Assembly (NCBI RefSeq): GCF_014495845.1
Contig: NZ_CP061080.1
Location: 3,461,001-3,525,000, forward strand
Length of the DNA stretch: 64,000 bases
Direction of reading: 5' to 3'
DNA from: Aquibium microcysteis
GTDB taxonomy: Bacteria > Pseudomonadota > Alphaproteobacteria > Rhizobiales > Rhizobiaceae
A program made the position numbers and the translations under genes. The notes under the pieces were generated by a model, which had not been told where the DNA came from, ran no database searches, and worked only from the letters and a program-made list of their open reading frames with translations. This document shows, piece after piece, positions 1 to 64,000 of this stretch (its first letter is position 1; every line of letters begins with the position of its first letter).

Positions 1-190
1 AGGCGGCGCGGTCGGCGGGCGGATATTCGAACAGCCAGCGGAACCGCTCCTCCGCGCCCGGAGCCGTCGACGCCGCGTACAGGCCGTCGCCATGCCGGGC
101 GGCATCGAGCGGCTCCAGCCGCACCAGCCGGCCTTCGAGCGTCGTGCGCTGGGGACGTGGGCGGGGCGTCCAGGTGGAGAGGTCGGACAC
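1..190 (-). CDS. GNAT-family N-acetyltransferase, N-terminal part (runs off the window)
   Basis: The reverse strand from a GTG at 190 encodes about 63 residues with the pattern W-TPRPRPQ-RTTLEGRLVRLEPLD-A-H-L, the usual N-terminus of RimJ/RimL-type GNAT acetyltransferases. These enzymes transfer acetyl from acetyl-CoA to amino groups of proteins or small molecules. An AAGGAG lies seven bases before the GTG and supports this start. The acetyl-CoA-binding part lies beyond base 1. The gene diverges from the vapBC module across about 90 bp. The substrate cannot be told from this fragment. Confidence 0.75.
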   Translation of the reverse strand, partial: MSDLSTWTPRPRPQRTTLEGRLVRLEPLDAARHGDGLYAASTAPGAEERFRWLFEYPPADRAA

Positions 191-219
191 ATGCGGCTCC
201 TTGAAAGCAGGCGGGTGGC

Positions 220-240
220 AGCATATGCTTCCGGCATGCT
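220..240. promoter_or_regulatory. Candidate VapBC operator
   Basis: The perfect 10-base palindrome AGCATATGCT (220-229) is followed by a second ATGCT half (236-240). It sits about 40 bp before vapB in the divergent gap with the acetyltransferase gene. VapBC modules usually repress themselves through inverted repeats at this position. That it is an operator is inference. Confidence 0.4.
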
Positions 241-282
241 TTCATCCACTCCGTTTGCGAAAGCTCAACCGGCGATCGGGTC

Positions 283-582
283 ATGGCCATCACCATCCGC
301 AACAAGGCGACGGAAGACCTGATCCGCAGAATCGGCAGCCGCACGGGCGAAGGCCCGAGCGCCGTCATTCGCCGGTTGGCCGAGAAGGAAGAGGGAAAAA
401 ACCTGCCCGGCGTACCCGAAGCCGAAGTGCAACGGCGCATCGCGGAGTTCGAGGCGATCGCGAGGAAGTTTCCGCCGCCCGATCCGAAGCCATCCTGGGC
501 GGAAATCGAGCGGGAGATGGATGAGATTTTCGACGACGCTCCAGATGATGGATGGATGTCACGGTCAGTTCGACGACCATGA
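283..582 (+). CDS. vapB: VapB-type antitoxin (Rv0623/PSK-like)
   Basis: This 99-residue protein begins MAITIRNKATEDLIRRIGSR, the ribbon-helix-helix start typical of Rv0623-like VapB antitoxins. Its acidic C-terminal half would wrap the toxin. VapB neutralises the VapC RNase and represses the operon as a complex. The TGA stop (580-582) overlaps the ATG of the downstream PIN gene (579-581), the ATGA arrangement usual for co-translated toxin-antitoxin pairs. The ribosome-binding site is weak. Confidence 0.85.
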   Translation: MAITIRNKATEDLIRRIGSRTGEGPSAVIRRLAEKEEGKNLPGVPEAEVQRRIAEFEAIARKFPPPDPKPSWAEIEREMDEIFDDAPDDGWMSRSVRRP

Positions 583-986
583 TCGTTGTAGACACATCGG
601 TGCTCGCCAGGATGTTCCTTCGCGAAAATGGCTACCAAACGCTCCAGCGAGCTGTCTTTGCTTCCGTTTCGGCCCAGGTCCCGGTGTGCTGCGTGGTCGA
701 ATTCGTAGCCCTTCGCCGTCTCGGCGAATCCCGCATGGCATGGTTGGAACGGTTCCTCGATCGCAAAAGCGTTCATGTGGTGGGCGTGGGCCCCGAACAC
801 GGGGAACTGGCGACGCATGCCGCACTGAAGTACGGAAAGGGTTCCGGTCATCCGGCGCAGCTAAACTTTGGCGACTGCCTCGTCTATGCCGTGGCCCGGT
901 ATCGCGACCTGCCTCTCCTTTTCGTCGGTGACGATTTCGGCCGGACCGACGTGATCCCGGCACTACCCCAAAGCATCACAGGATAG
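579..986 (+). CDS. vapC: VapC-type PIN-domain RNase toxin
   Basis: This 135-residue PIN protein starts at the ATG overlapping the antitoxin stop. It shows the four acidic positions of the family: Asp in VVDTS near residue 4, Glu in VVEF near 40, Asp in NFGDCL and Asp in VGDDF. PIN toxins are Mg-dependent endoribonucleases that cut tRNA or rRNA when free of VapB. The next gene starts three bases after the stop, and its Shine-Dalgarno (AGGA) lies inside the last codons of vapC, so the two are probably co-transcribed. No damage is visible, so the module looks functional. Confidence 0.88.
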   Translation: MIVVDTSVLARMFLRENGYQTLQRAVFASVSAQVPVCCVVEFVALRRLGESRMAWLERFLDRKSVHVVGVGPEHGELATHAALKYGKGSGHPAQLNFGDCLVYAVARYRDLPLLFVGDDFGRTDVIPALPQSITG

Positions 987-989
987 ACC

Positions 990-2177
990 ATGCTACATAC
1001 CATATCCGCGTTCGACCGCATCGGCGAGGAGAACGCCTTCGCCGTGCTCGCGCGCGCCACCGCCCTCGCAGCCAAGGGCAGGGACGTCATCAATCTCGGC
1101 ATCGGCCAGCCGGATTTCCGCACGCCGGACCACATCGTGGAAGCGGCCATCAAGGCGCTGCGCGACGGCCATCACGGCTATACGCCCGCCACCGGGCTCC
1201 TGGCCACGCGCGAGGCGGTGGTGCGCCGCACGCTGGCGACGACGGGCGTGGAGGTCTCGCCCGAGAACGTCATGATCCTACCCGGCGGCAAGCCGACCAT
1301 GTATGGCGCGATCACCATGTTCGGCGAACCGGGCGCGGAGATCCTCTATCCCGACCCGGGCTTCCCGATCTATCGCTCGATGATCGAGTTCACCGGCGCG
1401 ACGCCGGTTCCGGTGCCGATCCGCGAGGAGAACGGCTTCGCCTTCTCGGCCGACGAGGTGCTGGCGCTGATCACGCCGAAGACGCGGCTGCTGATCCTGA
1501 ACTCGCCGGCCAACCCGACCGGCGGCGTCACGCCGAAGGCCGAGATCGACCGGCTGGTGGCGGGGCTGGCCGCCCATCCGGACGTGGCGATCCTGTCGGA
1601 CGAGATCTACGACGTGATGACCTATGACGGCGAAACGCACCACTCGCTGCTCTCCTATCCAAAGATCCGTGACAGGCTGATCGTGCTCAACGGCTGGTCC
1701 AAGACCTGGGCCATGACCGGCTGGCGCATGGGCTGGTCGATCTGGCCCGACGGTCTCTACGACAAGATCCGCAAGCTCGCGGTCAACTGCTGGTCTTGTG
1801 TGAACGCGCCGGCGCAGTTCGGCGGCATCGCCGCCATCGATGGACCTCAGGACGAGGTGGAGAAGATGATGCGGGCGTTCGACCGACGTCGAGGCATCGT
1901 CGTCGAAGGACTGAACAGCCTGCCGGGCGTTTCCTGCATCACGCCCAAGGGCGCCTTCTACGCCTTTCCGAACGTCAGGGAGACGGGATGGAAGGCCAAG
2001 GCGCTGGCCAACGCCCTCCTCGACGAGAAGGGCGTGGCGCTGATCGGCGGCCCGGACTTCGGGACTCTCGGCGAAGGGTATCTTCGTCTGTCCTATGCCA
2101 ATTCGGAGGAGAACATCCTGCGCGCCATCGAGCGCATGGACGCCTTCCTCCGCCAGGCCCCGGCTCAGAAGTCGTAG
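990..2177 (+). CDS. Class I/II pyridoxal-phosphate aminotransferase
   Basis: This 395-residue fold-type I aminotransferase (AspC/aromatic-aminotransferase-like) has all main PLP motifs: NSPANPTGG (171-179), SDEIYD (203-208) with Asp204 and Tyr207, and NGWSKTW with the Schiff-base lysine at 238, followed by the arginine of TGWRMGW. It would exchange an amino group between an amino acid and a 2-oxo acid in the cytosol. The substrate is not clear from sequence. The ATG lies three bases after vapC. The 3' end overlaps the convergent transporter gene by 13 bp. Confidence 0.88.
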   Translation: MLHTISAFDRIGEENAFAVLARATALAAKGRDVINLGIGQPDFRTPDHIVEAAIKALRDGHHGYTPATGLLATREAVVRRTLATTGVEVSPENVMILPGGKPTMYGAITMFGEPGAEILYPDPGFPIYRSMIEFTGATPVPVPIREENGFAFSADEVLALITPKTRLLILNSPANPTGGVTPKAEIDRLVAGLAAHPDVAILSDEIYDVMTYDGETHHSLLSYPKIRDRLIVLNGWSKTWAMTGWRMGWSIWPDGLYDKIRKLAVNCWSCVNAPAQFGGIAAIDGPQDEVEKMMRAFDRRRGIVVEGLNSLPGVSCITPKGAFYAFPNVRETGWKAKALANALLDEKGVALIGGPDFGTLGEGYLRLSYANSEENILRAIERMDAFLRQAPAQKS

Positions 2178-3943
2178 AAGAGATAGAGGGCGCTGCAGAC
2201 GGCGACGCCGACGATGAGGTTCATCGGGACGCCGATCTTCAGGAAGTCCGAGAACCGGTAGTTGCCGGCGCCGTAGACCAGCGTGTTGGTCTGGTATCCG
2301 ATCGGCGTCGCGAAACTCGCGCTCGCGCCCATCATGACGGCGATCAGGAACGGCCTCGGGTCGGCACCGAGATGTGTGGCGAGGCCGATGGCGATCGGCG
2401 CGACCAGCACCGCGACTGCGTTGTTGGTCACGAGTTCGGTGAGGACAGAGCACAGGACGTAGATGGCGACGAGGGTCGCGAATGGCGGCAGATCTCCCAG
2501 CGCAGGTGCCAGCGCGTTGACGATGAGGGTGACGCCGCCCGAGCGTTCGAGCCCGGCGCCGATGATCAGCATCGAGAAGATCAGGACGAGGATGGATCCG
2601 TCGATCGAGCCCCAGGCTTCGTCGCTGTCGATGCAGCGCAGCACGAGAATGCCTGCGACCGCGAGCATGGCCAGAATGCCGATGTCCATGACGCCGAGCG
2701 CCGAGAGGACGACCACGGCCATCAGCGCCACGAGTGCCAGCGGAGCCTTGCCGCGGCGATAGGGCCGGCCGCTGGGACGCGAGACCGAGATCAGGTCGGC
2801 GTCCTCCGTCAGCGCGTCGAAATTGTCCGGCGGCCCTTCGAGCAGCAGCTTGTCGGCAGGTCGAAGCTTGACGCTCTCGAGATCCGAGCCGGGAATATGG
2901 CGGTGGCGGTGGGCGCCGAGCACGCGCACGCCGTAGCGGCGGCCGAGCGTCAGATCCATGATGCGCTCGCCCGCGGTGGAGCGATGCGGCGCCACGACCG
3001 CCTCCACCACCACCGTCTCGCCGCTGCGTTCCTGACCGCGCCGCATGCCGACGCGCAACCCGGTCTTCTCGTTGAGCGTCAGCAGTTCCGAGGTGCTGGC
3101 GACGATGATGAGCGAATCGCCCTTCTTCATCACCCGCTCCTGGAGATTGTCGCGGACGATCTCGTTGCCGCTCCGCAACCCGAGGATGCGCAGGCCGGAG
3201 CGCTTGAAGTCCGACAGCTGGCCGATCTTGCTCTGGGTATAGCGGCCCTCGGCACGCACCGTCACTTCGGAAAGGAACTCGGTCTCCGAATTCGAGACGG
3301 CGCTGCTCTCGTCGCGGCGGTCGGGCAGCAGATAGCGGCCGAGGACGACCATGACCAGCGTGCCCGTCAGCGCCGCCACGACCCCGACGGGCGTGATTTC
3401 GAAGATCGAGAAGGGCGCCAGACCGCTTGCGCGTGCCACGCCGTCGACGAGGATGTTGGTCGAGGTTCCGATCAGCGTGCAGGTGCCGCCGAGGATGGCG
3501 GCGTAGGAGATCGGGATCAGCAGCCGGGTCGAGGCGATGCCGACCGCGCGTGCCAGGCGAAAGCCGATCGGGATCAGGATGAGCACGACCGGCGTGTTGT
3601 TCATGAAGGCGGAGGCCACCACGGTGCCGAGGAGCAGCACGGCCACGGCGATGGCGGGACGGCGCGACGCCTTGTCGATCAGCGTCCCGGCGAGGCTTTC
3701 GAGCACCCCGGTCCGCACCAGCGCGCCCGACAGGACGAACATCGCCGCGATCGTGATCGGAGCCGGGTTGGAGAAGGCCGCCATCGCCTGGTCGGGCGTG
3801 GTCAGGCCGAGCAGCAGGAACACGGCGGCACCTGCCGCGGCGGTGACTTCCGGCGGATACTTCTCGACGATGAACGCGCCGAGCAGCAGTCCGAGGAGGA
3901 CCAGCGCCGCATAGCCTTCATATCCCGCGATCAGGAAACTCAT
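2165..3943 (-). CDS. SLC13/DASS-family permease with two TrkA-C (RCK-C) domains
   Basis: This protein of about 592 residues has hydrophobic transmembrane blocks at both ends. Between them is a soluble stretch (about residues 200-370) with two RCK-C-like units (near GLRILGLRSGNEIV and GVRVLGAHRHRHIP). That layout is typical of bacterial SLC13-type sodium/anion symporters (dicarboxylate, sulfate or similar). NPAPITIAAMFVLSGALVRTG and VFLLLGLTTPDQA fit the ArsB/NhaD/SLC13 superfamily. I chose the ATG at 3943 because GGAG lies nine bases upstream. A TTG three codons earlier (3952) has the GGAG almost on top of it. The ligand is unknown. Confidence 0.8.
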   Translation of the reverse strand: MSFLIAGYEGYAALVLLGLLLGAFIVEKYPPEVTAAAGAAVFLLLGLTTPDQAMAAFSNPAPITIAAMFVLSGALVRTGVLESLAGTLIDKASRRPAIAVAVLLLGTVVASAFMNNTPVVLILIPIGFRLARAVGIASTRLLIPISYAAILGGTCTLIGTSTNILVDGVARASGLAPFSIFEITPVGVVAALTGTLVMVVLGRYLLPDRRDESSAVSNSETEFLSEVTVRAEGRYTQSKIGQLSDFKRSGLRILGLRSGNEIVRDNLQERVMKKGDSLIIVASTSELLTLNEKTGLRVGMRRGQERSGETVVVEAVVAPHRSTAGERIMDLTLGRRYGVRVLGAHRHRHIPGSDLESVKLRPADKLLLEGPPDNFDALTEDADLISVSRPSGRPYRRGKAPLALVALMAVVVLSALGVMDIGILAMLAVAGILVLRCIDSDEAWGSIDGSILVLIFSMLIIGAGLERSGGVTLIVNALAPALGDLPPFATLVAIYVLCSVLTELVTNNAVAVLVAPIAIGLATHLGADPRPFLIAVMMGASASFATPIGYQTNTLVYGAGNYRFSDFLKIGVPMNLIVGVAVCSALYLFYDF

Positions 3944-4105
3944 GGGGTCCAACTCCGGCGTCGCCCGGGCCTCGGTCGAAGCCCGTCCTCTCGCGTTCGA
4001 GGCCGCCCTCTCCCGCCTCTGGAGGCTCGCCCGATAAGAGCCCAGCCGGCGCGTCCTGTCGAAGCATAGACTACCACGACCCGTCGCGCGCCGGGCCGCT
4101 TATTC

Positions 4106-4861
4106 TCAACCGCGCCCGACGAACGGCATGTTCGTCGCCATCACCGTCATGAACAGGATGTTGGCGTCCAGCGGCAGGCCCGCCATGTGGACGACCGCCT
4201 CGGCCACGTGGCGTACGTCCATGACCGCCTCGACCGCCATCTCGCCATTGGCCTGCGGGACACCCTTCGTCATCGGTGCGGCCATCTCCGTCAGCGCGTT
4301 GCCGATGTCGATCTGACCGCAGGCGATGCCGAAGGGCCGTCCGTCGAGGGCGAGCGTCTTCGTCAGCCCGGTGATGGCGTGCTTGGTCGTCGTGTAGGGA
4401 ACCGAGCCGGGCCGGGGCGCGTGCGCCGAGATCGAGCCGTTGTTGATGATGCGGCCGCCCTGCGGGGACTGCGAACGCATGTGCCGGAAGGCCGCACGGG
4501 CGCACAGGAACGAGCCGGTGAGGTTGGCGGCGACCATGTCCGTCCAGACCTCGACAGGGATCTCGTCGATCAGCGTCGACTTGAAGCCCATGCCGGCATT
4601 GTTGAAGAGCAGGTCGATGCGCCCGAACTCCGCGGCGGCCCCGTCGAACAGGGCGTCCACCTGAACCGGGTCGGAGACGTCGCAGGCGATGGCCCTGGCC
4701 TTGCCTCCGGCCGTGCCGATACCGGCGATGGCAGCCTCCAGACGGTCCATGCGGCGGCCGGTGAAGACCGTGTTCCAGCCGTTCCTGACCAGTGCGGTGG
4801 CGGCGGCCTTGCCGATTCCGCTTCCCGCGCCCGTGACGATGGCGACCTTGCCGTTGTCCAT
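4106..4861 (-). CDS. Short-chain dehydrogenase/reductase (SDR)
   Basis: This 251-residue classical SDR has the cofactor motif TGAGSGIG near the N-terminus, NNAG in the core, and the catalytic Ser with Tyr-x-x-x-Lys in PYTTTKHA. It would oxidise an alcohol or reduce a ketone with NAD(P)H in the cytosol. The start is the ATG at 4861, preceded by AGGAGG six bases upstream; an in-frame extension upstream has no such site. It stands alone, with about 190 bp to the next gene. The substrate is unknown. Confidence 0.85.
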   Translation of the reverse strand: MDNGKVAIVTGAGSGIGKAAATALVRNGWNTVFTGRRMDRLEAAIAGIGTAGGKARAIACDVSDPVQVDALFDGAAAEFGRIDLLFNNAGMGFKSTLIDEIPVEVWTDMVAANLTGSFLCARAAFRHMRSQSPQGGRIINNGSISAHAPRPGSVPYTTTKHAITGLTKTLALDGRPFGIACGQIDIGNALTEMAAPMTKGVPQANGEMAVEAVMDVRHVAEAVVHMAGLPLDANILFMTVMATNMPFVGRG

Positions 4862-5053
4862 GATGTGCCTCCTCTGCAACGGGCAGCACTTTGCAGAGCG
4901 TCGTCCGAAGCGCAAGCCGGGAGGCCACAAAGAAGGGGCGGCCATTCGCGACCGCCCAGTTCTGGATCAGCTTGGGAGGAGAACAGTTGATCCGACGAAG
5001 GAAAGCATGCGCTCCATTGGTTAACGAAAGCTTAAGGCGCGCGGGCAGGCCCG

Positions 5054-5890
5054 TCAGCCGATCAGCGGCAGGCCCCTCGCCGCCTGGACGAGGACGAAGC
5101 CGGTGAAGGCGACGAAGGCGACCGCGAAGAGCCGGACCGCGAGCACGCCTTGCCGTCCCGGAAGGAGCAGCGCCGCCGCCAGGCCGAAGACCGGGATGAC
5201 GTGCATGGCGTGGGTGGCGAAGAAGTGCGCCACGCGCAGGTCGCCGCCGTCGCGTGCCCAGCCGAGCACCGGCACCGTGCGCGCCGCGGTCCTCGCCTCG
5301 CCCACGAAATGTCCCTGCCCGCCTGCGAGGAAGCCGGCCACCAGCACCGTCAGCACGAAGGTGAGCACCAGCCCGAGCATCAGCGAGGCGCGGAAGGCGG
5401 GCGAAAGCGGAGAGCGAACGTCGCGGCCGATCAGCACCCCGTAGACGAGGGTCGCCGAGGAGAGCCCGATCGCGAACAGCCCCATCACGGGATAGATCGC
5501 CTCCAGGAAGCCTCCGTCGCGGTTGAAATGCGAGGCGACGCCGAAGACCGACGCGCCCATCAGCCACAGCATTTCCGCCCCCACGAGCGCGACGACGGCA
5601 GACGCATACCAGCGATACCACCGGGTGTCGCGGACGCCCGCGGGCAGGTAGGCCGCGAACCAGGCGAGCGTCAGGAGATAGACCGCGAGCGAGGCCTGGA
5701 ACTTCAGCGGCTTGATCCAGACGCCGACGCCGGCGACCATGCGCGTGTCGACCAGCGCCGCGAAGGCGGTGGGCAGCGCCAGCATCAGCATGACCATGCC
5801 CATCGCCGCGAAGCGGGGTTCGCGGCGATGCAGTTCGCCGACAAGGTCGAGGCCCAGGGGAGCGGCACGGCTGGCAATCGGCAAGGCCAT
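5054..5890 (-). CDS. Integral membrane protein of unknown function
   Basis: This 278-residue protein has about seven or eight hydrophobic segments, with few charges except in loops (for example the DTRWYRWY stretch). I cannot name a family with confidence. His residues in AHFFATHAMHVIP lie in or near a membrane segment and could bind heme or metal, but that is speculation. The ATG at 5890 has GGAG eight bases upstream. It lies 26 bp after the ABA4-like gene on the same strand, so the two likely form an operon, with the TetR-family gene diverging from it. Confidence 0.6.
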   Translation of the reverse strand: MALPIASRAAPLGLDLVGELHRREPRFAAMGMVMLMLALPTAFAALVDTRMVAGVGVWIKPLKFQASLAVYLLTLAWFAAYLPAGVRDTRWYRWYASAVVALVGAEMLWLMGASVFGVASHFNRDGGFLEAIYPVMGLFAIGLSSATLVYGVLIGRDVRSPLSPAFRASLMLGLVLTFVLTVLVAGFLAGGQGHFVGEARTAARTVPVLGWARDGGDLRVAHFFATHAMHVIPVFGLAAALLLPGRQGVLAVRLFAVAFVAFTGFVLVQAARGLPLIG

Positions 5891-5916
5891 GGATGTATCT
5901 CCGGGAAAGCTCGGTG

Positions 5917-6348
5917 TCAGGCCGCGGCGGGCGTCGCGCCGGCGCGTGCGTAGCGGATCATGGCGAAGGCGAGGTAGCCGGCGGGTCCGAACAGGAACGT
6001 GGCCGGCAGGCAGGGCAGGACCATCCAGAACGGCACGGCCTCCGACCGCGCGGTCCGCACGATCCAGGCGCCGACGAAGAGGTCGAAGGCGAGATAGTGC
6101 AGCCAGCCGGCCAAGAGCAGCTCACGCGTCTCGAACAGTCTTGCCACGTTGTCGAGGCTGTCGAACCCGCCCTCTCCCGACGTCCAGAAGGCGAGGATCA
6201 GCCCGGCATAGGCGACCGAGAGCGTCAGCGGGATGGCTTGGACGGCAATGGCGTCGGCGAGGCGCGGTACCAGCGGGCTCGCCAGGAGCGCGAGCCATCC
6301 GGCCATGGCCAGCATGCCGGCAGCACCGAAGATCAGGTCTGCGTCCAT
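5917..6348 (-). CDS. ABA4-like family (DUF4281) membrane protein
   Basis: This 143-residue protein of about four transmembrane helices resembles the ABA4-like family: FETRELLLAGWLHYLAFDLFVGAWIVR followed by a C-terminal FGPAGYLAFAMIR. The plant member acts in carotenoid (neoxanthin) formation; bacterial members have no firm role. The start MDAD at 6348 is chosen because GGAG lies six bases upstream. It is the first gene of a probable two-gene operon and diverges from the TetR gene across a 40-bp palindrome. Confidence 0.72.
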   Translation of the reverse strand: MDADLIFGAAGMLAMAGWLALLASPLVPRLADAIAVQAIPLTLSVAYAGLILAFWTSGEGGFDSLDNVARLFETRELLLAGWLHYLAFDLFVGAWIVRTARSEAVPFWMVLPCLPATFLFGPAGYLAFAMIRYARAGATPAAA

Positions 6349-6397
6349 CGGCGGCTCCATCGGGTCTTGACGTTGGCAAGATGGAGGATGACCAGAT

Positions 6398-6437
6398 ATC
6401 TTTATATTGTCAAGATTAATTTTGACGCCGTAAAGAT
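6398..6437. promoter_or_regulatory. 40-bp composite palindrome, probable TetR operator
   Basis: The two-part inverted repeat is ATCTTTA (6398-6404), 4 bases, GTCAA (6409-6413), 8 bases, TTGAC (6422-6426), 4 bases, TAAAGAT (6431-6437). Both arm pairs are perfect. It lies in the gap between the ABA4-like operon (reverse) and the TetR-family gene (forward). TGTCAA/TTGAC within it could also serve as a -35 box in either direction. Binding by the neighbouring regulator is inferred from position and symmetry. Confidence 0.6.
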
Positions 6438-6502
6438 TGAACCTGTCGCGCGTGGCTGATACGACACCTGATCTACACAGCCACGCGCGGCAGGGCATCG
6501 CC

Positions 6503-7150
6503 GTGGGGGACAAGCCATTGGAAGAGAAGCGAAAGACCGGACGGCCGCCCTATCATCATGGCGACCTGCGCCATGCCCTTCTCGAAGCAGCCGAGAAGGA
6601 ACTGGCCGACAAGGGCATCGAGGGTTTCACGCTCCGCGGCTGCGCCAAGCGGGCCGGCGTGTCGCACGCGGCGCCGGCACACCACTTCCGGGATGCCAAC
6701 GGTCTTCTCACCGCGCTTGCGGCGCTCGGCTTCGAACGCTTCCTGTCCTGCCAGAAGGCGCGGCAGGCCGGCGCTCCGCAGGACCCCCGCTCCCAGCTCG
6801 TCGCCTCGGGCCTCGGCTACATCGACTTCGCGCTCGCCAATCCCGCGCTCTTCCGACTGATGTTCGCTTCCGGGCGTGCCGATTTCGCCAGCGTCGATCT
6901 TGCCCGCAACGCCGATGCTGCCTTCGACTATCTGGTGAAGGGCGTCGAGACGATCCGGGGCCGCGACCCCTATCGCGACGCTGCCGGAATGCTGGAGGTG
7001 ATGGCGACCTGGGGGCTGACGCACGGCCTCGCGGACCTGATGCTGTCGGGCCGCATGAAGCCGCTGCTGGCGATGCCGGTGGCGGCGCGCGACGCTGCCT
7101 TGTCCGAGATCATCGGCCGCGCCTTCCCGGAGCGGCCAGACGACCGCTGA
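6503..7150 (+). CDS. TetR/AcrR-family regulator with WHG-type C-terminal domain
   Basis: This protein of about 215 residues has an N-terminal helix-turn-helix beginning at RPPYHHGDLR and including FTLRGCAKRAGVSHAAPAHHF. The C-terminal half (YIDFALANPALFRLMFASG) matches the WHG/TetR_C_33 ligand domain. The start is not certain: GTG 6503 has AGGG seven bases upstream, and TTG 6518 has GGGGGA seven bases upstream. It diverges from the ABA4-like/membrane-protein operon and probably represses it and itself through the palindrome between them. The ligand is unknown. Confidence 0.85.
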   Translation: MGDKPLEEKRKTGRPPYHHGDLRHALLEAAEKELADKGIEGFTLRGCAKRAGVSHAAPAHHFRDANGLLTALAALGFERFLSCQKARQAGAPQDPRSQLVASGLGYIDFALANPALFRLMFASGRADFASVDLARNADAAFDYLVKGVETIRGRDPYRDAAGMLEVMATWGLTHGLADLMLSGRMKPLLAMPVAARDAALSEIIGRAFPERPDDR

Positions 7151-7185
7151 GCCTGCGAAGGCGCGGAGCCGCTCGCGTCAGGCCG

Positions 7186-7932
7186 TCACCAGGGCGATTT
7201 CGGAGCCGGTGCGGCCTGAGCGCCGGTGGCGATCGGCACCTTCACCTCCGACACGGTCGCTTCGATGTGATCGACCAGCGCATCCGGCAACTTCAGCCGT
7301 CCGGCCAGCATGTCGAGATAGCCGCGCTCGGCCCGCGTCTCGGGTTCGATCGCCAGTCGCGAGGCAGTGTAGACTTCGACCCGCTGGGCCTCGGTGACGG
7401 CCGCACCGACGATCGCATCGAGGTCGACGGGCTTCCGCAGCTCGTCGATGAGATAGGCCTCGGCTTCTTCATCCATGCCGGAAAGCCTGAGCCGGTCGGC
7501 GATGCGCGCCCGCTCGGCGTCGTCGACGTGGCCGTCCGCCCGGGCGGCGGCAATCATCGCCCGCACCAGGACGAGGGTGAACTCCGCCTCGCCCTGCGGC
7601 GCCTCCGCCGGATCGAAGCCGGTCGAGGCCGGCGGCGGCAGCAGTTCCGGCTGGGTGGGTACGGAACCGGTGGGCGGCTGGCCGGCCTGATAGTTCTGAT
7701 AGGCCTTGTAGGCCAGTCCGGCGACGGCGGCGAGGCCTCCGAGCTTCAGGGCCGACCCGCCGATGGCCCGCCCCGTTCCGGTTCCGAGCAGGATCGCGGC
7801 CAGCGCACCGGCAGCGAGCGGATTGTCCTTGGCGAGCTGCGTCGCCTGACCCGCCTTGTCGCGAACGGTGCCGCCCATCCCCGGCACCTGGGAGCCGAGC
7901 AGGTCGTCGAGCAGCTTCTTGGGATCGAACAT
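7186..7932 (-). CDS. DUF533 / TerB-like inner-membrane protein
   Basis: This 248-residue protein begins MFDPKKLLDDLLGSQ, has a Gly/Ala-rich hydrophobic region around residues 37-75, and a C-terminal TerB-like helical domain with the acidic ADGHVDDAERARI motif. That layout is DUF533, often labelled tellurite-resistance TerB-like. The molecular role is unknown; the DGHVD acidic cluster may bind metal. The ATG at 7932 has GGAGG four to five bases upstream. Confidence 0.8.
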   Translation of the reverse strand: MFDPKKLLDDLLGSQVPGMGGTVRDKAGQATQLAKDNPLAAGALAAILLGTGTGRAIGGSALKLGGLAAVAGLAYKAYQNYQAGQPPTGSVPTQPELLPPPASTGFDPAEAPQGEAEFTLVLVRAMIAAARADGHVDDAERARIADRLRLSGMDEEAEAYLIDELRKPVDLDAIVGAAVTEAQRVEVYTASRLAIEPETRAERGYLDMLAGRLKLPDALVDHIEATVSEVKVPIATGAQAAPAPKSPW

Positions 7933-7984
7933 GGAGCCTCCGCGCGTGTTGCTCGGCCTCAGATAGGCGGCGGCCCGGGCGGGT

Positions 7985-8188
7985 TCAACGGTCGACGGAG
8001 CCGGATGGTTCGCCGAACCGCGGCGGAACAGGGACCCCGTGCTTCTCGAACAGCCTTGCAACGCCGTCGGCGATGCCGCGGCAGCCGCAGTGGCGCGCGT
8101 GTTCCGAATGCCAGGCGAGCCGCTGCAGTTCGGTCGGGTTCTTCGGCATGGGGTGGCCTTCGTGCCACACGCGGTTGATTCTGGACAT
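7985..8188 (-). CDS. Small conserved-looking protein of unknown function
   Basis: This 67-residue protein begins MSRINRVWHEGHPMPKNPTE and contains HSEHARHCGCRGI, with a Cys-Gly-Cys pair flanked by histidines. The hydrophilic, His/Cys-containing composition suggests possible metal binding. The start at 8188 has AAGG before it. It is downstream of, and on the same strand as, trhO, about 43 bp away. I recall similar small proteins in rhizobia but cannot name a family. Confidence 0.6.
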   Translation of the reverse strand: MSRINRVWHEGHPMPKNPTELQRLAWHSEHARHCGCRGIADGVARLFEKHGVPVPPRFGEPSGSVDR

Positions 8189-8231
8189 GGGCGCCTTTCG
8201 CAGGTTCCCGGAGCGGGAGCGCGACGCGATC

Positions 8232-9203
8232 CTAGCGACGTTGCGACCGTGCCGCTTGATCCGCGTCAAGCGGCCTTTGCCCGAGATGCGGCCCCTCGCC
8301 GCGCCGCTCGGCCAGCGCCACCTGCCGCTGCCGCTCGGCATAGCGGGCGCGGTCTTCTTCGCTGCGCCTGTCGTGGCAGTGCGGGCAGGAGACGCCGACG
8401 GAAAACAAAGGCGAGGCGCGATCCGCGGCGGTTAGCGGTCGGCGGCAGGCCCGGCAGAGTTCGGCCTCGCCCTCGACCAGTCCATGTCCCACCGAGACGC
8501 GCTCGTCGAAGACGAAGCACTCGCCCGTCCACCGGCTGTCTTCCGGCGGAACCTCCTCGAGATAGCGCAGGATGCCCCCCTTGAGATGGTGCACGTCGTC
8601 GAAGCCCCGCGATTTGAGATAGGCCGTTGCCTTCTCGCAGCGGATGCCACCCGTGCAGAACATCGCCACCCGGCGGCCCTCAAGCAGGTGGGCGTTGCGC
8701 TCCACCCAGTCGGGGAACGCCCGGAAGCTCTTCGTTTCCGGATCCACCGCCCCTTCGAAGCTGCCGATCGCTGTCTCGTAATCGTTGCGGGTGTCGATGA
8801 CGATCGTGTCAGGGTCGTCGATCAGCCGGTTCCAGTCGCGCGGCTCGACATAGGAACCGACGCCGGTGAGCGGGTCGACGTCCTCGACGCCCATGGTCAC
8901 GATCTCGCGCTTGAGCCGGACCTTGAGACGATGGAAGGGCATCGTTTCGGACAGGCTGTACTTGATCTCCAGTCCGCGGATTCCGAGTTGCTCTCCGACG
9001 TAGGACACCAGTTCGTCGATGGCCCTCCATTCCCCGGCCACGGTGCCGTTGATGCCTTCGCGTGCCAGAAGCAGCGTCCCGCGGATGCCACGCGACGCGC
9101 AGAAGGCGAGGAGCCGGTCGCGAAACGCACCGGGCTCGTCGAGACGCTGGAAGCGGTAGAGCGCGGCGATCCGGTATCCGGTCGGTGTCGAAGCAGCGGA
9201 CAT
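8232..9203 (-). CDS. trhO: tRNA uridine-34 hydroxylase TrhO (YceA-type rhodanese)
   Basis: This 323-residue protein has an N-terminal acylphosphatase-like domain ([29 protein letters not shown]). A rhodanese domain (about 120-220) follows, with active-site Cys183 in [11 protein letters not shown] and a second Cys at 189. The Cys-rich C-terminus (CRAC, CPHCHD) looks able to bind zinc. TrhO makes 5-hydroxyuridine at the wobble position of tRNA using O2, the first step toward cmo5U/mo5U. The ATG at 9203 leaves the usual family length. Confidence 0.88.
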
Positions 9204-9360
9204 GGCGATCGCCTATCTCCTCGGTGCGGTCGAGGCAAGTCTCGCGATCGAAGGTTCGACCGGACGGCGATCGAGCGCCTCCAACCACTTACGCGAAATC
9301 TGTCCACGCCTTCGTCCGCCGCCCGACAATGCCTGCGTCAAAACAGGGAGTGGACTGAAC

Positions 9361-10257
9361 ATGTTCGACCGGGTCGTCATCGCCGCCATCGAGAAAGTCG
9401 CCGCCGAGGCCGGGCTCGAGGCGGCCGCCCTCCTGGCAGTCGCCGAGGTCGAAAGCGGAGGCCACGCCTATGCCGTGATCGCGGGCCGGCCCGAGCCGGT
9501 GATCCGCTTCGAGGGCCACTACTTCGACCGCAGGCTCTCCGGTGCGGCGCGGGAACGGGCCCGCGCCCTGGGCCTTTCCTCGCCCCGCGCCGGGGTCGTC
9601 GCCAATCCTCGCAGCCAGGCGGCGCGCTGGGCGCTCGTCGAGCGTGCGGCCGCAATCGACCGCCAGGCGGCATGGGAATCGGTGTCGTGGGGGCTGGGCC
9701 AGGTGATGGGCGCTCACTGGGCATGGCTCGGTTATGCCAGCGTCGACGCGATGGTTGCCGAAGCACGCGACGGCATCGAGGGGCAGGCCCGGCAGATGCG
9801 TCGCTTCATCGACAAGGCGGGGCTGGACGATGCCCTGCGCCGTCGAGACTGGGTCGCCTTCGCCCGCGGCTACAACGGCCCCGCCTACCGCCGCAACGCC
9901 TACCACACCCGCCTTGCAGCCGCCCACGAGCGCCACGCGGGCAACGCGGCGGGGAGCGTCCCGGCAGGAGACGGCAGATCGCCCGACACCCACAGGCGCG
10001 GCGACGAAGGCCAGGCCGTGCGGGACCTGCAGCGGCGTCTGGACGCACTCGGCCATCCTGTCGGATGCGACGGCCGCTTCGGCGCGGCGACGGAGGCGGC
10101 GGTGAAATCCTTCCAGCGACGGTCCGGCCTCGCGCCGGACGGGATCGCGGGTCCGGCGACGCTGGCGGCCATCGCCGCCGCGGAGGCTGACTTACGGGAG
10201 GCATCTCTCTGGCGCCGGATCGTCACGGCGATCGACGACTGGCTCCGGCGGGACTGA
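9361..10257 (+). CDS. DUF3380-type N-acetylmuramidase with a peptidoglycan-binding domain
   Basis: This 298-residue protein joins an N-terminal DUF3380-type muramidase domain to a C-terminal PG_binding_1 domain (about 220-275). The first domain has LLAVAEVESGGHAY with the likely catalytic Glu, then VIRFEGHYFDRR, SWGLGQVMGAHW and ARGYNGPAYRRNAYH; the second has GDEGQAVRDLQRRLDALG and DGRFGAATEAAVKSFQ. It would cleave glycan strands of peptidoglycan. No signal peptide is seen, as in phage endolysins, yet no other phage gene lies nearby. The ATG follows GGGAGTGGA. Confidence 0.82.
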   Translation: MFDRVVIAAIEKVAAEAGLEAAALLAVAEVESGGHAYAVIAGRPEPVIRFEGHYFDRRLSGAARERARALGLSSPRAGVVANPRSQAARWALVERAAAIDRQAAWESVSWGLGQVMGAHWAWLGYASVDAMVAEARDGIEGQARQMRRFIDKAGLDDALRRRDWVAFARGYNGPAYRRNAYHTRLAAAHERHAGNAAGSVPAGDGRSPDTHRRGDEGQAVRDLQRRLDALGHPVGCDGRFGAATEAAVKSFQRRSGLAPDGIAGPATLAAIAAAEADLREASLWRRIVTAIDDWLRRD

Positions 10258-10354
10258 GTGCGGCCTTTTCCGCAGCGGTTCCTTTCGCCGCCGCCGCGCG
10301 ATGCGCTATAGGGAACGGGAGACCCGCGCGGGATAGAGAAGGATCATTGCCGCC

Positions 10355-11005
10355 ATGCCGCAGAAAGCCGACAAGCTGCTTCCGATCATGACCGGCCAGC
10401 CGGTGATCCCCGTCCTGAAGATCGCGCGCGTGGCGGATGCAGTGCCGCTGGCGCGGGCGCTGGCGAGAGGCGGCCTGCCGGCCATCGAGATCACGCTGCG
10501 CACGCGCGACGCGCTCGACGCCATCCGGCTCGCCGCGGCAGAGGTACCCGAGGCGGTGGTCGGCGCCGGCACCATCCTCTCGGCGCGGCAGTTCGACCAG
10601 GCCGTCGACGCCGGGGCGCGTTTCATCGTCAGCCCCGGCACGACTCAGGAGCTGCTCGACTCCGCCCGCGGCTCCGACGTCCCGCTGCTGCCGGGCGCCA
10701 TCACGCCGAGCGAGATCATGGCTGCCGCAGAGGAAGGATATTCGCTGCTGAAGTTCTTCCCGGCCGAACAGGCCGGAGGCGCCGCCTTCCTGAAGGCGCT
10801 GTCATCGCCGCTGGCAGGTATCCGCTTCTGCCCGACCGGCGGCATCACGGCTGCCAATGCGGCGTCCTACCTCGCGCTGTCGAACGTTCTCTGCGTCGGC
10901 GGGTCGTGGGTTGCGCCCGATGAACTCGTCGATGCGGGCGACTGGGACGGTGTCGAGGAACTCGCACGCAAGGCCGTCACCGCCGCCCGCGCCGGTCAGT
11001 CCTGA
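10355..11005 (+). CDS. eda: 2-dehydro-3-deoxy-phosphogluconate (KDPG) aldolase
   Basis: This 216-residue class I aldolase has Glu45 in AIEITLRT, the substrate-binding Arg49, the Schiff-base lysine at 133 in LLKFFPAEQAGG, and the CPTGGI phosphate-binding loop. It splits KDPG to pyruvate and glyceraldehyde 3-phosphate in the Entner-Doudoroff pathway. The length is normal. It stands alone and ends in a strong hairpin terminator seven bases after the stop. Confidence 0.92.
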   Translation: MPQKADKLLPIMTGQPVIPVLKIARVADAVPLARALARGGLPAIEITLRTRDALDAIRLAAAEVPEAVVGAGTILSARQFDQAVDAGARFIVSPGTTQELLDSARGSDVPLLPGAITPSEIMAAAEEGYSLLKFFPAEQAGGAAFLKALSSPLAGIRFCPTGGITAANAASYLALSNVLCVGGSWVAPDELVDAGDWDGVEELARKAVTAARAGQS

Positions 11006-11012
11006 ACGAGGA

Positions 11013-11038
11013 AAGGCCCGGCGCAAAGACCGGGCCTT
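11013..11038. terminator. Bidirectional hairpin terminator after eda
   Basis: The arms AAGGCCCGG (11013-11021) and CCGGGCCTT (11030-11038) form a perfect 9-bp stem with an 8-base loop, between the convergent eda and DUF882 genes. On the reverse strand it is followed by TTTCC. The U-tract is short in both directions. Confidence 0.75.
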
Positions 11039-11058
11039 CGAAACGGCGTGCTTGTTTC

Positions 11059-12834
11059 TCAGTTCGTCGCGTCGAATCGGGCGACGGAGAGGAACGTCAC
11101 GGCATTGCCGGAGAAGCGGCTCGGATCGGGCTCCTTCGCCACCGGCGCGAATCCCGAGGTGTAGACCTGCGTCGGCGCGGTGCGGATCGCCTTGTGCGCG
11201 AGCGACGGTTCCTTCGCGCTGGCGATGGCCCGCTGCAGGCGACCAGCCTTCTCCAGCGCCCACTGTGCGGCGATGTCGTCGACGGGGATCACGACCGGAC
11301 GCGGATCGGCCTTGCCGTCCTGCGGACCGGGACGCGCCGCCTTGGCCGTCGTGCGCACGTTCGTGGCGATGGCCTTTTCGGGTACCACCTTGCCGGCAGC
11401 CGCCAGGATCGCCGACCGCTGCGACGCACCGGTTTCCACCGCCGCGAGGTCCCTTTCGGCGTCCAGCGGCTGCTGCACCGGCGGCATGGCGGCGATGAGC
11501 TCGGCGATGGGTCCGGTGGCCGGGCGGAGTTCGGGGACCGGCGCGAAGGCCGCGAGTTGAATGTCGGATTGCCCCACCATGACGGCCGGCTGGGCCGGTG
11601 TCGGCACAGCGGCGACGCCGGCCTCCGGAGTTGCTGCGGCAGTCTGGACGGCCGGTTCGGCCGCGGCGGGCGGCACGTCCGCGGCAGCCTGCGGACGAAG
11701 CGTGGGCACGGGCACGAGCGAGGCCACGGTGACGCCCTCGGCCGGCTTCGCGACGGCGGCGACCGCAGCGGCCGCGGCGGGAGGCGCCGCGCGGGGTGCG
11801 AAAGCCGGAACCGGGACACTCCGCGCCGAGAGAGCGGCAATGACGGCTGCCGGCGAATCGTCCTGCACGGGCTCAGGCTCGGCGGCGGGGATCGGCGCAG
11901 TCTGCGGGATTTCGACGGCCGATCCGGCTGCGGCGACGCCCGGAAGCGGTGCGGACGGTTCCGGAGCGCCGGGCTCCGTGCGGCGGACGGCGGCAGCAGG
12001 CTCGCTGCGGCGCGCGGTCGGAGCAGCCCCGGCATCGCGCGGGCTGACCGAAGCCAGGCGCTGGAACTCGGACCCGCTCTCTTCTTCCTCGTCCGCGCCG
12101 CCGCCGAACAGCGTGGCAAGGAGGCCGCGGCCACGGCCCTCGCCGGAGCCGCCGCTGGCCACGTTGATGGTGGGGCCGGTGCGGCCCTTGGACTTGTAGG
12201 CCGCCAGCGCCTGCTCGTAATTCGGCAGCGGCTTGCCGTCGGACGGCACGTGCAGCGTGCCGCCATTGGGGAAGACGGAGACGAGTTCCTTGCGGCTCAT
12301 ACGCGGCCAGTGGCGGACGCTGCCGACGTCCAGATGGACGAAGGGTGCGCCGGAGGTCGGGTAGTACCCGACGCCGCCACCGCCCATCTTAAGGCCCGCC
12401 TCGCGAAGCTTCGCCAGCTTGACGCCCGGGATGTAGAAATCCATCGCACGGCCGAGCGTGTGCTGGCTGTTCTTGGCGACGCCGTTGCTGCGGCTGCGCA
12501 GCATGGAGTTGGTGGCCGGAGACCGATAGGCCGACACGACATGGATGTAGTCCCGTCCGCCGACGCGCTGGTAGGCCTCCCAGACGAGGTCGAACAGCCG
12601 CGGGTCCATCTTGGTCGGCTCGTTGCGTCGCCAGTCACGCAGGAAGCGGTTGAGCTGGTTGAGGCCGGACTGCACGTAGCGTCCGTCCTTCTTGTAGGTG
12701 ATCTCGGCACGCTCCTTGGTGTGGATGTAGTAGAGCTTGAGCGTGCGGGTCTCGGCATGGGCGCTGCCGGCTGCGAACAGGGTCGCGAGCGCCAGGGCGA
12801 CGGCGGCGAGGGCGATTGCGGGGCGCGCGGACAT
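11059..12834 (-). CDS. DUF882 (YcbK-like, peptidase M15 fold) envelope protein with long low-complexity tail
   Basis: From the ATG at 12834 the protein (591 residues) opens with a signal peptide ending ..AAGSAHAE. The DUF882/YcbK domain follows, with the M15-type residues HVVSAYRSPATN, SQHTLGRAMDFYI and GAPFVHLDVG (Zn-ligand-like His/Asp/His). The rest is a roughly 350-residue Ala/Pro-rich region, probably disordered. M15-type enzymes cut or bind peptidoglycan stem peptides. A TTG at 12876 would add 14 residues with a more basic start. The gene is downstream of the response-regulator gene on the same strand, with a 235-bp gap. Confidence 0.8.
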   Translation of the reverse strand: MSARPAIALAAVALALATLFAAGSAHAETRTLKLYYIHTKERAEITYKKDGRYVQSGLNQLNRFLRDWRRNEPTKMDPRLFDLVWEAYQRVGGRDYIHVVSAYRSPATNSMLRSRSNGVAKNSQHTLGRAMDFYIPGVKLAKLREAGLKMGGGGVGYYPTSGAPFVHLDVGSVRHWPRMSRKELVSVFPNGGTLHVPSDGKPLPNYEQALAAYKSKGRTGPTINVASGGSGEGRGRGLLATLFGGGADEEEESGSEFQRLASVSPRDAGAAPTARRSEPAAAVRRTEPGAPEPSAPLPGVAAAGSAVEIPQTAPIPAAEPEPVQDDSPAAVIAALSARSVPVPAFAPRAAPPAAAAAVAAVAKPAEGVTVASLVPVPTLRPQAAADVPPAAAEPAVQTAAATPEAGVAAVPTPAQPAVMVGQSDIQLAAFAPVPELRPATGPIAELIAAMPPVQQPLDAERDLAAVETGASQRSAILAAAGKVVPEKAIATNVRTTAKAARPGPQDGKADPRPVVIPVDDIAAQWALEKAGRLQRAIASAKEPSLAHKAIRTAPTQVYTSGFAPVAKEPDPSRFSGNAVTFLSVARFDATN

Positions 12835-13111
12835 GGCCAGCGGCCACCGTGCGATGGAGGAAATCCGAATGTTCAAACCGATCAGCCTTGTTGGCTTGTA
12901 TTTGTCCCCGACGACCAGTCGAGGCCACCCACCCCGACCGACTATCGACCCTAATGGTTAATCGCAGCTTATTGAAGAGGAAATGCGTTCACAGGATGGC
13001 ATCCGGGCGGCCGAAAACGGCCCGGGAATGCCATGGTAAACGAAATCCTGCCATGTTCGGCGAGGAATGGCGGGTGCGATTCGTGCGAATCGGAGGCGCG
13101 GAGACGGTCGT

Positions 13112-14626
13112 TCAGGAGGCGATTCGGTCGGCGCGGCCGGCATCGGGATCGATGCCGTACTCCTTGAGCTTGCGGTAGAGGGTCGAGCGGCCGATCCCGA
13201 GCCGCCGGGCGACCTCGCTCATCTGGCCTTCATAGTGGTCGATCGCGAACTGGATCATGGCGAGTTCGACGTCGGCGAGTGACCGGACGTTGCCGCGCTC
13301 GTCGAGCGCATCGAGGACCCCGGCCGGACTGCGCAACGCCTCGATGCCGTCGCTGCGCGGCAACGACGCATCGTCGCGCGCGCCGACCGGCGCGCCGGCA
13401 TCCTCGACGTGGAACCCGGTCTCGTTGCCCGGCTCGACATGGCCGACCTGGGCCCGGATCTGCGGAAAGTCCTCCGAGGTCAGCGTTGCGCCCTCGCACA
13501 GCACCACGGCGCGGAAGATGGCGTTTTCGAGCTGGCGGATGTTGCCCGGCCAGTCGTAGCTCTTGAGGATGGCCATCGCCTCGCCGGAGATGCCCGAGAT
13601 GCGTCCGCCGGTCTCCGCGGCTCCGATGGTGCCGATGAAATGGCGCACGAGATCGGCGATGTCCTCGCGCCGGTCGCGCAGCGGCGGCACGAAGATCGGG
13701 AAGACGTTGAGCCGGTAGAACAGGTCCTCCCGGAACAATCCGTCGCGGACGCGCTGGAGCAGGTCCCGGTGCGTGGCCGAGATCAGGCGGATGTCGACCT
13801 TGACCGGCGCGCGGCCGCCGACCGGATCGACCTCTCCCTGCTGCACGGCCCGCAGCAGTTTCACCTGCACGTCGAGCGGGAGATCGCCGATCTCGTCGAG
13901 GAACAGCGTCCCGTTGTTGGCCTCGAGGAACTTGCCCTGGTGCTTGTCCGTCGCGCCGGTGAAGGAGCCCTTCTCGTGCCCGAACAGGATGCTTTCGACG
14001 AGATTGTCCGGAATGGCGCCGCAGTTGACCGTGACGAACGGCTTGCCGCGGCGCGGTCCCGACCCCTGGATGGCCCGGGCGATGACTTCCTTGCCGACGC
14101 CCGATTCGCCCTCGATGAGGATCGGGATGTTGGACGCCGCCGCTTTCTGGGCCAGCCGGATCACGCGGTCCATGGACGGACTGCGCGTCACCAGATCCCG
14201 GATCGCCAGCGTGGCCGGCGCAGCCGGGCGCGAACGGCGGCTCGCCGTCTCGTGCGTCTCGACCTTGATGGCGTTGGCGATCGCCGCCTGCAGCCGCTCG
14301 GGCGAAACCGGCTTGACCACGAAGTCGAAGGCGCCGGCTCGCATCGCCGCCACGACGGTATCGATGCCGGCCTGCGCCGTCTGGACGATGACCGGGATCG
14401 TCACGCCCTGTTCACGCATCGTCCGGAGCACGGCAAGCCCGTCGGTCTCCGGCATGACGAGGTCGAGGACCACGAGGGCGAAACCGTCCGGCGCTGCGGC
14501 GAGCTTCTCGATCGCGGTGCGTCCGCCGTCGGCCGTCACCACGGCACGCCCCGTCCGCGTCACGGCCGCCTCGAGGAGACGGCGCTGCACGGGATCGTCG
14601 TCGACGATGAGGATCGGCTGCGACAT
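13112..14626 (-). CDS. Sigma54-dependent response regulator (NtrC family)
   Basis: This 504-residue protein has three parts. The receiver has Asp9-11, phospho-acceptor Asp55 in [12 protein letters not shown] and Lys105. The AAA+ sigma54 domain has Walker A GESGVGKE at 173-180, Walker [11 protein letters not shown], and the sigma54-contact loop GSFTGA at 220-225 instead of the common GAFTGA. The C-terminal Fis-type helix-turn-helix contains [21 protein letters not shown]. It would activate sigma54 promoters when phosphorylated. No cognate kinase lies next to it. The ATG at 14626 has GAAGG upstream. Confidence 0.9.
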
Positions 14627-14776
14627 GAAGCCTTCGCACGGGTCGTTGTATGGTCGAGTTTTGTTGTCTGGATCATCATGGCACAGGGTTCTAAATAGGG
14701 GTTCAAGAAAGCCGGTGAACAAACCCTTTCGGATCGGCGCATTGGGCGGCGGCACTTCGGCGGACGAGGAAAAACG

Positions 14777-16636
14777 ATGATATTTCCAGGTATTGGACAC
14801 GATGCGCGCGCGTCGCGGACACCATCGGCGACGGGAATCGCCGGGCGGCCGGCGACGATGGGCGACCTGCCCGAATGGAACCTGGCGGACCTGTATCCCG
14901 GGTTGGATGCCCCCGACCTGCGGCGCGACCTCGCCCGCGCGCATTCCGACGCCGTGGCCTTCGAGGACGCGTGGAAGGGACGGATCGGCGATGCCGCGAA
15001 GGCGCCCGGCGACGGGCGCCTGGGCGCCATGATGCACGGCTACGAGGCGCTGGAGGAACTCATCGGCCGCATCGTCTCCTATGCCAGCCTCGTCTATGCC
15101 GGCGATACCAGCGACCCGAAGCGCGCCAAGCTCTATGGCGACATCCAGGAGAAGATGACCGATGCCAGCGCGCATCTGCTGTTCTTCGCGCTGGAGTTGA
15201 ACAAGGTCGAGGAAGCCGACATCGAGGCGGCGCTTGCCGCCGACGAGGCTTTCGCGCGCTATCGCCCCTGGATAGAGGACCTGCGAAAGGACCGGCCGTT
15301 TCAGCTCGAGGATCGTGTCGAGCAGCTGTTCCACGAGAAATCGGTGACCGGACGCGGCGCCTGGAACCGGCTCTTCGACGAAACCATGTCGTCGCTGCGT
15401 TTCTCCGTCGATGGCGAGGACCTGTCGCTGGAACCGACGCTGAACCTGCTGCAGGATCCGCTGTCGCGAAAGCGCCAGGCGGCGGCGGAGGCGCTTGCAG
15501 CGACTTTCAAGGACAATCTGCGCCTCTTCACGCTGATCACCAACACGCTGGCCAAGGACAAGGAGATATCGGACCGCTGGCGCGGCTTCGAGGACATCGC
15601 CGATTCGCGCCATCTGGCGAACCGCGTGGAGCGCGAGGTGGTCGATGCGCTCGCGGCGGCGGTGCGCGATGCCTACCCGCGGCTTTCGCACCGCTACTAC
15701 GCCATGAAGGCGAAGTGGCTCGGCATGGAGCAGATGAACCATTGGGATCGGAACGCGCCGCTGCCCGAGACGCCGCAGTCGGTGATCGGTTGGGAAGAGG
15801 CGAAGAACACGGTGTTGTCCGCCTACCACGGCTTTTCGCCGGAGATGGCCGAGATCGCCCGCGCCTTCTTCGACCGCAACTGGATCGATGCGCCGGTGCG
15901 CCCCGGCAAGGCGCCCGGCGCCTTCGCGCACCCGACGGTTCCGTCGGTGCACCCCTACGTTCTGCTGAACTACATGGGCAAGCCGCGCGACGTGATGACC
16001 CTCGCCCACGAACTCGGCCATGGCGTCCATCAGGTGCTCGCCGGCCGGCAGGGCGCGCTGATGGCGTCGACGCCGCTGACGCTCGCCGAGACGGCGTCGG
16101 TCTTCGGCGAGATGCTGACCTTCCGCTCCCTGCTCGACAAGACCCGGGACCGGCACGAGCGAAAGGCCATGCTGGCGCAGAAGGTGGAGGACATGATCAA
16201 CACGGTCGTGCGCCAGATCGCCTTCTACGAGTTCGAGCGCAAGGTCCACGCCCAGCGCCGGCAGGGCGAACTGACGGCCGACCAGCTGGGCGAGTTCTGG
16301 CTGGAGGTGCAGGCCGAGAGCCTGGGGCCCGCGATCCGGCTGCGCGAGGGCTACGAGGTGTTCTGGGCCTATATCCCCCACTTCATCCATTCGCCCTTCT
16401 ACGTCTACGCCTATGCCTTCGGCGACTGCCTGGTGAACTCCCTCTACGCGGTCTACCAGAACGCGGAGCAGGGCTTCCAGGACAAGTATTTCGACATGCT
16501 GAAGGCGGGCGGGACGAAGCACCATTCCGAATTGCTGGCGCCTTTCGGACTCGACGCATCCGACCCCGGCTTCTGGGCCCGCGGCCTGTCGGTGATCGAG
16601 GGGCTGATCGACGAGCTGGAAGCGATGGAGGGGTGA
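14777..16636 (+). CDS. pepF: M3-family oligoendopeptidase F
   Basis: This 619-residue zinc peptidase has the motif HELGH at residues 411-415 (His411, Glu412, His415) and a downstream Glu in ETASVFGE as third ligand. PepF enzymes cut short peptides in the cytosol. The length is usual for the M3B group. The ATG at 14777 follows GAGGAAAAACG, a good ribosome-binding site. It diverges from the response-regulator gene across 150 bp that must hold both promoters. Confidence 0.9.
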   Translation: MIFPGIGHDARASRTPSATGIAGRPATMGDLPEWNLADLYPGLDAPDLRRDLARAHSDAVAFEDAWKGRIGDAAKAPGDGRLGAMMHGYEALEELIGRIVSYASLVYAGDTSDPKRAKLYGDIQEKMTDASAHLLFFALELNKVEEADIEAALAADEAFARYRPWIEDLRKDRPFQLEDRVEQLFHEKSVTGRGAWNRLFDETMSSLRFSVDGEDLSLEPTLNLLQDPLSRKRQAAAEALAATFKDNLRLFTLITNTLAKDKEISDRWRGFEDIADSRHLANRVEREVVDALAAAVRDAYPRLSHRYYAMKAKWLGMEQMNHWDRNAPLPETPQSVIGWEEAKNTVLSAYHGFSPEMAEIARAFFDRNWIDAPVRPGKAPGAFAHPTVPSVHPYVLLNYMGKPRDVMTLAHELGHGVHQVLAGRQGALMASTPLTLAETASVFGEMLTFRSLLDKTRDRHERKAMLAQKVEDMINTVVRQIAFYEFERKVHAQRRQGELTADQLGEFWLEVQAESLGPAIRLREGYEVFWAYIPHFIHSPFYVYAYAFGDCLVNSLYAVYQNAEQGFQDKYFDMLKAGGTKHHSELLAPFGLDASDPGFWARGLSVIEGLIDELEAMEG

Positions 16637-16687
16637 TGCTGGCGCGGGGGAGGCACGCGGTGTAATCTGCCGCGAAAGGAGACGGGA

Positions 16688-16960
16688 ATGACCATTCCGC
16701 TCAAGAAACACCAGGCAGACTGGATCGCCGAGCAGGTGCGCGTCGGCCGCTACGCGTCCGAGATCGAGGCGATCGAGGATGCGTTGGCGGACAAGATCGC
16801 TAAGGACAAGGCTGCCTGGGAAGCCGATGGCGAAGTTCTCCGTGAGCGGATGCGGGTGTCCATGGGCCAGATCGAGCGCGGTGAAGTCGAGGAAGCCGAC
16901 GACGCGTTCTTCGAGCGGTTGCGTGAGCGAGTCCGAATGGTTGCAAGCGGTAACCGATGA
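16688..16960 (+). CDS. parD: ParD/CopG-type antitoxin
   Basis: This 90-residue protein starts MTIPLKKHQADWIAEQVRVG with the strand-helix start typical of ParD ribbon-helix-helix antitoxins (GRYASEIEAIEDAL). A charged C-terminal half would bind the toxin. GGAGACGGGA lies just before the ATG. Its stop (TGA 16958-16960) overlaps the toxin ATG at 16957, so the pair is translationally coupled. Confidence 0.83.
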   Translation: MTIPLKKHQADWIAEQVRVGRYASEIEAIEDALADKIAKDKAAWEADGEVLRERMRVSMGQIERGEVEEADDAFFERLRERVRMVASGNR

Positions 16961-17256
16961 GCGCAAAGGTCGTCTTCTCGACGAATGCCATTGCCGATCT
17001 CCATGCCATCATCGACTTCATTTCGATCGACAACGAACGGCGTGGCAGTTCCTTCGTCGAGGACCTCAGCGCCCGGATTGTCCGCAAGCTGTCCGTGTTC
17101 CCTGAATCAGGTGTCAGGATCGGAAACCTGCGCTACGTCGTCTTCGGAAGCTATGTTGCGCTCTACTCCTACGACGCTGACAGTAAAGTCGTCACCGTGG
17201 CCATGGTGACCGAAGGACACAGGAACTGGCGAGCACAGTTCGAAGATCGGCAGTGA
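16957..17256 (+). CDS. parE: RelE/ParE-superfamily toxin
   Basis: This 99-residue protein has the ParE pattern: VVFSTNAIADLHAIIDFIS, then RKLSVFPESGVRIGNLRYVVFGSYVALYSYD and a C-terminal EGHRNW. ParE toxins poison DNA gyrase, while RelE relatives cut mRNA; which applies here is not decided. Its stop codon TGA (17254-17256) overlaps a GTG start of the next gene (17253-17255). Confidence 0.83.
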   Translation: MSAKVVFSTNAIADLHAIIDFISIDNERRGSSFVEDLSARIVRKLSVFPESGVRIGNLRYVVFGSYVALYSYDADSKVVTVAMVTEGHRNWRAQFEDRQ

Positions 17257-18191
17257 CAAACCTCCCCACCCACACGCCCTACGACGGCTCCTCGACGCCC
17301 TTCACCATCGGCCTCAGGCAGCTCGACCTCGCCACATGGATCGATGTCGACCGGCACTACGAGTCCTATCTCGAGCAGAAGCGCGCGCTGGTCGCGCGCG
17401 ACCGCGGCGCCGTGTTCCGTGCAGAGCCGGAGACGGAGGCAGCGCAGGCGGAGGTGTTCGGCCTCGTGCGCGACCACCTGATCGGCGGCTTTCCCTCGGT
17501 CTTCCCCGGGACGCGGCAGTGGGAGGCGGCGCTGGCCGCGCTCGACAGCGTCGGTGCTGAAGACCACCCGCCGCTGCTCGCCGCCTCGCTGCTGGTGCAG
17601 GAGGATCTGGTGCTGATGCGCCGCGGCGCCGACGGCTGGCGGCTCGCCGCCGCGTCGCTGTGCTTTCCCTCGTCCTGGCTGCTGTCGGAGAAGTTCGGGC
17701 GCTCGATGGACGACATCCACGCACCGGTACCGGGCTTCGGCCCGGGCACCCGACCGGCAGGGCTGATCGCCCGCATGTTCGACAATCTGCGCGTCGACCG
17801 GCCGGTGGAACGGCTGAACTGGTCGCTGCAGTCCGATGACGAGTTGCACAAGCCGATGACGTCGCGGCAGCGCGACGAGCGTGCGGCGGCGCGTCCGGCG
17901 CGCTTCGGAGATGCGCCGGCTGAAAGAGCCTTCGTCCGGGTCGAGCGCCAGACGCTGCGCAAGCTTCCTCACTCGGGCGACGTCCTGTTCACGATCCGCA
18001 TCTTCGTCGACCCCCTGGCGGCACTTGCCGGCCATCCGCAGCGGGCGGAACTCGCCCGCTCCTTCGCTGCCCAGTTGCGGGCGATGGATGACGACCAGCT
18101 GGACTACAAGGGGTTCGCCGCCGACCGCGACGGTCTGATCCATGCGCTGGAGGCCCTGGCGCGGGACGAAGTGCAGCCGATCGATCCGTGA
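17253..18191 (+). CDS. Heme-dependent oxidative N-demethylase (DUF3445)
   Basis: This 312-residue DUF3445 protein has FTIGLRQLDLATWIDVD, GGFPSVFPG, LVQEDLVLM and the signature SLCFPSSWLLSEKFGRSMDDIHAPVPG. A conserved ERLNWSLQSDDEL block is followed by RVERQTLRKLPHSGDVLFTIRI, with the Arg/Leu/Pro stretch near the heme. Characterised members oxidise dimethylamine-type amines with a heme and O2. The GTG start overlaps the toxin stop (GTGA), with only a weak GAAGATCGGCA upstream, so translation probably depends on reading of parE. Confidence 0.82.
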   Translation: MTNLPTHTPYDGSSTPFTIGLRQLDLATWIDVDRHYESYLEQKRALVARDRGAVFRAEPETEAAQAEVFGLVRDHLIGGFPSVFPGTRQWEAALAALDSVGAEDHPPLLAASLLVQEDLVLMRRGADGWRLAAASLCFPSSWLLSEKFGRSMDDIHAPVPGFGPGTRPAGLIARMFDNLRVDRPVERLNWSLQSDDELHKPMTSRQRDERAAARPARFGDAPAERAFVRVERQTLRKLPHSGDVLFTIRIFVDPLAALAGHPQRAELARSFAAQLRAMDDDQLDYKGFAADRDGLIHALEALARDEVQPIDP

Positions 18192-18267
18192 AGGCCGGCA
18201 CGACGACCCGGGCGGGCGCTGGGACGGAGCCCGTCGCCCGCAGCCGTCGCCGTGCAGAGCGGTGACG

Positions 18268-19158
18268 TCAGATCCCGGAACCGAACAGTTCCTCGCCCTC
18301 TTCCCAGGGCGTCGGCCGCGCTGCGGAGCCGGCCTTCGGCAGCGGCATCCAGCATTTCAGCTCCGGCTCCGCATAGCCGATGATCTGGCCGGGGTGCGAA
18401 TCCGCCGACCGCCAGCCTTCCGCCCCGAACTGATCGCCCCGCGCCCAGTGCGCGACGTCGACGTCGGCAGCCCCCTGTTCGGAGGCCCGCACCGTCACGA
18501 GGATCCGCGTGCCGTCGCGCGGCGCGAACTTCATGTGCCGCCAGCCTTCCGTCTCGTCCATGACCGTTCTCCCTTTGCGGCTGAACCTAGGATGGAAGAC
18601 GACGCCGGGCAATGCGCCGAGCGTCTGCCGCGTCGCGGCCACGAGGTCGGCCGTCGGCCTGTCGCCGTCGAGCCGCAGAACCGGCGCCCTCTGGACCGCC
18701 AGCCAGGCCTCGTGCCGGGCGCGATTGCGGCCATTGAAGGCAGGGTTCTCGTAGCCCGCGGCCCAGTCCATGAACGACCGGTGGATGCCATGCATGTCGC
18801 CGTCCGGGAGGATGCGGTCGCCGAAGCGCTGCCGCTCGCGGGTCGCGAGCCGGGCCATCCGGACGGCATGCGGCGTGGACAGGAAGACGATCAGGTCGAT
18901 GCGGTCGATCAGCGGGTCTCCCCAGCCGTCGAACGATCCGGTCAGGACCCATCCCGCCTCACCGAGCGCCTCGCGGATCAGCGGCACCCGCGCGACCGCG
19001 GGGCGCCGGGTCGTGTAGGGCGGATCTGTCGGCATCCAGTAATGGTCGTCGCAGTCGACATGGGTGATGCCGAGCGTCCGGGCCAGCGCCCGGCCAAGCG
19101 TGGTGACGCCGGACCCGGCGGCTCCCGTGACGTAGACACGAACACCCGGAATGCCCAT
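18268..19158 (-). CDS. P-loop nucleotide-kinase-like protein fused to a small unknown domain
   Basis: Residues 1-190 look like an adenylate-kinase-type P-loop protein (RVYVTGAAGSGVTTLGRALA, then DCDDHYWMPTDPPYTTRR). The usual Walker A lysine is Val in GSGVTT. Residues 200-296 are a separate small domain (MDETEGWRHMKFAPRDGTRI, later WRSADSHPGQIIGYAEPELK). The joint RFSRKGRTV contains AAAGGGAGA eight bases before an internal ATG at 18561. A TAG is present one frame over at the end of the first domain. This may be two ancestral genes joined by loss of a stop, or a true fusion with an internal start. Confidence 0.65.
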   Translation of the reverse strand: MGIPGVRVYVTGAAGSGVTTLGRALARTLGITHVDCDDHYWMPTDPPYTTRRPAVARVPLIREALGEAGWVLTGSFDGWGDPLIDRIDLIVFLSTPHAVRMARLATRERQRFGDRILPDGDMHGIHRSFMDWAAGYENPAFNGRNRARHEAWLAVQRAPVLRLDGDRPTADLVAATRQTLGALPGVVFHPRFSRKGRTVMDETEGWRHMKFAPRDGTRILVTVRASEQGAADVDVAHWARGDQFGAEGWRSADSHPGQIIGYAEPELKCWMPLPKAGSAARPTPWEEGEELFGSGI

Positions 19159-19215
19159 CGCACGACCTCCGTGCCGGCGGCCGCGTGGCGCGGCCGCCAG
19201 GTCTCCGGGATGAAC

Positions 19216-21051
19216 CTACTCCGGCAGGACGCGCACCGCACCCTTGTCGGCACTCGCCGCAAACGCGGCATAGGCCTTCAGGGCCGTCGTGACGTTACGC
19301 TTGCGCGGCTCGACGGGCTTCCAGCCCGCCAGATCCTGCTCGGCGCGACGCGCGGCGAGTTCGTCGTCCGGAACGAGGAGGTTGATGGTCCGGTTCGGAA
19401 TGTCGATGTCGATCAGGTCGCCGCTCCGCACCAGCCCGATCGTGCCGCCGCTCGCCGCCTCCGGCGAGACATGTCCGATGGAAAGACCGGACGTGCCACC
19501 CGAGAAGCGCCCGTCGGTGAGCAGCGCGCAGGCCTTGCCCAGCCCCTTCGACTTCAGATAGCTCGTGGGATAGAGCATTTCCTGCATGCCGGGTCCGCCC
19601 TTCGGCCCCTCGTAGCGGATCACCACCACGTCCCCCGCCTTGACCTCGTTGCCGAGGATGCCCTTCACCGCCGCGTCCTGGCTCTCGTAGACCACGGCCG
19701 GGCCGGTGAACCTCAGGATGGATTCGTCGACTCCGGCGGTCTTCACGACGCAGCCGTCGGACGCCACGTTCCCCTTGAGCACGGCGAGCCCGCCATCCTT
19801 GGAGAAAGGATGTTCGGCCGAGCGGATGACGCCCTTCTCGCCGTCCATGTCGAGCTCGTCCCAGCGGCTCGACTGGCTGAACGCCACCTGGGTCGGAACG
19901 CCACCGGGTGCGGCCTTGAAGAAGTCATGCACCATCTTCGAATCGGTCCGGGTGATGTCCCAGCGATCGATGGCATCGCCGATGGTCTCGGCATGGACGG
20001 TGGGCGTATCGCGGTGGATGAGGCCGGCGCGGTCGAGTTCGCCGAGGATGCGCATGATGCCGCCGGCGCGATGGACGTCCTCCATGTGCACGTCGCTCTT
20101 GGCCGGGGCGACCTTCGAAAGGCAGGGCACCCGGCGCGACAGCCGGTCGATGTCGTCCATGTCGAAGTCGATCCCGCCCTCGTACGCTGCTGCCAGGATG
20201 TGCAGGATCGTGTTGGTCGATCCGCCCATGGCGATGTCGAGCGACATCGCGTTCTCGAACGCCTTGCGGTTGGCGACGTTGCGCGGCAGCACGCTCGCGT
20301 CCTCCTGCTCGTAGTAGCGACGCGCGAGATCGACGACGAGATGGCCCGCCTCGACGAAGAGGCGGCGCCGGTCGGCGTGCGTGGCGAGCGTCGAGCCGTT
20401 GCCGGGCAGCGACAGGCCGAGCGCTTCCGTCAGGCAGTTCATCGAATTGGCGGTGAACATGCCAGAGCAGGACCCGCAGGTCGGACAGGCAGAGCGTTCG
20501 ATCACCTGCACGTCGGCATCCGACACCTTGTCGTCGGCAGCGGCAACCATCGCGTCGATCAGGTCGATCGAGACGGTTCTGCCCTCGAGCACGACTTTGC
20601 CGGCCTCCATCGGCCCGCCGGAGACGAAGACCGAGGGAATGTTGAGGCGCATGGCCGCGTTGAGCATGCCCGGCGTGATCTTGTCGCAGTTGGAGATGCA
20701 GACCATGGCGTCGGCGCAGTGCGCGTTGACCATGTACTCGACGGCATCCGTGATCACCTCGCGCGACGGCAGCGAATAGAGCATGCCGTCATGCCCCATC
20801 GCGATGCCGTCATCGACCGCGATCGTGTTGAATTCCTTGGCGATGCCGCCGGCAGCCTCGATCTCGCGCGCGACCAGCTGGCCGAGATCCTTCAGATGCA
20901 CGTGGCCCGGCACGAACTGCGTGAAGGAGTTGACGACGGCGATGATCGGCTTGCCGAAATCGCTGTCCTTCACGCCGGTCGCGCGCCACAGGCCGCGCGC
21001 GCCGGCCATGTTGCGGCCGTGGGTGGTGGTTCTGGAGCGATAGGGTGGCAT
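19216..21051 (-). CDS. ilvD: Dihydroxy-acid dehydratase
   Basis: This 611-residue protein starts [20 protein letters not shown] and has the Fe-S cysteines in [11 protein letters not shown] and [19 protein letters not shown]. It dehydrates 2,3-dihydroxy-isovalerate and 2,3-dihydroxy-3-methylvalerate to the 2-oxo acids in valine and isoleucine synthesis. The length matches the family. The ATG at 21051 follows GGAAG by eight bases. It diverges from hss across a 247-bp gap that contains a 20-bp palindrome. Confidence 0.95.
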
Positions 21052-21124
21052 GATGGGCGCTTCCGTCCGGTGCTCTTGCTGATGCCCGCAATGTAGCGTC
21101 GGGACTCGCATATGTGAAGGGCGT

Positions 21125-21144
21125 ACCGTACCGTTCGGTACGGT
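21125..21144. promoter_or_regulatory. 20-bp palindrome between ilvD and hss
   Basis: ACCGTACCGTTCGGTACGGT reads as 9-bp perfect arms (ACCGTACCG / CGGTACGGT) around TT. The spacing and symmetry look like a TetR-family operator. It is 73 bp before ilvD and about 155 bp before hss. No regulator gene adjoins it. The binding protein is unknown. Confidence 0.5.
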
Positions 21145-21298
21145 TTTCCCAGGCGGTGGCGCCGGCACGTGCGCGGCGCAGGCCCGGGTCTCGTTTGCTT
21201 CCCGGCAGGCCCGGCTCTTTATTATGACGTCAAACTGTGGTTTAGCCGCCGTTTGCGATCTGGAAGGACCGCGCGGACGCACGAAGGAGCACTTGCGA

Positions 21299-22744
21299 AT
21301 GGCGAAACAGACCTGGCCGCACCATGGCGAGATCAGCGGCCCGATCGTGATGATCGGCTTCGGATCGATCAGCCGCGGAACGCTTCCACTGATCGAGCGC
21401 CATTTCACCTTCGACAAGTCGCGCATGGTCGTGATCGATCCCTCCGATGCCGACAAGGCGCTGCTCGACGAGCGGGGCATCGCCTTCGTCAAGGAGCACG
21501 TGACGAAGAAGAACTACAAGGACCTGCTGACGCCGCTGCTGACCGCAGGCGAGGGTCAGGGCTTCTGCGTCAATCTGTCGGTCGACACCTCGTCCCTCGA
21601 CCTGATGAAGCTCTGCCGCAAGCTCGGCGTGCTGTACATCGACACAGTGGTCGAACCCTGGCTCGGCTTCTATTTCGACAAGGACGCCGACAACGCCTCG
21701 CGCACCAACTACGCGCTGCGCGAGACCGTGCGCGCCGAAAAGGCGAAGCACCCCGGCGGCACCACGGCGGTGTCCTGCTGCGGTGCCAACCCCGGCATGG
21801 TGTCGTGGTTCGTGAAGCAGGCGCTGGTCAACCTCGCCGCCGACATGGACGTGAAGATCACCGAGCCGTCGGCGGACGACCGCGAAGGCTGGGCGAAACT
21901 GATGAGGAAGCTCGGCGTCAAGGGCATCCACATCGCCGAGCGCGACACCCAGCGCACGAAGAGCCCCAAGCCGATGGACGTGTTCTGGAACACCTGGTCC
22001 GTCGAAGGCTTCATTTCCGAGGGCCTGCAGCCGGCAGAACTGGGCTGGGGTACCCACGAGCAATGGACGCCGAAAAACGCCAGGAAGCACAAGAAGGGCT
22101 CGAAGGCCGGGATCTTCCTCGAACAGCCCGGTGCCAACACCCGCGTGCGCACCTGGTGCCCGACGCCGGGGCCGCAGTACGGCTTTCTCGTGACCCACAA
22201 CGAGGCCATTTCGATCGCCGACTATTTCACGGTCCGCGACAAGGAGGGCGAGGCAGTCTACCGGCCCACGTGCCACTATGCCTACCATCCCTGCAACGAC
22301 GCGGTTCTGTCGCTGCACGAGATGTTCGGCGCCGCCGGCAAGGCCCAGCCGGTCCAGCACGTGCTCGACGAGACCGAACTGGTCGACGGCAAGGACGAAC
22401 TCGGCGTGCTGCTCTACGGCCACGGGAAGAACGCCTATTGGTACGGCTCGCAGCTCACGCTCGAAGAGGCGCGCCGGCTCGCCCCGTACCAGAACGCGAC
22501 AGGCCTCCAGGTGTCGTCCTCGGTTCTGGCCGGCATGGTCTGGGCGCTGGAGAACCCGCAGGCCGGCATCGTCGAGACCGACGAGATGGACTACCGGCGT
22601 TGTCTCGAGGTGCAGCGGCCCTATCTGGGTCCCGTCAACGGCTACTACACGGACTGGACCCCGCTCGACGGACGCCCGGGTCTCTTCGAGGAGGATCTGG
22701 ACACGACGGATCCCTGGCAGTTCCGGAACATCCTCGTCCGCTGA
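21299..22744 (+). CDS. hss: Homospermidine synthase
   Basis: This 481-residue protein starts [25 protein letters not shown], with an N-terminal NAD-binding Rossmann loop (GFGSISRG). It carries the family blocks [22 protein letters not shown] and NVFVW-like Trp/Asn positions in the middle. It makes sym-homospermidine from putrescine (or spermidine plus putrescine) with catalytic NAD+, giving the main triamine of many rhizobia. The ATG at 21299 has AAGGAG nine bases upstream; upstream in-frame starts lack this. Confidence 0.92.
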
Positions 22745-22822
22745 ACATTGGGCGACGCGTCGCCGCCTTGCTTTTGTTGCGGGGGCGCGGCATGAAATGC
22801 CGATCCTTGAGAGGAGGTCTCC

Positions 22823-23203
22823 ATGAAGGCTCTACGTATGGTCGCGGCGGCGACCGCAGTGGCCGCGCTGGCCGGCTGCACGTTCGACGGACCGCGCGGC
22901 GGCGGAACGGGTCCGATCGTGCGGGCACAGAGCGGCGTCGAGGGCGACTGGATGGGCACGGACGGCGTGGCCGTCTCGCGCTTCACCGGCGGTCGGTTCG
23001 AGACCTTCGCAACCGACACGGGAAACAAGCTGGCTGAAGGCAACTACGTCCAGCGCGACGCGCGCACGATCGACATCAACCTGACCTCCCTGATCCGTCA
23101 GACCACGTCGAGCGTCGCCTGCAGCCTGGTCAACCCGCGTCAGCTCAACTGCACGAGCTCCACCGGCAACCAGTTCGTCCTCGTGCGGCGCGGGACGGCC
23201 TGA
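22823..23203 (+). CDS. omp10: Omp10-type outer-membrane lipoprotein
   Basis: This 126-residue lipoprotein has a signal peptide ending LAGC with the lipidated Cys at 19. The mature part matches Brucella Omp10: GVEGDWMGTDGVAVSRFTGG, FETFATDTGNKLAEGNY, NLTSLIRQTTSSVAC and PRQLNCTSSTGNQF. The two cysteines in the last third could pair. Omp10 is a minor outer-membrane lipoprotein important for Brucella fitness; its fold is beta-barrel/lipocalin-like. A strong GGAGG lies before the ATG. Confidence 0.88.
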   Translation: MKALRMVAAATAVAALAGCTFDGPRGGGTGPIVRAQSGVEGDWMGTDGVAVSRFTGGRFETFATDTGNKLAEGNYVQRDARTIDINLTSLIRQTTSSVACSLVNPRQLNCTSSTGNQFVLVRRGTA

Positions 23204-23237
23204 GGAACGACCACGCCGGGCCTCGGAGCAGAACGGC

Positions 23238-23918
23238 ATGATCGCGGCCATCGTCGCGATCGTCGTGCTGCTGGCGATCACGCTGCCGCAGCTTCTGGTC
23301 CGGATGACGATCAGCCGGCACGCCACCGACCGCCCCGACCTTCCCGGCACCGGCGGCGAACTGGCGCGGCACCTGCTCGACCGCTTCGGGCTCGGCCACG
23401 TCAGGGTCGAGGCGACCGACAAGGGGGATCACTACGATCCGGAAGCGTCCGCCGTTCGGCTCCTGCCGCAGCATCATGGCGGCCGCTCGCTCTCGGCCGT
23501 GGCCATCGCCGCGCACGAGGTCGCACATGCAATCCAGCACGGCAACGGCGAACGGAAGCTGGCGCTGCGGCAGCGGCTGGCCAAGGTCGCCCTGTTCACC
23601 GACCGGATCGCCGGCGTCTTCTTCGTCGCCGCTCCCGTCCTCACCGTCGTCATCCGAAGCCCCGCCGCGCTGGCGGGCGCGATCGCGATCGGCGTCGCCC
23701 TCCTGTCGGTCCGCGTCGTGGTCAATCTCGTGACCCTGCCGGTGGAGACGGATGCGAGCTTCGTCAAGGCCCTGCCCATCCTGAAGGAGGGCGGCTATCT
23801 CTCCGAGGACGACCTTCCAGCCGCCCGGAGCGTCTTGCGCGCAGCCGCCTTCACCTACGTCGCCGGAGCACTGATCTCCCTGATCAATCTTGCGCGCTGG
23901 ATCAGGCTCCTGCGATAA
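23238..23918 (+). CDS. Membrane zinc metallopeptidase (YugP / Zn_peptidase_2 type)
   Basis: This 226-residue protein has an N-terminal membrane helix (MIAAIVAIVVLLAITLPQLL), a zinc motif HEVAHAIQH near residue 95, and two or three further helices in VFFVAAPVLTVVI and AGALISLINLARW. The YDPEASAVRL block and the late Glu/Asp after VETDASF fit the YugP family. The substrate is unknown. It follows omp10 by 34 bp and may be co-transcribed. Confidence 0.8.
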   Translation: MIAAIVAIVVLLAITLPQLLVRMTISRHATDRPDLPGTGGELARHLLDRFGLGHVRVEATDKGDHYDPEASAVRLLPQHHGGRSLSAVAIAAHEVAHAIQHGNGERKLALRQRLAKVALFTDRIAGVFFVAAPVLTVVIRSPAALAGAIAIGVALLSVRVVVNLVTLPVETDASFVKALPILKEGGYLSEDDLPAARSVLRAAAFTYVAGALISLINLARWIRLLR

Positions 23919-23943
23919 GGGGCGGCCGAGGGAGGGAGCCGCG

Positions 23944-25197
23944 ATGAAAGCCTATTTCGACGAACTGGAGACGCGCGCCCCCGAACGGCGCGAGGCCGAT
24001 CTTTTCGCCCGGCTGCCGGGCTTCCTCGCGGGCGCGGTCAGGAAGGCGCCCGGTCTCGCTCGCCACCTCGATGGCATCGATCCGGCCGGCATCGTTTCCC
24101 GCGCCGCGCTTTCGACCCTGCCCGTGCTGCGCAAGGCGGAACTGATGGAGTTCCAGGCCGCCAATCCTCCGTTCGGCGGGTTTGCCGACGAGGCCGCCAT
24201 GCGTGGCCGCCGCGTCTTTCTCTCGCCCGGCCCGATCTGGGAACCGGAGGCACCCGAAGAGGAGGCCGCCCATTCCGCACGCGCCTTCTTCGCCGCCGGG
24301 ATCCGGCCGCGCGACACCGTCCACAACGCGTTCTCCTATCACCTGACGCCGGGCGGCTTCATGCTCGACGCCGGCGCGCGTGCGCTGGGCTGCACCGTCT
24401 TTCCCGCCGGGATCGGCAACACCGACATGCAGGTCGACGCGGCCGCGGCCCTGAAGCCCACCGTCTATTGCGGAACGCCTGACTTCCTGAAGGTGATGCT
24501 CGACCGCGCCGACCAGGCAGGGAAGGACCTCTCCGCCTTTTCCCGCGCGGTGGTGTCGGGCGGCGCACTGTTTCCCTCCCTGCGGGCCGAGTATGCGTCA
24601 CGCGGTGTGAAGGTGATGCAGTGCTACGCCACGGCAGAGTTCGGCGTCATCGCCTACGAGTCGTGCGATCCGGACGGAAATCCGCATCCAGGCATGCTGC
24701 TCAACGAGAACCTGATCGTCGAGATCGTGCGGCCCGGCACGGGCGATCCCGTCGCCGACGGCGAGGTGGGCGAGGTGGTCGTGACCGGGTTCAATCCGGT
24801 CTATCCGCTGGTCCGGCTCGGCACCGGCGATCTCTCCGCCATCATGCCCGGCACCTCGCCCTGCGGCCGCACGGGCATGCGCATCCGAGGCTGGATGGGA
24901 CGCGCCGACCAGCGCACGAAGGTGAAGGGCATGTTCGTCGATCCGAAACAGGTCGCCGAGGTGGTTCGCCGCCACCCGGGCGTTGCGCGCGCGCGGCTCG
25001 TCGTGACCCGGGCGGGCGAAAGCGACGCCATGGCGCTGCGGGTCGAGCCGGCAAACGGCGCCGCCCTCGACGCCACCGCACTGGGCGCGTCGCTTCGCGA
25101 CGTCACCAAGCTCGGCGGCGGCGTCGAGATCGTGCCGCCGGGCAGCCTTCCCAACGACGGCAAGGTGATCGCCGACGATCGCGACTACGGCGCCTGA
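23944..25197 (+). CDS. AMP-dependent ligase of the phenylacetate-CoA ligase (PaaK-like) type
   Basis: This 417-residue adenylate-forming enzyme has ARAFFAAGIRPRDTVHNAFSYHLTPGG, the ATP/acyl-binding YATAEFGVIAYE, LGTGDLSA and RIRGWMGRADQRTKVKGMFV leading to the C-terminal domain. PaaK-type ligases make acyl-CoA from an aryl or alkyl carboxylate, ATP and CoA. The usual Ser/Thr-rich P-loop is modest here (FLSPGPIWEP), so activity and substrate are open. The ATG at 23944 has GAGGGAG just upstream and lies 25 bp after the peptidase gene. Confidence 0.82.
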   Translation: MKAYFDELETRAPERREADLFARLPGFLAGAVRKAPGLARHLDGIDPAGIVSRAALSTLPVLRKAELMEFQAANPPFGGFADEAAMRGRRVFLSPGPIWEPEAPEEEAAHSARAFFAAGIRPRDTVHNAFSYHLTPGGFMLDAGARALGCTVFPAGIGNTDMQVDAAAALKPTVYCGTPDFLKVMLDRADQAGKDLSAFSRAVVSGGALFPSLRAEYASRGVKVMQCYATAEFGVIAYESCDPDGNPHPGMLLNENLIVEIVRPGTGDPVADGEVGEVVVTGFNPVYPLVRLGTGDLSAIMPGTSPCGRTGMRIRGWMGRADQRTKVKGMFVDPKQVAEVVRRHPGVARARLVVTRAGESDAMALRVEPANGAALDATALGASLRDVTKLGGGVEIVPPGSLPNDGKVIADDRDYGA

Positions 25198-25356
25198 CCG
25201 GTGCCGACGAAGTGCCTTGCATCCGCGCGGAGGCGATGGGAACATGCTCGCCGACGATGCAACACCCCTGACATCCGGATCGGCTAGACACCGCCTACGA
25301 ACTCGCTTCGCCCGTCCGGTTACGCGACAGTGCCGGACACCTACAGGAGACCGACC

Positions 25357-27684
25357 ATGAAGAAGCTCATCACCCTCGCCGCGCTATCGGCCTCGACGCT
25401 CGCTCTGTCGACGGCAGCGTCCTTCGCCGACTACACGCTGAACATCCTGCACATCAACGACCTGCATTCACGCATCGAGGCGATCAACAAGTACGACTCA
25501 ACCTGTTCGGAGAAGGAAGCGGCGGAAGCCCAGTGCCTGGGCGGCATCGCGCGCGTGAAGACCAAGCTCGACGAGCGCCGCAACGCGCTCAAGGCGGCCA
25601 ACGAGAACGTCATCGTGCTCGACGCCGGCGACCAGTTTCAGGGCTCGCTCTTCTACACGACCTACAAGGGCAAGGACACGGTCGAGTTCATGAACGCCAT
25701 CGGCTTCGATGCCATGGCGGTGGGCAATCACGAGTTCGACGACGGACCGGCGCTGCTCGCCGCCTTCATCGACGAGGCGAAGTTCCCCGTCGTCTCCGGC
25801 AACACGAAGGTCGCCGAGGCGGAGGCCGCACTGGCAGGGAAGATCAAGGAGAATGTGATCCTCGACGTCGGCGGGCAGAAGATCGGCATCGTGTCCGTTC
25901 TGGCCACCGACACCGACGTGACCTCCTCGCCCGGCGCCAACGTCACCTTCGAGGACGAGATCGAGTACCTGAAGGGCGCGGTCACCCGCTTGGAGGCCGA
26001 GGGCGTCAACAAGATCGTTCTCCTGTCGCATGTCGGCTTCCCCAAGGACCAGGACATCGCCGCTGCCGTCGACGGGATCGACGTCATCGTCGGCGGCCAC
26101 AGCCACACGCTCCTGTCGAACACCGTCGAAGGCGCGCCGAAATACCCGACGATGGTCAAGAACCCGGGCGGCCAGGACGTGCCGATCGTGCAGGCCTACG
26201 CCTATTCGAAATATGTCGGCGAGCTCAAGGTCGTGTTCGACGATGCCGGCGTCGTCAAGTCCGCTACCGGCGATACGGTTCTGCTCGACGCTTCGGTGAC
26301 ACCCGACGCGACGCTGGAGGCCCGCGTCAAGGAACTCGGCGCACCGATCGCCGAGCTCAAGCAGCGGCCGGTGTCCGAGGCGACCGCGACCATCGACGGC
26401 AACCGCGACGTCTGTCGCACCCAGGAATGCTCGATGGGCAACCTCGTGGCCGATGCGATGCTGGAGCGCACCAGGGGCCAGGGCGTGACCATCGCCATCC
26501 AGAACGGCGGCGGACTGCGCGCCTCGATCGACGCCGGCCAGATCACCATGGGCGAGGTCCTGACGGTCCTGCCCTTCCAGAATTCCATCGCCACCTTCCA
26601 GCTTTCCGGCAAGGATCTGAAGGCTTCGATCGAGCAGGGCCTGTCCGAGATCGAGGAGATCAAGGGCAAGTTCCCGCAGGTCGCCGGCCTCAAATACTCC
26701 TTCGACATGTCGGTCGCTCCCAATGAGGGTCGTCTGAAGTCGATCGAGACCATGGAGAACGGCGCCTGGGTGCCGCTCGAAGACGACAAGATCTACTCCA
26801 TCGTCACCAACAACTTCGTGCGCGGCGGCGGCGACGGCTACAAGCTCTTCGCCACCAATGCCCAGAACGCCTATGACTTCGGTCCGAGCCTCGAAGACGC
26901 GGTCGCCGAGTATCTGGCGGCCAACAATCCTTACACCCCGAAGGTCGAGGGCCGTATCACCGTGATCGCGGCCGCCGCGCCGGCGGAGGAACAGAAGGCC
27001 GAAGCGGCCCCGGCTGCAGAAGCCGCGCCCGCGGCAGCGCCCGCCGAGCCGGCGGCCGAGACGAAGCTGCCGGAACTGCCGGCCATGTCGTCGACCCTGA
27101 CGGCGACGGCTCCGACCGTGCCGGTCGACGAGACGGCACAGAAGGCCGAAGCCGAAGCGAAGGCCGCCGCCGAGGCCGCGGAGAAGGCAGCAGCCGAAGC
27201 CGCCGCCAAGGCGGAGGAGGAAGCCAAGGCCGCCGCCATGAAGGCAGAGGAAGAGGCCAAGGCCGCCGCTGCCAAGGCGGAAGAGGAGGCCAAGGCCGCG
27301 GCCATGAAGGCAGAGGAAGAGGCCAAGGCCGCCGCCGCAAAGGCGGAAGAGGAGGCCAAGGCCGCAGCCATGAAGGCCGAGGAAGAAGCCAAGGCCGCCG
27401 CTGCCAAGGTGGAAGCCGAGAAGGCAGCCGCCGAAGCCGCCGCGAAGGCGGAAGAGGAGGCCAAGGCCGCGGCCATGAAGGCCGAGGAAGAGGCCAAGGC
27501 CGCCGCGGCCGCTGCCGCCGCTCCCAAGCCCTACGTGATCGCGCGCGGCGACAACTACTGGAGCCTGTCGCGCAAGTTCTATGGCCGCGGCGCGATGTGG
27601 AAGAAGCTGCAGGAGGCCAACCCGACCTACGATCCGATGGATCTCCCGATCGGCGCCTCGCTGGTGGTACCGCCGGCGAACTGA
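25357..27684 (+). CDS. Secreted 5'-nucleotidase/UshA-type metallophosphatase with a coiled-coil and LysM-like tail
   Basis: This 775-residue protein starts MKKLITLAALSASTLALS with a signal peptide ending ASFAD. The metallophosphatase core has HINDLHSR, VLDAGDQFQGSLF, GNHEFDDG, LLSHVGFPKD and GGHSHTLL. A 5_nucleotid_C domain follows (SMGNLVADAMLER, NGGGLRASI, FQNSIATF). Then come an Ala/Pro linker, an 11-residue Lys/Glu/Ala repeat (about 618-718) and a LysM-like end (YVIARGDNYWSLSRKFYG). It would release phosphate from nucleotides in the periplasm. The tail suggests anchoring to peptidoglycan. AGGAG precedes the ATG. Confidence 0.88.
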   Translation: MKKLITLAALSASTLALSTAASFADYTLNILHINDLHSRIEAINKYDSTCSEKEAAEAQCLGGIARVKTKLDERRNALKAANENVIVLDAGDQFQGSLFYTTYKGKDTVEFMNAIGFDAMAVGNHEFDDGPALLAAFIDEAKFPVVSGNTKVAEAEAALAGKIKENVILDVGGQKIGIVSVLATDTDVTSSPGANVTFEDEIEYLKGAVTRLEAEGVNKIVLLSHVGFPKDQDIAAAVDGIDVIVGGHSHTLLSNTVEGAPKYPTMVKNPGGQDVPIVQAYAYSKYVGELKVVFDDAGVVKSATGDTVLLDASVTPDATLEARVKELGAPIAELKQRPVSEATATIDGNRDVCRTQECSMGNLVADAMLERTRGQGVTIAIQNGGGLRASIDAGQITMGEVLTVLPFQNSIATFQLSGKDLKASIEQGLSEIEEIKGKFPQVAGLKYSFDMSVAPNEGRLKSIETMENGAWVPLEDDKIYSIVTNNFVRGGGDGYKLFATNAQNAYDFGPSLEDAVAEYLAANNPYTPKVEGRITVIAAAAPAEEQKAEAAPAAEAAPAAAPAEPAAETKLPELPAMSSTLTATAPTVPVDETAQKAEAEAKAAAEAAEKAAAEAAAKAEEEAKAAAMKAEEEAKAAAAKAEEEAKAAAMKAEEEAKAAAAKAEEEAKAAAMKAEEEAKAAAAKVEAEKAAAEAAAKAEEEAKAAAMKAEEEAKAAAAAAAAPKPYVIARGDNYWSLSRKFYGRGAMWKKLQEANPTYDPMDLPIGASLVVPPAN
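27208..27510 (+). repeat. 33-bp coding tandem repeat (KAEEEAKAAAx hendecad)
   Basis: Eight units of 33 bp encode KAEEEAKAAA followed alternately by Met and Ala, so a 66-bp higher-order unit is visible. One 39-bp variant (KVEAEKAAAEAAA, 27406-27444) interrupts the run before the last two units. Eleven-residue periodicity favours a long single helix or coiled coil, like the TolA stem. The repeat stays in frame and inside the nucleotidase gene. Confidence 0.9.
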
Positions 27685-27705
27685 CGTCGCTTCCGCGACG
27701 AATCG

Positions 27706-27734
27706 ACCCGCCTCCGGTTCCGGGGGCGGGTTTT
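27706..27734 (+). terminator. Rho-independent terminator after the 5'-nucleotidase gene
   Basis: The stem ACCCGCC (27706-27712) / GGCGGGT (27725-27731) has an inner CCGG..CCGG pairing and is followed by TTTT. It lies 22 bp after the nucleotidase stop and upstream of hemH, so hemH should have its own promoter within about 85 bp. Confidence 0.75.
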
Positions 27735-27819
27735 CCCGTTCCGAGCGGCGGGTTTGCCTCGGGTCCGGATTGAATCTCCGGCGTTTCACGCTATGTCCCT
27801 CGCTCCGAAGGGGAACTTC

Positions 27820-28884
27820 ATGAACGTCACCACCCTACCCGTCATGCAGAACGTCCGGGCGATCGGACCGCTCCCGGTGGATCATCCGCCGGTGGCCCTG
27901 CCCAAGGTTGGTGTGCTTCTCGTCAATCTCGGTACCCCCGACGCGACGGACAAGACATCGATGCGCCGCTATCTGGCGGAGTTCCTGTCCGACCGCCGGG
28001 TGATCGAATGGCCGCGGGCCTTCTGGTACCCGATCCTCTACGGCATCGTGCTCAACACCCGCCCGAAGAAGTCTGGCGCGCTCTACGACAAGATCTGGAA
28101 CCAGGAGAAGAACGAGTCGCCGCTGCGAACCTACACGAGGTCGCAGTCCGAAAAGCTCGCCGAGGCCCTCGCGGGGCATGATCACGTGATGGTCGACTGG
28201 GCGATGCGCTACGGCAATCCGTCGATCGCCAGCGTTCTGGACCGCATGACCAAGGCCGGGTGCGACCGGATCGTGATGTTCCCGCTCTATCCGCAGTATT
28301 CCGCGACCACCACGGCGACCGTGAACGACAAGTTCTTCGAGGCACTGGTGCAGATGCGCTGGATGCCGGCCGTGCGCACCATACCCGCCTATCACGACGA
28401 GCCGGTCTACATCGACGCGCTCGCCCGATCGATCGAGAAGCACCTCGCGACCCTCGATTTCGAGCCTGAAGTGGTGATCGCCTCCTATCACGGCATCCCG
28501 CAGAGCTATTTCAAGCGCGGCGATCCCTACCATTGCCATTGCATGAAGACGACGCGTCTGCTGCGCGAGCGCCTCGGCTGGGAGAAGGACAGGCTGATCA
28601 CCTGCTTCCAGTCGCGCTTCGGTCCCGAGGAATGGCTGCAGCCCTACACCGACAAGACCGTGGAGAAGCTAGCGACGGATGGCGTCAAGTCGATCGCCGT
28701 CTTCAATCCCGGCTTCGTTTCCGACTGCCTCGAGACGCTGGAGGAGATCGCCGGCGAAGTCGGCGAAATCTTCCATGAACATGGCGGAACGAATTTCACC
28801 CACATTCCCTGCCTGAACGACTCCGAAGAGGGCATGGCGGTCATCGAAGCTCTGGTCCGGCGCGAACTGGGCGGCTGGGCCTGA
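27820..28884 (+). CDS. hemH: Ferrochelatase
   Basis: This 354-residue protein has the HemH pattern VGVLLVNLGTPDATD, then MRYGNPSI, FPLYPQYSATTTAT, VIASYHGIPQSYFKRGDPYHC (metal-site His) and the late PGFVSDCLETLEEI with its conserved Glu. It inserts Fe2+ into protoporphyrin IX at the inner membrane, the last step of heme synthesis. The ATG at 27820 follows AAGGGGAA. Cysteines in CHC could fit the cluster-bearing bacterial type, but this was not resolved. Confidence 0.95.
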   Translation: MNVTTLPVMQNVRAIGPLPVDHPPVALPKVGVLLVNLGTPDATDKTSMRRYLAEFLSDRRVIEWPRAFWYPILYGIVLNTRPKKSGALYDKIWNQEKNESPLRTYTRSQSEKLAEALAGHDHVMVDWAMRYGNPSIASVLDRMTKAGCDRIVMFPLYPQYSATTTATVNDKFFEALVQMRWMPAVRTIPAYHDEPVYIDALARSIEKHLATLDFEPEVVIASYHGIPQSYFKRGDPYHCHCMKTTRLLRERLGWEKDRLITCFQSRFGPEEWLQPYTDKTVEKLATDGVKSIAVFNPGFVSDCLETLEEIAGEVGEIFHEHGGTNFTHIPCLNDSEEGMAVIEALVRRELGGWA

Positions 28885-28945
28885 TCGACGGAACCGTCGG
28901 GGCGCCCGCCCGTTTGAGCGGCGCCTCGCACGGAGTTCTCCCCTC

Positions 28946-30160
28946 ATGACACGCAAGCTCGACCTGCATACCGGACGCCCGGTGTGGAGAGCCTACCGCG
29001 CGCCCGCGCCAGATGCCACGCGGCTCACGCGCGACGCCAAAGCCGACGTCGCGATCGTGGGGATGGGCATCAGTGCCGCCATGATCGCCGACGCGCTGTC
29101 GAACGCCGGGCTGTCGGTCATCCTGATCGACAGGCGCGGCCCGATGCTTGGGTCGACGGCCGCAACCACCGCCCTCGTCCAGCACGAGATCGACCAGCCG
29201 CTGACCGCGCTCTCCCGCCGGATCGGCAAGGACCGCGCCGAGCGGGCATGGCGCCGCTCGCGGCTCGCCGTCGGCAACCTCGCCGCGCGTATCGCCGAAC
29301 TCGGCATCGACTGCCGGCTCGCCGAACGGCCCTCGCTCTATCTTGCCGGCAACCTTCTGGCACCGGAGGCGCTGCGGGCGGAAGGTGAGGCACGCCATGC
29401 GGCGGGCCTCTATGGCGCCTACCTGACCGCAGGCCAGCTGAAGGAGCGCTTCGGCATCGACCGCAAGGCGGCCCTCCTGTCCTACGGCAATCTCGCACTC
29501 GATCCGCGCCGCCTGGCCGCGGGGTTCCTGGCGTCTGCCGCGAGCCGGGGCGCGCGGCTCCATGCGCCCGTCGAGGCGACGAGCTACGAGAGCCACCGTG
29601 GCGGCGTTTCCATCGGCACGAAGGAAGGCCCCACCCTCTCGGCCACCGCCGCCGTCCTCGCCACCGGATACGAACTCGCCGGCATCGTGCCGCGTGACGG
29701 ACACGAGATCATTTCCACCTATGCCCTCGCGACGAGGCCGCAGCCGCGCGCGATCTGGCCCGAGGCGGCGTTCATGTGGGAAGCGTCCGATCCCTATCTC
29801 TATCTCCGCGCCACCCATGACGGCCGCATCGTCTGCGGCGGCGAGGACGAGCCCTTCTCCGACCAGATGGCGAGGGACGTGCTGATCGCCGAGAAGACCC
29901 AGCGGATCAGCGAAAAGCTGAAGCAGCTGCTGCCCGGCGTCGACCCCACCCCGGACTACGCCTGGGCGGGTGCCTTCGGCACGACGCCGACCGGATTGCC
30001 GCTCATCGGGCCGGTGCCGGGCCGTCCGGGCTTCCATGCGGTGCTGGGCTACGGCGGCAACGGCATCACCTTCTCCCGCATCGCCTCCGAACTGATTACG
30101 GCAACCCTGACCGGGCGGAAGGACCGCGACGCCGACCTCTTCGCCTTCGACCGCGGCTGA
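28946..30160 (+). CDS. FAD-dependent oxidoreductase (DAO/glycine-oxidase fold)
   Basis: This 404-residue flavoprotein has the dinucleotide loop VAIVGMGISAAMIADAL (about 34-50, Gly-x-Gly-x-x-Ala) with IDRR at the end of the second strand, the typical STAATTALVQHEID block, and the C-terminal FAD motif GYGGNGITFSRIAS. These enzymes oxidise secondary or tertiary amines or amino acids with O2. The substrate is unknown. It follows hemH by 62 bp in the same direction. Confidence 0.85.
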   Translation: MTRKLDLHTGRPVWRAYRAPAPDATRLTRDAKADVAIVGMGISAAMIADALSNAGLSVILIDRRGPMLGSTAATTALVQHEIDQPLTALSRRIGKDRAERAWRRSRLAVGNLAARIAELGIDCRLAERPSLYLAGNLLAPEALRAEGEARHAAGLYGAYLTAGQLKERFGIDRKAALLSYGNLALDPRRLAAGFLASAASRGARLHAPVEATSYESHRGGVSIGTKEGPTLSATAAVLATGYELAGIVPRDGHEIISTYALATRPQPRAIWPEAAFMWEASDPYLYLRATHDGRIVCGGEDEPFSDQMARDVLIAEKTQRISEKLKQLLPGVDPTPDYAWAGAFGTTPTGLPLIGPVPGRPGFHAVLGYGGNGITFSRIASELITATLTGRKDRDADLFAFDRG

Positions 30161-30260
30161 CGGCCGACCGCACACGGCCGCGCCGCTGCGCAATGGTTTC
30201 TTTGCCTCGCGGCGCCGGCTGCGATACTCCGTAGCCAACGGGTGGGACGGGAGAGGGCGT

Positions 30261-31277
30261 GTGTTCGAAAAGGTGGTCGGCATCGCGGCAGTCATCGTCG
30301 CGATCTATTTCGGGATAGCCCTGGCGCTGGTGGCCTCGTCGGAGCCGCCTGCGGCACCGGAGCGGCAGACGACGGAGAGCGGCGGCCTCGATTTCGCGGC
30401 GGCATTGGCGCAGGACCTGTCCGATCTGCCGCAAGCCTCCAGCTTCGAAGCCCGCGAGGGGGCGGCCCTTCCCTACCGGCGCTATCCCGGCGCACCGGGT
30501 CGCTACATCGTGCTGGTCCACGGTTCGAGCTGGCATGGCATGCAGTTCCACGCCATGGCGAAGCACCTTGCGGCGGCCGGGCTCGGGACGGTGATCGTGC
30601 CGGACATGCGCGGCCATGGCGAAGCGCCGGACCGACGCGGCGACATCGATCATGTCGGCCAGCTGGAAGAAGACATTGCCGACCTGATCGTGGCGCTGCG
30701 CGACGAGGCCGGCAGCCGGACGCAGATCGTGCTCGGCGGCCACTCGTCGGGCGGCGGCTTCGTCATACGCTTCGCGGGCGGGACCTATGGCGACATGGTC
30801 GACGCGTTTATCCTCATGGCGCCGTTCCTGAAACATGATGCGCCGACGACGCGGCCGGACTCAGGCGGCTGGGCACAGCCTGCCACCCGCCGCATCATCG
30901 GTCTCACCCTGTTGAATGCCGTCGGCGTCACGGCGCTGAACCACCTGCCGGTGATCTCCTTCGCCGTGCCGAAGACCGTGCTCGACGGGCCGCTCGGACA
31001 TACGGCGACGACCACCTACAGCTATGCGCTGAACACCTCCTACGCGCCGCGTTCCGACTACGCAGCCGACCTGAAGGCCATGACGCTTCCCTTCCTGGTG
31101 GTCGCGGGAGCGGAGGACGAGGCCTTCTTCGCCGATCGCTACGAGCCGACGATCGCCCCGCATGCGCCGGGCGGAACCTACGTGATCCTCCCCGGCATCG
31201 GCCACCTTGGCCTCGTGACCGACGACGCGGCGTTCGCGGCGGTGGAGGACTTCCTGAAGCGGCTCGCCGGCGACTGA
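30261..31277 (+). CDS. Membrane-anchored alpha/beta hydrolase
   Basis: This 338-residue protein starts at GTG 30261 (GGGAGAGGG upstream) with one N-terminal membrane helix (VVGIAAVIVAIYFGIALALV). The hydrolase fold has HGSSWHG, PDMRGHG, the nucleophile in GGHSSGGG (Ser), a likely Asp near GAEDEAFF and His in PGIGHLGL. It resembles lysophospholipase-type Hydrolase_4 proteins. The active site would face the periplasm. The substrate is unknown. Confidence 0.82.
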   Translation: MFEKVVGIAAVIVAIYFGIALALVASSEPPAAPERQTTESGGLDFAAALAQDLSDLPQASSFEAREGAALPYRRYPGAPGRYIVLVHGSSWHGMQFHAMAKHLAAAGLGTVIVPDMRGHGEAPDRRGDIDHVGQLEEDIADLIVALRDEAGSRTQIVLGGHSSGGGFVIRFAGGTYGDMVDAFILMAPFLKHDAPTTRPDSGGWAQPATRRIIGLTLLNAVGVTALNHLPVISFAVPKTVLDGPLGHTATTTYSYALNTSYAPRSDYAADLKAMTLPFLVVAGAEDEAFFADRYEPTIAPHAPGGTYVILPGIGHLGLVTDDAAFAAVEDFLKRLAGD

Positions 31278-31397
31278 GGTCGCGCGGCGATCTTCACGAA
31301 TTGTTTCCGCCATGATTCCCTCCTACATGATCCTCGGGATCCAAGGCGGTCCGAATCGCTGAGTGGCCTGCGTGCAGGCGAAAAAGGGGGAAAGTCG

Positions 31398-32351
31398 ATG
31401 CCGTTCTCGGGTTTTGACATCGTCGTCGTCATCCTGGTCATTCTCGTGCTGCTTGTGCTCTACGCGGGCATCAAGACCGTGCCGCAAGGCTCCAACTGGA
31501 CCGTCGAGCGCTTCGGCCGCTACACGCGCACGCTCGTGCCGGGCCTCAACATCATCGTCCCCTTCATCGACCGCATCGGCGCCAAGCTGAACATGATGGA
31601 GCAGGTGCTGGACGTCCCGACCCAGGAGGTCATCACCCGCGACAACGCCATCGTGGCGGTCGACGGCGTGGCCTTCTACCAGGTGCTCGTGGCCGCTCAG
31701 GCCGCCTACCAGGTCGCGGACCTGCAGAACGCGCTGCTCAACCTGACCATGACCAACATCCGTTCGGTGATGGGCTCCATGGATCTCGACGAGCTTCTGT
31801 CGAACCGCGAAGCGATCAACGAACGCCTGCTCAGGATCGTCGACGAGGCGGGCAAGCCGTGGGGCATCAAGGTCACGCGCGTCGAGATCAAGGACATCAA
31901 CCCGCCGGCCAACCTGGTGGAATCCATGGCCCGCCAGATGATGGCCGAGCGCAACAAGCGCGCCCAGATCCTGGATGCCGAAGGCCTCAAGCAGGCGCAG
32001 GTGCTGGAGGCCGAGGGCCGCAAGGAAGCAGCCTTCCGCGACGCGGAGGCCCGCGAACGCTCCGCCGAGGCCGAGGCGCGCGCGACCCAGGTCGTTTCCG
32101 AGGCGATCGCCAAGGGCGACGTCCAGGCGATCAACTATTTCGTGGCCCTGAAGTATACCGAGGCACTGGCCAAGATCGGATCGTCGGGCAACAGCAAGGT
32201 CGTGATGCTGCCCGTCGAGGCATCGGCGCTGGTCGGATCGCTCGGAGGCATCGGCGCCATCGCCAAGGAAGTCTTCGGCGGCCAGTCGCCGACCCAGAAC
32301 ACGCGCGGCGCCAACCGCCCGCCGGTCGTGCGGCCGACGGACGAGTCCTGA
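31398..32351 (+). CDS. SPFH/band-7 (stomatin-like, QmcA type) membrane protein
   Basis: This 317-residue protein has an N-terminal membrane helix ([18 protein letters not shown]) and an SPFH domain ([53 protein letters not shown]). A long helical segment rich in Glu/Ala follows ([22 protein letters not shown]). Such proteins form membrane microdomain cages that control proteases or lipids. It is followed 25 bp later by an NfeD gene, the classical stomatin/NfeD operon. Confidence 0.92.
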
Positions 32352-32376
32352 TCCTGGCGCGGCGGGAGACGACGAC

Positions 32377-32835
32377 ATGATCGAGCGCATCGTGGGCGAA
32401 CTCGGCCCGTGGAACTGGATGGTCCTGGGCTTCGTGCTTCTCGCGCTCGAAATCGTCGTGCCGGGCGTGTTCCTGGTCTGGATCGGCATCGCTGCGATCG
32501 CGATCGGCGCGCTGTCCTTCTTCGTCTGGGACGCCGCCTTCTGGATCTGGCAGGTGCAGGTTCTCGCTTTCCTCGCCGCGTCGCTCGCTGCCGCCTGGTT
32601 CGGCTACCGCTTCTACCGCCGCAGCGATACGTCGATCGACGAGCCGCTCCTCAACCAGCGAGCCCGCCAGCTCGTCGGCCGCACCGGCACGCTGGAGCAT
32701 CCGATCCGCAACGGTCGCGGCCGTCTCAAGCTCGGGGACACCTGGTGGAGCATCGTCGGCCCGGACGTCGCGCCGGGTACGCAGGTGAGGGTCTGCGACG
32801 TCAGGGACGGAGATCTCGTCGTCGAGAGGGTGTGA
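32377..32835 (+). CDS. NfeD-family protein (short form)
   Basis: This 152-residue protein has two or three membrane helices (MVLGFVLLALEIVVPGVFLVWIGI, AIAIGALSFFV, FLAASLAAAWFGY). A C-terminal OB-fold follows: GRTGTLEHPIRNGRGRLKLGDTWWSIVGPDVAPGTQVRVCDV. It lacks the ClpP-like protease domain of long NfeD proteins and is thought to act with the SPFH partner encoded just upstream. Confidence 0.88.
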   Translation: MIERIVGELGPWNWMVLGFVLLALEIVVPGVFLVWIGIAAIAIGALSFFVWDAAFWIWQVQVLAFLAASLAAAWFGYRFYRRSDTSIDEPLLNQRARQLVGRTGTLEHPIRNGRGRLKLGDTWWSIVGPDVAPGTQVRVCDVRDGDLVVERV

Positions 32836-32847
32836 TCCGCCGTCGGC

Positions 32848-33846
32848 TCAGGCCGCGCCGAGCTTCAGCAGGTCGTGGAAATGCACGACGCCGAGCGGAT
32901 AGCCGTTTTCCTCGACCACCAGCGCGCTGATATTGTGCTCGTTGAGCAGCGCCATCGCCTCGGCCGCCAGCAGGCGCGGTCCGATCGTCTTGGGCGTGCG
33001 CGTCATCAGATCGTCGATGCGCGTGTCGGCGAGGTTGAGATGCAGGCTCCGGGCCAGATCGCCGTCGGTGAAGATGCCGGCCAGCCGGCCGTCCTCCCGC
33101 GTCACGCACACGCAGCCGAACCGCTTGCGCGCGAGTTCGCGGATCGCGTCCGGCATCAGCGTCCCGAGCGGCACGGCAGGCAGCTCGTCGCCCGCATGCA
33201 TGATCTCGCGCACCTGAGTCAGGTTGGCACCGAGCTGGCCGCCCGGGTGAAAGGTGCGGAAGTGGTCGGGCGTGAAGCCGCGCGCCTCGAGCAGCGCGAT
33301 CGCCAACGCGTCGCCGACGGCGAGCTGCAGCAGCGTCGACGTCGTAGGAGCCAGGCCGTGCGGACAGGCTTCGGGCGCCCTGGGCAGGCACAGCACGACG
33401 TCGGCGGCCGCCGCGAGCGTCGAAGCTTCGCCCGAGGTCATCGCAATCAGCGGGATCTTGAACCGGCGAGAATAGGCGACGATGCCCTTCAGCTCGGCGC
33501 TCTCCCCGGACCACGACATCGCGACGATCGCGTCGTCGGCCGCAATCATGCCGAGGTCGCCGTGATTGGCTTCCGCCGGATGGACGAAGAAGGCGGGCGT
33601 ACCGGTCGAGGCAAGCGTCGCGGCGAGCTTCGAGCCGATGTGGCCACTCTTGCCGACGCCGGTGACGATCACCCGGCCCGATATCTGCGACAGGATTTCG
33701 ATTGCCGCGGCGAAAGGCTGCGAGAGACCGTCGTCCAGCGCCGCCGCCAGCAGCGCGAGACCGGCCTGTTCCGTCGCGACGGTCCGCATCGCGGACGCGA
33801 TAGCCTCGCGGGCATCGGCTCTGGTCTTCGGTCTCTGTCCATGCAT
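32848..33846 (-). CDS. kdsD: Arabinose-5-phosphate isomerase (KpsF/GutQ/KdsD)
   Basis: This 332-residue enzyme has an SIS domain (VIVTGVGKSGHIGSKLAATLASTG, HGDLGM, SWSGESAEL, PTTSTLLQLAVGDALA) and two C-terminal CBS modules (LMPDAIRELARKRFGCVCV, LMTRTPKTIGP). It converts ribulose 5-phosphate to arabinose 5-phosphate for Kdo and hence LPS. It overlaps neither neighbour; the stop is 13 bp from the convergent NfeD gene. The ribosome-binding site is weak. Confidence 0.92.
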   Translation of the reverse strand: MHGQRPKTRADAREAIASAMRTVATEQAGLALLAAALDDGLSQPFAAAIEILSQISGRVIVTGVGKSGHIGSKLAATLASTGTPAFFVHPAEANHGDLGMIAADDAIVAMSWSGESAELKGIVAYSRRFKIPLIAMTSGEASTLAAAADVVLCLPRAPEACPHGLAPTTSTLLQLAVGDALAIALLEARGFTPDHFRTFHPGGQLGANLTQVREIMHAGDELPAVPLGTLMPDAIRELARKRFGCVCVTREDGRLAGIFTDGDLARSLHLNLADTRIDDLMTRTPKTIGPRLLAAEAMALLNEHNISALVVEENGYPLGVVHFHDLLKLGAA

Positions 33847-33982
33847 GCCTGCCGTCTAGAACAATGTTCCGGCACTGTCCAACGCTGTTTGCCGCCCGTC
33901 CAAGGGCATGCTCAACGCTCCGTTAACCAAGCCCGTTTACGCTTCGCTAAAGTCTGCGCGGCGCGCGCGGTCGTGGGAAAAC

Positions 33983-35635
33983 ATGATGTCGATCAGTGGG
34001 GCGGTCAGGACAGCACGCATCGGCGGCGGCCGCATCCTGCTGGCGACGGTCGGTCTCGCCGCGCTCTGCGCCCATGCCGTCGCTCAGGACGCAGCAAGGC
34101 GGGGCGAGGTTCCCCAGGCCGATCTCCGCCGACAGACCGACGGGAGCGCGGCACTCCTCTCCCCCGCCCTGTCGCTCCCGCCCTACCGCCCGGCGAGCGC
34201 GGGCGCCGTTCCCGACGAACCGGCCGACGGTGACAGCCTCTTCCCCTTCGAGGTGGATGCCGATCAGACGACGGCTCCGGCGATGCCGCAGCGGGCCGCC
34301 ACGACACGCCGGGGGCGCTCGGACGCCCGGGCCGCACGAACAGAGGCGCCTGACGCAGCCGTGCCTGCCGAACCGGCTATCGTGCCCGCCCAGGGCAGGA
34401 CACAGAGGATCGACGCGCTGGACGAGGAACTGAACCGGCGGGTCGAACCCGGCAATGCCCGGCTGGACGCGATCGAGACCGGCACGGTCGCACGGGAACA
34501 GAACCCCTATGCTCCCCTCGGCCTCAGACTCGGAACCTTCGACGCGACGGTGACGCTCGATCAGGGCATCCTCTGGTCGTCCAACATCGACAAGAAGAAC
34601 GCGGGAGGCGAAGCCTTCGTCTCGCAGTCGGAACTGCGCCTGCGCGCCGTCTCGGACTGGTCGAGCCATTCGGCGCAGGTCGAGGCCGTCGGCATCTTCC
34701 AGAAGTCGGTTTCCGGCGGGGACTACGAGAGGACCGAACTGGGCATCGACGGCTCGCTCGCCTACGACCTCGGCCGCGAGACGACGGTGACGGCAACCGC
34801 CTCCTACCGTATGGCGCCGGAAGCCGCATCGTCGCCGATCGTTCTTCCCGCGACCGACAGCAAGCCGCTGAACCACGAGATGTCTGCGAGCCTCGGCGTG
34901 GAGCGCAGTTTCGGCCGGGCCAGGCTCGGTCTGACCGGCGCGGTCGAGCGCGAGATCTATTCCGATTTCGAAGGCCTGTGCTGCGGCACCGTCTCGCAGG
35001 AGGATCGCAACTTCACGCTTTCGACGATCGCCCTGCGGGGCGGCTACGAGGTGTCGCCAGCCTTCACGCCCTTCATCGAGGCCGAGATCGGTCGCCGCAG
35101 CTACGATCTCCAGCAGGATACGTCCGGCTATCGCCGTTCCGCCGATCGCTTCGCGCTGACGGGCGGGACCGAGATCGACCTCGGCGAGAAGGTCCAGGGC
35201 GAAGTGTCGGTCGGCTGGCTGCGCGAAAGCTTCGACGACGACCGGCTGGTGCCGGTTTCGGCGCTCCTGCTCGACGGGACATTGTCGTGGTCACCGATGC
35301 GCGGCACCACCGTCCGGGTGACCGGCGGAACCTCCGTCGAAGGCTCCACGACAGCCGCCGACAGCGGGTCGGTGCTCTACACCTCCCGCGTCGAACTCCT
35401 CCGCGAATCGCGGCCGAACCTCACTCTCGGCCTTCTGGGCGGCATTTCCTTCCGCGACTACGTCAACTCGTCCGACACCGAGACCACGCTCTCGGCCGAG
35501 GTGAACGCGACCTGGTGGATGAACCGTTTCGCCGGGGTCAACGGACGGATCCGCCACGAGCGGCTCGACAGCACCCGACCGAACCGCGACTATGACGAGA
35601 GCAGCATCTATCTCGGGCTCAAACTCCAGCGCTGA
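33983..35635 (+). CDS. Outer-membrane beta-barrel protein (OMP_b-brl_2 type)
   Basis: This 550-residue protein starts MMSISGAVRTARIGGGRILL with a signal peptide ending HAVAQ. About 170 Ala/Pro/Arg-rich residues precede a C-terminal barrel of alternating polar and aromatic strands (DATVTLDQGILWSSNIDKK, AQVEAVGIFQKSVSG, ending YLGLKLQR). The last residue is Arg, not the more usual Phe. The role is unknown; a surface or polysaccharide-export-linked barrel is possible. The start at 33983 has GGGAAAA before it. Confidence 0.75.
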   Translation: MMSISGAVRTARIGGGRILLATVGLAALCAHAVAQDAARRGEVPQADLRRQTDGSAALLSPALSLPPYRPASAGAVPDEPADGDSLFPFEVDADQTTAPAMPQRAATTRRGRSDARAARTEAPDAAVPAEPAIVPAQGRTQRIDALDEELNRRVEPGNARLDAIETGTVAREQNPYAPLGLRLGTFDATVTLDQGILWSSNIDKKNAGGEAFVSQSELRLRAVSDWSSHSAQVEAVGIFQKSVSGGDYERTELGIDGSLAYDLGRETTVTATASYRMAPEAASSPIVLPATDSKPLNHEMSASLGVERSFGRARLGLTGAVEREIYSDFEGLCCGTVSQEDRNFTLSTIALRGGYEVSPAFTPFIEAEIGRRSYDLQQDTSGYRRSADRFALTGGTEIDLGEKVQGEVSVGWLRESFDDDRLVPVSALLLDGTLSWSPMRGTTVRVTGGTSVEGSTTAADSGSVLYTSRVELLRESRPNLTLGLLGGISFRDYVNSSDTETTLSAEVNATWWMNRFAGVNGRIRHERLDSTRPNRDYDESSIYLGLKLQR

Positions 35636-35673
35636 GCCAGCGCCGGAGGCGAGATCCTCGGCACGGTCCGTTC

Positions 35674-36588
35674 TCAGCTGCCGGTCTTGCGCAGCCCCGG
35701 CGCATAGTCGTCGAGCAGGCCCGCAATCATCCCGCTCATGCGCGGGGAAAGGTCCCTGCGCCAGAGCGCGAAGGCCACGTTGGCCTCCACGAAGCCTTCG
35801 GGCGAGCCGCAGTCGAAGGTGCGGCCCTGATAGTGGAAGCCGTGGAAGGGCTGACGGGACTGCAGCTTGAGCATCGCGTCGGTCAGCTGGATCTCGTTGC
35901 CTGCGCCGCGCTCCTGTTCCGACAGGATGTCGAAAATCTCCGGCTGGAGGATATAGCGGCCGTTGAGGTAGAGGTTGGACTGCGCGGTACCGCGCGCCGG
36001 CTTCTCCACCATCGAAGTCACCTCGAAGCCGCTGGCCACGTCGCGGCCACGTCCGACGATACCGTATTTGTGCGCCTCGTCGGGGTCGCATTCCTGCACC
36101 GCCACGACGTTGCCTCCGGCCTGATCGTGCAGTTCGACCATGGACCGCATGCAACCCTTCTCCGACTGCATGATCATGTCCGGCAGCAGCACGGCGAAGG
36201 GCTCGTCGCCGACGAGCTGGCGCGCGCACCACACCGCGTGGCCGAGCCCGAGCGGCACCTGCTGGCGGGTGAAGGACGTCTGGCCCGGCTCCGGCTGCAT
36301 GCGCTGCAGCATGGCCAGCTGTTCGTCCTTACCACGCTGCGCCAGCGTATCGTAGAGTTCGAACTGCAGGTCGAAATGGTCTTCGATGACGGCCTTGTTG
36401 CGCCCGGTGACGAAGATGAAGTGCTCGATGCCGGCATCCCGCGCCTCGTCGACGACGTACTGGATCACCGGCTTGTCGACGACCGTCAGCATCTCCTTGG
36501 GGATCGCTTTCGTCGCCGGAAGGAAGCGGGTGCCCAGACCCGCCACAGGAAACACCGCCTTGCGCACTTTTTTCATTCGACCGACCAT
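35674..36588 (-). CDS. galU: UTP-glucose-1-phosphate uridylyltransferase
   Basis: This 304-residue nucleotidyltransferase has the N-terminal [18 protein letters not shown] signature, [24 protein letters not shown] [12 protein letters not shown], and MVEKPARG. It makes UDP-glucose for exopolysaccharide, LPS and cyclic glucan synthesis. It diverges from the lytic transglycosylase gene across 190 bp. Starts at 36588 and 36576 are both possible; neither has a strong Shine-Dalgarno. Confidence 0.93.
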
Positions 36589-36779
36589 TGGATCTGGTGT
36601 TGTTCGCTGGAAGACATCTTGGTGCCGAAATCGCGGCCCATCGTCGCGAGCGGGAGGCTCACGCCTCGGATAACTGCCGGCAACCCGATCGTTTATTGAG
36701 AATCCGATCTATGGTAAACCCTTCGCTAACCGGAACCGGCCAAGAATCCGTTCTTTGCGGAACGTCCTTGGAGAATGCA

Positions 36780-38000
36780 ATGTTCCAGATCAAGATCCGG
36801 ATTCGCACGGGCGCCCTCGCCGCCGCGATGGTGCTGGCGTCATCCATGTTCAGCCTGCCTGCCTTCGCCGATGCCGGGTTCCAGAAATGGGTTGCCGGGT
36901 TCAGGTCGGTCGCGGCCCAGAGCGGGATCTCGCGCACGACCTATGACCGGGCCTTCCGCGGCGTGGACGCGCCCGATCCCGAAGTGCTCGAAAAGGCGCG
37001 CTTCCAGCCGGAGTTCACCGCACCGGTGTGGGACTATTTCGACAACCGGGTGCACGAGGAGTCGATCGCAGTCGGCCGACAGATGGCACGCCAGTGGAAG
37101 CCCTGGCTCGACAGGATCGAGAGCCGCTTCGGCGTCGACCGCCACATCCTGCTGGCGATCTGGTCGATGGAATCGAACTACGGCGAGATCCTGAAGAACG
37201 ACAAGGTGATGCGCAACGTCGTGCGCTCCCTGGCAACGCTCGCCTATGCCGACCAGAGGCGCGCGAAGTTCGCCCGCCAGCAGCTCATCGCCGCACTCGA
37301 GATCCTGCAGCGCGGCGACATCGACGACAGCCACCTCACCGGGTCCTGGGCCGGCGCGATGGGCCACACGCAGTTCATCCCCACCAGCTACAAGGCCTAT
37401 GCCGTCGACATGGACGGCAACGGACGGCGCGACATCTGGAGCTCCGTACCGGACGCGCTGGCGACCGCGGCGAACCTGCTTCGCCAGAACGGCTGGCAGA
37501 CCGGCAAGACCTGGGGCTACGAGGTGACGCTTCCGGCGGGCCGCAAGTTCCCCGGCGGCTCCATGTCTCTTGCCAAGTGGGAGGGCATCGGCGTCGTGCG
37601 CGCGCGCAACAAGCCCTTCCCCTCCCCGTCCGACAATGCGGAACTGAAGGTGCTCGACGGACGCGAGGGACCAGCCTTCCTGATGACGAAGAACTTCTTC
37701 GTGCTGAAGCGCTACAACAACGCCGACAAGTACGCGCTGGCCGTCGGCCTGCTCGCCGACGAGATTGCCGGCCATGGCGGCCTCGTGCGGGACTGGAACC
37801 GCCCGTTCACGAAGCTGTCCTTCGACGAGAAGCAGGAGTTGCAGAAGCACCTTTCCGCGCTCGGCTATTATGACGGCAAGGTCGACGGGAAGATCGGCCA
37901 GGGATCGCGTTCGGCCATCGCGGCCGTGCAGCAGGCGCTCGGCATGCAGCCGGACGGACATCCGAGCAAGGAAGTCCTCTCGCGACTGCGGAAGAGATGA
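36780..38000 (+). CDS. Periplasmic lytic murein transglycosylase (MltB/SLT_2) with a peptidoglycan-binding domain
   Basis: This 406-residue protein has a signal peptide ending LPAFADAG. The SLT_2 domain has ILLAIWSMESNYGE (catalytic Glu), AGAMGHTQFIPTSYKAYAVDMDGNGRRDIW and DALATAANLL. A C-terminal PG_binding_1 repeat (LSALGYYDGKVDGKIGQGSRSAIAAVQQALG) follows. It cleaves glycan strands to 1,6-anhydro ends. The TGA stop overlaps the ATG of the next gene (ATGA), so the two are translationally linked. GGAG precedes the ATG. Confidence 0.9.
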   Translation: MFQIKIRIRTGALAAAMVLASSMFSLPAFADAGFQKWVAGFRSVAAQSGISRTTYDRAFRGVDAPDPEVLEKARFQPEFTAPVWDYFDNRVHEESIAVGRQMARQWKPWLDRIESRFGVDRHILLAIWSMESNYGEILKNDKVMRNVVRSLATLAYADQRRAKFARQQLIAALEILQRGDIDDSHLTGSWAGAMGHTQFIPTSYKAYAVDMDGNGRRDIWSSVPDALATAANLLRQNGWQTGKTWGYEVTLPAGRKFPGGSMSLAKWEGIGVVRARNKPFPSPSDNAELKVLDGREGPAFLMTKNFFVLKRYNNADKYALAVGLLADEIAGHGGLVRDWNRPFTKLSFDEKQELQKHLSALGYYDGKVDGKIGQGSRSAIAAVQQALGMQPDGHPSKEVLSRLRKR

Positions 38001-39265
38001 GGCCCGTGGGTCGTATTGCTCATGCCCGCATCGCCCGCTGGATCGCGCTGACGCTCGTGCTCGCCACGATCGTCGCGGCGGGCGGCGGGGCGTTGCTGGC
38101 CCTCTCCGGCACCCCGGCCTATGCGCAGGAACGACCCCGCACCCTCTTCGAACTCCTGTTCCGGCGCGACGAGCCGCTCTTCCGGCGCGGCGAGCGACGC
38201 CGCGAGGCGGAGCCGCAGAGATCGCAGCCGCGCAACGTCAAGCGCGTCCCCCGGCCAGACCGCGCGACCGCGCCGGTCCAGAGCGCCGCGGTGGCGACCG
38301 GCAAGCAGGAGGACGCACGCGTCCTTCTCGTGGTCGGAGACTTCCTGGCCGCTGGCCTGGCGGAAGGACTGGTGACCGTCTACGCCGAGGATCCGACGGT
38401 ACGGGTCGTCGATCGCTCCAACGGGTCGTCGGGCTTCGTGCGCGACGACTTCTACGACTGGCCGGCACGGATCGGGCCGATCATCGAGGAAGAGAAGCCA
38501 GCGGCCGTCGTCGTGATGGTCGGGTCCAACGACCGCCAGGCGATACGGGTCGCAGGCTCGTCCGAGGACGTCCGGACCGCCAGGTGGGAGGCGGAGTACA
38601 CGACCCGCGCGTCGAACTTCCTTGCCCAGATCACCGGCCGGAACGTGCCCGTGGTCTGGGTCGGCCTGCCCCCGTTCCGCTTTCCGAAGATGTCGTCCGA
38701 CATGATCGCCTTCAACGACATCCAGCGCGGAGTCACCGAGGCGGCGGGCGGCGTCTTCGTCGACATCTGGGACGGCTTCGTCGACGAGGCCGGCTCCTTC
38801 GTCACCAACGGACCCGACATCAACGGCCAGCCGGTGCGGCTGCGCGCCGGCGACGGGATCAACTTCACGGAAGCCGGCAAGCGCAAGATCGCCTTCTATG
38901 CCGAGAAGCCTCTGGCGCGGCTTCTGCAGACCGGTCCGGCTGCCCTGGCGCCGGACGCCGGCATCGGCGAGATGTTCGGTCCGCCGATCCCCGGCGAGGC
39001 GCCAATCATCCAGCAGACGCCGCCGGTCTCACTCCTGGATCCGGCTCTCGACGGCGGCGACGAACTGATGGGCCGCACCGTCGAGACGAGGCGCACGACC
39101 GTGCTCACCGCCGCGCAGAAGCTGGTGATCCAGGGTCTCGCTCCCGACCCGCGCCCAGGGCGCGTGGACGATTTCGGCGCGACACCGCCGCCGCTGGCGG
39201 CGGCCGCTTCCGCAGAAGACCGCTCCATGGACGCTCGGCCGCTGGCCGGCGCCGTTGTCGAGTAG
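37997..39265 (+). CDS. DUF459 SGNH-fold protein with degenerate catalytic residues
   Basis: This 422-residue protein has an N-terminal membrane/signal segment (IALTLVLATIVAAGGGALLAL) and a basic linker. The SGNH core has VLLVVGDFLAAGLAEGL (block I), SNGSSGFVRDDFYDWPA, VVVMVGSNDRQ (block III Asn) and GDGINFTEAGKRKIAFY (block V). Block I has Phe where the GDSL serine should be, and block V has Asn where DxxH needs His, so it probably does not hydrolyse. It may bind an acyl or sugar group. It is coupled to the transglycosylase gene by an ATGA overlap. Confidence 0.82.
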   Translation: MRPVGRIAHARIARWIALTLVLATIVAAGGGALLALSGTPAYAQERPRTLFELLFRRDEPLFRRGERRREAEPQRSQPRNVKRVPRPDRATAPVQSAAVATGKQEDARVLLVVGDFLAAGLAEGLVTVYAEDPTVRVVDRSNGSSGFVRDDFYDWPARIGPIIEEEKPAAVVVMVGSNDRQAIRVAGSSEDVRTARWEAEYTTRASNFLAQITGRNVPVVWVGLPPFRFPKMSSDMIAFNDIQRGVTEAAGGVFVDIWDGFVDEAGSFVTNGPDINGQPVRLRAGDGINFTEAGKRKIAFYAEKPLARLLQTGPAALAPDAGIGEMFGPPIPGEAPIIQQTPPVSLLDPALDGGDELMGRTVETRRTTVLTAAQKLVIQGLAPDPRPGRVDDFGATPPPLAAAASAEDRSMDARPLAGAVVE

Positions 39266-39299
39266 ACGCCGGCGAGACGACGCCCAGGATGGGGAGCGG

Positions 39300-39491
39300 T
39301 CAGCGAAGGCCCTGAAGCCTGCGCGCCAGCAGCCAGGCGATCGGGACAGCCACGACCGCGCCAGCAACCGCCGCACCGGCCATGGCGGTGGCGTCGTGGC
39401 CCCGCATGTCGAGCGTCAGCAGCACGGTGAGGAAGACGCCCATCAGCACGGGCGCGACGAGAATATAGGCGACGAGCGGAAGCCTGGCCAT
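39300..39491 (-). CDS. Small two-helix membrane protein
   Basis: This 63-residue protein has two membrane helices (LVAYILVAPVLMGVFLTVLLTL and GAAVAGAVVAVPIAWLLARRL). GGAGG lies five bases before the ATG. Similar short proteins in rhizobia are sometimes mislabelled CTP synthetase; nothing here supports that. The role is unknown. It is convergent with the DUF459 gene. Confidence 0.7.
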   Translation of the reverse strand: MARLPLVAYILVAPVLMGVFLTVLLTLDMRGHDATAMAGAAVAGAVVAVPIAWLLARRLQGLR

Positions 39492-39645
39492 GATGTCCTC
39501 CAGACCGACCCCTTCGGCCGGCCTGCGGAGAATGGCCGATGCCGCAGGCGCGCGACTTGATCTGGCTCAACCGGCGAGGCCCCACGCACCGAGCCAGGCG
39601 CCGCAGCCGCGGCGCTGCGCTGCGGCAGCCGCTGCCGCTCCCGCC

Positions 39646-41100
39646 TCAGCGAGGCAGGAGTGTCGAGCCCATCAGTGCTACGTCGATGGCGCGTGCGGCC
39701 TGACGTCCCTCGCGGATGGCCCAGACGACGAGTGACTGGCCCCGGCGCACGTCGCCCGCCGCATAGAGCTTGTCGACGTTGGTCCGATAGTCGCGGTCGT
39801 TCGCCACGACGTTGGTCGAGCCGCGGCGATCGGTGTTGATCGCGAGCTTGCCCGCCAGTTCGACCGTCACGCCGGTCTCCGCCGGTCCGGAGAAGCCGAT
39901 GGCGATGAAGGCGAGATCGGCGCGGATGACGAATTCGGTCCCGGCGATCGGCTTGCGCGCCTCGTCGACCTCGCAGCACCTGACGCCGGTCAGCACCCCG
40001 TCCTCGCCGATGAATTCGAGCGTGGCGACCTGGAACTCGCGTTCGGCGCCCTCCGCTTGAGAGGACGAGGTTCGCATCTTGGTCGCCCAGTAGGGCCAGA
40101 CAGTGAGCTTGTCCTCCTTCTCGGGCGGCTGCGGCCGGATGTCGAGCTGCGTCACACGAACGGCGCCCTGCCGGAATGCGGTGCCGACGCAGTCGGAAGC
40201 GGTGTCGCCGCCGCCGACGACCACCACGTGCTTGCCGCCGGCCAGGATCGGGTCCGAAGGCCAGGCGACCGACTGAATGTCCTCGCCGCCGATGCGCCGG
40301 TTCTGCTGCACGAGATAGGGCATGGCATCATGGACACCGGCAAGGTCGCGGCCGGGCAGGTCGGACGGACGCGGCTTCTCGGAGCCGCCGCAGTAGAGCA
40401 CGGCATCGTAGCCGGCGAGGAGTTCCTCGACCGTCCTGTCGACGCCGACGTTGACACCGCAGAAGAAGGTGACGCCCTCGCCCTGCATCTGCGCCACGCG
40501 CCTGTCGATCGTGTGCTTCTCCATCTTGAAGTCGGGAATGCCGTAGCGCAGGAGGCCGCCCGGCTTCGATTCCCGCTCGTAGACATGGACCTCGTGTCCG
40601 GCACGGCCGAGCTGCTGCGCTGCCGCCAGCCCCGCGGGACCCGAGCCGATGATCGCCACGGTCCTGCCGGTCTTCCTCTCCGGCGGGAAGGGCCGCACGA
40701 AGCCGAGTTCGTACGCCTTGTCGGCGATCGCCTGCTCGACCGTCTTGATGGCGACCGGAATGTCCTCGAGGTTGAGCGTGCATGCCTCCTCGCAGGGCGC
40801 CGGGCAGATGCGGCCGGTCCATTCGGGGAAGTTGTTGGTGGAGTGGAGATTGCGGATCGCGTTCTCCCAGTCGCCATTGTAGACGAGGTCGTTCCAGTCC
40901 GGGATCTGGTTGTGCACCGGGCAGCCCGTGGGGCCATGGCAATAGGGAATGCCGCAGTCCATGCAGCGCGCCGCCTGCTTCTCGACCTCCTTGTCGGACA
41001 TCGGCAGCGTGAATTCGCGGAAATGCCGGATGCGGTCTGACGCGGGCTGGTACTTCTGCACCTGCCGGTCGATCTCGAGAAAACCTGTTACCTTGCCCAT
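39646..41100 (-). CDS. gltD: Glutamate synthase, NADPH small (beta) chain
   Basis: This 484-residue protein has N-terminal Fe-S cysteines (CMDCGIPYCHGPTGCP, CPAPCEEACTL), an FAD loop (IIGSGPAGLAAAQQLGRAGH) and an NADPH loop (VVVVGGGDTASDCVG). It passes electrons from NADPH to GltB for making glutamate from glutamine and 2-oxoglutarate. The ATG at 41100 has AGGAA five bases upstream, inside the end of vapC, and lies eight bases after the vapC stop. It is separated from gltB by a full VapBC module. Confidence 0.95.
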   Translation of the reverse strand: MGKVTGFLEIDRQVQKYQPASDRIRHFREFTLPMSDKEVEKQAARCMDCGIPYCHGPTGCPVHNQIPDWNDLVYNGDWENAIRNLHSTNNFPEWTGRICPAPCEEACTLNLEDIPVAIKTVEQAIADKAYELGFVRPFPPERKTGRTVAIIGSGPAGLAAAQQLGRAGHEVHVYERESKPGGLLRYGIPDFKMEKHTIDRRVAQMQGEGVTFFCGVNVGVDRTVEELLAGYDAVLYCGGSEKPRPSDLPGRDLAGVHDAMPYLVQQNRRIGGEDIQSVAWPSDPILAGGKHVVVVGGGDTASDCVGTAFRQGAVRVTQLDIRPQPPEKEDKLTVWPYWATKMRTSSSQAEGAEREFQVATLEFIGEDGVLTGVRCCEVDEARKPIAGTEFVIRADLAFIAIGFSGPAETGVTVELAGKLAINTDRRGSTNVVANDRDYRTNVDKLYAAGDVRRGQSLVVWAIREGRQAARAIDVALMGSTLLPR

Positions 41101-41108
41101 ACTGGTTC

Positions 41109-41522
41109 CTACTCGCGATCTGCGGTCACGTCCCGCAGCCAGTTTTCTACCTTCAGTCCGGGAACGAACCCGAACGCCCCATCGTCTGTAACCACGGTTG
41201 CACCCAGCGCCAGCGCGTGCGCCGCAATCAGCAGATCGACGCCCCCGATCGCCCGGCCATGTTCGGCGAGCCATGCCCTGGCTTTCGCGTACTCGACCGC
41301 CACGCTCGCCTCGATCGGCAGGATCGTCATCGTTTCGAGAAACTCGACCGACCGCGCCGCATTCCTGCTCGCCGGAGTCTTTGCCAGCCCGTACCGGACC
41401 TCGCACGCCACCGCTGAACTCGTCACCACCAGATCCGGATCGATTTCCCCCAGCTTGCGCCCCACCGGCCCGGACGGATCGCGCGCCACCGACGAAATGA
41501 TGTTCGTGTCCAGGAGGAACAT
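41109..41522 (-). CDS. vapC: VapC-type PIN-domain toxin between gltB and gltD
   Basis: This 137-residue PIN protein has MFLLDTNIISS (Asp5), a CEVRYGL Glu, GGVDLLIAAHA (Asp) and VVTDDGAF (Asp). The catalytic set looks complete. The ATG is two bases after the antitoxin stop. The stop is eight bases before gltD, so gltD would be read on the same transcript. It should cut RNA when not held by VapB. Confidence 0.88.
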   Translation of the reverse strand: MFLLDTNIISSVARDPSGPVGRKLGEIDPDLVVTSSAVACEVRYGLAKTPASRNAARSVEFLETMTILPIEASVAVEYAKARAWLAEHGRAIGGVDLLIAAHALALGATVVTDDGAFGFVPGLKVENWLRDVTADRE

Positions 41523-41524
41523 TC

Positions 41525-41797
41525 CTACGACTCTATGTCATCGAGCGGCAGCAACCCCTCTTCTCCCGGGTCCGTCGGAAAATCCTCGATCGGTCCGTTT
41601 TCGGCGAGCCAGGCGAGCATCGGCGAAACCTTCTTCCCGGACTTCGCCTCGATGACGAGGTTTCCGTTGGCCAGTCTCGTGATCCGCACTTCCTCACCCG
41701 GCAGTTCGAAATCCTTCGGGATTCGAATCGCCTGGCTTCGCCCATTGCGAAACAGGCGGGCGGATTTCTCGACCGCAGTTTTGTCATACGCGTTCAC
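41525..41797 (-). CDS. vapB: AbrB/MazE-type VapB antitoxin
   Basis: This 90-residue antitoxin starts at GTG 41797 with GGAGG five bases upstream. It has the swapped-hairpin pattern ARLFRNGRSQAIRIPKDFELPGEEVRITRLANGNLVI and an acidic C-terminus (PIEDFPTDPGEEGLLPLDDIES). It would bind both VapC and the perfect inverted repeat 14 bp upstream. It belongs to a different antitoxin family from the VapB at 283. Confidence 0.87.
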   Translation of the reverse strand: MNAYDKTAVEKSARLFRNGRSQAIRIPKDFELPGEEVRITRLANGNLVIEAKSGKKVSPMLAWLAENGPIEDFPTDPGEEGLLPLDDIES

Positions 41798-41810
41798 CGG
41801 CGCCTCCACC

Positions 41811-41841
41811 GCTTGGCATATGCCAGAAACATATGCCAAGC
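41811..41841. promoter_or_regulatory. Perfect 12-bp inverted repeat, VapBC operator
   Basis: The arms GCTTGGCATATG (41811-41822) and CATATGCCAAGC (41830-41841) are perfect around a 7-base spacer. They lie 14 bp before the vapB start and 19 bp after the gltB stop. The left arm also holds the 12-base palindrome TGGCATATGCCA. Position and symmetry point to the VapBC autoregulatory site. Confidence 0.75.
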
Positions 41842-41859
41842 GATCTTGTCGAACAAGGC

Positions 41860-46578
<4,719 letters not shown>

Positions 46579-47040
46579 CGTCAATCCTCCTTGGTGCTCC
46601 CCGCAAGGGGAGGAAACGTCCTCGACGGGGCCTTATACCAGCCCGCCCGGATCCTTGCACACGTCGCCTCCCGCGACCCTCGGACGCGCGCGAGGCCGAG
46701 CCTCGCTGCCGGACCGCCCACGTCTCCCCGTCGGCGGCCTCGACTTCACCGGTGCGCAAGGACCCGGACCGGCGTCGGTGCGCCAGTCCCGGTCCGAACC
46801 TACACGATAAAATAAGACAGCATTACTGTCCTAATTTCACATTGGCAGAAATGCGGCATCTGCACAAGACCGAACGACAAAAAATTCAGCGTTCCGGCGC
46901 AAGATTCGGACCTCTCACACCGAGCGAACGTAATTTTATTGCAGATATCAGTCCTGGGGACCGTTCGTGCTTATGCGGGCGAGGTGCGATGGGCCATGAA
47001 GCGAGCCAGACACACCCGACCCACCCCTTGATGGGACGGC
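46579..47040. other. 462-bp divergent non-coding region between gltB and ltaE
   Basis: I see no coding region. The half nearest gltB is GC-rich. At about 46800-46940 it turns AT-rich, with the inverted repeat at 46813-46833 and several A/T tracts (ATTTTATT, ACAAAAAATT), and should hold both promoters. The long leader of gltB (over 200 nt if transcription starts at the AT-rich part) could hold control elements that I cannot name. Confidence 0.6.
46813..46833. promoter_or_regulatory. Inverted repeat TAAGACAG-N5-CTGTCCTA upstream of gltB
   Basis: The arms TAAGACAG (46813-46820) and CTGTCCTA (46826-46833) pair with one mismatch. The surrounding AT-rich bases could form a promoter reading toward gltB. 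It looks like a dimeric-repressor site. The binding protein is unknown. Confidence 0.45.
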
Positions 47041-48132
47041 ATGAGCGGGGCAATGTCCGCGACCTTCTCGAAACGGACCACGCACATGATCTTCGCTTCA
47101 GACAATTGGGCCGGCGCCCATCCCGCCATCGCCGCGGGCCTGACCGCCCATTCCGCAGGCTACGCGAGGGCCTATGGCAACGGCGACCTCGACCGCGCGG
47201 TGAAGGAGACGTTCTGCACGATCTTCGAACGCGACGTGGCGGTCTTCTTCGTTTCGACCGGCACGGCCGCCAACGCACTGTCGCTGGTGGCCGTCAACCG
47301 GCCGGGCGGCGTCGCCTTCTGCCACCGCGAGGCGCACATGACCGAGGACGAGGGCGGCGCGCCGGAGTATTTCACGGGAGGCGGCCGGCTCTGCCGCGTC
47401 GATGGCCCGCTCGGGCGCATGTCGCCGGCCGAGCTGGACCGCGCCGTGCAGCGCTATCCGGCAGAGTTCGTGCACTCCGGGAGGCCGATGGCCGTCTCCG
47501 TGACGCAGGCTACCGAAGTGGGAACGGTCTACGCGCTCGACGACATCGACGCGGTCGCCTCCGTCGCGCGCCGCCACGGCCTGCCGCTGCACATGGATGG
47601 CGCGCGCTTCGCCAATGCCCTCGTCTCGCTCGGCGTCTCTCCGGCCGAGATGACCTGGAAGCGCGGCGTCGACCTCCTCTCCTTCGGCGGTACCAAGAAC
47701 GGCTGCTGGTGCGCGGAGGCGGTCGTGCTGTTCGATCCGGCGATGGCCGCGGAGTTCGCCTTCATCCACAAGCGGGCGGCACAGCTTTTCTCCAAGGCGC
47801 GCTTCGTTTCGGCGCAGTTCGAGGCCTATTTCCGCGACGGGCTCTGGCTGGAGACGGCTCGCCATTCCAACGCCATGGCGGCCAGTCTCGCAGACGGATT
47901 CAGGACCTCGGGCGCCGCACGGCTGGCCTGGGAGCCGCAAGCCAACGAAGTCTTCGCCATCCTGAGCCAGGACGTGGCCGCGCGGCTGCAGGGAGCGGGC
48001 GCGGTCTTTCATCCCTGGCACGCACCCGCGGGATACACGGGTGCGATGGCAGCGGACGAAGCGGTCTACCGATTCGTCACCAGCTTCGCCACGACCGCGC
48101 GGGACGTCGAGGCCTTCCGGGCTCTCCTGTAG
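47041..48132 (+). CDS. ltaE: Low-specificity L-threonine aldolase / beta-eliminating-lyase-type PLP enzyme
   Basis: The core begins [13 protein letters not shown] and has [39 protein letters not shown] (Asp for PLP) and [11 protein letters not shown] with the PLP lysine. It would split L-threonine or allo-threonine to glycine and acetaldehyde. The start is uncertain: ATG 47041 has GGGA upstream (363 residues), while ATG 47086 begins at MIFASDN, closer to family N-termini. Confidence 0.86.
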
Positions 48133-48305
48133 CCGGTGTCGCGCACGAAGACGGCATCCGCACGCCGTGGCCGGTAACGGCGGCGTGCAGCCGGGGTGAA
48201 CTTCCCCTCGCGCCGTCTTTACTTCCAAGTGAGCCCTCTCTTCGCAATGCTGTTCTTGCCGGACCGGACGTCTGGCCGCACAGATCATCCAGAGGAGAGA
48301 TTTCG

Positions 48306-48608
48306 ATGTCCACCAAAGTCGCGCTCAGCGCCGCCTATCTTGCCGGCGTCGTCGCCACCGCCCTGACGACCGGCGCCCTGACCACCGGTGCCGCCCAGGC
48401 GCAGGAGAAGGAGAAGTGCTACGGCATCTCCATGGCCGGGAAGAACGACTGCGCCGCCGGCCCCGGCACCACCTGCGCGGGCACCTCGAAGGTCGACTAC
48501 CAGGGCAATGCCTGGACCTACGTCGCCAAGGGCACCTGCACCACCGTCAGCCTCCCCGACAACCGCATGGGCTCGCTCGAGCCGCTGCAGCGCGACCTGC
48601 CGTCGTAA
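48306..48608 (+). CDS. bufA1: Bufferin precursor peptide BufA1 (DUF2282)
   Basis: This 100-residue protein has a signal peptide ([20 protein letters not shown], ending AAQAQ) and a mature part with four Cys in the order [19 protein letters not shown] and KGTC. That is the DUF2282 bufferin pattern. In characterised bufferins a DUF692 oxidase turns core Cys residues into thiooxazoles that bind copper, and the product reaches the periplasm by Sec. GAGGAGA lies before the ATG. It heads a four-gene operon. Confidence 0.9.
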
Positions 48609-48640
48609 GCGGCCCGCACCCCGGGAAGCGGAGTACGGCC

Positions 48641-49561
48641 ATGACCATCGAGCCCACCATTCGCCGGCAGGACCGGCTTCGCTTCCCGGACCGCCGCGTC
48701 GCCGGCCGCGCCGGTGCCTCCTTGAGACCAGAACACCTCGCCCGGATCGCCGAGGAGACGGCCTTCCACGGCTTCTTCGAGGTTCATGCCGAGAACTACA
48801 TGGGAGCCGGCGGGCCGCCCCATGCCGCCCTCGCCGCGATCAGGCAGCGCTTCCCCGTTTCCCTGCACGGCGTCACCATGTCGATCGGCGGCCCCGAACC
48901 GCTTGACCACGCCCATCTCGCCCGCTTCGCCGCGCTGGTCGACCGTTACGAGCCCGCGCTCGTGTCGGAGCACCTCGCATGGTCGACGCATGACGACGTG
49001 TTCTTCAGCGACCTGCTCCCCCTCCCCTACACCCGCCAGACGCTGGACCACGTCTGCGCTCATGTCAGCCAGGTGCAGGACGCGATCGGACGGCCGATCC
49101 TGATGGAGAATCCGGCAACCTACGTGGTCTTCCCGGAATCGACCCTTGCCGAGACCGACTTCATCCGCGAGATGGCGCAGCGCACCGGCTGCGGCCTGCT
49201 GCTCGACGTCAACAACGTCTTCGTCTCGGCGACCAACCATGGTTTCGGTGCCATGGATTACCTGATCGACTTCCCGCTCGACCTCGTCGGCGAGATCCAC
49301 CTCGCCGGGCATGACGAACAGGCCGACGACGAGGGACGGCCGCTCCTGATCGATACCCACGACCGCCCCGTGGCCGACCCGGTGTGGGCGCTCTACGATA
49401 CCGTCATCCGCCAGTGCGGCCCGATCCCCACGCTTGTCGAATGGGACAGCGACGTTCCCGACTGGCAGGTGCTGCGCGACGAGGCCGCCGCAGCACAGCG
49501 AATCCTGGACCGGCACGCCGACCGCTACCTGATGGGCAAGCGCCATGCCGCGATCTCCTGA
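48641..49561 (+). CDS. bufB: Multinuclear non-heme iron oxidase BufB (DUF692)
   Basis: This 306-residue DUF692/MNIO enzyme has a TIM-barrel pattern with metal-ligand-like residues in [48 protein letters not shown] and [10 protein letters not shown]. It would modify Cys residues of BufA1 using iron and O2. The GGGAAGCGGAG run precedes the ATG at 48641. It overlaps bufC by 17 bp. Confidence 0.92.
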
Positions 49562-50357
49562 AACCGCGCAGGATGCCCATGCCCGGTTCTCGGCGGGCTT
49601 CGCGGCATCGCTCCTCGACCCGGAGCGCCAGACGCCGACGGCCGTGTCGACGACCGGGGGCGGACCCGCGGAACGCCGCTACGCCGTCTACCGCAACAAC
49701 GTCACGACCAGTCTGGCCGAAGCGCTCGCCGGCATCTTCCCGGCCGTGCGGCGCCTGGTGGGAGTCGACTTCTTCTCCGGCATGGCGATCACCTTCGCGC
49801 GCACCCGCCCGCCACGCTCCCGCCTCCTGTTCGAATACGGGACCGACTTCCCGGACTTCGTCGAGACTTTCGAGCCGGCACGCAGGCTGCCCTACCTCGC
49901 CGACGTGGCGCGGATCGAGCGGGCCTGGCTGGACTCCTACCACGCAGCCGACGCGACGCCGCTTCGGCCGCAGGACCTGGCGGATATCCCGCCGGATGAC
50001 CTTCCGGGGACAGTCTTTCGACCGCACCCGGCCCTGCGGATCCTCCGGTCGCGCTACGCGGCCTATTCGATCTGCACCGCCAATCGCGACGATCCGGCGC
50101 CTGCCCTGCCGATCCGGGGCGACGTCGCCGAGGACACCCTCGTCACCCGGCCGGACCTGGCGGTGTCGATGCGCCGCCTGCCGCCGGGCGCCGCCGCCTT
50201 TCTGCTCGCGCTGAATGCAGGCCGCAGTTTCGAGGCGGCCATCGGCGCGGGCTTTGCCGAGACCGATGCCTTCGCGCCGGCCGAAGCGATTTCGTCGATG
50301 CTTGAATCCGGCGCGTTCATCGGGACGGGCGCCTCGCCGGACGCCGCGAGCGCGTGA
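49545..50357 (+). CDS. bufC: Bufferin partner protein BufC (DUF2063)
   Basis: This 270-residue protein has the DUF2063 N-terminal domain ([69 protein letters not shown]). A C-terminal winged-helix/RRE-like part follows ([19 protein letters not shown]). It is thought to present the precursor to the DUF692 oxidase. It overlaps bufB by 17 bp, so the two are translationally linked. Confidence 0.9.
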
Positions 50358-50383
50358 CCGGCAAAATCCCTGGGGGAGACCGA

Positions 50384-50989
50384 ATGACTGCCATCGCCAC
50401 GCGACTGAAGCGACTGCATGACGCCGTGTTTGCGGCGATCGAACGCGCGCTCGACGGCTGGTTCCTCGGACTGGCCGCGCGCTTCGTGTTTGCGGCCGTC
50501 CTGTGGATGTACTTCCTGAACTCCGCCCGCACGAAGGTCGGAGAGGGCTTCCTCGGTTTCTTTACGATCAGGGATGGCGCCTACTATCAGATCGTGCTGC
50601 CCGCCGTGGACGCGGCCGGCGGCGACGTCTCGCGGGTCGCCTTCCTGCCCTGGGGGCTCATGGTCGTGATGGGGACCTATGGCGAGTTCGTCCTGCCGCT
50701 CCTCGTCGTTCTCGGCCTCTTCACCCGCATCGCCGCGATCGGCATGATCGCCTTCATCACGGTTCAGACCCTGGTCGACGTGACGGTCCATCAGGTGGGG
50801 GCGGAGACGATCGGGGCATTGTTCGACCGGTTTCCGGATTCCGTCATCGCCGACCAGCGGCTGCTCTGGATGTTTCCGCTCGTCTACCTGGCCGTGAAGG
50901 GCCCCGGCGCCGTGTCGCTCGACCGGCTCGCTGCCGGCCCGTTGCTCCGGAACCGCGGCCCGATCTCCGGCGGCATGGCCTCCGCCTGA
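50384..50989 (+). CDS. DoxX-family membrane protein of the bufferin operon
   Basis: This 201-residue protein has four membrane helices (LAARFVFAAVLWMYFLNS, LPWGLMVVMGTYGEFVLPLLVVLGLF, IAAIGMIAFITVQTLV, LLWMFPLVYLAVKG) and the DoxX-type YGEFVLPLLVVLGLFTR. DoxX genes often close bufferin operons, where their role is unsettled; a redox or quinone link is suggested. The ATG has GGGGGAG five bases upstream; a GTG at 50354 overlaps the bufC stop but has a weaker site. Confidence 0.85.
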   Translation: MTAIATRLKRLHDAVFAAIERALDGWFLGLAARFVFAAVLWMYFLNSARTKVGEGFLGFFTIRDGAYYQIVLPAVDAAGGDVSRVAFLPWGLMVVMGTYGEFVLPLLVVLGLFTRIAAIGMIAFITVQTLVDVTVHQVGAETIGALFDRFPDSVIADQRLLWMFPLVYLAVKGPGAVSLDRLAAGPLLRNRGPISGGMASA

Positions 50990-51011
50990 TCCCGGCTTGC
51001 CCGGAACGAAA

Positions 51012-51039
51012 GAGGGCGGCTCCTTGCGGAGCCGCCCTC
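51012..51039. terminator. Hairpin terminator between the bufferin operon and hsp20
   Basis: A perfect 12-bp stem, GAGGGCGGCTCC (51012-51023) and GGAGCCGCCCTC (51028-51039), closes a TTGC loop. It lies between convergent doxX and hsp20 and can stop both. The U-tract is short on either strand. Confidence 0.75.
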
Positions 51040-51082
51040 GGCGAGCAATCGGTCTCTCGGCGCTGCCCGGAGGCGCAGCCGG

Positions 51083-51553
51083 TCAGTTGACCGCCTGAGC
51101 CTCGATCTGCTTCGCCGACTTCGCGCCGCCGCTGGCGATCGCCACCTTGCGGGGCTTCATCTCCTCGGGGATGTTGCGCTTCAGCGAGATGTGCAGGAGA
51201 CCGTTCTTCAACTCGGCACCGACGACGTCGACGTGATCGGCGAGCTGGAAGCGGCGCTCGAAGGCGCGCGAGGCGATGCCGCGGTACAGGAACTCGGACG
51301 TTTCGCCCTTGTCGGCCTCGGCCTTCTCGCCCTTCACCGTCAGCACGTTGCGGTGGGCCTCGATCGAAATCTCGTCCTCGCCGAAGCCGGCCACGGCCAT
51401 GGTGATGCGGTAGGCATCCTCACCGGTGCGTTCGATGTTGTAGGGCGGATAGGTCTGCGCGCCCTCGGGCTGCGCGAGCGAGTCGAGCATCGTGAACAGC
51501 CGGTCGAAGCCGACGGTCGAGCGGTAGAGGGGGGAAAAATCGACGTGACGCAT
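51083..51553 (-). CDS. Small heat-shock protein Hsp20 (IbpA type)
   Basis: This 156-residue protein has an N-terminal arm (MRHVDFSPLYRSTVGFDRLF) and an alpha-crystallin domain (YPPYNIERTGEDAYRITMAVAGF, NVLTVKGEK, GIASRAFERRFQLADHVDVVGAELKNGLLHISLKR). The family I-x-I/V tail motif appears as KVAIASG. It holds unfolded proteins for refolding. The ATG at 51553 has GGAGAA seven bases upstream, and that site sits inside a ROSE-like hairpin. Confidence 0.92.
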   Translation of the reverse strand: MRHVDFSPLYRSTVGFDRLFTMLDSLAQPEGAQTYPPYNIERTGEDAYRITMAVAGFGEDEISIEAHRNVLTVKGEKAEADKGETSEFLYRGIASRAFERRFQLADHVDVVGAELKNGLLHISLKRNIPEEMKPRKVAIASGGAKSAKQIEAQAVN

Positions 51554-51577
51554 GGGTGTTCTCCATTGAGCAACATG
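51551..51577 (-). promoter_or_regulatory. ROSE-like RNA thermometer hairpin of hsp20
   Basis: Read on the reverse strand, TTGCTCAATGGAGAA (51573-51559) folds as UU-[G]-CUC / AAUG loop / GAG-AA, with one bulged G. It buries the Shine-Dalgarno GGAG. Flanking CAUG copies can also pair and hide the start codon. This matches the 3' hairpin of ROSE elements (conserved U-U-G-C-U with a bulged G) known from rhizobial small heat-shock genes. Confidence 0.6.
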
Positions 51578-52034
51578 GTTTTGCGCTTTGGCCGCCTGTC
51601 GAAGGTCCGATTTCGGCACCTCCCGGAGCGTCCAGCGATCCCGGTTCCGGCGATCGCAGGGTTGATTTGGGAATCCTCGTCCCGGCTTTCAAGCCCTCCC
51701 CAGCGTGCCGTCCGGCCCTGCAGCCGATCACGCCCGGCATGCCCGTGCCGGTCGGTCCTCCGATGAACCCCGGATGAACGCGTCCTTCCGTTTGCGTTCA
51801 TGCATCGCAGGCTAGGGTGCTTCCAACAAGCAGACGAGGCGGCCGGATACGGCGCCGCAGGGTTCGGTCCGGGTGCAACGTCCCTTCCTCCCGGACCGGC
51901 AAAGAGGCCGGAGGCGATCGTTCGCCTCCGGCCTTCCACTTCCGCGCGAAGTTCACCTTTCGGGAAGAACTGCGTGCAATGCTTTCCCTTCTTTTCCTTT
52001 GCTTTTGCACAGGCTGCTTTCTATCAGACCGACC
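51554..52034. other. 481-bp non-coding region between hsp20 and the hydrolase gene
   Basis: The left end holds the hsp20 leader and promoter. In the middle is an 8-bp inverted repeat (ATGAACGC 51774-51781 / GCGTTCAT 51794-51801). At 51865-51934 two strong hairpins follow each other on the forward strand. A pyrimidine-rich stretch (about 51970-52020) leads to the hydrolase start. I see no protein-coding gene. Confidence 0.55.
51865..51934 (+). ncRNA. Candidate small RNA or structured leader with two hairpins
   Basis: Hairpin one is CGGTCCGGG (51865-51873) / CCCGGACCG (51890-51898) with a 16-base loop containing CCCTTCCT, an anti-Shine-Dalgarno-like stretch. Hairpin two is a perfect 12-bp stem, AGGCCGGAGGCG (51905-51916) / CGCCTCCGGCCT (51923-51934). 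No long U-tract follows, so a classical terminator is not certain. It may be a free RNA, or the 5' leader of the hydrolase gene 100 bp downstream. Confidence 0.35.
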
Positions 52035-53030
52035 ATGAGCGCCACCGAAGACATTGCGCCGACGAAGCGGCCCGGCAACGACATCCTCTTCGCCACGGCC
52101 AACAACGACGTGCCTGCCCGGGCGCGCGCGAGCCACCTGGTGTCGCGGGTCGGCCGCAAGCGGCTGCGCTATGCCCTGTTTCCGGCCGGCGGCAGGCCGC
52201 GCCGCGGAACCGTCGTGATCCTTCAGGGCCGCAACGAGTGCATCGAGAAATACTACGAGACGATCGGGGATCTCTCCCGCCGCGGCCTCGGCACCGCCAT
52301 CATGGACTGGCGCGGCCAGGGAGGATCCGAGCGCCTGATCCGCGACCGGGAAAAGGGCCATGTCGCCAGCTACGGCGAGTATCTTGCCGATCTCGACCAG
52401 TTTTTCGAGGAGATCGTGCTGCCCGACTGCGTCGGCCCCTTCTATGTCCTCGCCCATTCGATGGGCGGTCTCATCGCGCTCCTCGCCGCGCCGCGTCTGG
52501 TGAACCGCGTGCGGCGCATGGTGCTCTCCACCCCGCTGCTCGCCTTCGAGGGGCTGCCGCTGTCCATGCCCGCCCTCCACGCCGTGTCCAGGCTGCTCTG
52601 CGGCATGGGGTTCGGCTCGACCTATCTCGGCGGCGGGCCGCGCGCCGCAAACGCCACCCTTTTCGCCGGCAACAAGCTGACGTCGGATTATGTCCGCTTC
52701 ACCCGCAACGGCGGCATCTATCTGCGCCATCCCGAACTCGCGCTCGGCGGCCCGACCGCCGCCTGGATCAGGGCCTCCTGCGCAGCCGCGGCAACCGTCG
52801 CGGAACCCGAGCACAGGGCGCGGATCCAGGTCCCGACGCTGATCATCGCGGCGGGAGCCGACGAAGTGGTTTCGACGCCGGTCATCGAGGCCTTCGGGAC
52901 CCGCCTCAAATCGGCCTCCGTGCTCACGATCCACGGCGCGCGGCACGAGCTTCTGCAGGAGGCCGACGTCTATCGCGAGCAGTTCATGGCCGCCTTCGAC
53001 GCCTTCGTCCCGGGCACCGGCGACGACTGA
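52035..53030 (+). CDS. Lysophospholipase-like alpha/beta hydrolase (PldB type)
   Basis: This 331-residue protein has RGTVVILQGRNECIEKYYE, MDWRGQGGSERL, the nucleophile elbow VLAHSMGGLIALL (Ser), IIAAGADEVV (Asp) and HGARHELLQE (His). That is the lysophospholipase L2/monoglyceride-lipase pattern. No signal peptide is seen. The ATG at 52035 lacks a clear Shine-Dalgarno. The substrate is inferred only from the family. Confidence 0.82.
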   Translation: MSATEDIAPTKRPGNDILFATANNDVPARARASHLVSRVGRKRLRYALFPAGGRPRRGTVVILQGRNECIEKYYETIGDLSRRGLGTAIMDWRGQGGSERLIRDREKGHVASYGEYLADLDQFFEEIVLPDCVGPFYVLAHSMGGLIALLAAPRLVNRVRRMVLSTPLLAFEGLPLSMPALHAVSRLLCGMGFGSTYLGGGPRAANATLFAGNKLTSDYVRFTRNGGIYLRHPELALGGPTAAWIRASCAAAATVAEPEHRARIQVPTLIIAAGADEVVSTPVIEAFGTRLKSASVLTIHGARHELLQEADVYREQFMAAFDAFVPGTGDD

Positions 53031-53055
53031 CGCCGGGACGGAGCCGGGTCCGCCT

Positions 53056-53820
53056 TCAGCCGCGGATCATCGCCAGCGCTTGCGCGTGGATCTGGGGCGA
53101 CGCAGCGGCGATGATGTCGCCACCGTTCTCCGCCGGCCCGCCCTCCCAGGTGGAAACCACCCCGCCCGCGCCTTCGATGACCGGGATCAGGCCGACGATG
53201 TCGTAGGACTGCAGCCCCGCATCGACCGCGAGATCGGCATGGCCGGCTGCCACCATGGCGAAGCCGTAGCAATCGGTGCCGTAGCGGGCGAGCCGCACCG
53301 CCGCCTCCAGACGGTCGTATCGGGCGCGCAGCGCACCCGAAAAAAGGGCCGGCGTCGTGGTGAAGAGCGTCGCATCGGAAAGTCTCGTCAGCCGCCGGGT
53401 GGCCAGCCGCCGCGGGCCGCCTGGCCCTTCGTAGAAGGCGCCCTCTTCCGTGCCGTAGTAGAGTTCCCCGGTGAAGGGCTGCGACATCATTCCGCAAACG
53501 GCTTTTCCCCGCACGGTGAGGCCCACGAGCGTGCCCCAGACGGGAACGCCCGAGATGAAGGCGCGCGTGCCGTCGATCGGATCGATCACCCAGATGCGGT
53601 CGGAGTCCTGCTTCTCGCCGCCATGTTCCTCGCCGAGGATGCCGTCATCGGGAAACTCGGCGCGGATCAGGTCGCGGATGACTCGCTCGGCCTCGCGGTC
53701 GGCCTCCGTCACGGGATCGAAACCGGCGGCATGCTTGTTGCTGACCGCGCCCGCCGCACGGAAGCGCGGCAGTGTCTCGTTCGCCGCAGCCGCCGCCAGG
53801 CGCCGCATGAATTCCGCCAT
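53056..53820 (-). CDS. hisN: Inositol-monophosphatase-family histidinol-phosphatase (HisN)
   Basis: This 254-residue phosphatase has GEEHGGE, the metal-binding IDPIDGTRAFISG.PVWGTLV, and the second site DAGLQSYDIVGLIPVIEGAGG. The WGTLVGL block favours HisN over SuhB. It would remove phosphate from histidinol phosphate in histidine synthesis. Starts at 53826 and 53820 are close and equal; MAEFMRRL is chosen. The MmgR/suhB-type sRNA gene lies 130 bp upstream on the other strand. Confidence 0.82.
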   Translation of the reverse strand: MAEFMRRLAAAAANETLPRFRAAGAVSNKHAAGFDPVTEADREAERVIRDLIRAEFPDDGILGEEHGGEKQDSDRIWVIDPIDGTRAFISGVPVWGTLVGLTVRGKAVCGMMSQPFTGELYYGTEEGAFYEGPGGPRRLATRRLTRLSDATLFTTTPALFSGALRARYDRLEAAVRLARYGTDCYGFAMVAAGHADLAVDAGLQSYDIVGLIPVIEGAGGVVSTWEGGPAENGGDIIAAASPQIHAQALAMIRG

Positions 53821-53918
53821 TGCCATCCGCTGCCACCCGTTCCCTTGCCGAACCGTTTCGCGGATGGGATAGCCGGACCGCCGCCCCTGGTCCAGTGCGG
53901 GAACGCTGCGGAAACCGC

Positions 53919-53946
53919 TTGACATTTGTGCAGCGCACAATATTCT
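53919..53946 (+). promoter_or_regulatory. Sigma70 promoter with an internal palindrome, driving the sRNA
   Basis: TTGACA (53919-53924), a 16-base spacer and TATTCT (53941-53946) form a near-consensus promoter. The spacer is filled by the perfect inverted repeat TTGTGC-AGC-GCACAA (53926-53940). A protein bound there would block RNA polymerase. Confidence 0.65.
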
Positions 53947-53952
53947 GGCACT

Positions 53953-54037
53953 CGAACGGTTCGTTCCGTTCATGCCCTCCTTGGGCGTTTCCTCCCTAGA
54001 CTCCGACCGCGTCGTGCGAACGAGGCGGTCTTTTTTT
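53953..54037 (+). ncRNA. mmgR: MmgR/suhB-family (alpha-r8) small regulatory RNA
   Basis: About 85 nt start seven bases after a strong promoter. They contain the CGAACGGTTCG hairpin, then GCCC-TCCTT-GGGC (53974-53986) with a CCUCC-bearing loop, a single-stranded TTTCCTCCCTAGA, and a terminator stem GACCGC / GCGGTC (54005-54030) followed by seven T. This order matches the alphaproteobacterial MmgR/suhB RNA (Rfam suhB), an Hfq-linked regulator of polyhydroxybutyrate storage in Sinorhizobium that acts through CUCC motifs on ribosome-binding sites. The assignment is from memory of the family layout. Confidence 0.75.
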
Positions 54038-54088
54038 CGCCTGCCGGGGCGTTCGGTCCCGGGCGGCGCAAAGGTCGGGAGCGGGTCG

Positions 54089-55060
54089 TCACTCCGCAGC
54101 GAGCGGCATGCGTTCCTCGCCGAAGGGCGCCGCCATGACGAGCCGGGCGATGAAGCGGCCGATGTCCTCGGCCAGCGGCAGGAAGCCGTTGGACTTCTGG
54201 TAGGTCCGCTCGTTCATGTAGAGGCCGCGGTTGACCTCGATCTGCAGCGCATGCAGGCCGCGGGCCGGGCGGCCGTAGTGCTCGGTGATGAAGCCGCCGG
54301 CATAGGGCTTGTTGTGGGCGACGGTGTAGCCGAGCGAGATCAGGATGCCGATGGCCGTCTCGGTCATGGCGGCCGAGGCCGAGGCGCCGAACCGGTCGCC
54401 GACGATGAAGTCCGGCCGTACGCCCGAATCGCCGACGCGGATGCTGGCCGGCATCGAATGGCAGTCGATCAGCGCCGCCACGCCGAAGCGAGCCTGCGTG
54501 GCGAGCACGAGGCCGCGCAGCCGGTCGTGATAGGGCTTGTAGATGCCTTCGATGCGGCTCGTCGCCTCGTCGAGCGGAATGCGCCCGGCATAGATCTCCT
54601 GCCCCTCGCCGACGATGCGCGGAACGGTGCCGAGCCCGCCTGCGACGCGCGCCGAACGGATGTTGGCATGCGGCGGCGGCGGCTGCAGGAACATCCGCGG
54701 GTCGAGTTCGAAGGGCTCGCGGTTCACGTCGAGATAGGCGCGCGGGAAGTTGGCCGCCATCATCGGCGCGCCGAACGTCAGCGCATGGGAGAAGAGTTCG
54801 TCGACGAAGCAGTCTTCCGAGCGGCGGATGGCCTCCGCGTCGAGCCGTGCCATGGCGAGGAACCGCGGCGGATAGTGTCGCCCGCTGTGCGGCGAGTTGA
54901 ACACGAAGGGGGCGGTCTGCCGGGCCGGCTGCCGCACCTCGTAGGGGGCGACCTCTGCAAAGTCGAGTTCGGCGCTCATGGGCGGGGCGCCGGCCGCATC
55001 GGGACCATCGTCATCGAACGAAACTGCCACCGCGCCCGCCCCCTGTCCAGTGCGCGCCAT
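54089..55060 (-). CDS. N-formylglutamate amidohydrolase family protein
   Basis: This protein of about 323 residues has the FGase pattern: APFVFNSPHSGRHYPPRFL, DCFVDELF, NREPFELDPRMF, ALIDCHSMPAS, DFIVGDRFGASA and LQIEVNRGLYMNE. The family hydrolyses N-formylglutamate, the last step of one histidine-breakdown route. No other hut gene is near, so a different N-acyl amide is possible. The start is unsure (55060 or 54979); neither has a strong site. It diverges from cpdR. Confidence 0.87.
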   Translation of the reverse strand: MARTGQGAGAVAVSFDDDGPDAAGAPPMSAELDFAEVAPYEVRQPARQTAPFVFNSPHSGRHYPPRFLAMARLDAEAIRRSEDCFVDELFSHALTFGAPMMAANFPRAYLDVNREPFELDPRMFLQPPPPHANIRSARVAGGLGTVPRIVGEGQEIYAGRIPLDEATSRIEGIYKPYHDRLRGLVLATQARFGVAALIDCHSMPASIRVGDSGVRPDFIVGDRFGASASAAMTETAIGILISLGYTVAHNKPYAGGFITEHYGRPARGLHALQIEVNRGLYMNERTYQKSNGFLPLAEDIGRFIARLVMAAPFGEERMPLAAE

Positions 55061-55104
55061 CGCCGCAAAGCCCGCCCGCACTGGCGCCGGAGACCCGAAT
55101 TCAC

Positions 55105-55134
55105 TTGATGTTTACCCCCTCTCCCTCATATATC
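55105..55134 (+). promoter_or_regulatory. Probable cpdR promoter
   Basis: TTGATG (55105-55110), a 17-18-base pyrimidine-rich spacer and ATATAT/TATATC (55128-55134) form a plausible sigma70 promoter 58 bp before the cpdR start. Confidence 0.5.
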
Positions 55135-55191
55135 CGGCGTGATCCGGGCTGCGCCGCGCCCGGCAGGCAGCGATGATTCGGAACGGGAGAC

Positions 55192-55554
55192 ATGGCGAGA
55201 ATCCTTCTTGCTGAAGACGACGACGACATGCGCCGCTTTCTCGTCAAGGCGCTGGAACGGGCGGGATACGACGTCAGCGATTTCGACAACGGCGCCAGCG
55301 CCTACGAGCGCCTTCGCGAGGAGCCCTTCTCGCTGCTGCTCACCGATATCGTGATGCCGGAGATGGACGGGATCGAACTCGCCCGCCGCGCCACGGAGAT
55401 CGACCCGGACCTCAAGGTGATGTTCATCACCGGTTTCGCGGCCGTGGCCCTCAACCCCGATTCGAAGGCTCCGAAGGACGCCAAGGTCCTCTCCAAGCCC
55501 TTCCACCTGCGCGATCTCGTGCACGAGGTGGAGAAGATGCTGCAGGCGGCCTGA
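55192..55554 (+). CDS. cpdR: CpdR single-domain response regulator
   Basis: This 120-residue stand-alone receiver domain has acidic AEDDDD at 7-12, phospho-acceptor Asp52 in LLLTDIVMPEMDG, the switch Thr in FITGFAA and Lys in LSKPFHL. Unphosphorylated CpdR takes ClpXP to the pole and starts destruction of CtrA and other cell-cycle proteins. The length and FITGFAAVALN block match CpdR of Caulobacter and Sinorhizobium. It sits 115 bp before tRNA-Val, a common Hyphomicrobiales order. Confidence 0.92.
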   Translation: MARILLAEDDDDMRRFLVKALERAGYDVSDFDNGASAYERLREEPFSLLLTDIVMPEMDGIELARRATEIDPDLKVMFITGFAAVALNPDSKAPKDAKVLSKPFHLRDLVHEVEKMLQAA

Positions 55555-55627
55555 GGCCTCCGGCGACGCTTGGCCGGCCGCCCCGCGGCCTGCCGCAGCG
55601 GAAACGAAAAAGACGCCGCTTTTGCCA

Positions 55628-55657
55628 TTGACGCCCCCGAGGTTTGTGTGGTGTATG
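55628..55657 (+). promoter_or_regulatory. Probable tRNA-Val promoter
   Basis: TTGACG (55628-55633), an 18-base spacer and TGTATG (55652-55657) sit 13 bp before the tRNA. Confidence 0.5.
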
Positions 55658-55669
55658 CGCGTCGCTGAT

Positions 55670-55744
<75 letters not shown>

Positions 55745-56177
55745 TCAGTTTCTCGGCTTACTGCTGAAAATCTCTCCATTTATCGGTCTTGCCCGCGTCA
55801 TTGCACGCGGCGCTCGAACCCATGGGGCGGGCATCGTTTTGTCCGCGGACAGCGTTCATTGCTCTTTGCCGCACCACCCGGCTTTCCGCTGGGAATGCGA
55901 CGGCGCTCTCTCCGTCTCGGTACACTGGTTCAGGTATCCGCGGACCGCGATCGCTCGGTCAAGCACGACACATGCGGTCCCCACATCGCCGGAAATGCGC
56001 CTGTCTTCACGTCGCTTGCGGCCGCTCCCGCTCATGAGGATCCGGCCCGGCCCCCCACACGAATCCCCTTGCGGGCGCTTGTCCATACAATTAGGTTGCC
56101 CTTGAGGAATTTGTCATGATGATTGTCGCCACGACCGGCCGAGCGGCCGGCTGGCGCGCGCGCAGAGGAGGACGACA
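55745..56177. other. 433-bp non-coding gap between tRNA-Val and hyuA
   Basis: I see no gene, hairpin terminator with U-tract or repeat of the tRNA 3' end, so it does not look like an occupied attachment site. A short inverted repeat near 56079 and the AT-rich bases to 56125 probably hold the hyuA promoter. Confidence 0.55.
56079..56090. promoter_or_regulatory. Candidate GntR-type operator before hyuA
   Basis: TTGTCCATACAA has TTGT/ACAA arms around four bases, similar to short GntR-family sites. It lies 88 bp before the hyuA GTG. No GntR gene is in the window. Confidence 0.3.
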
Positions 56178-58295
56178 GTGGCCGCAGCGGAATCGACGAC
56201 CAGCAAGCCGAAGCCGGGAGGCGGGAGGCTGCGCCTGGGGGTGGACGTGGGCGGAACCTTCACGGATCTGCTCCTTCTCGACGAGAAGAACGGCAGGACC
56301 TTCATGGCCAAGGTGCCGTCGACGCCGCAGGACAGTTCGGTGGGCGTGCTCAACGGTATCGAGAAGATCTGCCGCATCGCCGGCATCGACCCGCACGACA
56401 TCACCGAGGTGATGCATGGAACGACCGTCGCCACCAACACGGTGCTGACCTCGTCGGGCGCGCTGGTCGGCCTCGTGACCACCAAGGGCTACCGCGACAT
56501 CCTTCAGATCGCCCGCTCCTACGTGCCGGGCGGCCTGGGCGGCTGGGTGATCTGGAACAAGCGTCCGCCGCTCGCCCCCCTCGAACACACGATCGAGGCG
56601 AACGAGCGTCTCGACGCGCGCGGCAACGTGCTGGTGCCGCTCGACGAGGCCGCCATCCGCCGCGACCTCGAGGTGCTGCTGTCCTCCGGCATCCAGGCGC
56701 TGACGATCGCGCTGTTCAACAGCTACGTCAACGACGTGCACGAGCGCCGAATCGCCGAGATCGCGCGCGAGATCGCGCCGCACATTCCGGTCTCCACCTC
56801 GGCGGCCGTGATGCCCGAGATGTACGAATACGAGCGCGCCGAGACGACGGTGGTGAACTCCTACGTCCGCCCGGTGGTCTCCAAATACGTCTCCAACCTG
56901 CAGAACGAGATCCAGCGCCGCATGGGGGCCGACGTCAACCTGCGCATCCTGCGCTCCGACGGTGGCCTGTCGTCGGCGCAGGGCGCCATGGACCAGCCGG
57001 TCAACCTGCTGATGTCGGGTCCGGCCGGCGGCGTGGCCGGCGCGCTCTGGATCGCCAAGCAGGGCAAGCTCGAGAACCTGCTGACCTTCGACATGGGCGG
57101 CACGTCGACCGACGTCGCGCTGATCCAGAACTCGGTCGCCCGCACCCGTCGCGAGACCCGCGTCGGCGACGTGACCGTGCGCGCGCCGTCGATCGACGTC
57201 CGGACGGTGGGCGCCGGCGGCGGCTCGATCGCCTATATCCCCGCGCTCACCAAGGCGCTGCGCGTCGGCCCGCAGTCGGCCGGCGCCGTTCCCGGCCCCG
57301 CCGCCTACCAGAAGGGTGGTGAATTGCCGACCGTCACCGACGCCAACGTCGTGCTGGGCTATCTCCCCTCCGACGCCAAGCTCGGCGGCGACATGGAGAT
57401 CAGCCGCGACCTCGCCGTCAAGGCCGTCGCCACCATCGCCGACGTGCTCGGCAAGTCGATCGAGGACGCGGCCGAAGGCATCGTGCGTATCGTCAACGAG
57501 AACATGGTCGGTGCGCTGCGTCTCGTCTCGGTCGAGCAGGGCTACGACCCGCGCGACTTCGCCCTGATCGGTTTCGGCGGCGCCGGGCCGCTCCACGCCA
57601 ACGCGCTCGCCCGGATCATCAAGTCCTGGCCGGCGGTCATCCCGCCCGGGCCGGGCGTGCTGTGCGCCTATGGCGACGCCACCACGCGCCTGCGCAACGA
57701 GGCCAGCCAGACCTATGTGACGCTGGTGCGCGACGTGACCGACGCCGAGATCGGCACCCGCCTGACGGATCTGGCGGCGTCCGCCGGACAGGAACTGACC
57801 GCGGAGGGCGTGTCCGCGGAGGAACAGCACGTCGTCTACCAGATCGACATCCGCTACAAGGGTCAGGGGATGAAGCTGACGGTCGACGTCCGGCCGGACG
57901 AGTTCGCCGCCGAGGGCCTTGCCGGGGTGACCCGGCGCTTCGACGCCGAGCACGAGCAGCTCTTCACCTTCGCGCTCGACGCCGAGCACGAACTGGTCGG
58001 CCTGCGCGCCGTGGTCCAGGGCGCGGAGAAGAGCTTCGTCAACCCCGAGACCAGCAAGGACGGGCCGGACTCGTCGTCCGCCCGCATCCAGGAGACCCGC
58101 ATCTACGCCGACGGCGCCTGGCGCGACGGCCACATCTACCAGCGCGGCAAGCTCAGGCCCGGCAACCGGGTCGCCGGGCCGGCCATCATCGTCGAGATGG
58201 ATTCGACCACCGTCATCCTGCCCGACCATGTCGGGGTGATCGACGACGTCGGCAACATCCTGATCTGGCCGGCCGACCACAAGAACGCGCAGTAA
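56178..58295 (+). CDS. hyuA: Hydantoinase/oxoprolinase-family subunit A
   Basis: This 705-residue protein has the N-terminal actin-like ATP site LRLGVDVGGTFTDLLLLD and MHGTTVATNTVL. The middle ATPase part has LLTFDMGGTSTDVALI and TVGAGGGSIAYI, and GFGGAGPLHANALA comes late. With subunit B it would open hydantoins, 5-oxoproline, N-methylhydantoin or carboxylate acetone-like substrates with ATP. The GTG start has GGAGG six bases upstream. The order hyuA-hyuB with 17 bp between them is normal. The substrate is open. Confidence 0.9.
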   Translation: MAAAESTTSKPKPGGGRLRLGVDVGGTFTDLLLLDEKNGRTFMAKVPSTPQDSSVGVLNGIEKICRIAGIDPHDITEVMHGTTVATNTVLTSSGALVGLVTTKGYRDILQIARSYVPGGLGGWVIWNKRPPLAPLEHTIEANERLDARGNVLVPLDEAAIRRDLEVLLSSGIQALTIALFNSYVNDVHERRIAEIAREIAPHIPVSTSAAVMPEMYEYERAETTVVNSYVRPVVSKYVSNLQNEIQRRMGADVNLRILRSDGGLSSAQGAMDQPVNLLMSGPAGGVAGALWIAKQGKLENLLTFDMGGTSTDVALIQNSVARTRRETRVGDVTVRAPSIDVRTVGAGGGSIAYIPALTKALRVGPQSAGAVPGPAAYQKGGELPTVTDANVVLGYLPSDAKLGGDMEISRDLAVKAVATIADVLGKSIEDAAEGIVRIVNENMVGALRLVSVEQGYDPRDFALIGFGGAGPLHANALARIIKSWPAVIPPGPGVLCAYGDATTRLRNEASQTYVTLVRDVTDAEIGTRLTDLAASAGQELTAEGVSAEEQHVVYQIDIRYKGQGMKLTVDVRPDEFAAEGLAGVTRRFDAEHEQLFTFALDAEHELVGLRAVVQGAEKSFVNPETSKDGPDSSSARIQETRIYADGAWRDGHIYQRGKLRPGNRVAGPAIIVEMDSTTVILPDHVGVIDDVGNILIWPADHKNAQ

Positions 58296-58312
58296 CGAGG
58301 GAGGAACAAACC

Positions 58313-60208
58313 ATGCCAGCACGTATCGTTCAGGCCAACACGGCTCCCTTCAACCGCGTCGCGGTCGACCCGATCACGCTCGACATCGTCGAGAACGCCC
58401 TGCGCAATGCCCGCAACGAGATGGACGCGGTGCTCTTCCGCACCGCCATGTCGCCGGGCATCCGCGAGCAGCACGATGCCTTCCCGATGATCGCCAACCA
58501 CGAAGGCAAGATGGTCGTCGGCCAGTTCGGCTCGTTCCTCTACGGCTTCATCGCCGGCTATCAGGGCACGATCGAGGACGGCGACATCTTCATCACCAAC
58601 GACCCCTACAGCTGCGGCGGGGCCGTCAGCCACCTCAACGACTGGCTGATGATGATGCCGATCTTCCACGACGGCCGGCTGGTCAGCTGGGCGGCGATGT
58701 TCGGCCACATGACCGACGTGGGCGGCAAGGTGCCGGGTTCGCTGCCGACCGACGCCAAGATGATCTACGAGGAAGGGATGATCATCCCGCCGACCAAGAT
58801 CTACCGCAAGGCGCAGCTGCAGTCCGAGATCCTCAACATCATGCTGCACAACACGCGCATGCCGGAGTGGAACAAGTCGGACTTCTTCGCCATCATCGCC
58901 GCGCTCCGGCTCGCCGAGCGTCGCGTGCGCGAGAACATCGACCGCTTCGGCGTCGACGAATACATCTCGGCCATGTGGGACATGCTCGACCGCAACCGCG
59001 CGGCCATGAGCGCCATCATCCAGATGATCATCCCCGAGGCCAAGGACGGCAAGAAGGCCTATTTCGAGGACTGGATCGACGACGACGGCATGGGCAACGG
59101 CCCCTACAAGATCGCCTGTTCGCTGCACCGCGAGGGCGAGATCGCCTATTTCGACTTCTCGGCCAGCGATCCGCAGAGCTTCTCGTCGATCAACTTCCTC
59201 CTCAACGAGGAGATGTTCAAGATGTTCTTCGGCGCCTTCACGATCAACCTGTTCGATCCGCAGATCCTGTTCAACGACGGGTTCTACGATCTGGTGAACG
59301 TGCACATCCCCGAAGGCTGCATCCTGAAGCCGAAGAAGCCGGCGGCGCTGTCCTGCCGCACCCACATGCTCGGCCGCATCTTCGACCTGATGGGCGGCCT
59401 GCTCGGCCAGGGCGCGCCCGACGCGCTCAACGCGGCCGGCTTCTCCGACAGCCCGCACTTCATGTATTCGGGCTTCGACGAGAACGGCGAGTGGTACCAG
59501 CTCTTCCAGATCGGCTTCGGCGGCGTGCCCGGCCGTCCCGCCGGCGACGGTCCGGACGGACACTCGATGTGGCCGGCCTTCACCAACGTGCCCAACGAGT
59601 TCCTCGAGGCCTATTTCCCGCTGCGCATCCGTGAGTACTCGACGATCCCCGACAGCGGCGGTGCCGGTCTGCACCGCGGCGGCAACGGCATCGTCATCGC
59701 CTACGAGATGACCGAGCGCGGCGAGATCTCGATCCACGACGACCGCTGGCTGACCTATCCCTGGGGCGTCAACGGCGGCCAGCCGGGCCTGCGCTCGACC
59801 AAGCGCCTCGTGCGGACCGACGGCACCGAGGAGAACATCCCGTCCAAGTGCGACCGCATCGAGGTCAATCCGGGCGACATCCTCTACTTCAACACCTGGG
59901 GCGGCGGCGGCTGGGGCGACCCCACCGATCGCGAGGCCGAACTGGTGCTGCTCGACGTGAAGCGCGGCCAGGTGACGGTGGAAGGCGCGCGCCGCTACGG
60001 CGTCGTGATCGCCGACGGCAAGGTGGACGCGGCGGCGACGCAGGCGCTGCGGGCCGAGATGAAGGCGCGGCCGAAGCCGGCAGGCCTGTTCGACCGCGGC
60101 TTCACCTCGATCGAGGAGCTGAAGGCGCGCTGCAAGGCCGAGACGGGCTTCGACGCGCCCCGCGCGCCGGTGTTCCGCAATCGCCCCCGCCTGATGGCGG
60201 CGGAGTAG
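58313..60208 (+). CDS. hyuB: Hydantoinase/oxoprolinase-family subunit B
   Basis: This 631-residue protein has the HyuB pattern: DPITLDIVENALRNARNEMD, LFRTAMSPGIREQHDAF, DIFITNDPYSCGGAVSHLNDW, MFGHMTDVGGKVPGS and GDILYFNTWGGGGWGDP at the end. It pairs with HyuA to form the catalytic complex. GAGGGAGGAAC precedes the ATG. The longer-than-usual C-terminus (to residue 631) ends in a Pro/Arg-rich stretch. Confidence 0.9.
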   Translation: MPARIVQANTAPFNRVAVDPITLDIVENALRNARNEMDAVLFRTAMSPGIREQHDAFPMIANHEGKMVVGQFGSFLYGFIAGYQGTIEDGDIFITNDPYSCGGAVSHLNDWLMMMPIFHDGRLVSWAAMFGHMTDVGGKVPGSLPTDAKMIYEEGMIIPPTKIYRKAQLQSEILNIMLHNTRMPEWNKSDFFAIIAALRLAERRVRENIDRFGVDEYISAMWDMLDRNRAAMSAIIQMIIPEAKDGKKAYFEDWIDDDGMGNGPYKIACSLHREGEIAYFDFSASDPQSFSSINFLLNEEMFKMFFGAFTINLFDPQILFNDGFYDLVNVHIPEGCILKPKKPAALSCRTHMLGRIFDLMGGLLGQGAPDALNAAGFSDSPHFMYSGFDENGEWYQLFQIGFGGVPGRPAGDGPDGHSMWPAFTNVPNEFLEAYFPLRIREYSTIPDSGGAGLHRGGNGIVIAYEMTERGEISIHDDRWLTYPWGVNGGQPGLRSTKRLVRTDGTEENIPSKCDRIEVNPGDILYFNTWGGGGWGDPTDREAELVLLDVKRGQVTVEGARRYGVVIADGKVDAAATQALRAEMKARPKPAGLFDRGFTSIEELKARCKAETGFDAPRAPVFRNRPRLMAAE

Positions 60209-60228
60209 GACGCAGGAATAAGCCTGGC

Positions 60229-60363
60229 GCGGGGTTCAGCCCCGCGCCGGCATCCGCTTCTTTCCGGAAACGTCGGAGACGGCGCCGCGCCCGCCCACCG
60301 GGCGACGAGCCGGTCGCGGGCATCCGCCGTTATACCTCCCGGGCGCCGGGCGGCATAGAACTT
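60229..60363 (-). pseudogene. Degenerate duplicate of the 3' end of the MmgE/PrpD gene
   Basis: These 135 bp align along their whole length with 60378-60512, the last codons of the MmgE/PrpD gene, at an offset of 149 bp. Shared stretches include GCGGGGTTCAGCCCCGCGCC / GCGGTTCAGCCCCGCGCC, GTCGGAGACGG and GGCGACGAGCC. In the reading frame of the intact gene it gives KFYAARRPGGITADARDRLV against KFRAAWRSGGLAADTGDRLV, then loses the match. It is a relic of a tandem duplication. Confidence 0.75.
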
Positions 60364-60383
60364 CGTCCGATCCCGCACGCGGT

Positions 60384-61760
60384 TCAGCCCCGCGCCAGCA
60401 TCCCGCTCAGTTCTGAAATGTCGGAGACGGTCTCGAGCCCGTCCACGAGGGCGACGAGCCGATCGCCGGTATCCGCCGCCAGGCCGCCCGACCGCCAGGC
60501 GGCGCGGAACTTGGCCAGATGCTGCGCGCGGCTCAGCGCCGCCTTCGGATGGCCGAGCACGTGCTCCAGCACCAGGTCGTGCACCGACCCGTCGGCGAGC
60601 GTCAGCCGGAAGCGCTGCGGCGTCATCGCATTCGGATCGGGATTGTCGTCCTCCACGACGGTGACGCGCGCGGCGATGGCATGCGTCGCCGGATCGTCGA
60701 GCGTCGCGCGCCCGAGGAAGCCGTCGACGTCGACCGCACCGCGCCTGAGGAAGGTCGCCGCGACGAAGGGGATGCAGAGCTTGGCGTAGTTCGGCTCGGA
60801 GTTCGGCACGTCCGGCCGCCCGACCAGCCGCGCCACCAGCGACGGCACGAAGCACTCGAAGGCGCGGACGTCCTCCGCGGCGAAGCCGAGCCGTTCCTGC
60901 AGCAGCATCAGCGCATGCACGGCGCCATGGGTCAGCCGCCCGCTCGGGAAAGGCTTGTGCGCCATCTCCTCGATCTGGAACTCGCGGCCGATGCGGTCGA
61001 TCTCGCCGTCGATTTCGAAGCGGTCGGCCTCGAAGAGGCGGAAGTAGCCGTGCCGGCCGGTGAGGATGTCGCGAGGACCGGTGAAGCCCGCGGCCGCAAG
61101 ATCGGCGCTGACGATGCCCGCACGCGACGCGAAGCCGACCTGCAGGCCGAGGCACGGCGATCCCTCGACATGCGCCTGCATGGTGCCCGAGGTCTGCGAA
61201 TACTGGATGCCCAGCGTGTTCGCCGTCGTCTCGGCGTCGTAGCCGGCGAGGCTGGCGATCGCCGCCGCGGCGCCGAAACCGCCGGCGGTTGACGGGCGGA
61301 AGAAACGCACCGGGCCGCGTGCGGCGAAGCCGAGGAAGGTCGCGACGTCGACGCCCGCCACGCAGGCGGCGATCATGGCGCGGCCGCTCACCGGACGGCC
61401 CTGCGATGCCCGGCGGTCGCCATAGGCGAGGACGGCCGCGAGGATCGCCGCCATCGGGTGCAGCACGGCACGCTCGTGCAGGCAGTCGAACTCCAGCGAG
61501 TGGATGCGATAGGCGTTGACGAAGGCCGCCGAGGGCGCCGGCAGGCGCGCCTGCGAGCCCCAGACTCGCGCGTCGTCTCCCCTCCCCCAGCTTTCGACCA
61601 GCGCGTTCATGGCCGCGAGGTTGGTGCCGTTGGCGCCGGCCGCGCCGACGCCCAGCGTGTCGAGGATGAAGACCTTCATGCGCTCCACCGTGGAGGCCGG
61701 AAGCATGTCGTGGCGCAGGCGGCAGACGTGGTCGACGAGACGCGGAAACGGATCGGTCAT
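60384..61760 (-). CDS. MmgE/PrpD-family protein
   Basis: This 458-residue protein has the family start RMKVFILDTLGVGAAGANG, then SLEFDCLHERAVLHP, RPSTAGGFGAAAAIASLAGYD, QYSQTSGTMQAHVEGS and MAHKPFPSGRLTHGAVHAL. Relatives dehydrate 2-methylcitrate or decarboxylate cis-aconitate, and others act on unknown acids. It lies seven bases after the TRAP large-permease gene, so it shares that operon and probably uses the imported compound. There is no strong ribosome-binding site, so coupling is likely. Confidence 0.87.
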   Translation of the reverse strand: MTDPFPRLVDHVCRLRHDMLPASTVERMKVFILDTLGVGAAGANGTNLAAMNALVESWGRGDDARVWGSQARLPAPSAAFVNAYRIHSLEFDCLHERAVLHPMAAILAAVLAYGDRRASQGRPVSGRAMIAACVAGVDVATFLGFAARGPVRFFRPSTAGGFGAAAAIASLAGYDAETTANTLGIQYSQTSGTMQAHVEGSPCLGLQVGFASRAGIVSADLAAAGFTGPRDILTGRHGYFRLFEADRFEIDGEIDRIGREFQIEEMAHKPFPSGRLTHGAVHALMLLQERLGFAAEDVRAFECFVPSLVARLVGRPDVPNSEPNYAKLCIPFVAATFLRRGAVDVDGFLGRATLDDPATHAIAARVTVVEDDNPDPNAMTPQRFRLTLADGSVHDLVLEHVLGHPKAALSRAQHLAKFRAAWRSGGLAADTGDRLVALVDGLETVSDISELSGMLARG

Positions 61761-61767
61761 GGCGGGT

Positions 61768-63048
61768 TCAGTAGCCGGCGAGGCGCGGCAGGAAGAGGAA
61801 CAGGTCGGGGAAGAAGATCACCGCCAGCGTCACGCCGAACTGGATGGCGATGTAGGGCCAGACCTCCCGCACGATCTCGCCGACCTTGAGCCCGGTCATC
61901 CCCGCCATCAGGAACAGCAGCGCGCCGACGGGGGGCGTCAGCATGCCCACGATCAGCGTGAGGATGAACACCAGCGCGAACTGCAGCGGCTCGATGCCGT
62001 AGACCAGGGCCATCGGCGCGAAGATCGGAACCAGCATGACATAGGCCGCGGTCGATTCCATGAACATGCCGACGACCACCAGCATCAGGAAGACGAGCAG
62101 CAGGAACATCGTCGGGTCCTCCGTCATCCCCTGCAGGATGAGCCGCAGCGTCTGCGGCACGTGGTCGATCGACAGGATGAAGGTGACGGTCGAGGCGAAG
62201 GCGATGATGACGGTGACGACGCCCGTCGTCAGGCCCGCATGCAGCAGCGCCTGGGGGAAGTCCGAGAGCTTCAGCTCGCGTGTGTAGAACAGGCCGAGCA
62301 GCGCCGACAGCACCACCGCGATGGCGCCGCCCTCCGTCGCGGTGAAGGCGCCACCCATGATGCCGCCGATCACGAGGACCGGCAGCATGATCACCGGCAG
62401 CGATCGCAGGCCGGTTCGTGCCACGATCGACAGGCGGATCGGCTCTCCGGTCATCGGAAAGCCCCGCCGCCGCGCGGCGAGGTAGATGTAGGCGCTCATC
62501 AGCAGCGCGATCAGGACGGCCGGCAGCACGCCGCCGATGAAGAGCGCCGGCAGCGACAGGCTGGGCCCGGCGATGGTGGCGTAGACGATCATCGCCGTCG
62601 ACGGCGGCAGGATCGGTCCGAGATTGCCCGTCGCCGCGATCAGCGCCGCGCCGAATGGCCGGCCATAGGCCTGGCCGAGCGGCTTCATCAGCGCCGATCC
62701 GAGGGCCGCGGCGTCGGCCACGGCCGCGCCGGACACGGACGCCAGGCCCATGCCGGACGCGACGGTGACGTGACCGAGGCCGCCGGGCAACCGCCCGACG
62801 AGCGTGTTGGCGAAGGCGACCGCGACGCGCACGATGCCGCCCCGCACCATCAGCTCGCCGGCCAGCATGAAGAAGGGAATGGCCAGAAGCGGGAAGGAAT
62901 CGATGGAGAACATCATCTTCGAGGCGACGAGTTCGATCGGCAGGCGGCTGAGCCACAGGCCGGCCATCCCTGCCACGCCGAAGGCGAAGGCGAGCGGAAT
63001 GCCGAGCAGGCAGGCCACGAAGAAGATGACGGCGACGATCAGGCTCAT
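61768..63048 (-). CDS. dctM: TRAP transporter large permease (DctM)
   Basis: This 426-residue protein of about 12 helices has the DctM pattern: FPLLAIPFFMLAGELMVRGGI, SGMGLASVSGAAVADAAALG, ATGNLGPILPPSTAMIVYA, GVLPAVLIALLMSAYIYLAARRRG and TPPVGALLFLMAGMTG. It drives uptake with the sodium gradient. Its ATG (63048) overlaps the small-permease stop. Confidence 0.93.
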   Translation of the reverse strand: MSLIVAVIFFVACLLGIPLAFAFGVAGMAGLWLSRLPIELVASKMMFSIDSFPLLAIPFFMLAGELMVRGGIVRVAVAFANTLVGRLPGGLGHVTVASGMGLASVSGAAVADAAALGSALMKPLGQAYGRPFGAALIAATGNLGPILPPSTAMIVYATIAGPSLSLPALFIGGVLPAVLIALLMSAYIYLAARRRGFPMTGEPIRLSIVARTGLRSLPVIMLPVLVIGGIMGGAFTATEGGAIAVVLSALLGLFYTRELKLSDFPQALLHAGLTTGVVTVIIAFASTVTFILSIDHVPQTLRLILQGMTEDPTMFLLLVFLMLVVVGMFMESTAAYVMLVPIFAPMALVYGIEPLQFALVFILTLIVGMLTPPVGALLFLMAGMTGLKVGEIVREVWPYIAIQFGVTLAVIFFPDLFLFLPRLAGY

Positions 63049-63545
63049 GGCATCGCCGTCGGGGTTTCGTCCTGGAAGGCACGCTCGACCGTGAGCCCAC
63101 GCGCGAACTGGATCAGGAGATGAACGATCGACCAGGCCGATCCGATGGCCAGCGGATAGTAGAACCAGGCCGCCGACAGCGGCAGGGTGTTCAGCATCTC
63201 GGACGACCGGCCGCGGATGCTGACCCACGCCCCTGCGAACACGACGACCATGAGCGCGATCACGGCCGCCGCCGCCAAGCGGACCAGCGCCGGCCGCAGC
63301 GTGCTCGGTACGCCATCGCGGAGGCTGGTGATCGCCACATGCATGCCGCGCGAGACGCCGAGCGGCATGACGAGGAAGGTCATCCAGACGAAGCTCAGCC
63401 GGCTGAGCTCGTTGGAAAACAGGAGGGACCGACCGAAACCGTAGCGGCCGACCACGTCGCAGGCGACCACCAGGACGATGACCGCCATCAGGACGGAGAC
63501 CGCCGCCATGAGGAGGCGGTCGATCGATTGAACCACCTTGTCCAA
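63045..63545 (-). CDS. dctQ: TRAP transporter small permease (DctQ)
   Basis: This protein of about 166 residues has four membrane helices (LLMAAVSVLMAVIVLVVACDVVGRYGFG, LSFVWMTFLVMPLGVSRG, LAAAAVIALMVVVFAGAWVSI, WFYYPLAIGSAWSIVHLLIQF). R-G-M-H-V and the conserved E-L-S-R are typical DctQ. The TTG at 63545 fits the four-base distance from the dctP stop but has no clear ribosome-binding site. Confidence 0.88.
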   Translation of the reverse strand: MDKVVQSIDRLLMAAVSVLMAVIVLVVACDVVGRYGFGRSLLFSNELSRLSFVWMTFLVMPLGVSRGMHVAITSLRDGVPSTLRPALVRLAAAAVIALMVVVFAGAWVSIRGRSSEMLNTLPLSAAWFYYPLAIGSAWSIVHLLIQFARGLTVERAFQDETPTAMP

Positions 63546-63549
63546 TGGA

Positions 63550-64000
63550 CTACTTCGCGGCGTCGACGGCGGCGAGGAACTCCTCGACCAGAGGGGCACC
63601 GAGCTGGGTCTTCACCTGGTCGAGCACGGGCGCGGTCGTCGTCCGGAACGCCTCGCGCTGCTCGGGCGTGAGCCTGGTCAGCTCGACACCGTGCGACAGC
63701 ACGGTCTCCAGATTCGATGCCTCGTCGGAGGCCGCGAACTTGCGCTGTTCGAGCGTCGCCAGCCGGCCCGCCTCGATGATGGCCTTGCGGTCCTCCTCGC
63801 TCATGGCGTCGAGGGCCGACTTGCTGACGGCGAAGACGATCACGTCGAAGAAGTGCCCGGTGTCGGTGACGTATTTCTGCTTGGCGTCGTAGAGGCGGAA
63901 GCTGTTGATGACCGCGTAGGGGTTCTCCTGCGCATCGACGACGCCCTGGCTCAGCGCCGCAAACATCTCGCTCGCGTCGATGGAGGTGGGGCTCGCACCG
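63550..64000 (-). CDS. dctP: TRAP transporter solute-binding protein (DctP), C-terminal part
   Basis: The reverse strand from the window end encodes the last 150 residues or so. They include SIDASEMFAALSQGVVDAQENPYAVI, the DctP ligand-domain motif (usually ..ALQQGVVDGQENP), then EEDRKAIIEAG and a helical end. The signal peptide and the substrate-binding Arg lie outside the window. It heads the dctPQM-prpD operon. Confidence 0.9.
   Translation of the reverse strand, partial: GASPTSIDASEMFAALSQGVVDAQENPYAVINSFRLYDAKQKYVTDTGHFFDVIVFAVSKSALDAMSEEDRKAIIEAGRLATLEQRKFAASDEASNLETVLSHGVELTRLTPEQREAFRTTTAPVLDQVKTQLGAPLVEEFLAAVDAAK

Follow-up and report, generated by a model that had tools for sequence, protein, structure and literature searches.

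A VapBC toxin-antitoxin module between gltB and gltD of Aquibium microcysteis, and the gltB-gltD junction as a probable exchange slot in its relatives

Introduction

The genes gltB and gltD encode the two subunits of one enzyme, glutamate synthase, and in a 64,000-nucleotide stretch of the Aquibium microcysteis genome (the window, to whose positions coordinates refer unless otherwise given) a toxin-antitoxin (TA) module lies between them. This raises the questions of how such a module comes to stand at this junction, whether it is held there, and what it could mean for expression of gltD.

TA modules within operons have been described in E. coli, where mazEF lies within relA-mazG and yafNO within dinB-yafP, and where the operons are undisturbed in strains without the TA genes, according to the sections of a review that deal with these loci (PMC7167474). 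The same sections report that TA insertion loci accept other elements and that the mechanism of movement is unknown (PMC7167474). Transferring E. coli TA modules consist of a promoter and the genes with no terminator, and the downstream gene is co-transcribed, in the passages of PMC5120126 that describe them.

Results

Anatomy of the gltB-gltD locus

The four genes lie on the minus strand in the order gltB, vapB, vapC, gltD. The large-subunit gene gltB (41860..46584) carries GATase_2, Glu_syn_central, Glu_synthase and GXGXG domains, with an ATG 6 nt inside the called start as a possible alternative, and the small-subunit gene gltD (39646..41100) carries Fer4_20 and Pyr_redox_2. Between them are vapB (41525..41797), which has a GTG start and a Shine-Dalgarno sequence, GGAGG, at 41803..41807, and vapC (41109..41522), the two being separated by 2 nt. 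VapB is an AbrB/MazE-type antitoxin (PF04014, 30.7 bits against a cut-off of 24.7) and VapC a PIN-domain toxin (PF01850, 58.4 bits against 23.6). The original prediction, made from the letters of the window, was that a complete VapBC module separates gltB from gltD, and gene calls, Pfam matches and spacing agree with it. It also had gltD starting eight bases past vapC, and exactly 8 bases do lie between the vapC stop codon (41111-41109) and the gltD ATG. The gltD Shine-Dalgarno sequence, AGGA (41107..41110), had been placed within vapC; it overlaps vapC but straddles the stop codon (41110-41107) and so is not wholly inside.

The window VapC has D5, E41 and D96, of which the first two are invariant and the third is present in at least 90% of 23 aligned VapCs from gltB-gltD gaps; by alignment, we take these to be the conserved acidic active-site residues of the PIN fold. 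Two NCBIfam VapC models match all 23 aligned proteins (E 0.001 or better), and the profile built from gap VapCs finds solved VapC chains, 3zvk, 6nkl and 3tnd among them. Against the tRNA(fMet)-specific VapC equivalog NF047863 the window VapC scores 84 bits, below the cut-off of 140 and too low to assign it that target. A PIN toxin with the acidic residues and an AbrB/MazE-type antitoxin gene just upstream thus place the pair among VapBC type II toxin-antitoxins. In close pairs of gap modules, vapC dN and dS are 0.007 and 0.12, 0.057 and 0.68, and 0.091 and 1.0, and vapB dN/dS is 0.08–0.16; by these ratios, close vapBC pairs are under purifying selection. We infer that the module itself is an ordinary VapBC, a PIN toxin of predicted activity with an AbrB-type antitoxin.

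Upstream of vapB is a 33-bp inverted repeat, CGCTTGGCATATG-tttctgg-CATATGCCAAGCG, at 41842-41810 on the minus strand (feature 41810..41842), whose perfect 13-bp arms flank a 7-nt centre and which confirms the expectation that the module has a perfect repeat of its own. We predict that it is the VapB(C) operator, at which VapB(C) would autoregulate. A -35-like TTGTTC (41851..41856) lies 3 nt past the gltB stop codon and is separated by a 17-nt spacer from a -10-like TATGTT (41828..41833) that overlaps the left repeat arm. This promoter-like pair, TTGTTC-N17-TATGTT, is a weak match (7/12), and the calls of a stricter promoter scan of the gap did not include a vapB promoter. The pattern TTGNNN-N17-TATG is present in 14 of 25 gap modules, a count made without a shuffled control. 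No terminator-like site was found on the minus strand of the gltB-gltD gap; there is one on the plus strand, at 41120-41138.

The core of the repeat, GGCATATG-N7-CATATGCC, has a single exact copy in the 6.1-Mb genome, at gltB-gltD, and with two to three mismatches it occurs at 8 other places, against 1 for a reversed control pattern. Of the 25 gap modules whose vapB start was called, 18 have an inverted repeat upstream of vapB, and so do both modules beside divergent gltDs (L147 and L166); none was found upstream of vapB in the L109 gap module. The outer operator arms differ between modules yet remain complementary, and the element that the gap-module repeats have in common is a CATATG core. 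The predicted operator motif is also found ahead of many vapBC modules outside this slot, including ones in other phyla, and is therefore a feature of the module rather than of the slot; an operator special to gltBD is thereby ruled out. G+C-rich inverted repeats occur in 21 gaps without vapBC as well (strong ones, for example, in L028, L044 and L090), against 1 in shuffled sequence, and because those viewed mostly have no long T run they are not clear terminators.

A complete module that runs with gltBD, lacks a terminator and carries a promoter- and operator-like region of its own could feed gltD from the TA promoter. With such a promoter and no terminator, gltD would be read from two sources, one upstream of gltB and the other the VapB-repressed vapBC promoter, so that its expression would go up when the antitoxin is degraded.

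Occupancy of the gap in related genomes

gltD was found in 142 of 151 genomes of the family, at 143 loci, and all 143 stretches were read. gltB lies upstream of gltD at 141 of these; at the other two (L255 and L256, in genomes G165 and G024 of one genus) the C-terminal part of gltB was not found within about 15 kb upstream. vapBC occupies the gap at 28 of the 143 loci, alone at 20, with ybjQ at 6 and with a GST-like gene at 2. Likely vapC remnants are present at 6 loci, accompanied at 2 of them by a GST-like gene and at 1 by an AbrB-like orphan, and alone at the other 3. The gap has an AbrB-DUF433-DUF5615 set at 2 loci, an AbrB-like orphan alone at 1, ybjQ at 11 and a GST-like gene at 5. At 77 loci the gap is shorter than 200 bp and has no vapBC, other sequence of at least 200 bp fills 11, and 2 have no gltB. 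Pfam confirmation of YbjQ, DUF433, DUF5615 and DUF4274 was on one example each; GST-like genes were named by eye, as was part of the YbjQ class (3 of 11), and the AbrB-like orphans score on the gap VapB model, below the Pfam cut-off. AbrB-like, DUF433 and DUF5615 (PIN-like) genes were seen together in the gaps of L252 and also of L027 and L115, and may form a three-part toxin-antitoxin module.

A search of the 151 family genomes with the window VapC gave 89 matches, of which 28 fall in the gltB-gltD gap, a share that overstates the bias because the query itself comes from the gap; random placement would not yield such a share in one gap. In a scan of named genomes, the order gltB-vapC-gltD was seen in 8 of the best 80 of 358 confirmed loci, the carriers being Rhizobium leucaenae, R. 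wenxiniae, Rhizobium strains BK602, RU36D and FY34, a Rhizobiales isolate, Martelella limonii and Pseudaminobacter soli. These carriers suggest that the family surveyed is Rhizobiaceae as GTDB defines it. Outside the family, at least two genomes (G070 and G268), among 199 genomes of the order, have gltB-vapBC-gltD.

The original prediction had named vapBC in the gap of all relatives, as an ancestral order, as the outcome that would speak against it, and with 28 of 143 loci occupied this is not what the family shows. The same count rules out a single recent insertion. The 77 short gaps supply the operon without TA genes in relatives by which a core-operon TA insertion is recognised.

Decay of the gap modules

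Some modules appear to have been lost or to be decaying. Tails of VapC were recognised near gltD in L029 (E 4e-8), L136 (E 2e-7) and L083, and a VapC piece in L097 (E 2e-6), which also retains a near-palindromic GGCATATGCC-type repeat, seen by eye. Where the real gaps gave 14 matches, reversed-sequence decoys gave 2 (best E 0.0003), and matches no better than the best decoy were excluded with the exception of L113, which at E 0.002 is worse than that decoy and leans on its sister L097. Four of the six remnants (L029, L136, L083 and L097) are accordingly clear, and L113 and L059, the latter recognised by eye, are weaker. In the L062 gap vapC is frameshifted with the antitoxin frame open beside it, and in the L058 gap VapC has H in place of the D96 equivalent, again with an open antitoxin frame. 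The suggestion that the module is hard to lose is contradicted by the four clear and two weaker remnants, by the frameshifted vapC, and by the other cargo found in congeners.

Exchange between relatives

gltD was found in four of five genomes of the genus. The GltD proteins are 91–96% identical and the four gaps differ in content: vapBC in G000, a different vapBC in G001 (VapC 43–44% identical), the AbrB-like-DUF433-DUF5615 set in G003 and a DUF4274 gene in G004. DNA identity per 300 bases is 87–96% over most of gltB in G003 and G004, lower at the gltB start, and mostly 81–92% in the flanks of G001. This flank identity stops at the gltB stop codon and is back where gltD begins in G003 and G004; the match between G000 and G001 restarts at 41195, within the 3' end of vapC.

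Synonymous divergence differs between modules and flanks. Between G000 and G001, dS is 0.57 for the gltB part and 0.56 for gltD as against 1.5 for vapC, with vapB saturated. Flank and vapC values are 0.67 and 1.66 for G000-G036 and 0.69 and 1.36 for G001-G036, and the gltB part and vapC give 0.26 and 1.47 for L103-L107, so that vapC dS is far above flank dS in four of the five compared pairs. The fifth, L036-L063, goes in the opposite direction, with 1.04 for the gltB part and 0.68 for vapC (vapB 2.82). L037 and L053 have near-identical modules and sister flanks; together with L036-L063, they imply some vertical descent or some recent transfer.

A flank tree was built from 142 of 145 rows; L139 was left out, as were L255 and L256, the two that lack an upstream gltB. 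Presence of vapBC requires 24 changes on it, and among grouped rows the vapBC label changes 13 times where shuffling gives 16.6 on average (21 of 500 shuffles as low), which therefore indicates weak clustering. The VapC alignment (28 rows) rejects the flank tree with a dlnL of 820, and in the reverse test, on the flank alignment, the VapC tree is rejected by 380 lnL units. Compared with permuted labels, the flank topology has only a slight advantage in fitting VapC: 3 of 60 permutations in one comparison and 1 of 20 in another did at least as well. Because vapC is over-diverged relative to the flanks and VapC rejects the flank tree, the modules appear to have been exchanged at the gap. A fixed ancestral order as the full account is ruled out by the flank-tree mapping, the tree rejection and the synonymous divergence.

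Other split operons

The window genome has further modules of this kind. A VapBC of another antitoxin type splits sdhA from sdhB, ending 15 nt before sdhB (L351:2748-3402; C1 about 4147659-4148313). sucC and sucD are separated by one extra small ORF and a VapBC, the latter 21 nt before sucD (L362:2724-3408), and a VapBC between ruvA and ruvB has a 4-nt overlap with ruvB (L366); further PIN-toxin pairs stand before rsmI and coaBC. The names of the flanking genes were confirmed, and genes were called by a simple codon-score script. We note an IS110-like transposase gene, identified by eye, about 540 bp behind sdhB. An apparent AbrB and Doc/Fic-type pair (L344:3616-4235, reverse strand, by eye) lies behind a VapBC that is itself downstream of a methylmalonyl-CoA-mutase-like gene, giving two TA pairs in tandem. 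At 582-950 on the plus strand the window contains a further PIN-domain match (E 5.6e-10), which the simple gene caller left uncalled.

VapBC-like pairs at sdhA-sdhB are present in the window genome and two congeners, where they were recognised by eye and alignment and not by profile. Their VapCs are 31–45% identical (dS 1.5–1.9), and sdhB across the same congeners is 98–99% identical (dS 0.16–0.27); in one pair vapB is less diverged, with a dS of 0.66. A third congener has a gap of 12 bp. The corresponding comparison for sucC-sucD in the genus covers one of five loci, as the other four stretches stop short of sucC. Inserts, counted as gaps of at least 300 bp, are present at 9 of 28 sdhA-sdhB and 12 of 28 trpB-trpA junctions, the 28 being the measurable among 30 loci per junction that scored best from 61 genomes; at least one long sdhA-sdhB gap (L313, 42–44% identity) may be a paralogous locus. 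A slot unique to gltBD is therefore ruled out. In trpB-trpA gaps we also saw ParE/RelE-like ORFs just before trpA (L303, L305 and L308, by eye; degraded in L305) and CutA-like ORFs (L285, L288, L291 and L302).

Where both neighbours of a PIN gene were called, both are co-directional in 18 of 30 cases. Native genes give 69 of 123 for those stretches and 22 of 53 for the window, and by this comparison a general enrichment of PIN genes in co-directional strings was rejected. Within one-direction strings, 19 modules, gltBD included, are aligned and 4 opposed (sign test, p 0.0026). A search of ten window ORFs with NCBIfam yielded no usable control core pair.

Discussion

We consider it probable that an ordinary VapBC has lodged at gltB-gltD, that the junction acts as an exchange slot, and that a promoter without a terminator can feed gltD. 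The basis, shown at the level of sequence, is the anatomy of the locus, the patchy distribution, the incongruent and over-diverged alleles, and the decay. The content of the junction would be replaced as a unit between lineages, whether that content is an allele of vapBC, a different antitoxin/PIN-like set, YbjQ, a GST-like gene or an empty gap, with gltB and gltD staying in place. The likely route would be homologous recombination using either the conserved flanks or the 3' ends that vapC genes share.

The unrelated cargo types in the gap, together with the inserts at sdhA-sdhB and trpB-trpA, are also what one would expect if operon junctions were simply permissive and TA modules from anywhere landed de novo at gltB-gltD, time and again. 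We regard such repeated independent insertion as unlikely. In a tree of 122 VapCs (132 columns; built without the 65-aa L097 and 20 duplicate loci) the gap VapCs cluster, the gap label changing 8 times against a shuffled mean of 31. vapC has the same direction as gltBD in all 28 gap modules, and an unsystematic look at the gaps turned up no mobile element.

The same tree bears on a single entry of vapBC in an ancestor, followed by vertical descent, fast evolution and many losses, which would turn the remnants into losses and fit the two or more gap members in other families of the order. When 36 gap VapCs were held as one clade against 85 others (without L008, a long branch), this was not rejected (p-AU 0.83), and the one-clade tree was 38 lnL better than a quick free search; L036-L063 and L037-L053, in which the module has no excess divergence, point the same way. 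The VapC data nevertheless reject the flank tree, vapC dS is 1.36–1.66 against 0.26–0.69 for the flanks in four of five pairs, and dN/dS in close pairs is about 0.06–0.16, so that no fast diversifying change is seen; an ancestral resident is in our judgement quite improbable. Since the one-clade arrangement survives the test, the modules at this junction may form a single lineage passing from gltBD to gltBD, a point that 132 columns are too few to settle. That vapBC is retained as a selected device for tuning the GltB:GltD ratio or coupling nitrogen assimilation to stress fits the co-direction, the lack of a terminator, the 8-nt spacing and the promoter-like region with its predicted operator, but is very improbable given the 115 of 143 loci without vapBC, the same architecture at unrelated operons of the genome, and the other cargo in its place in congeners.

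The arrangement at gltB-gltD has partial precedents. Insertion of TA modules into core operons is already known from E. coli; what is new here is the apparent repeated swapping at one slot that splits an enzyme. Like relA-mazEF-mazG and dinB-yafNO-yafP, as these are set out in the relevant sections of PMC7167474 and PMC5120126, the gltB-gltD module is a TA pair in a co-directional core operon with the next gene close by. In those sections the E. coli intercistronic modules are absent from other strains and their loci take other inserts, as at gltB-gltD, and co-transcription is reported or likely, whereas at gltB-gltD it is predicted from sequence. What sets gltB-gltD apart from the E. coli cases as described there is that the split genes encode the two chains of a single enzyme, that the inserted module is a VapBC of AbrB type, and that the same junction has four different contents in four congeners. 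The ccd system in the folA-apaH gap of E. coli O157:H7 is likewise a TA module between conserved genes with variable occupancy (PMC7167474), and its decay there is the subject of a paper cited in that review. It is ccd and not VapBC, and the portion of PMC7167474 dealing with it does not describe allele replacement of the kind seen at gltB-gltD.

The AbrB-type VapBC of Shigella flexneri, in the sections of PMC3384007 that describe it, shares the PIN toxin, the SpoVT/AbrB antitoxin and operator sites over promoter elements, and differs in that the gltB-gltD module sits inside gltBD and has a predicted operator. NtrPR, VapBC5 and VapBC10 of Sinorhizobium meliloti are likewise rhizobial VapBC systems, with autoregulation described in the main text of PMC10945364; that text contains no match to 'glutamate' or 'glt' and so no link to gltBD. 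A proteomics paper on M. tuberculosis (PMC3650330) was the one paper found to name vapBC, gltB and gltD together. In the open-licence literature we recognised no paper on vapBC within gltBD.

A wider reading, which we put forward tentatively and at somewhat less than even chances, is that junctions between core-enzyme subunit genes in these bacteria are allele-exchange sockets, at which whole TA cassettes with promoter and operator would be swapped between species by recombination through conserved flanks. The VapBC lineage of gltB-gltD would then circulate among gltBD loci, sdhA-sdhB bears the same signs, and sucC-sucD and ruvA-ruvB may follow. If true, this would be a general and testable route for the movement of chromosomal TA modules without a mobile element. 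Caution is needed in genomes such as these, where phenotypes of vapBC deletions may be polar effects on gltD, sdhB, sucD or ruvB. The gltB-gltD junction is itself a natural experiment, with near-identical flanks, differing cassettes, decayed remnants and empty sites in close relatives.
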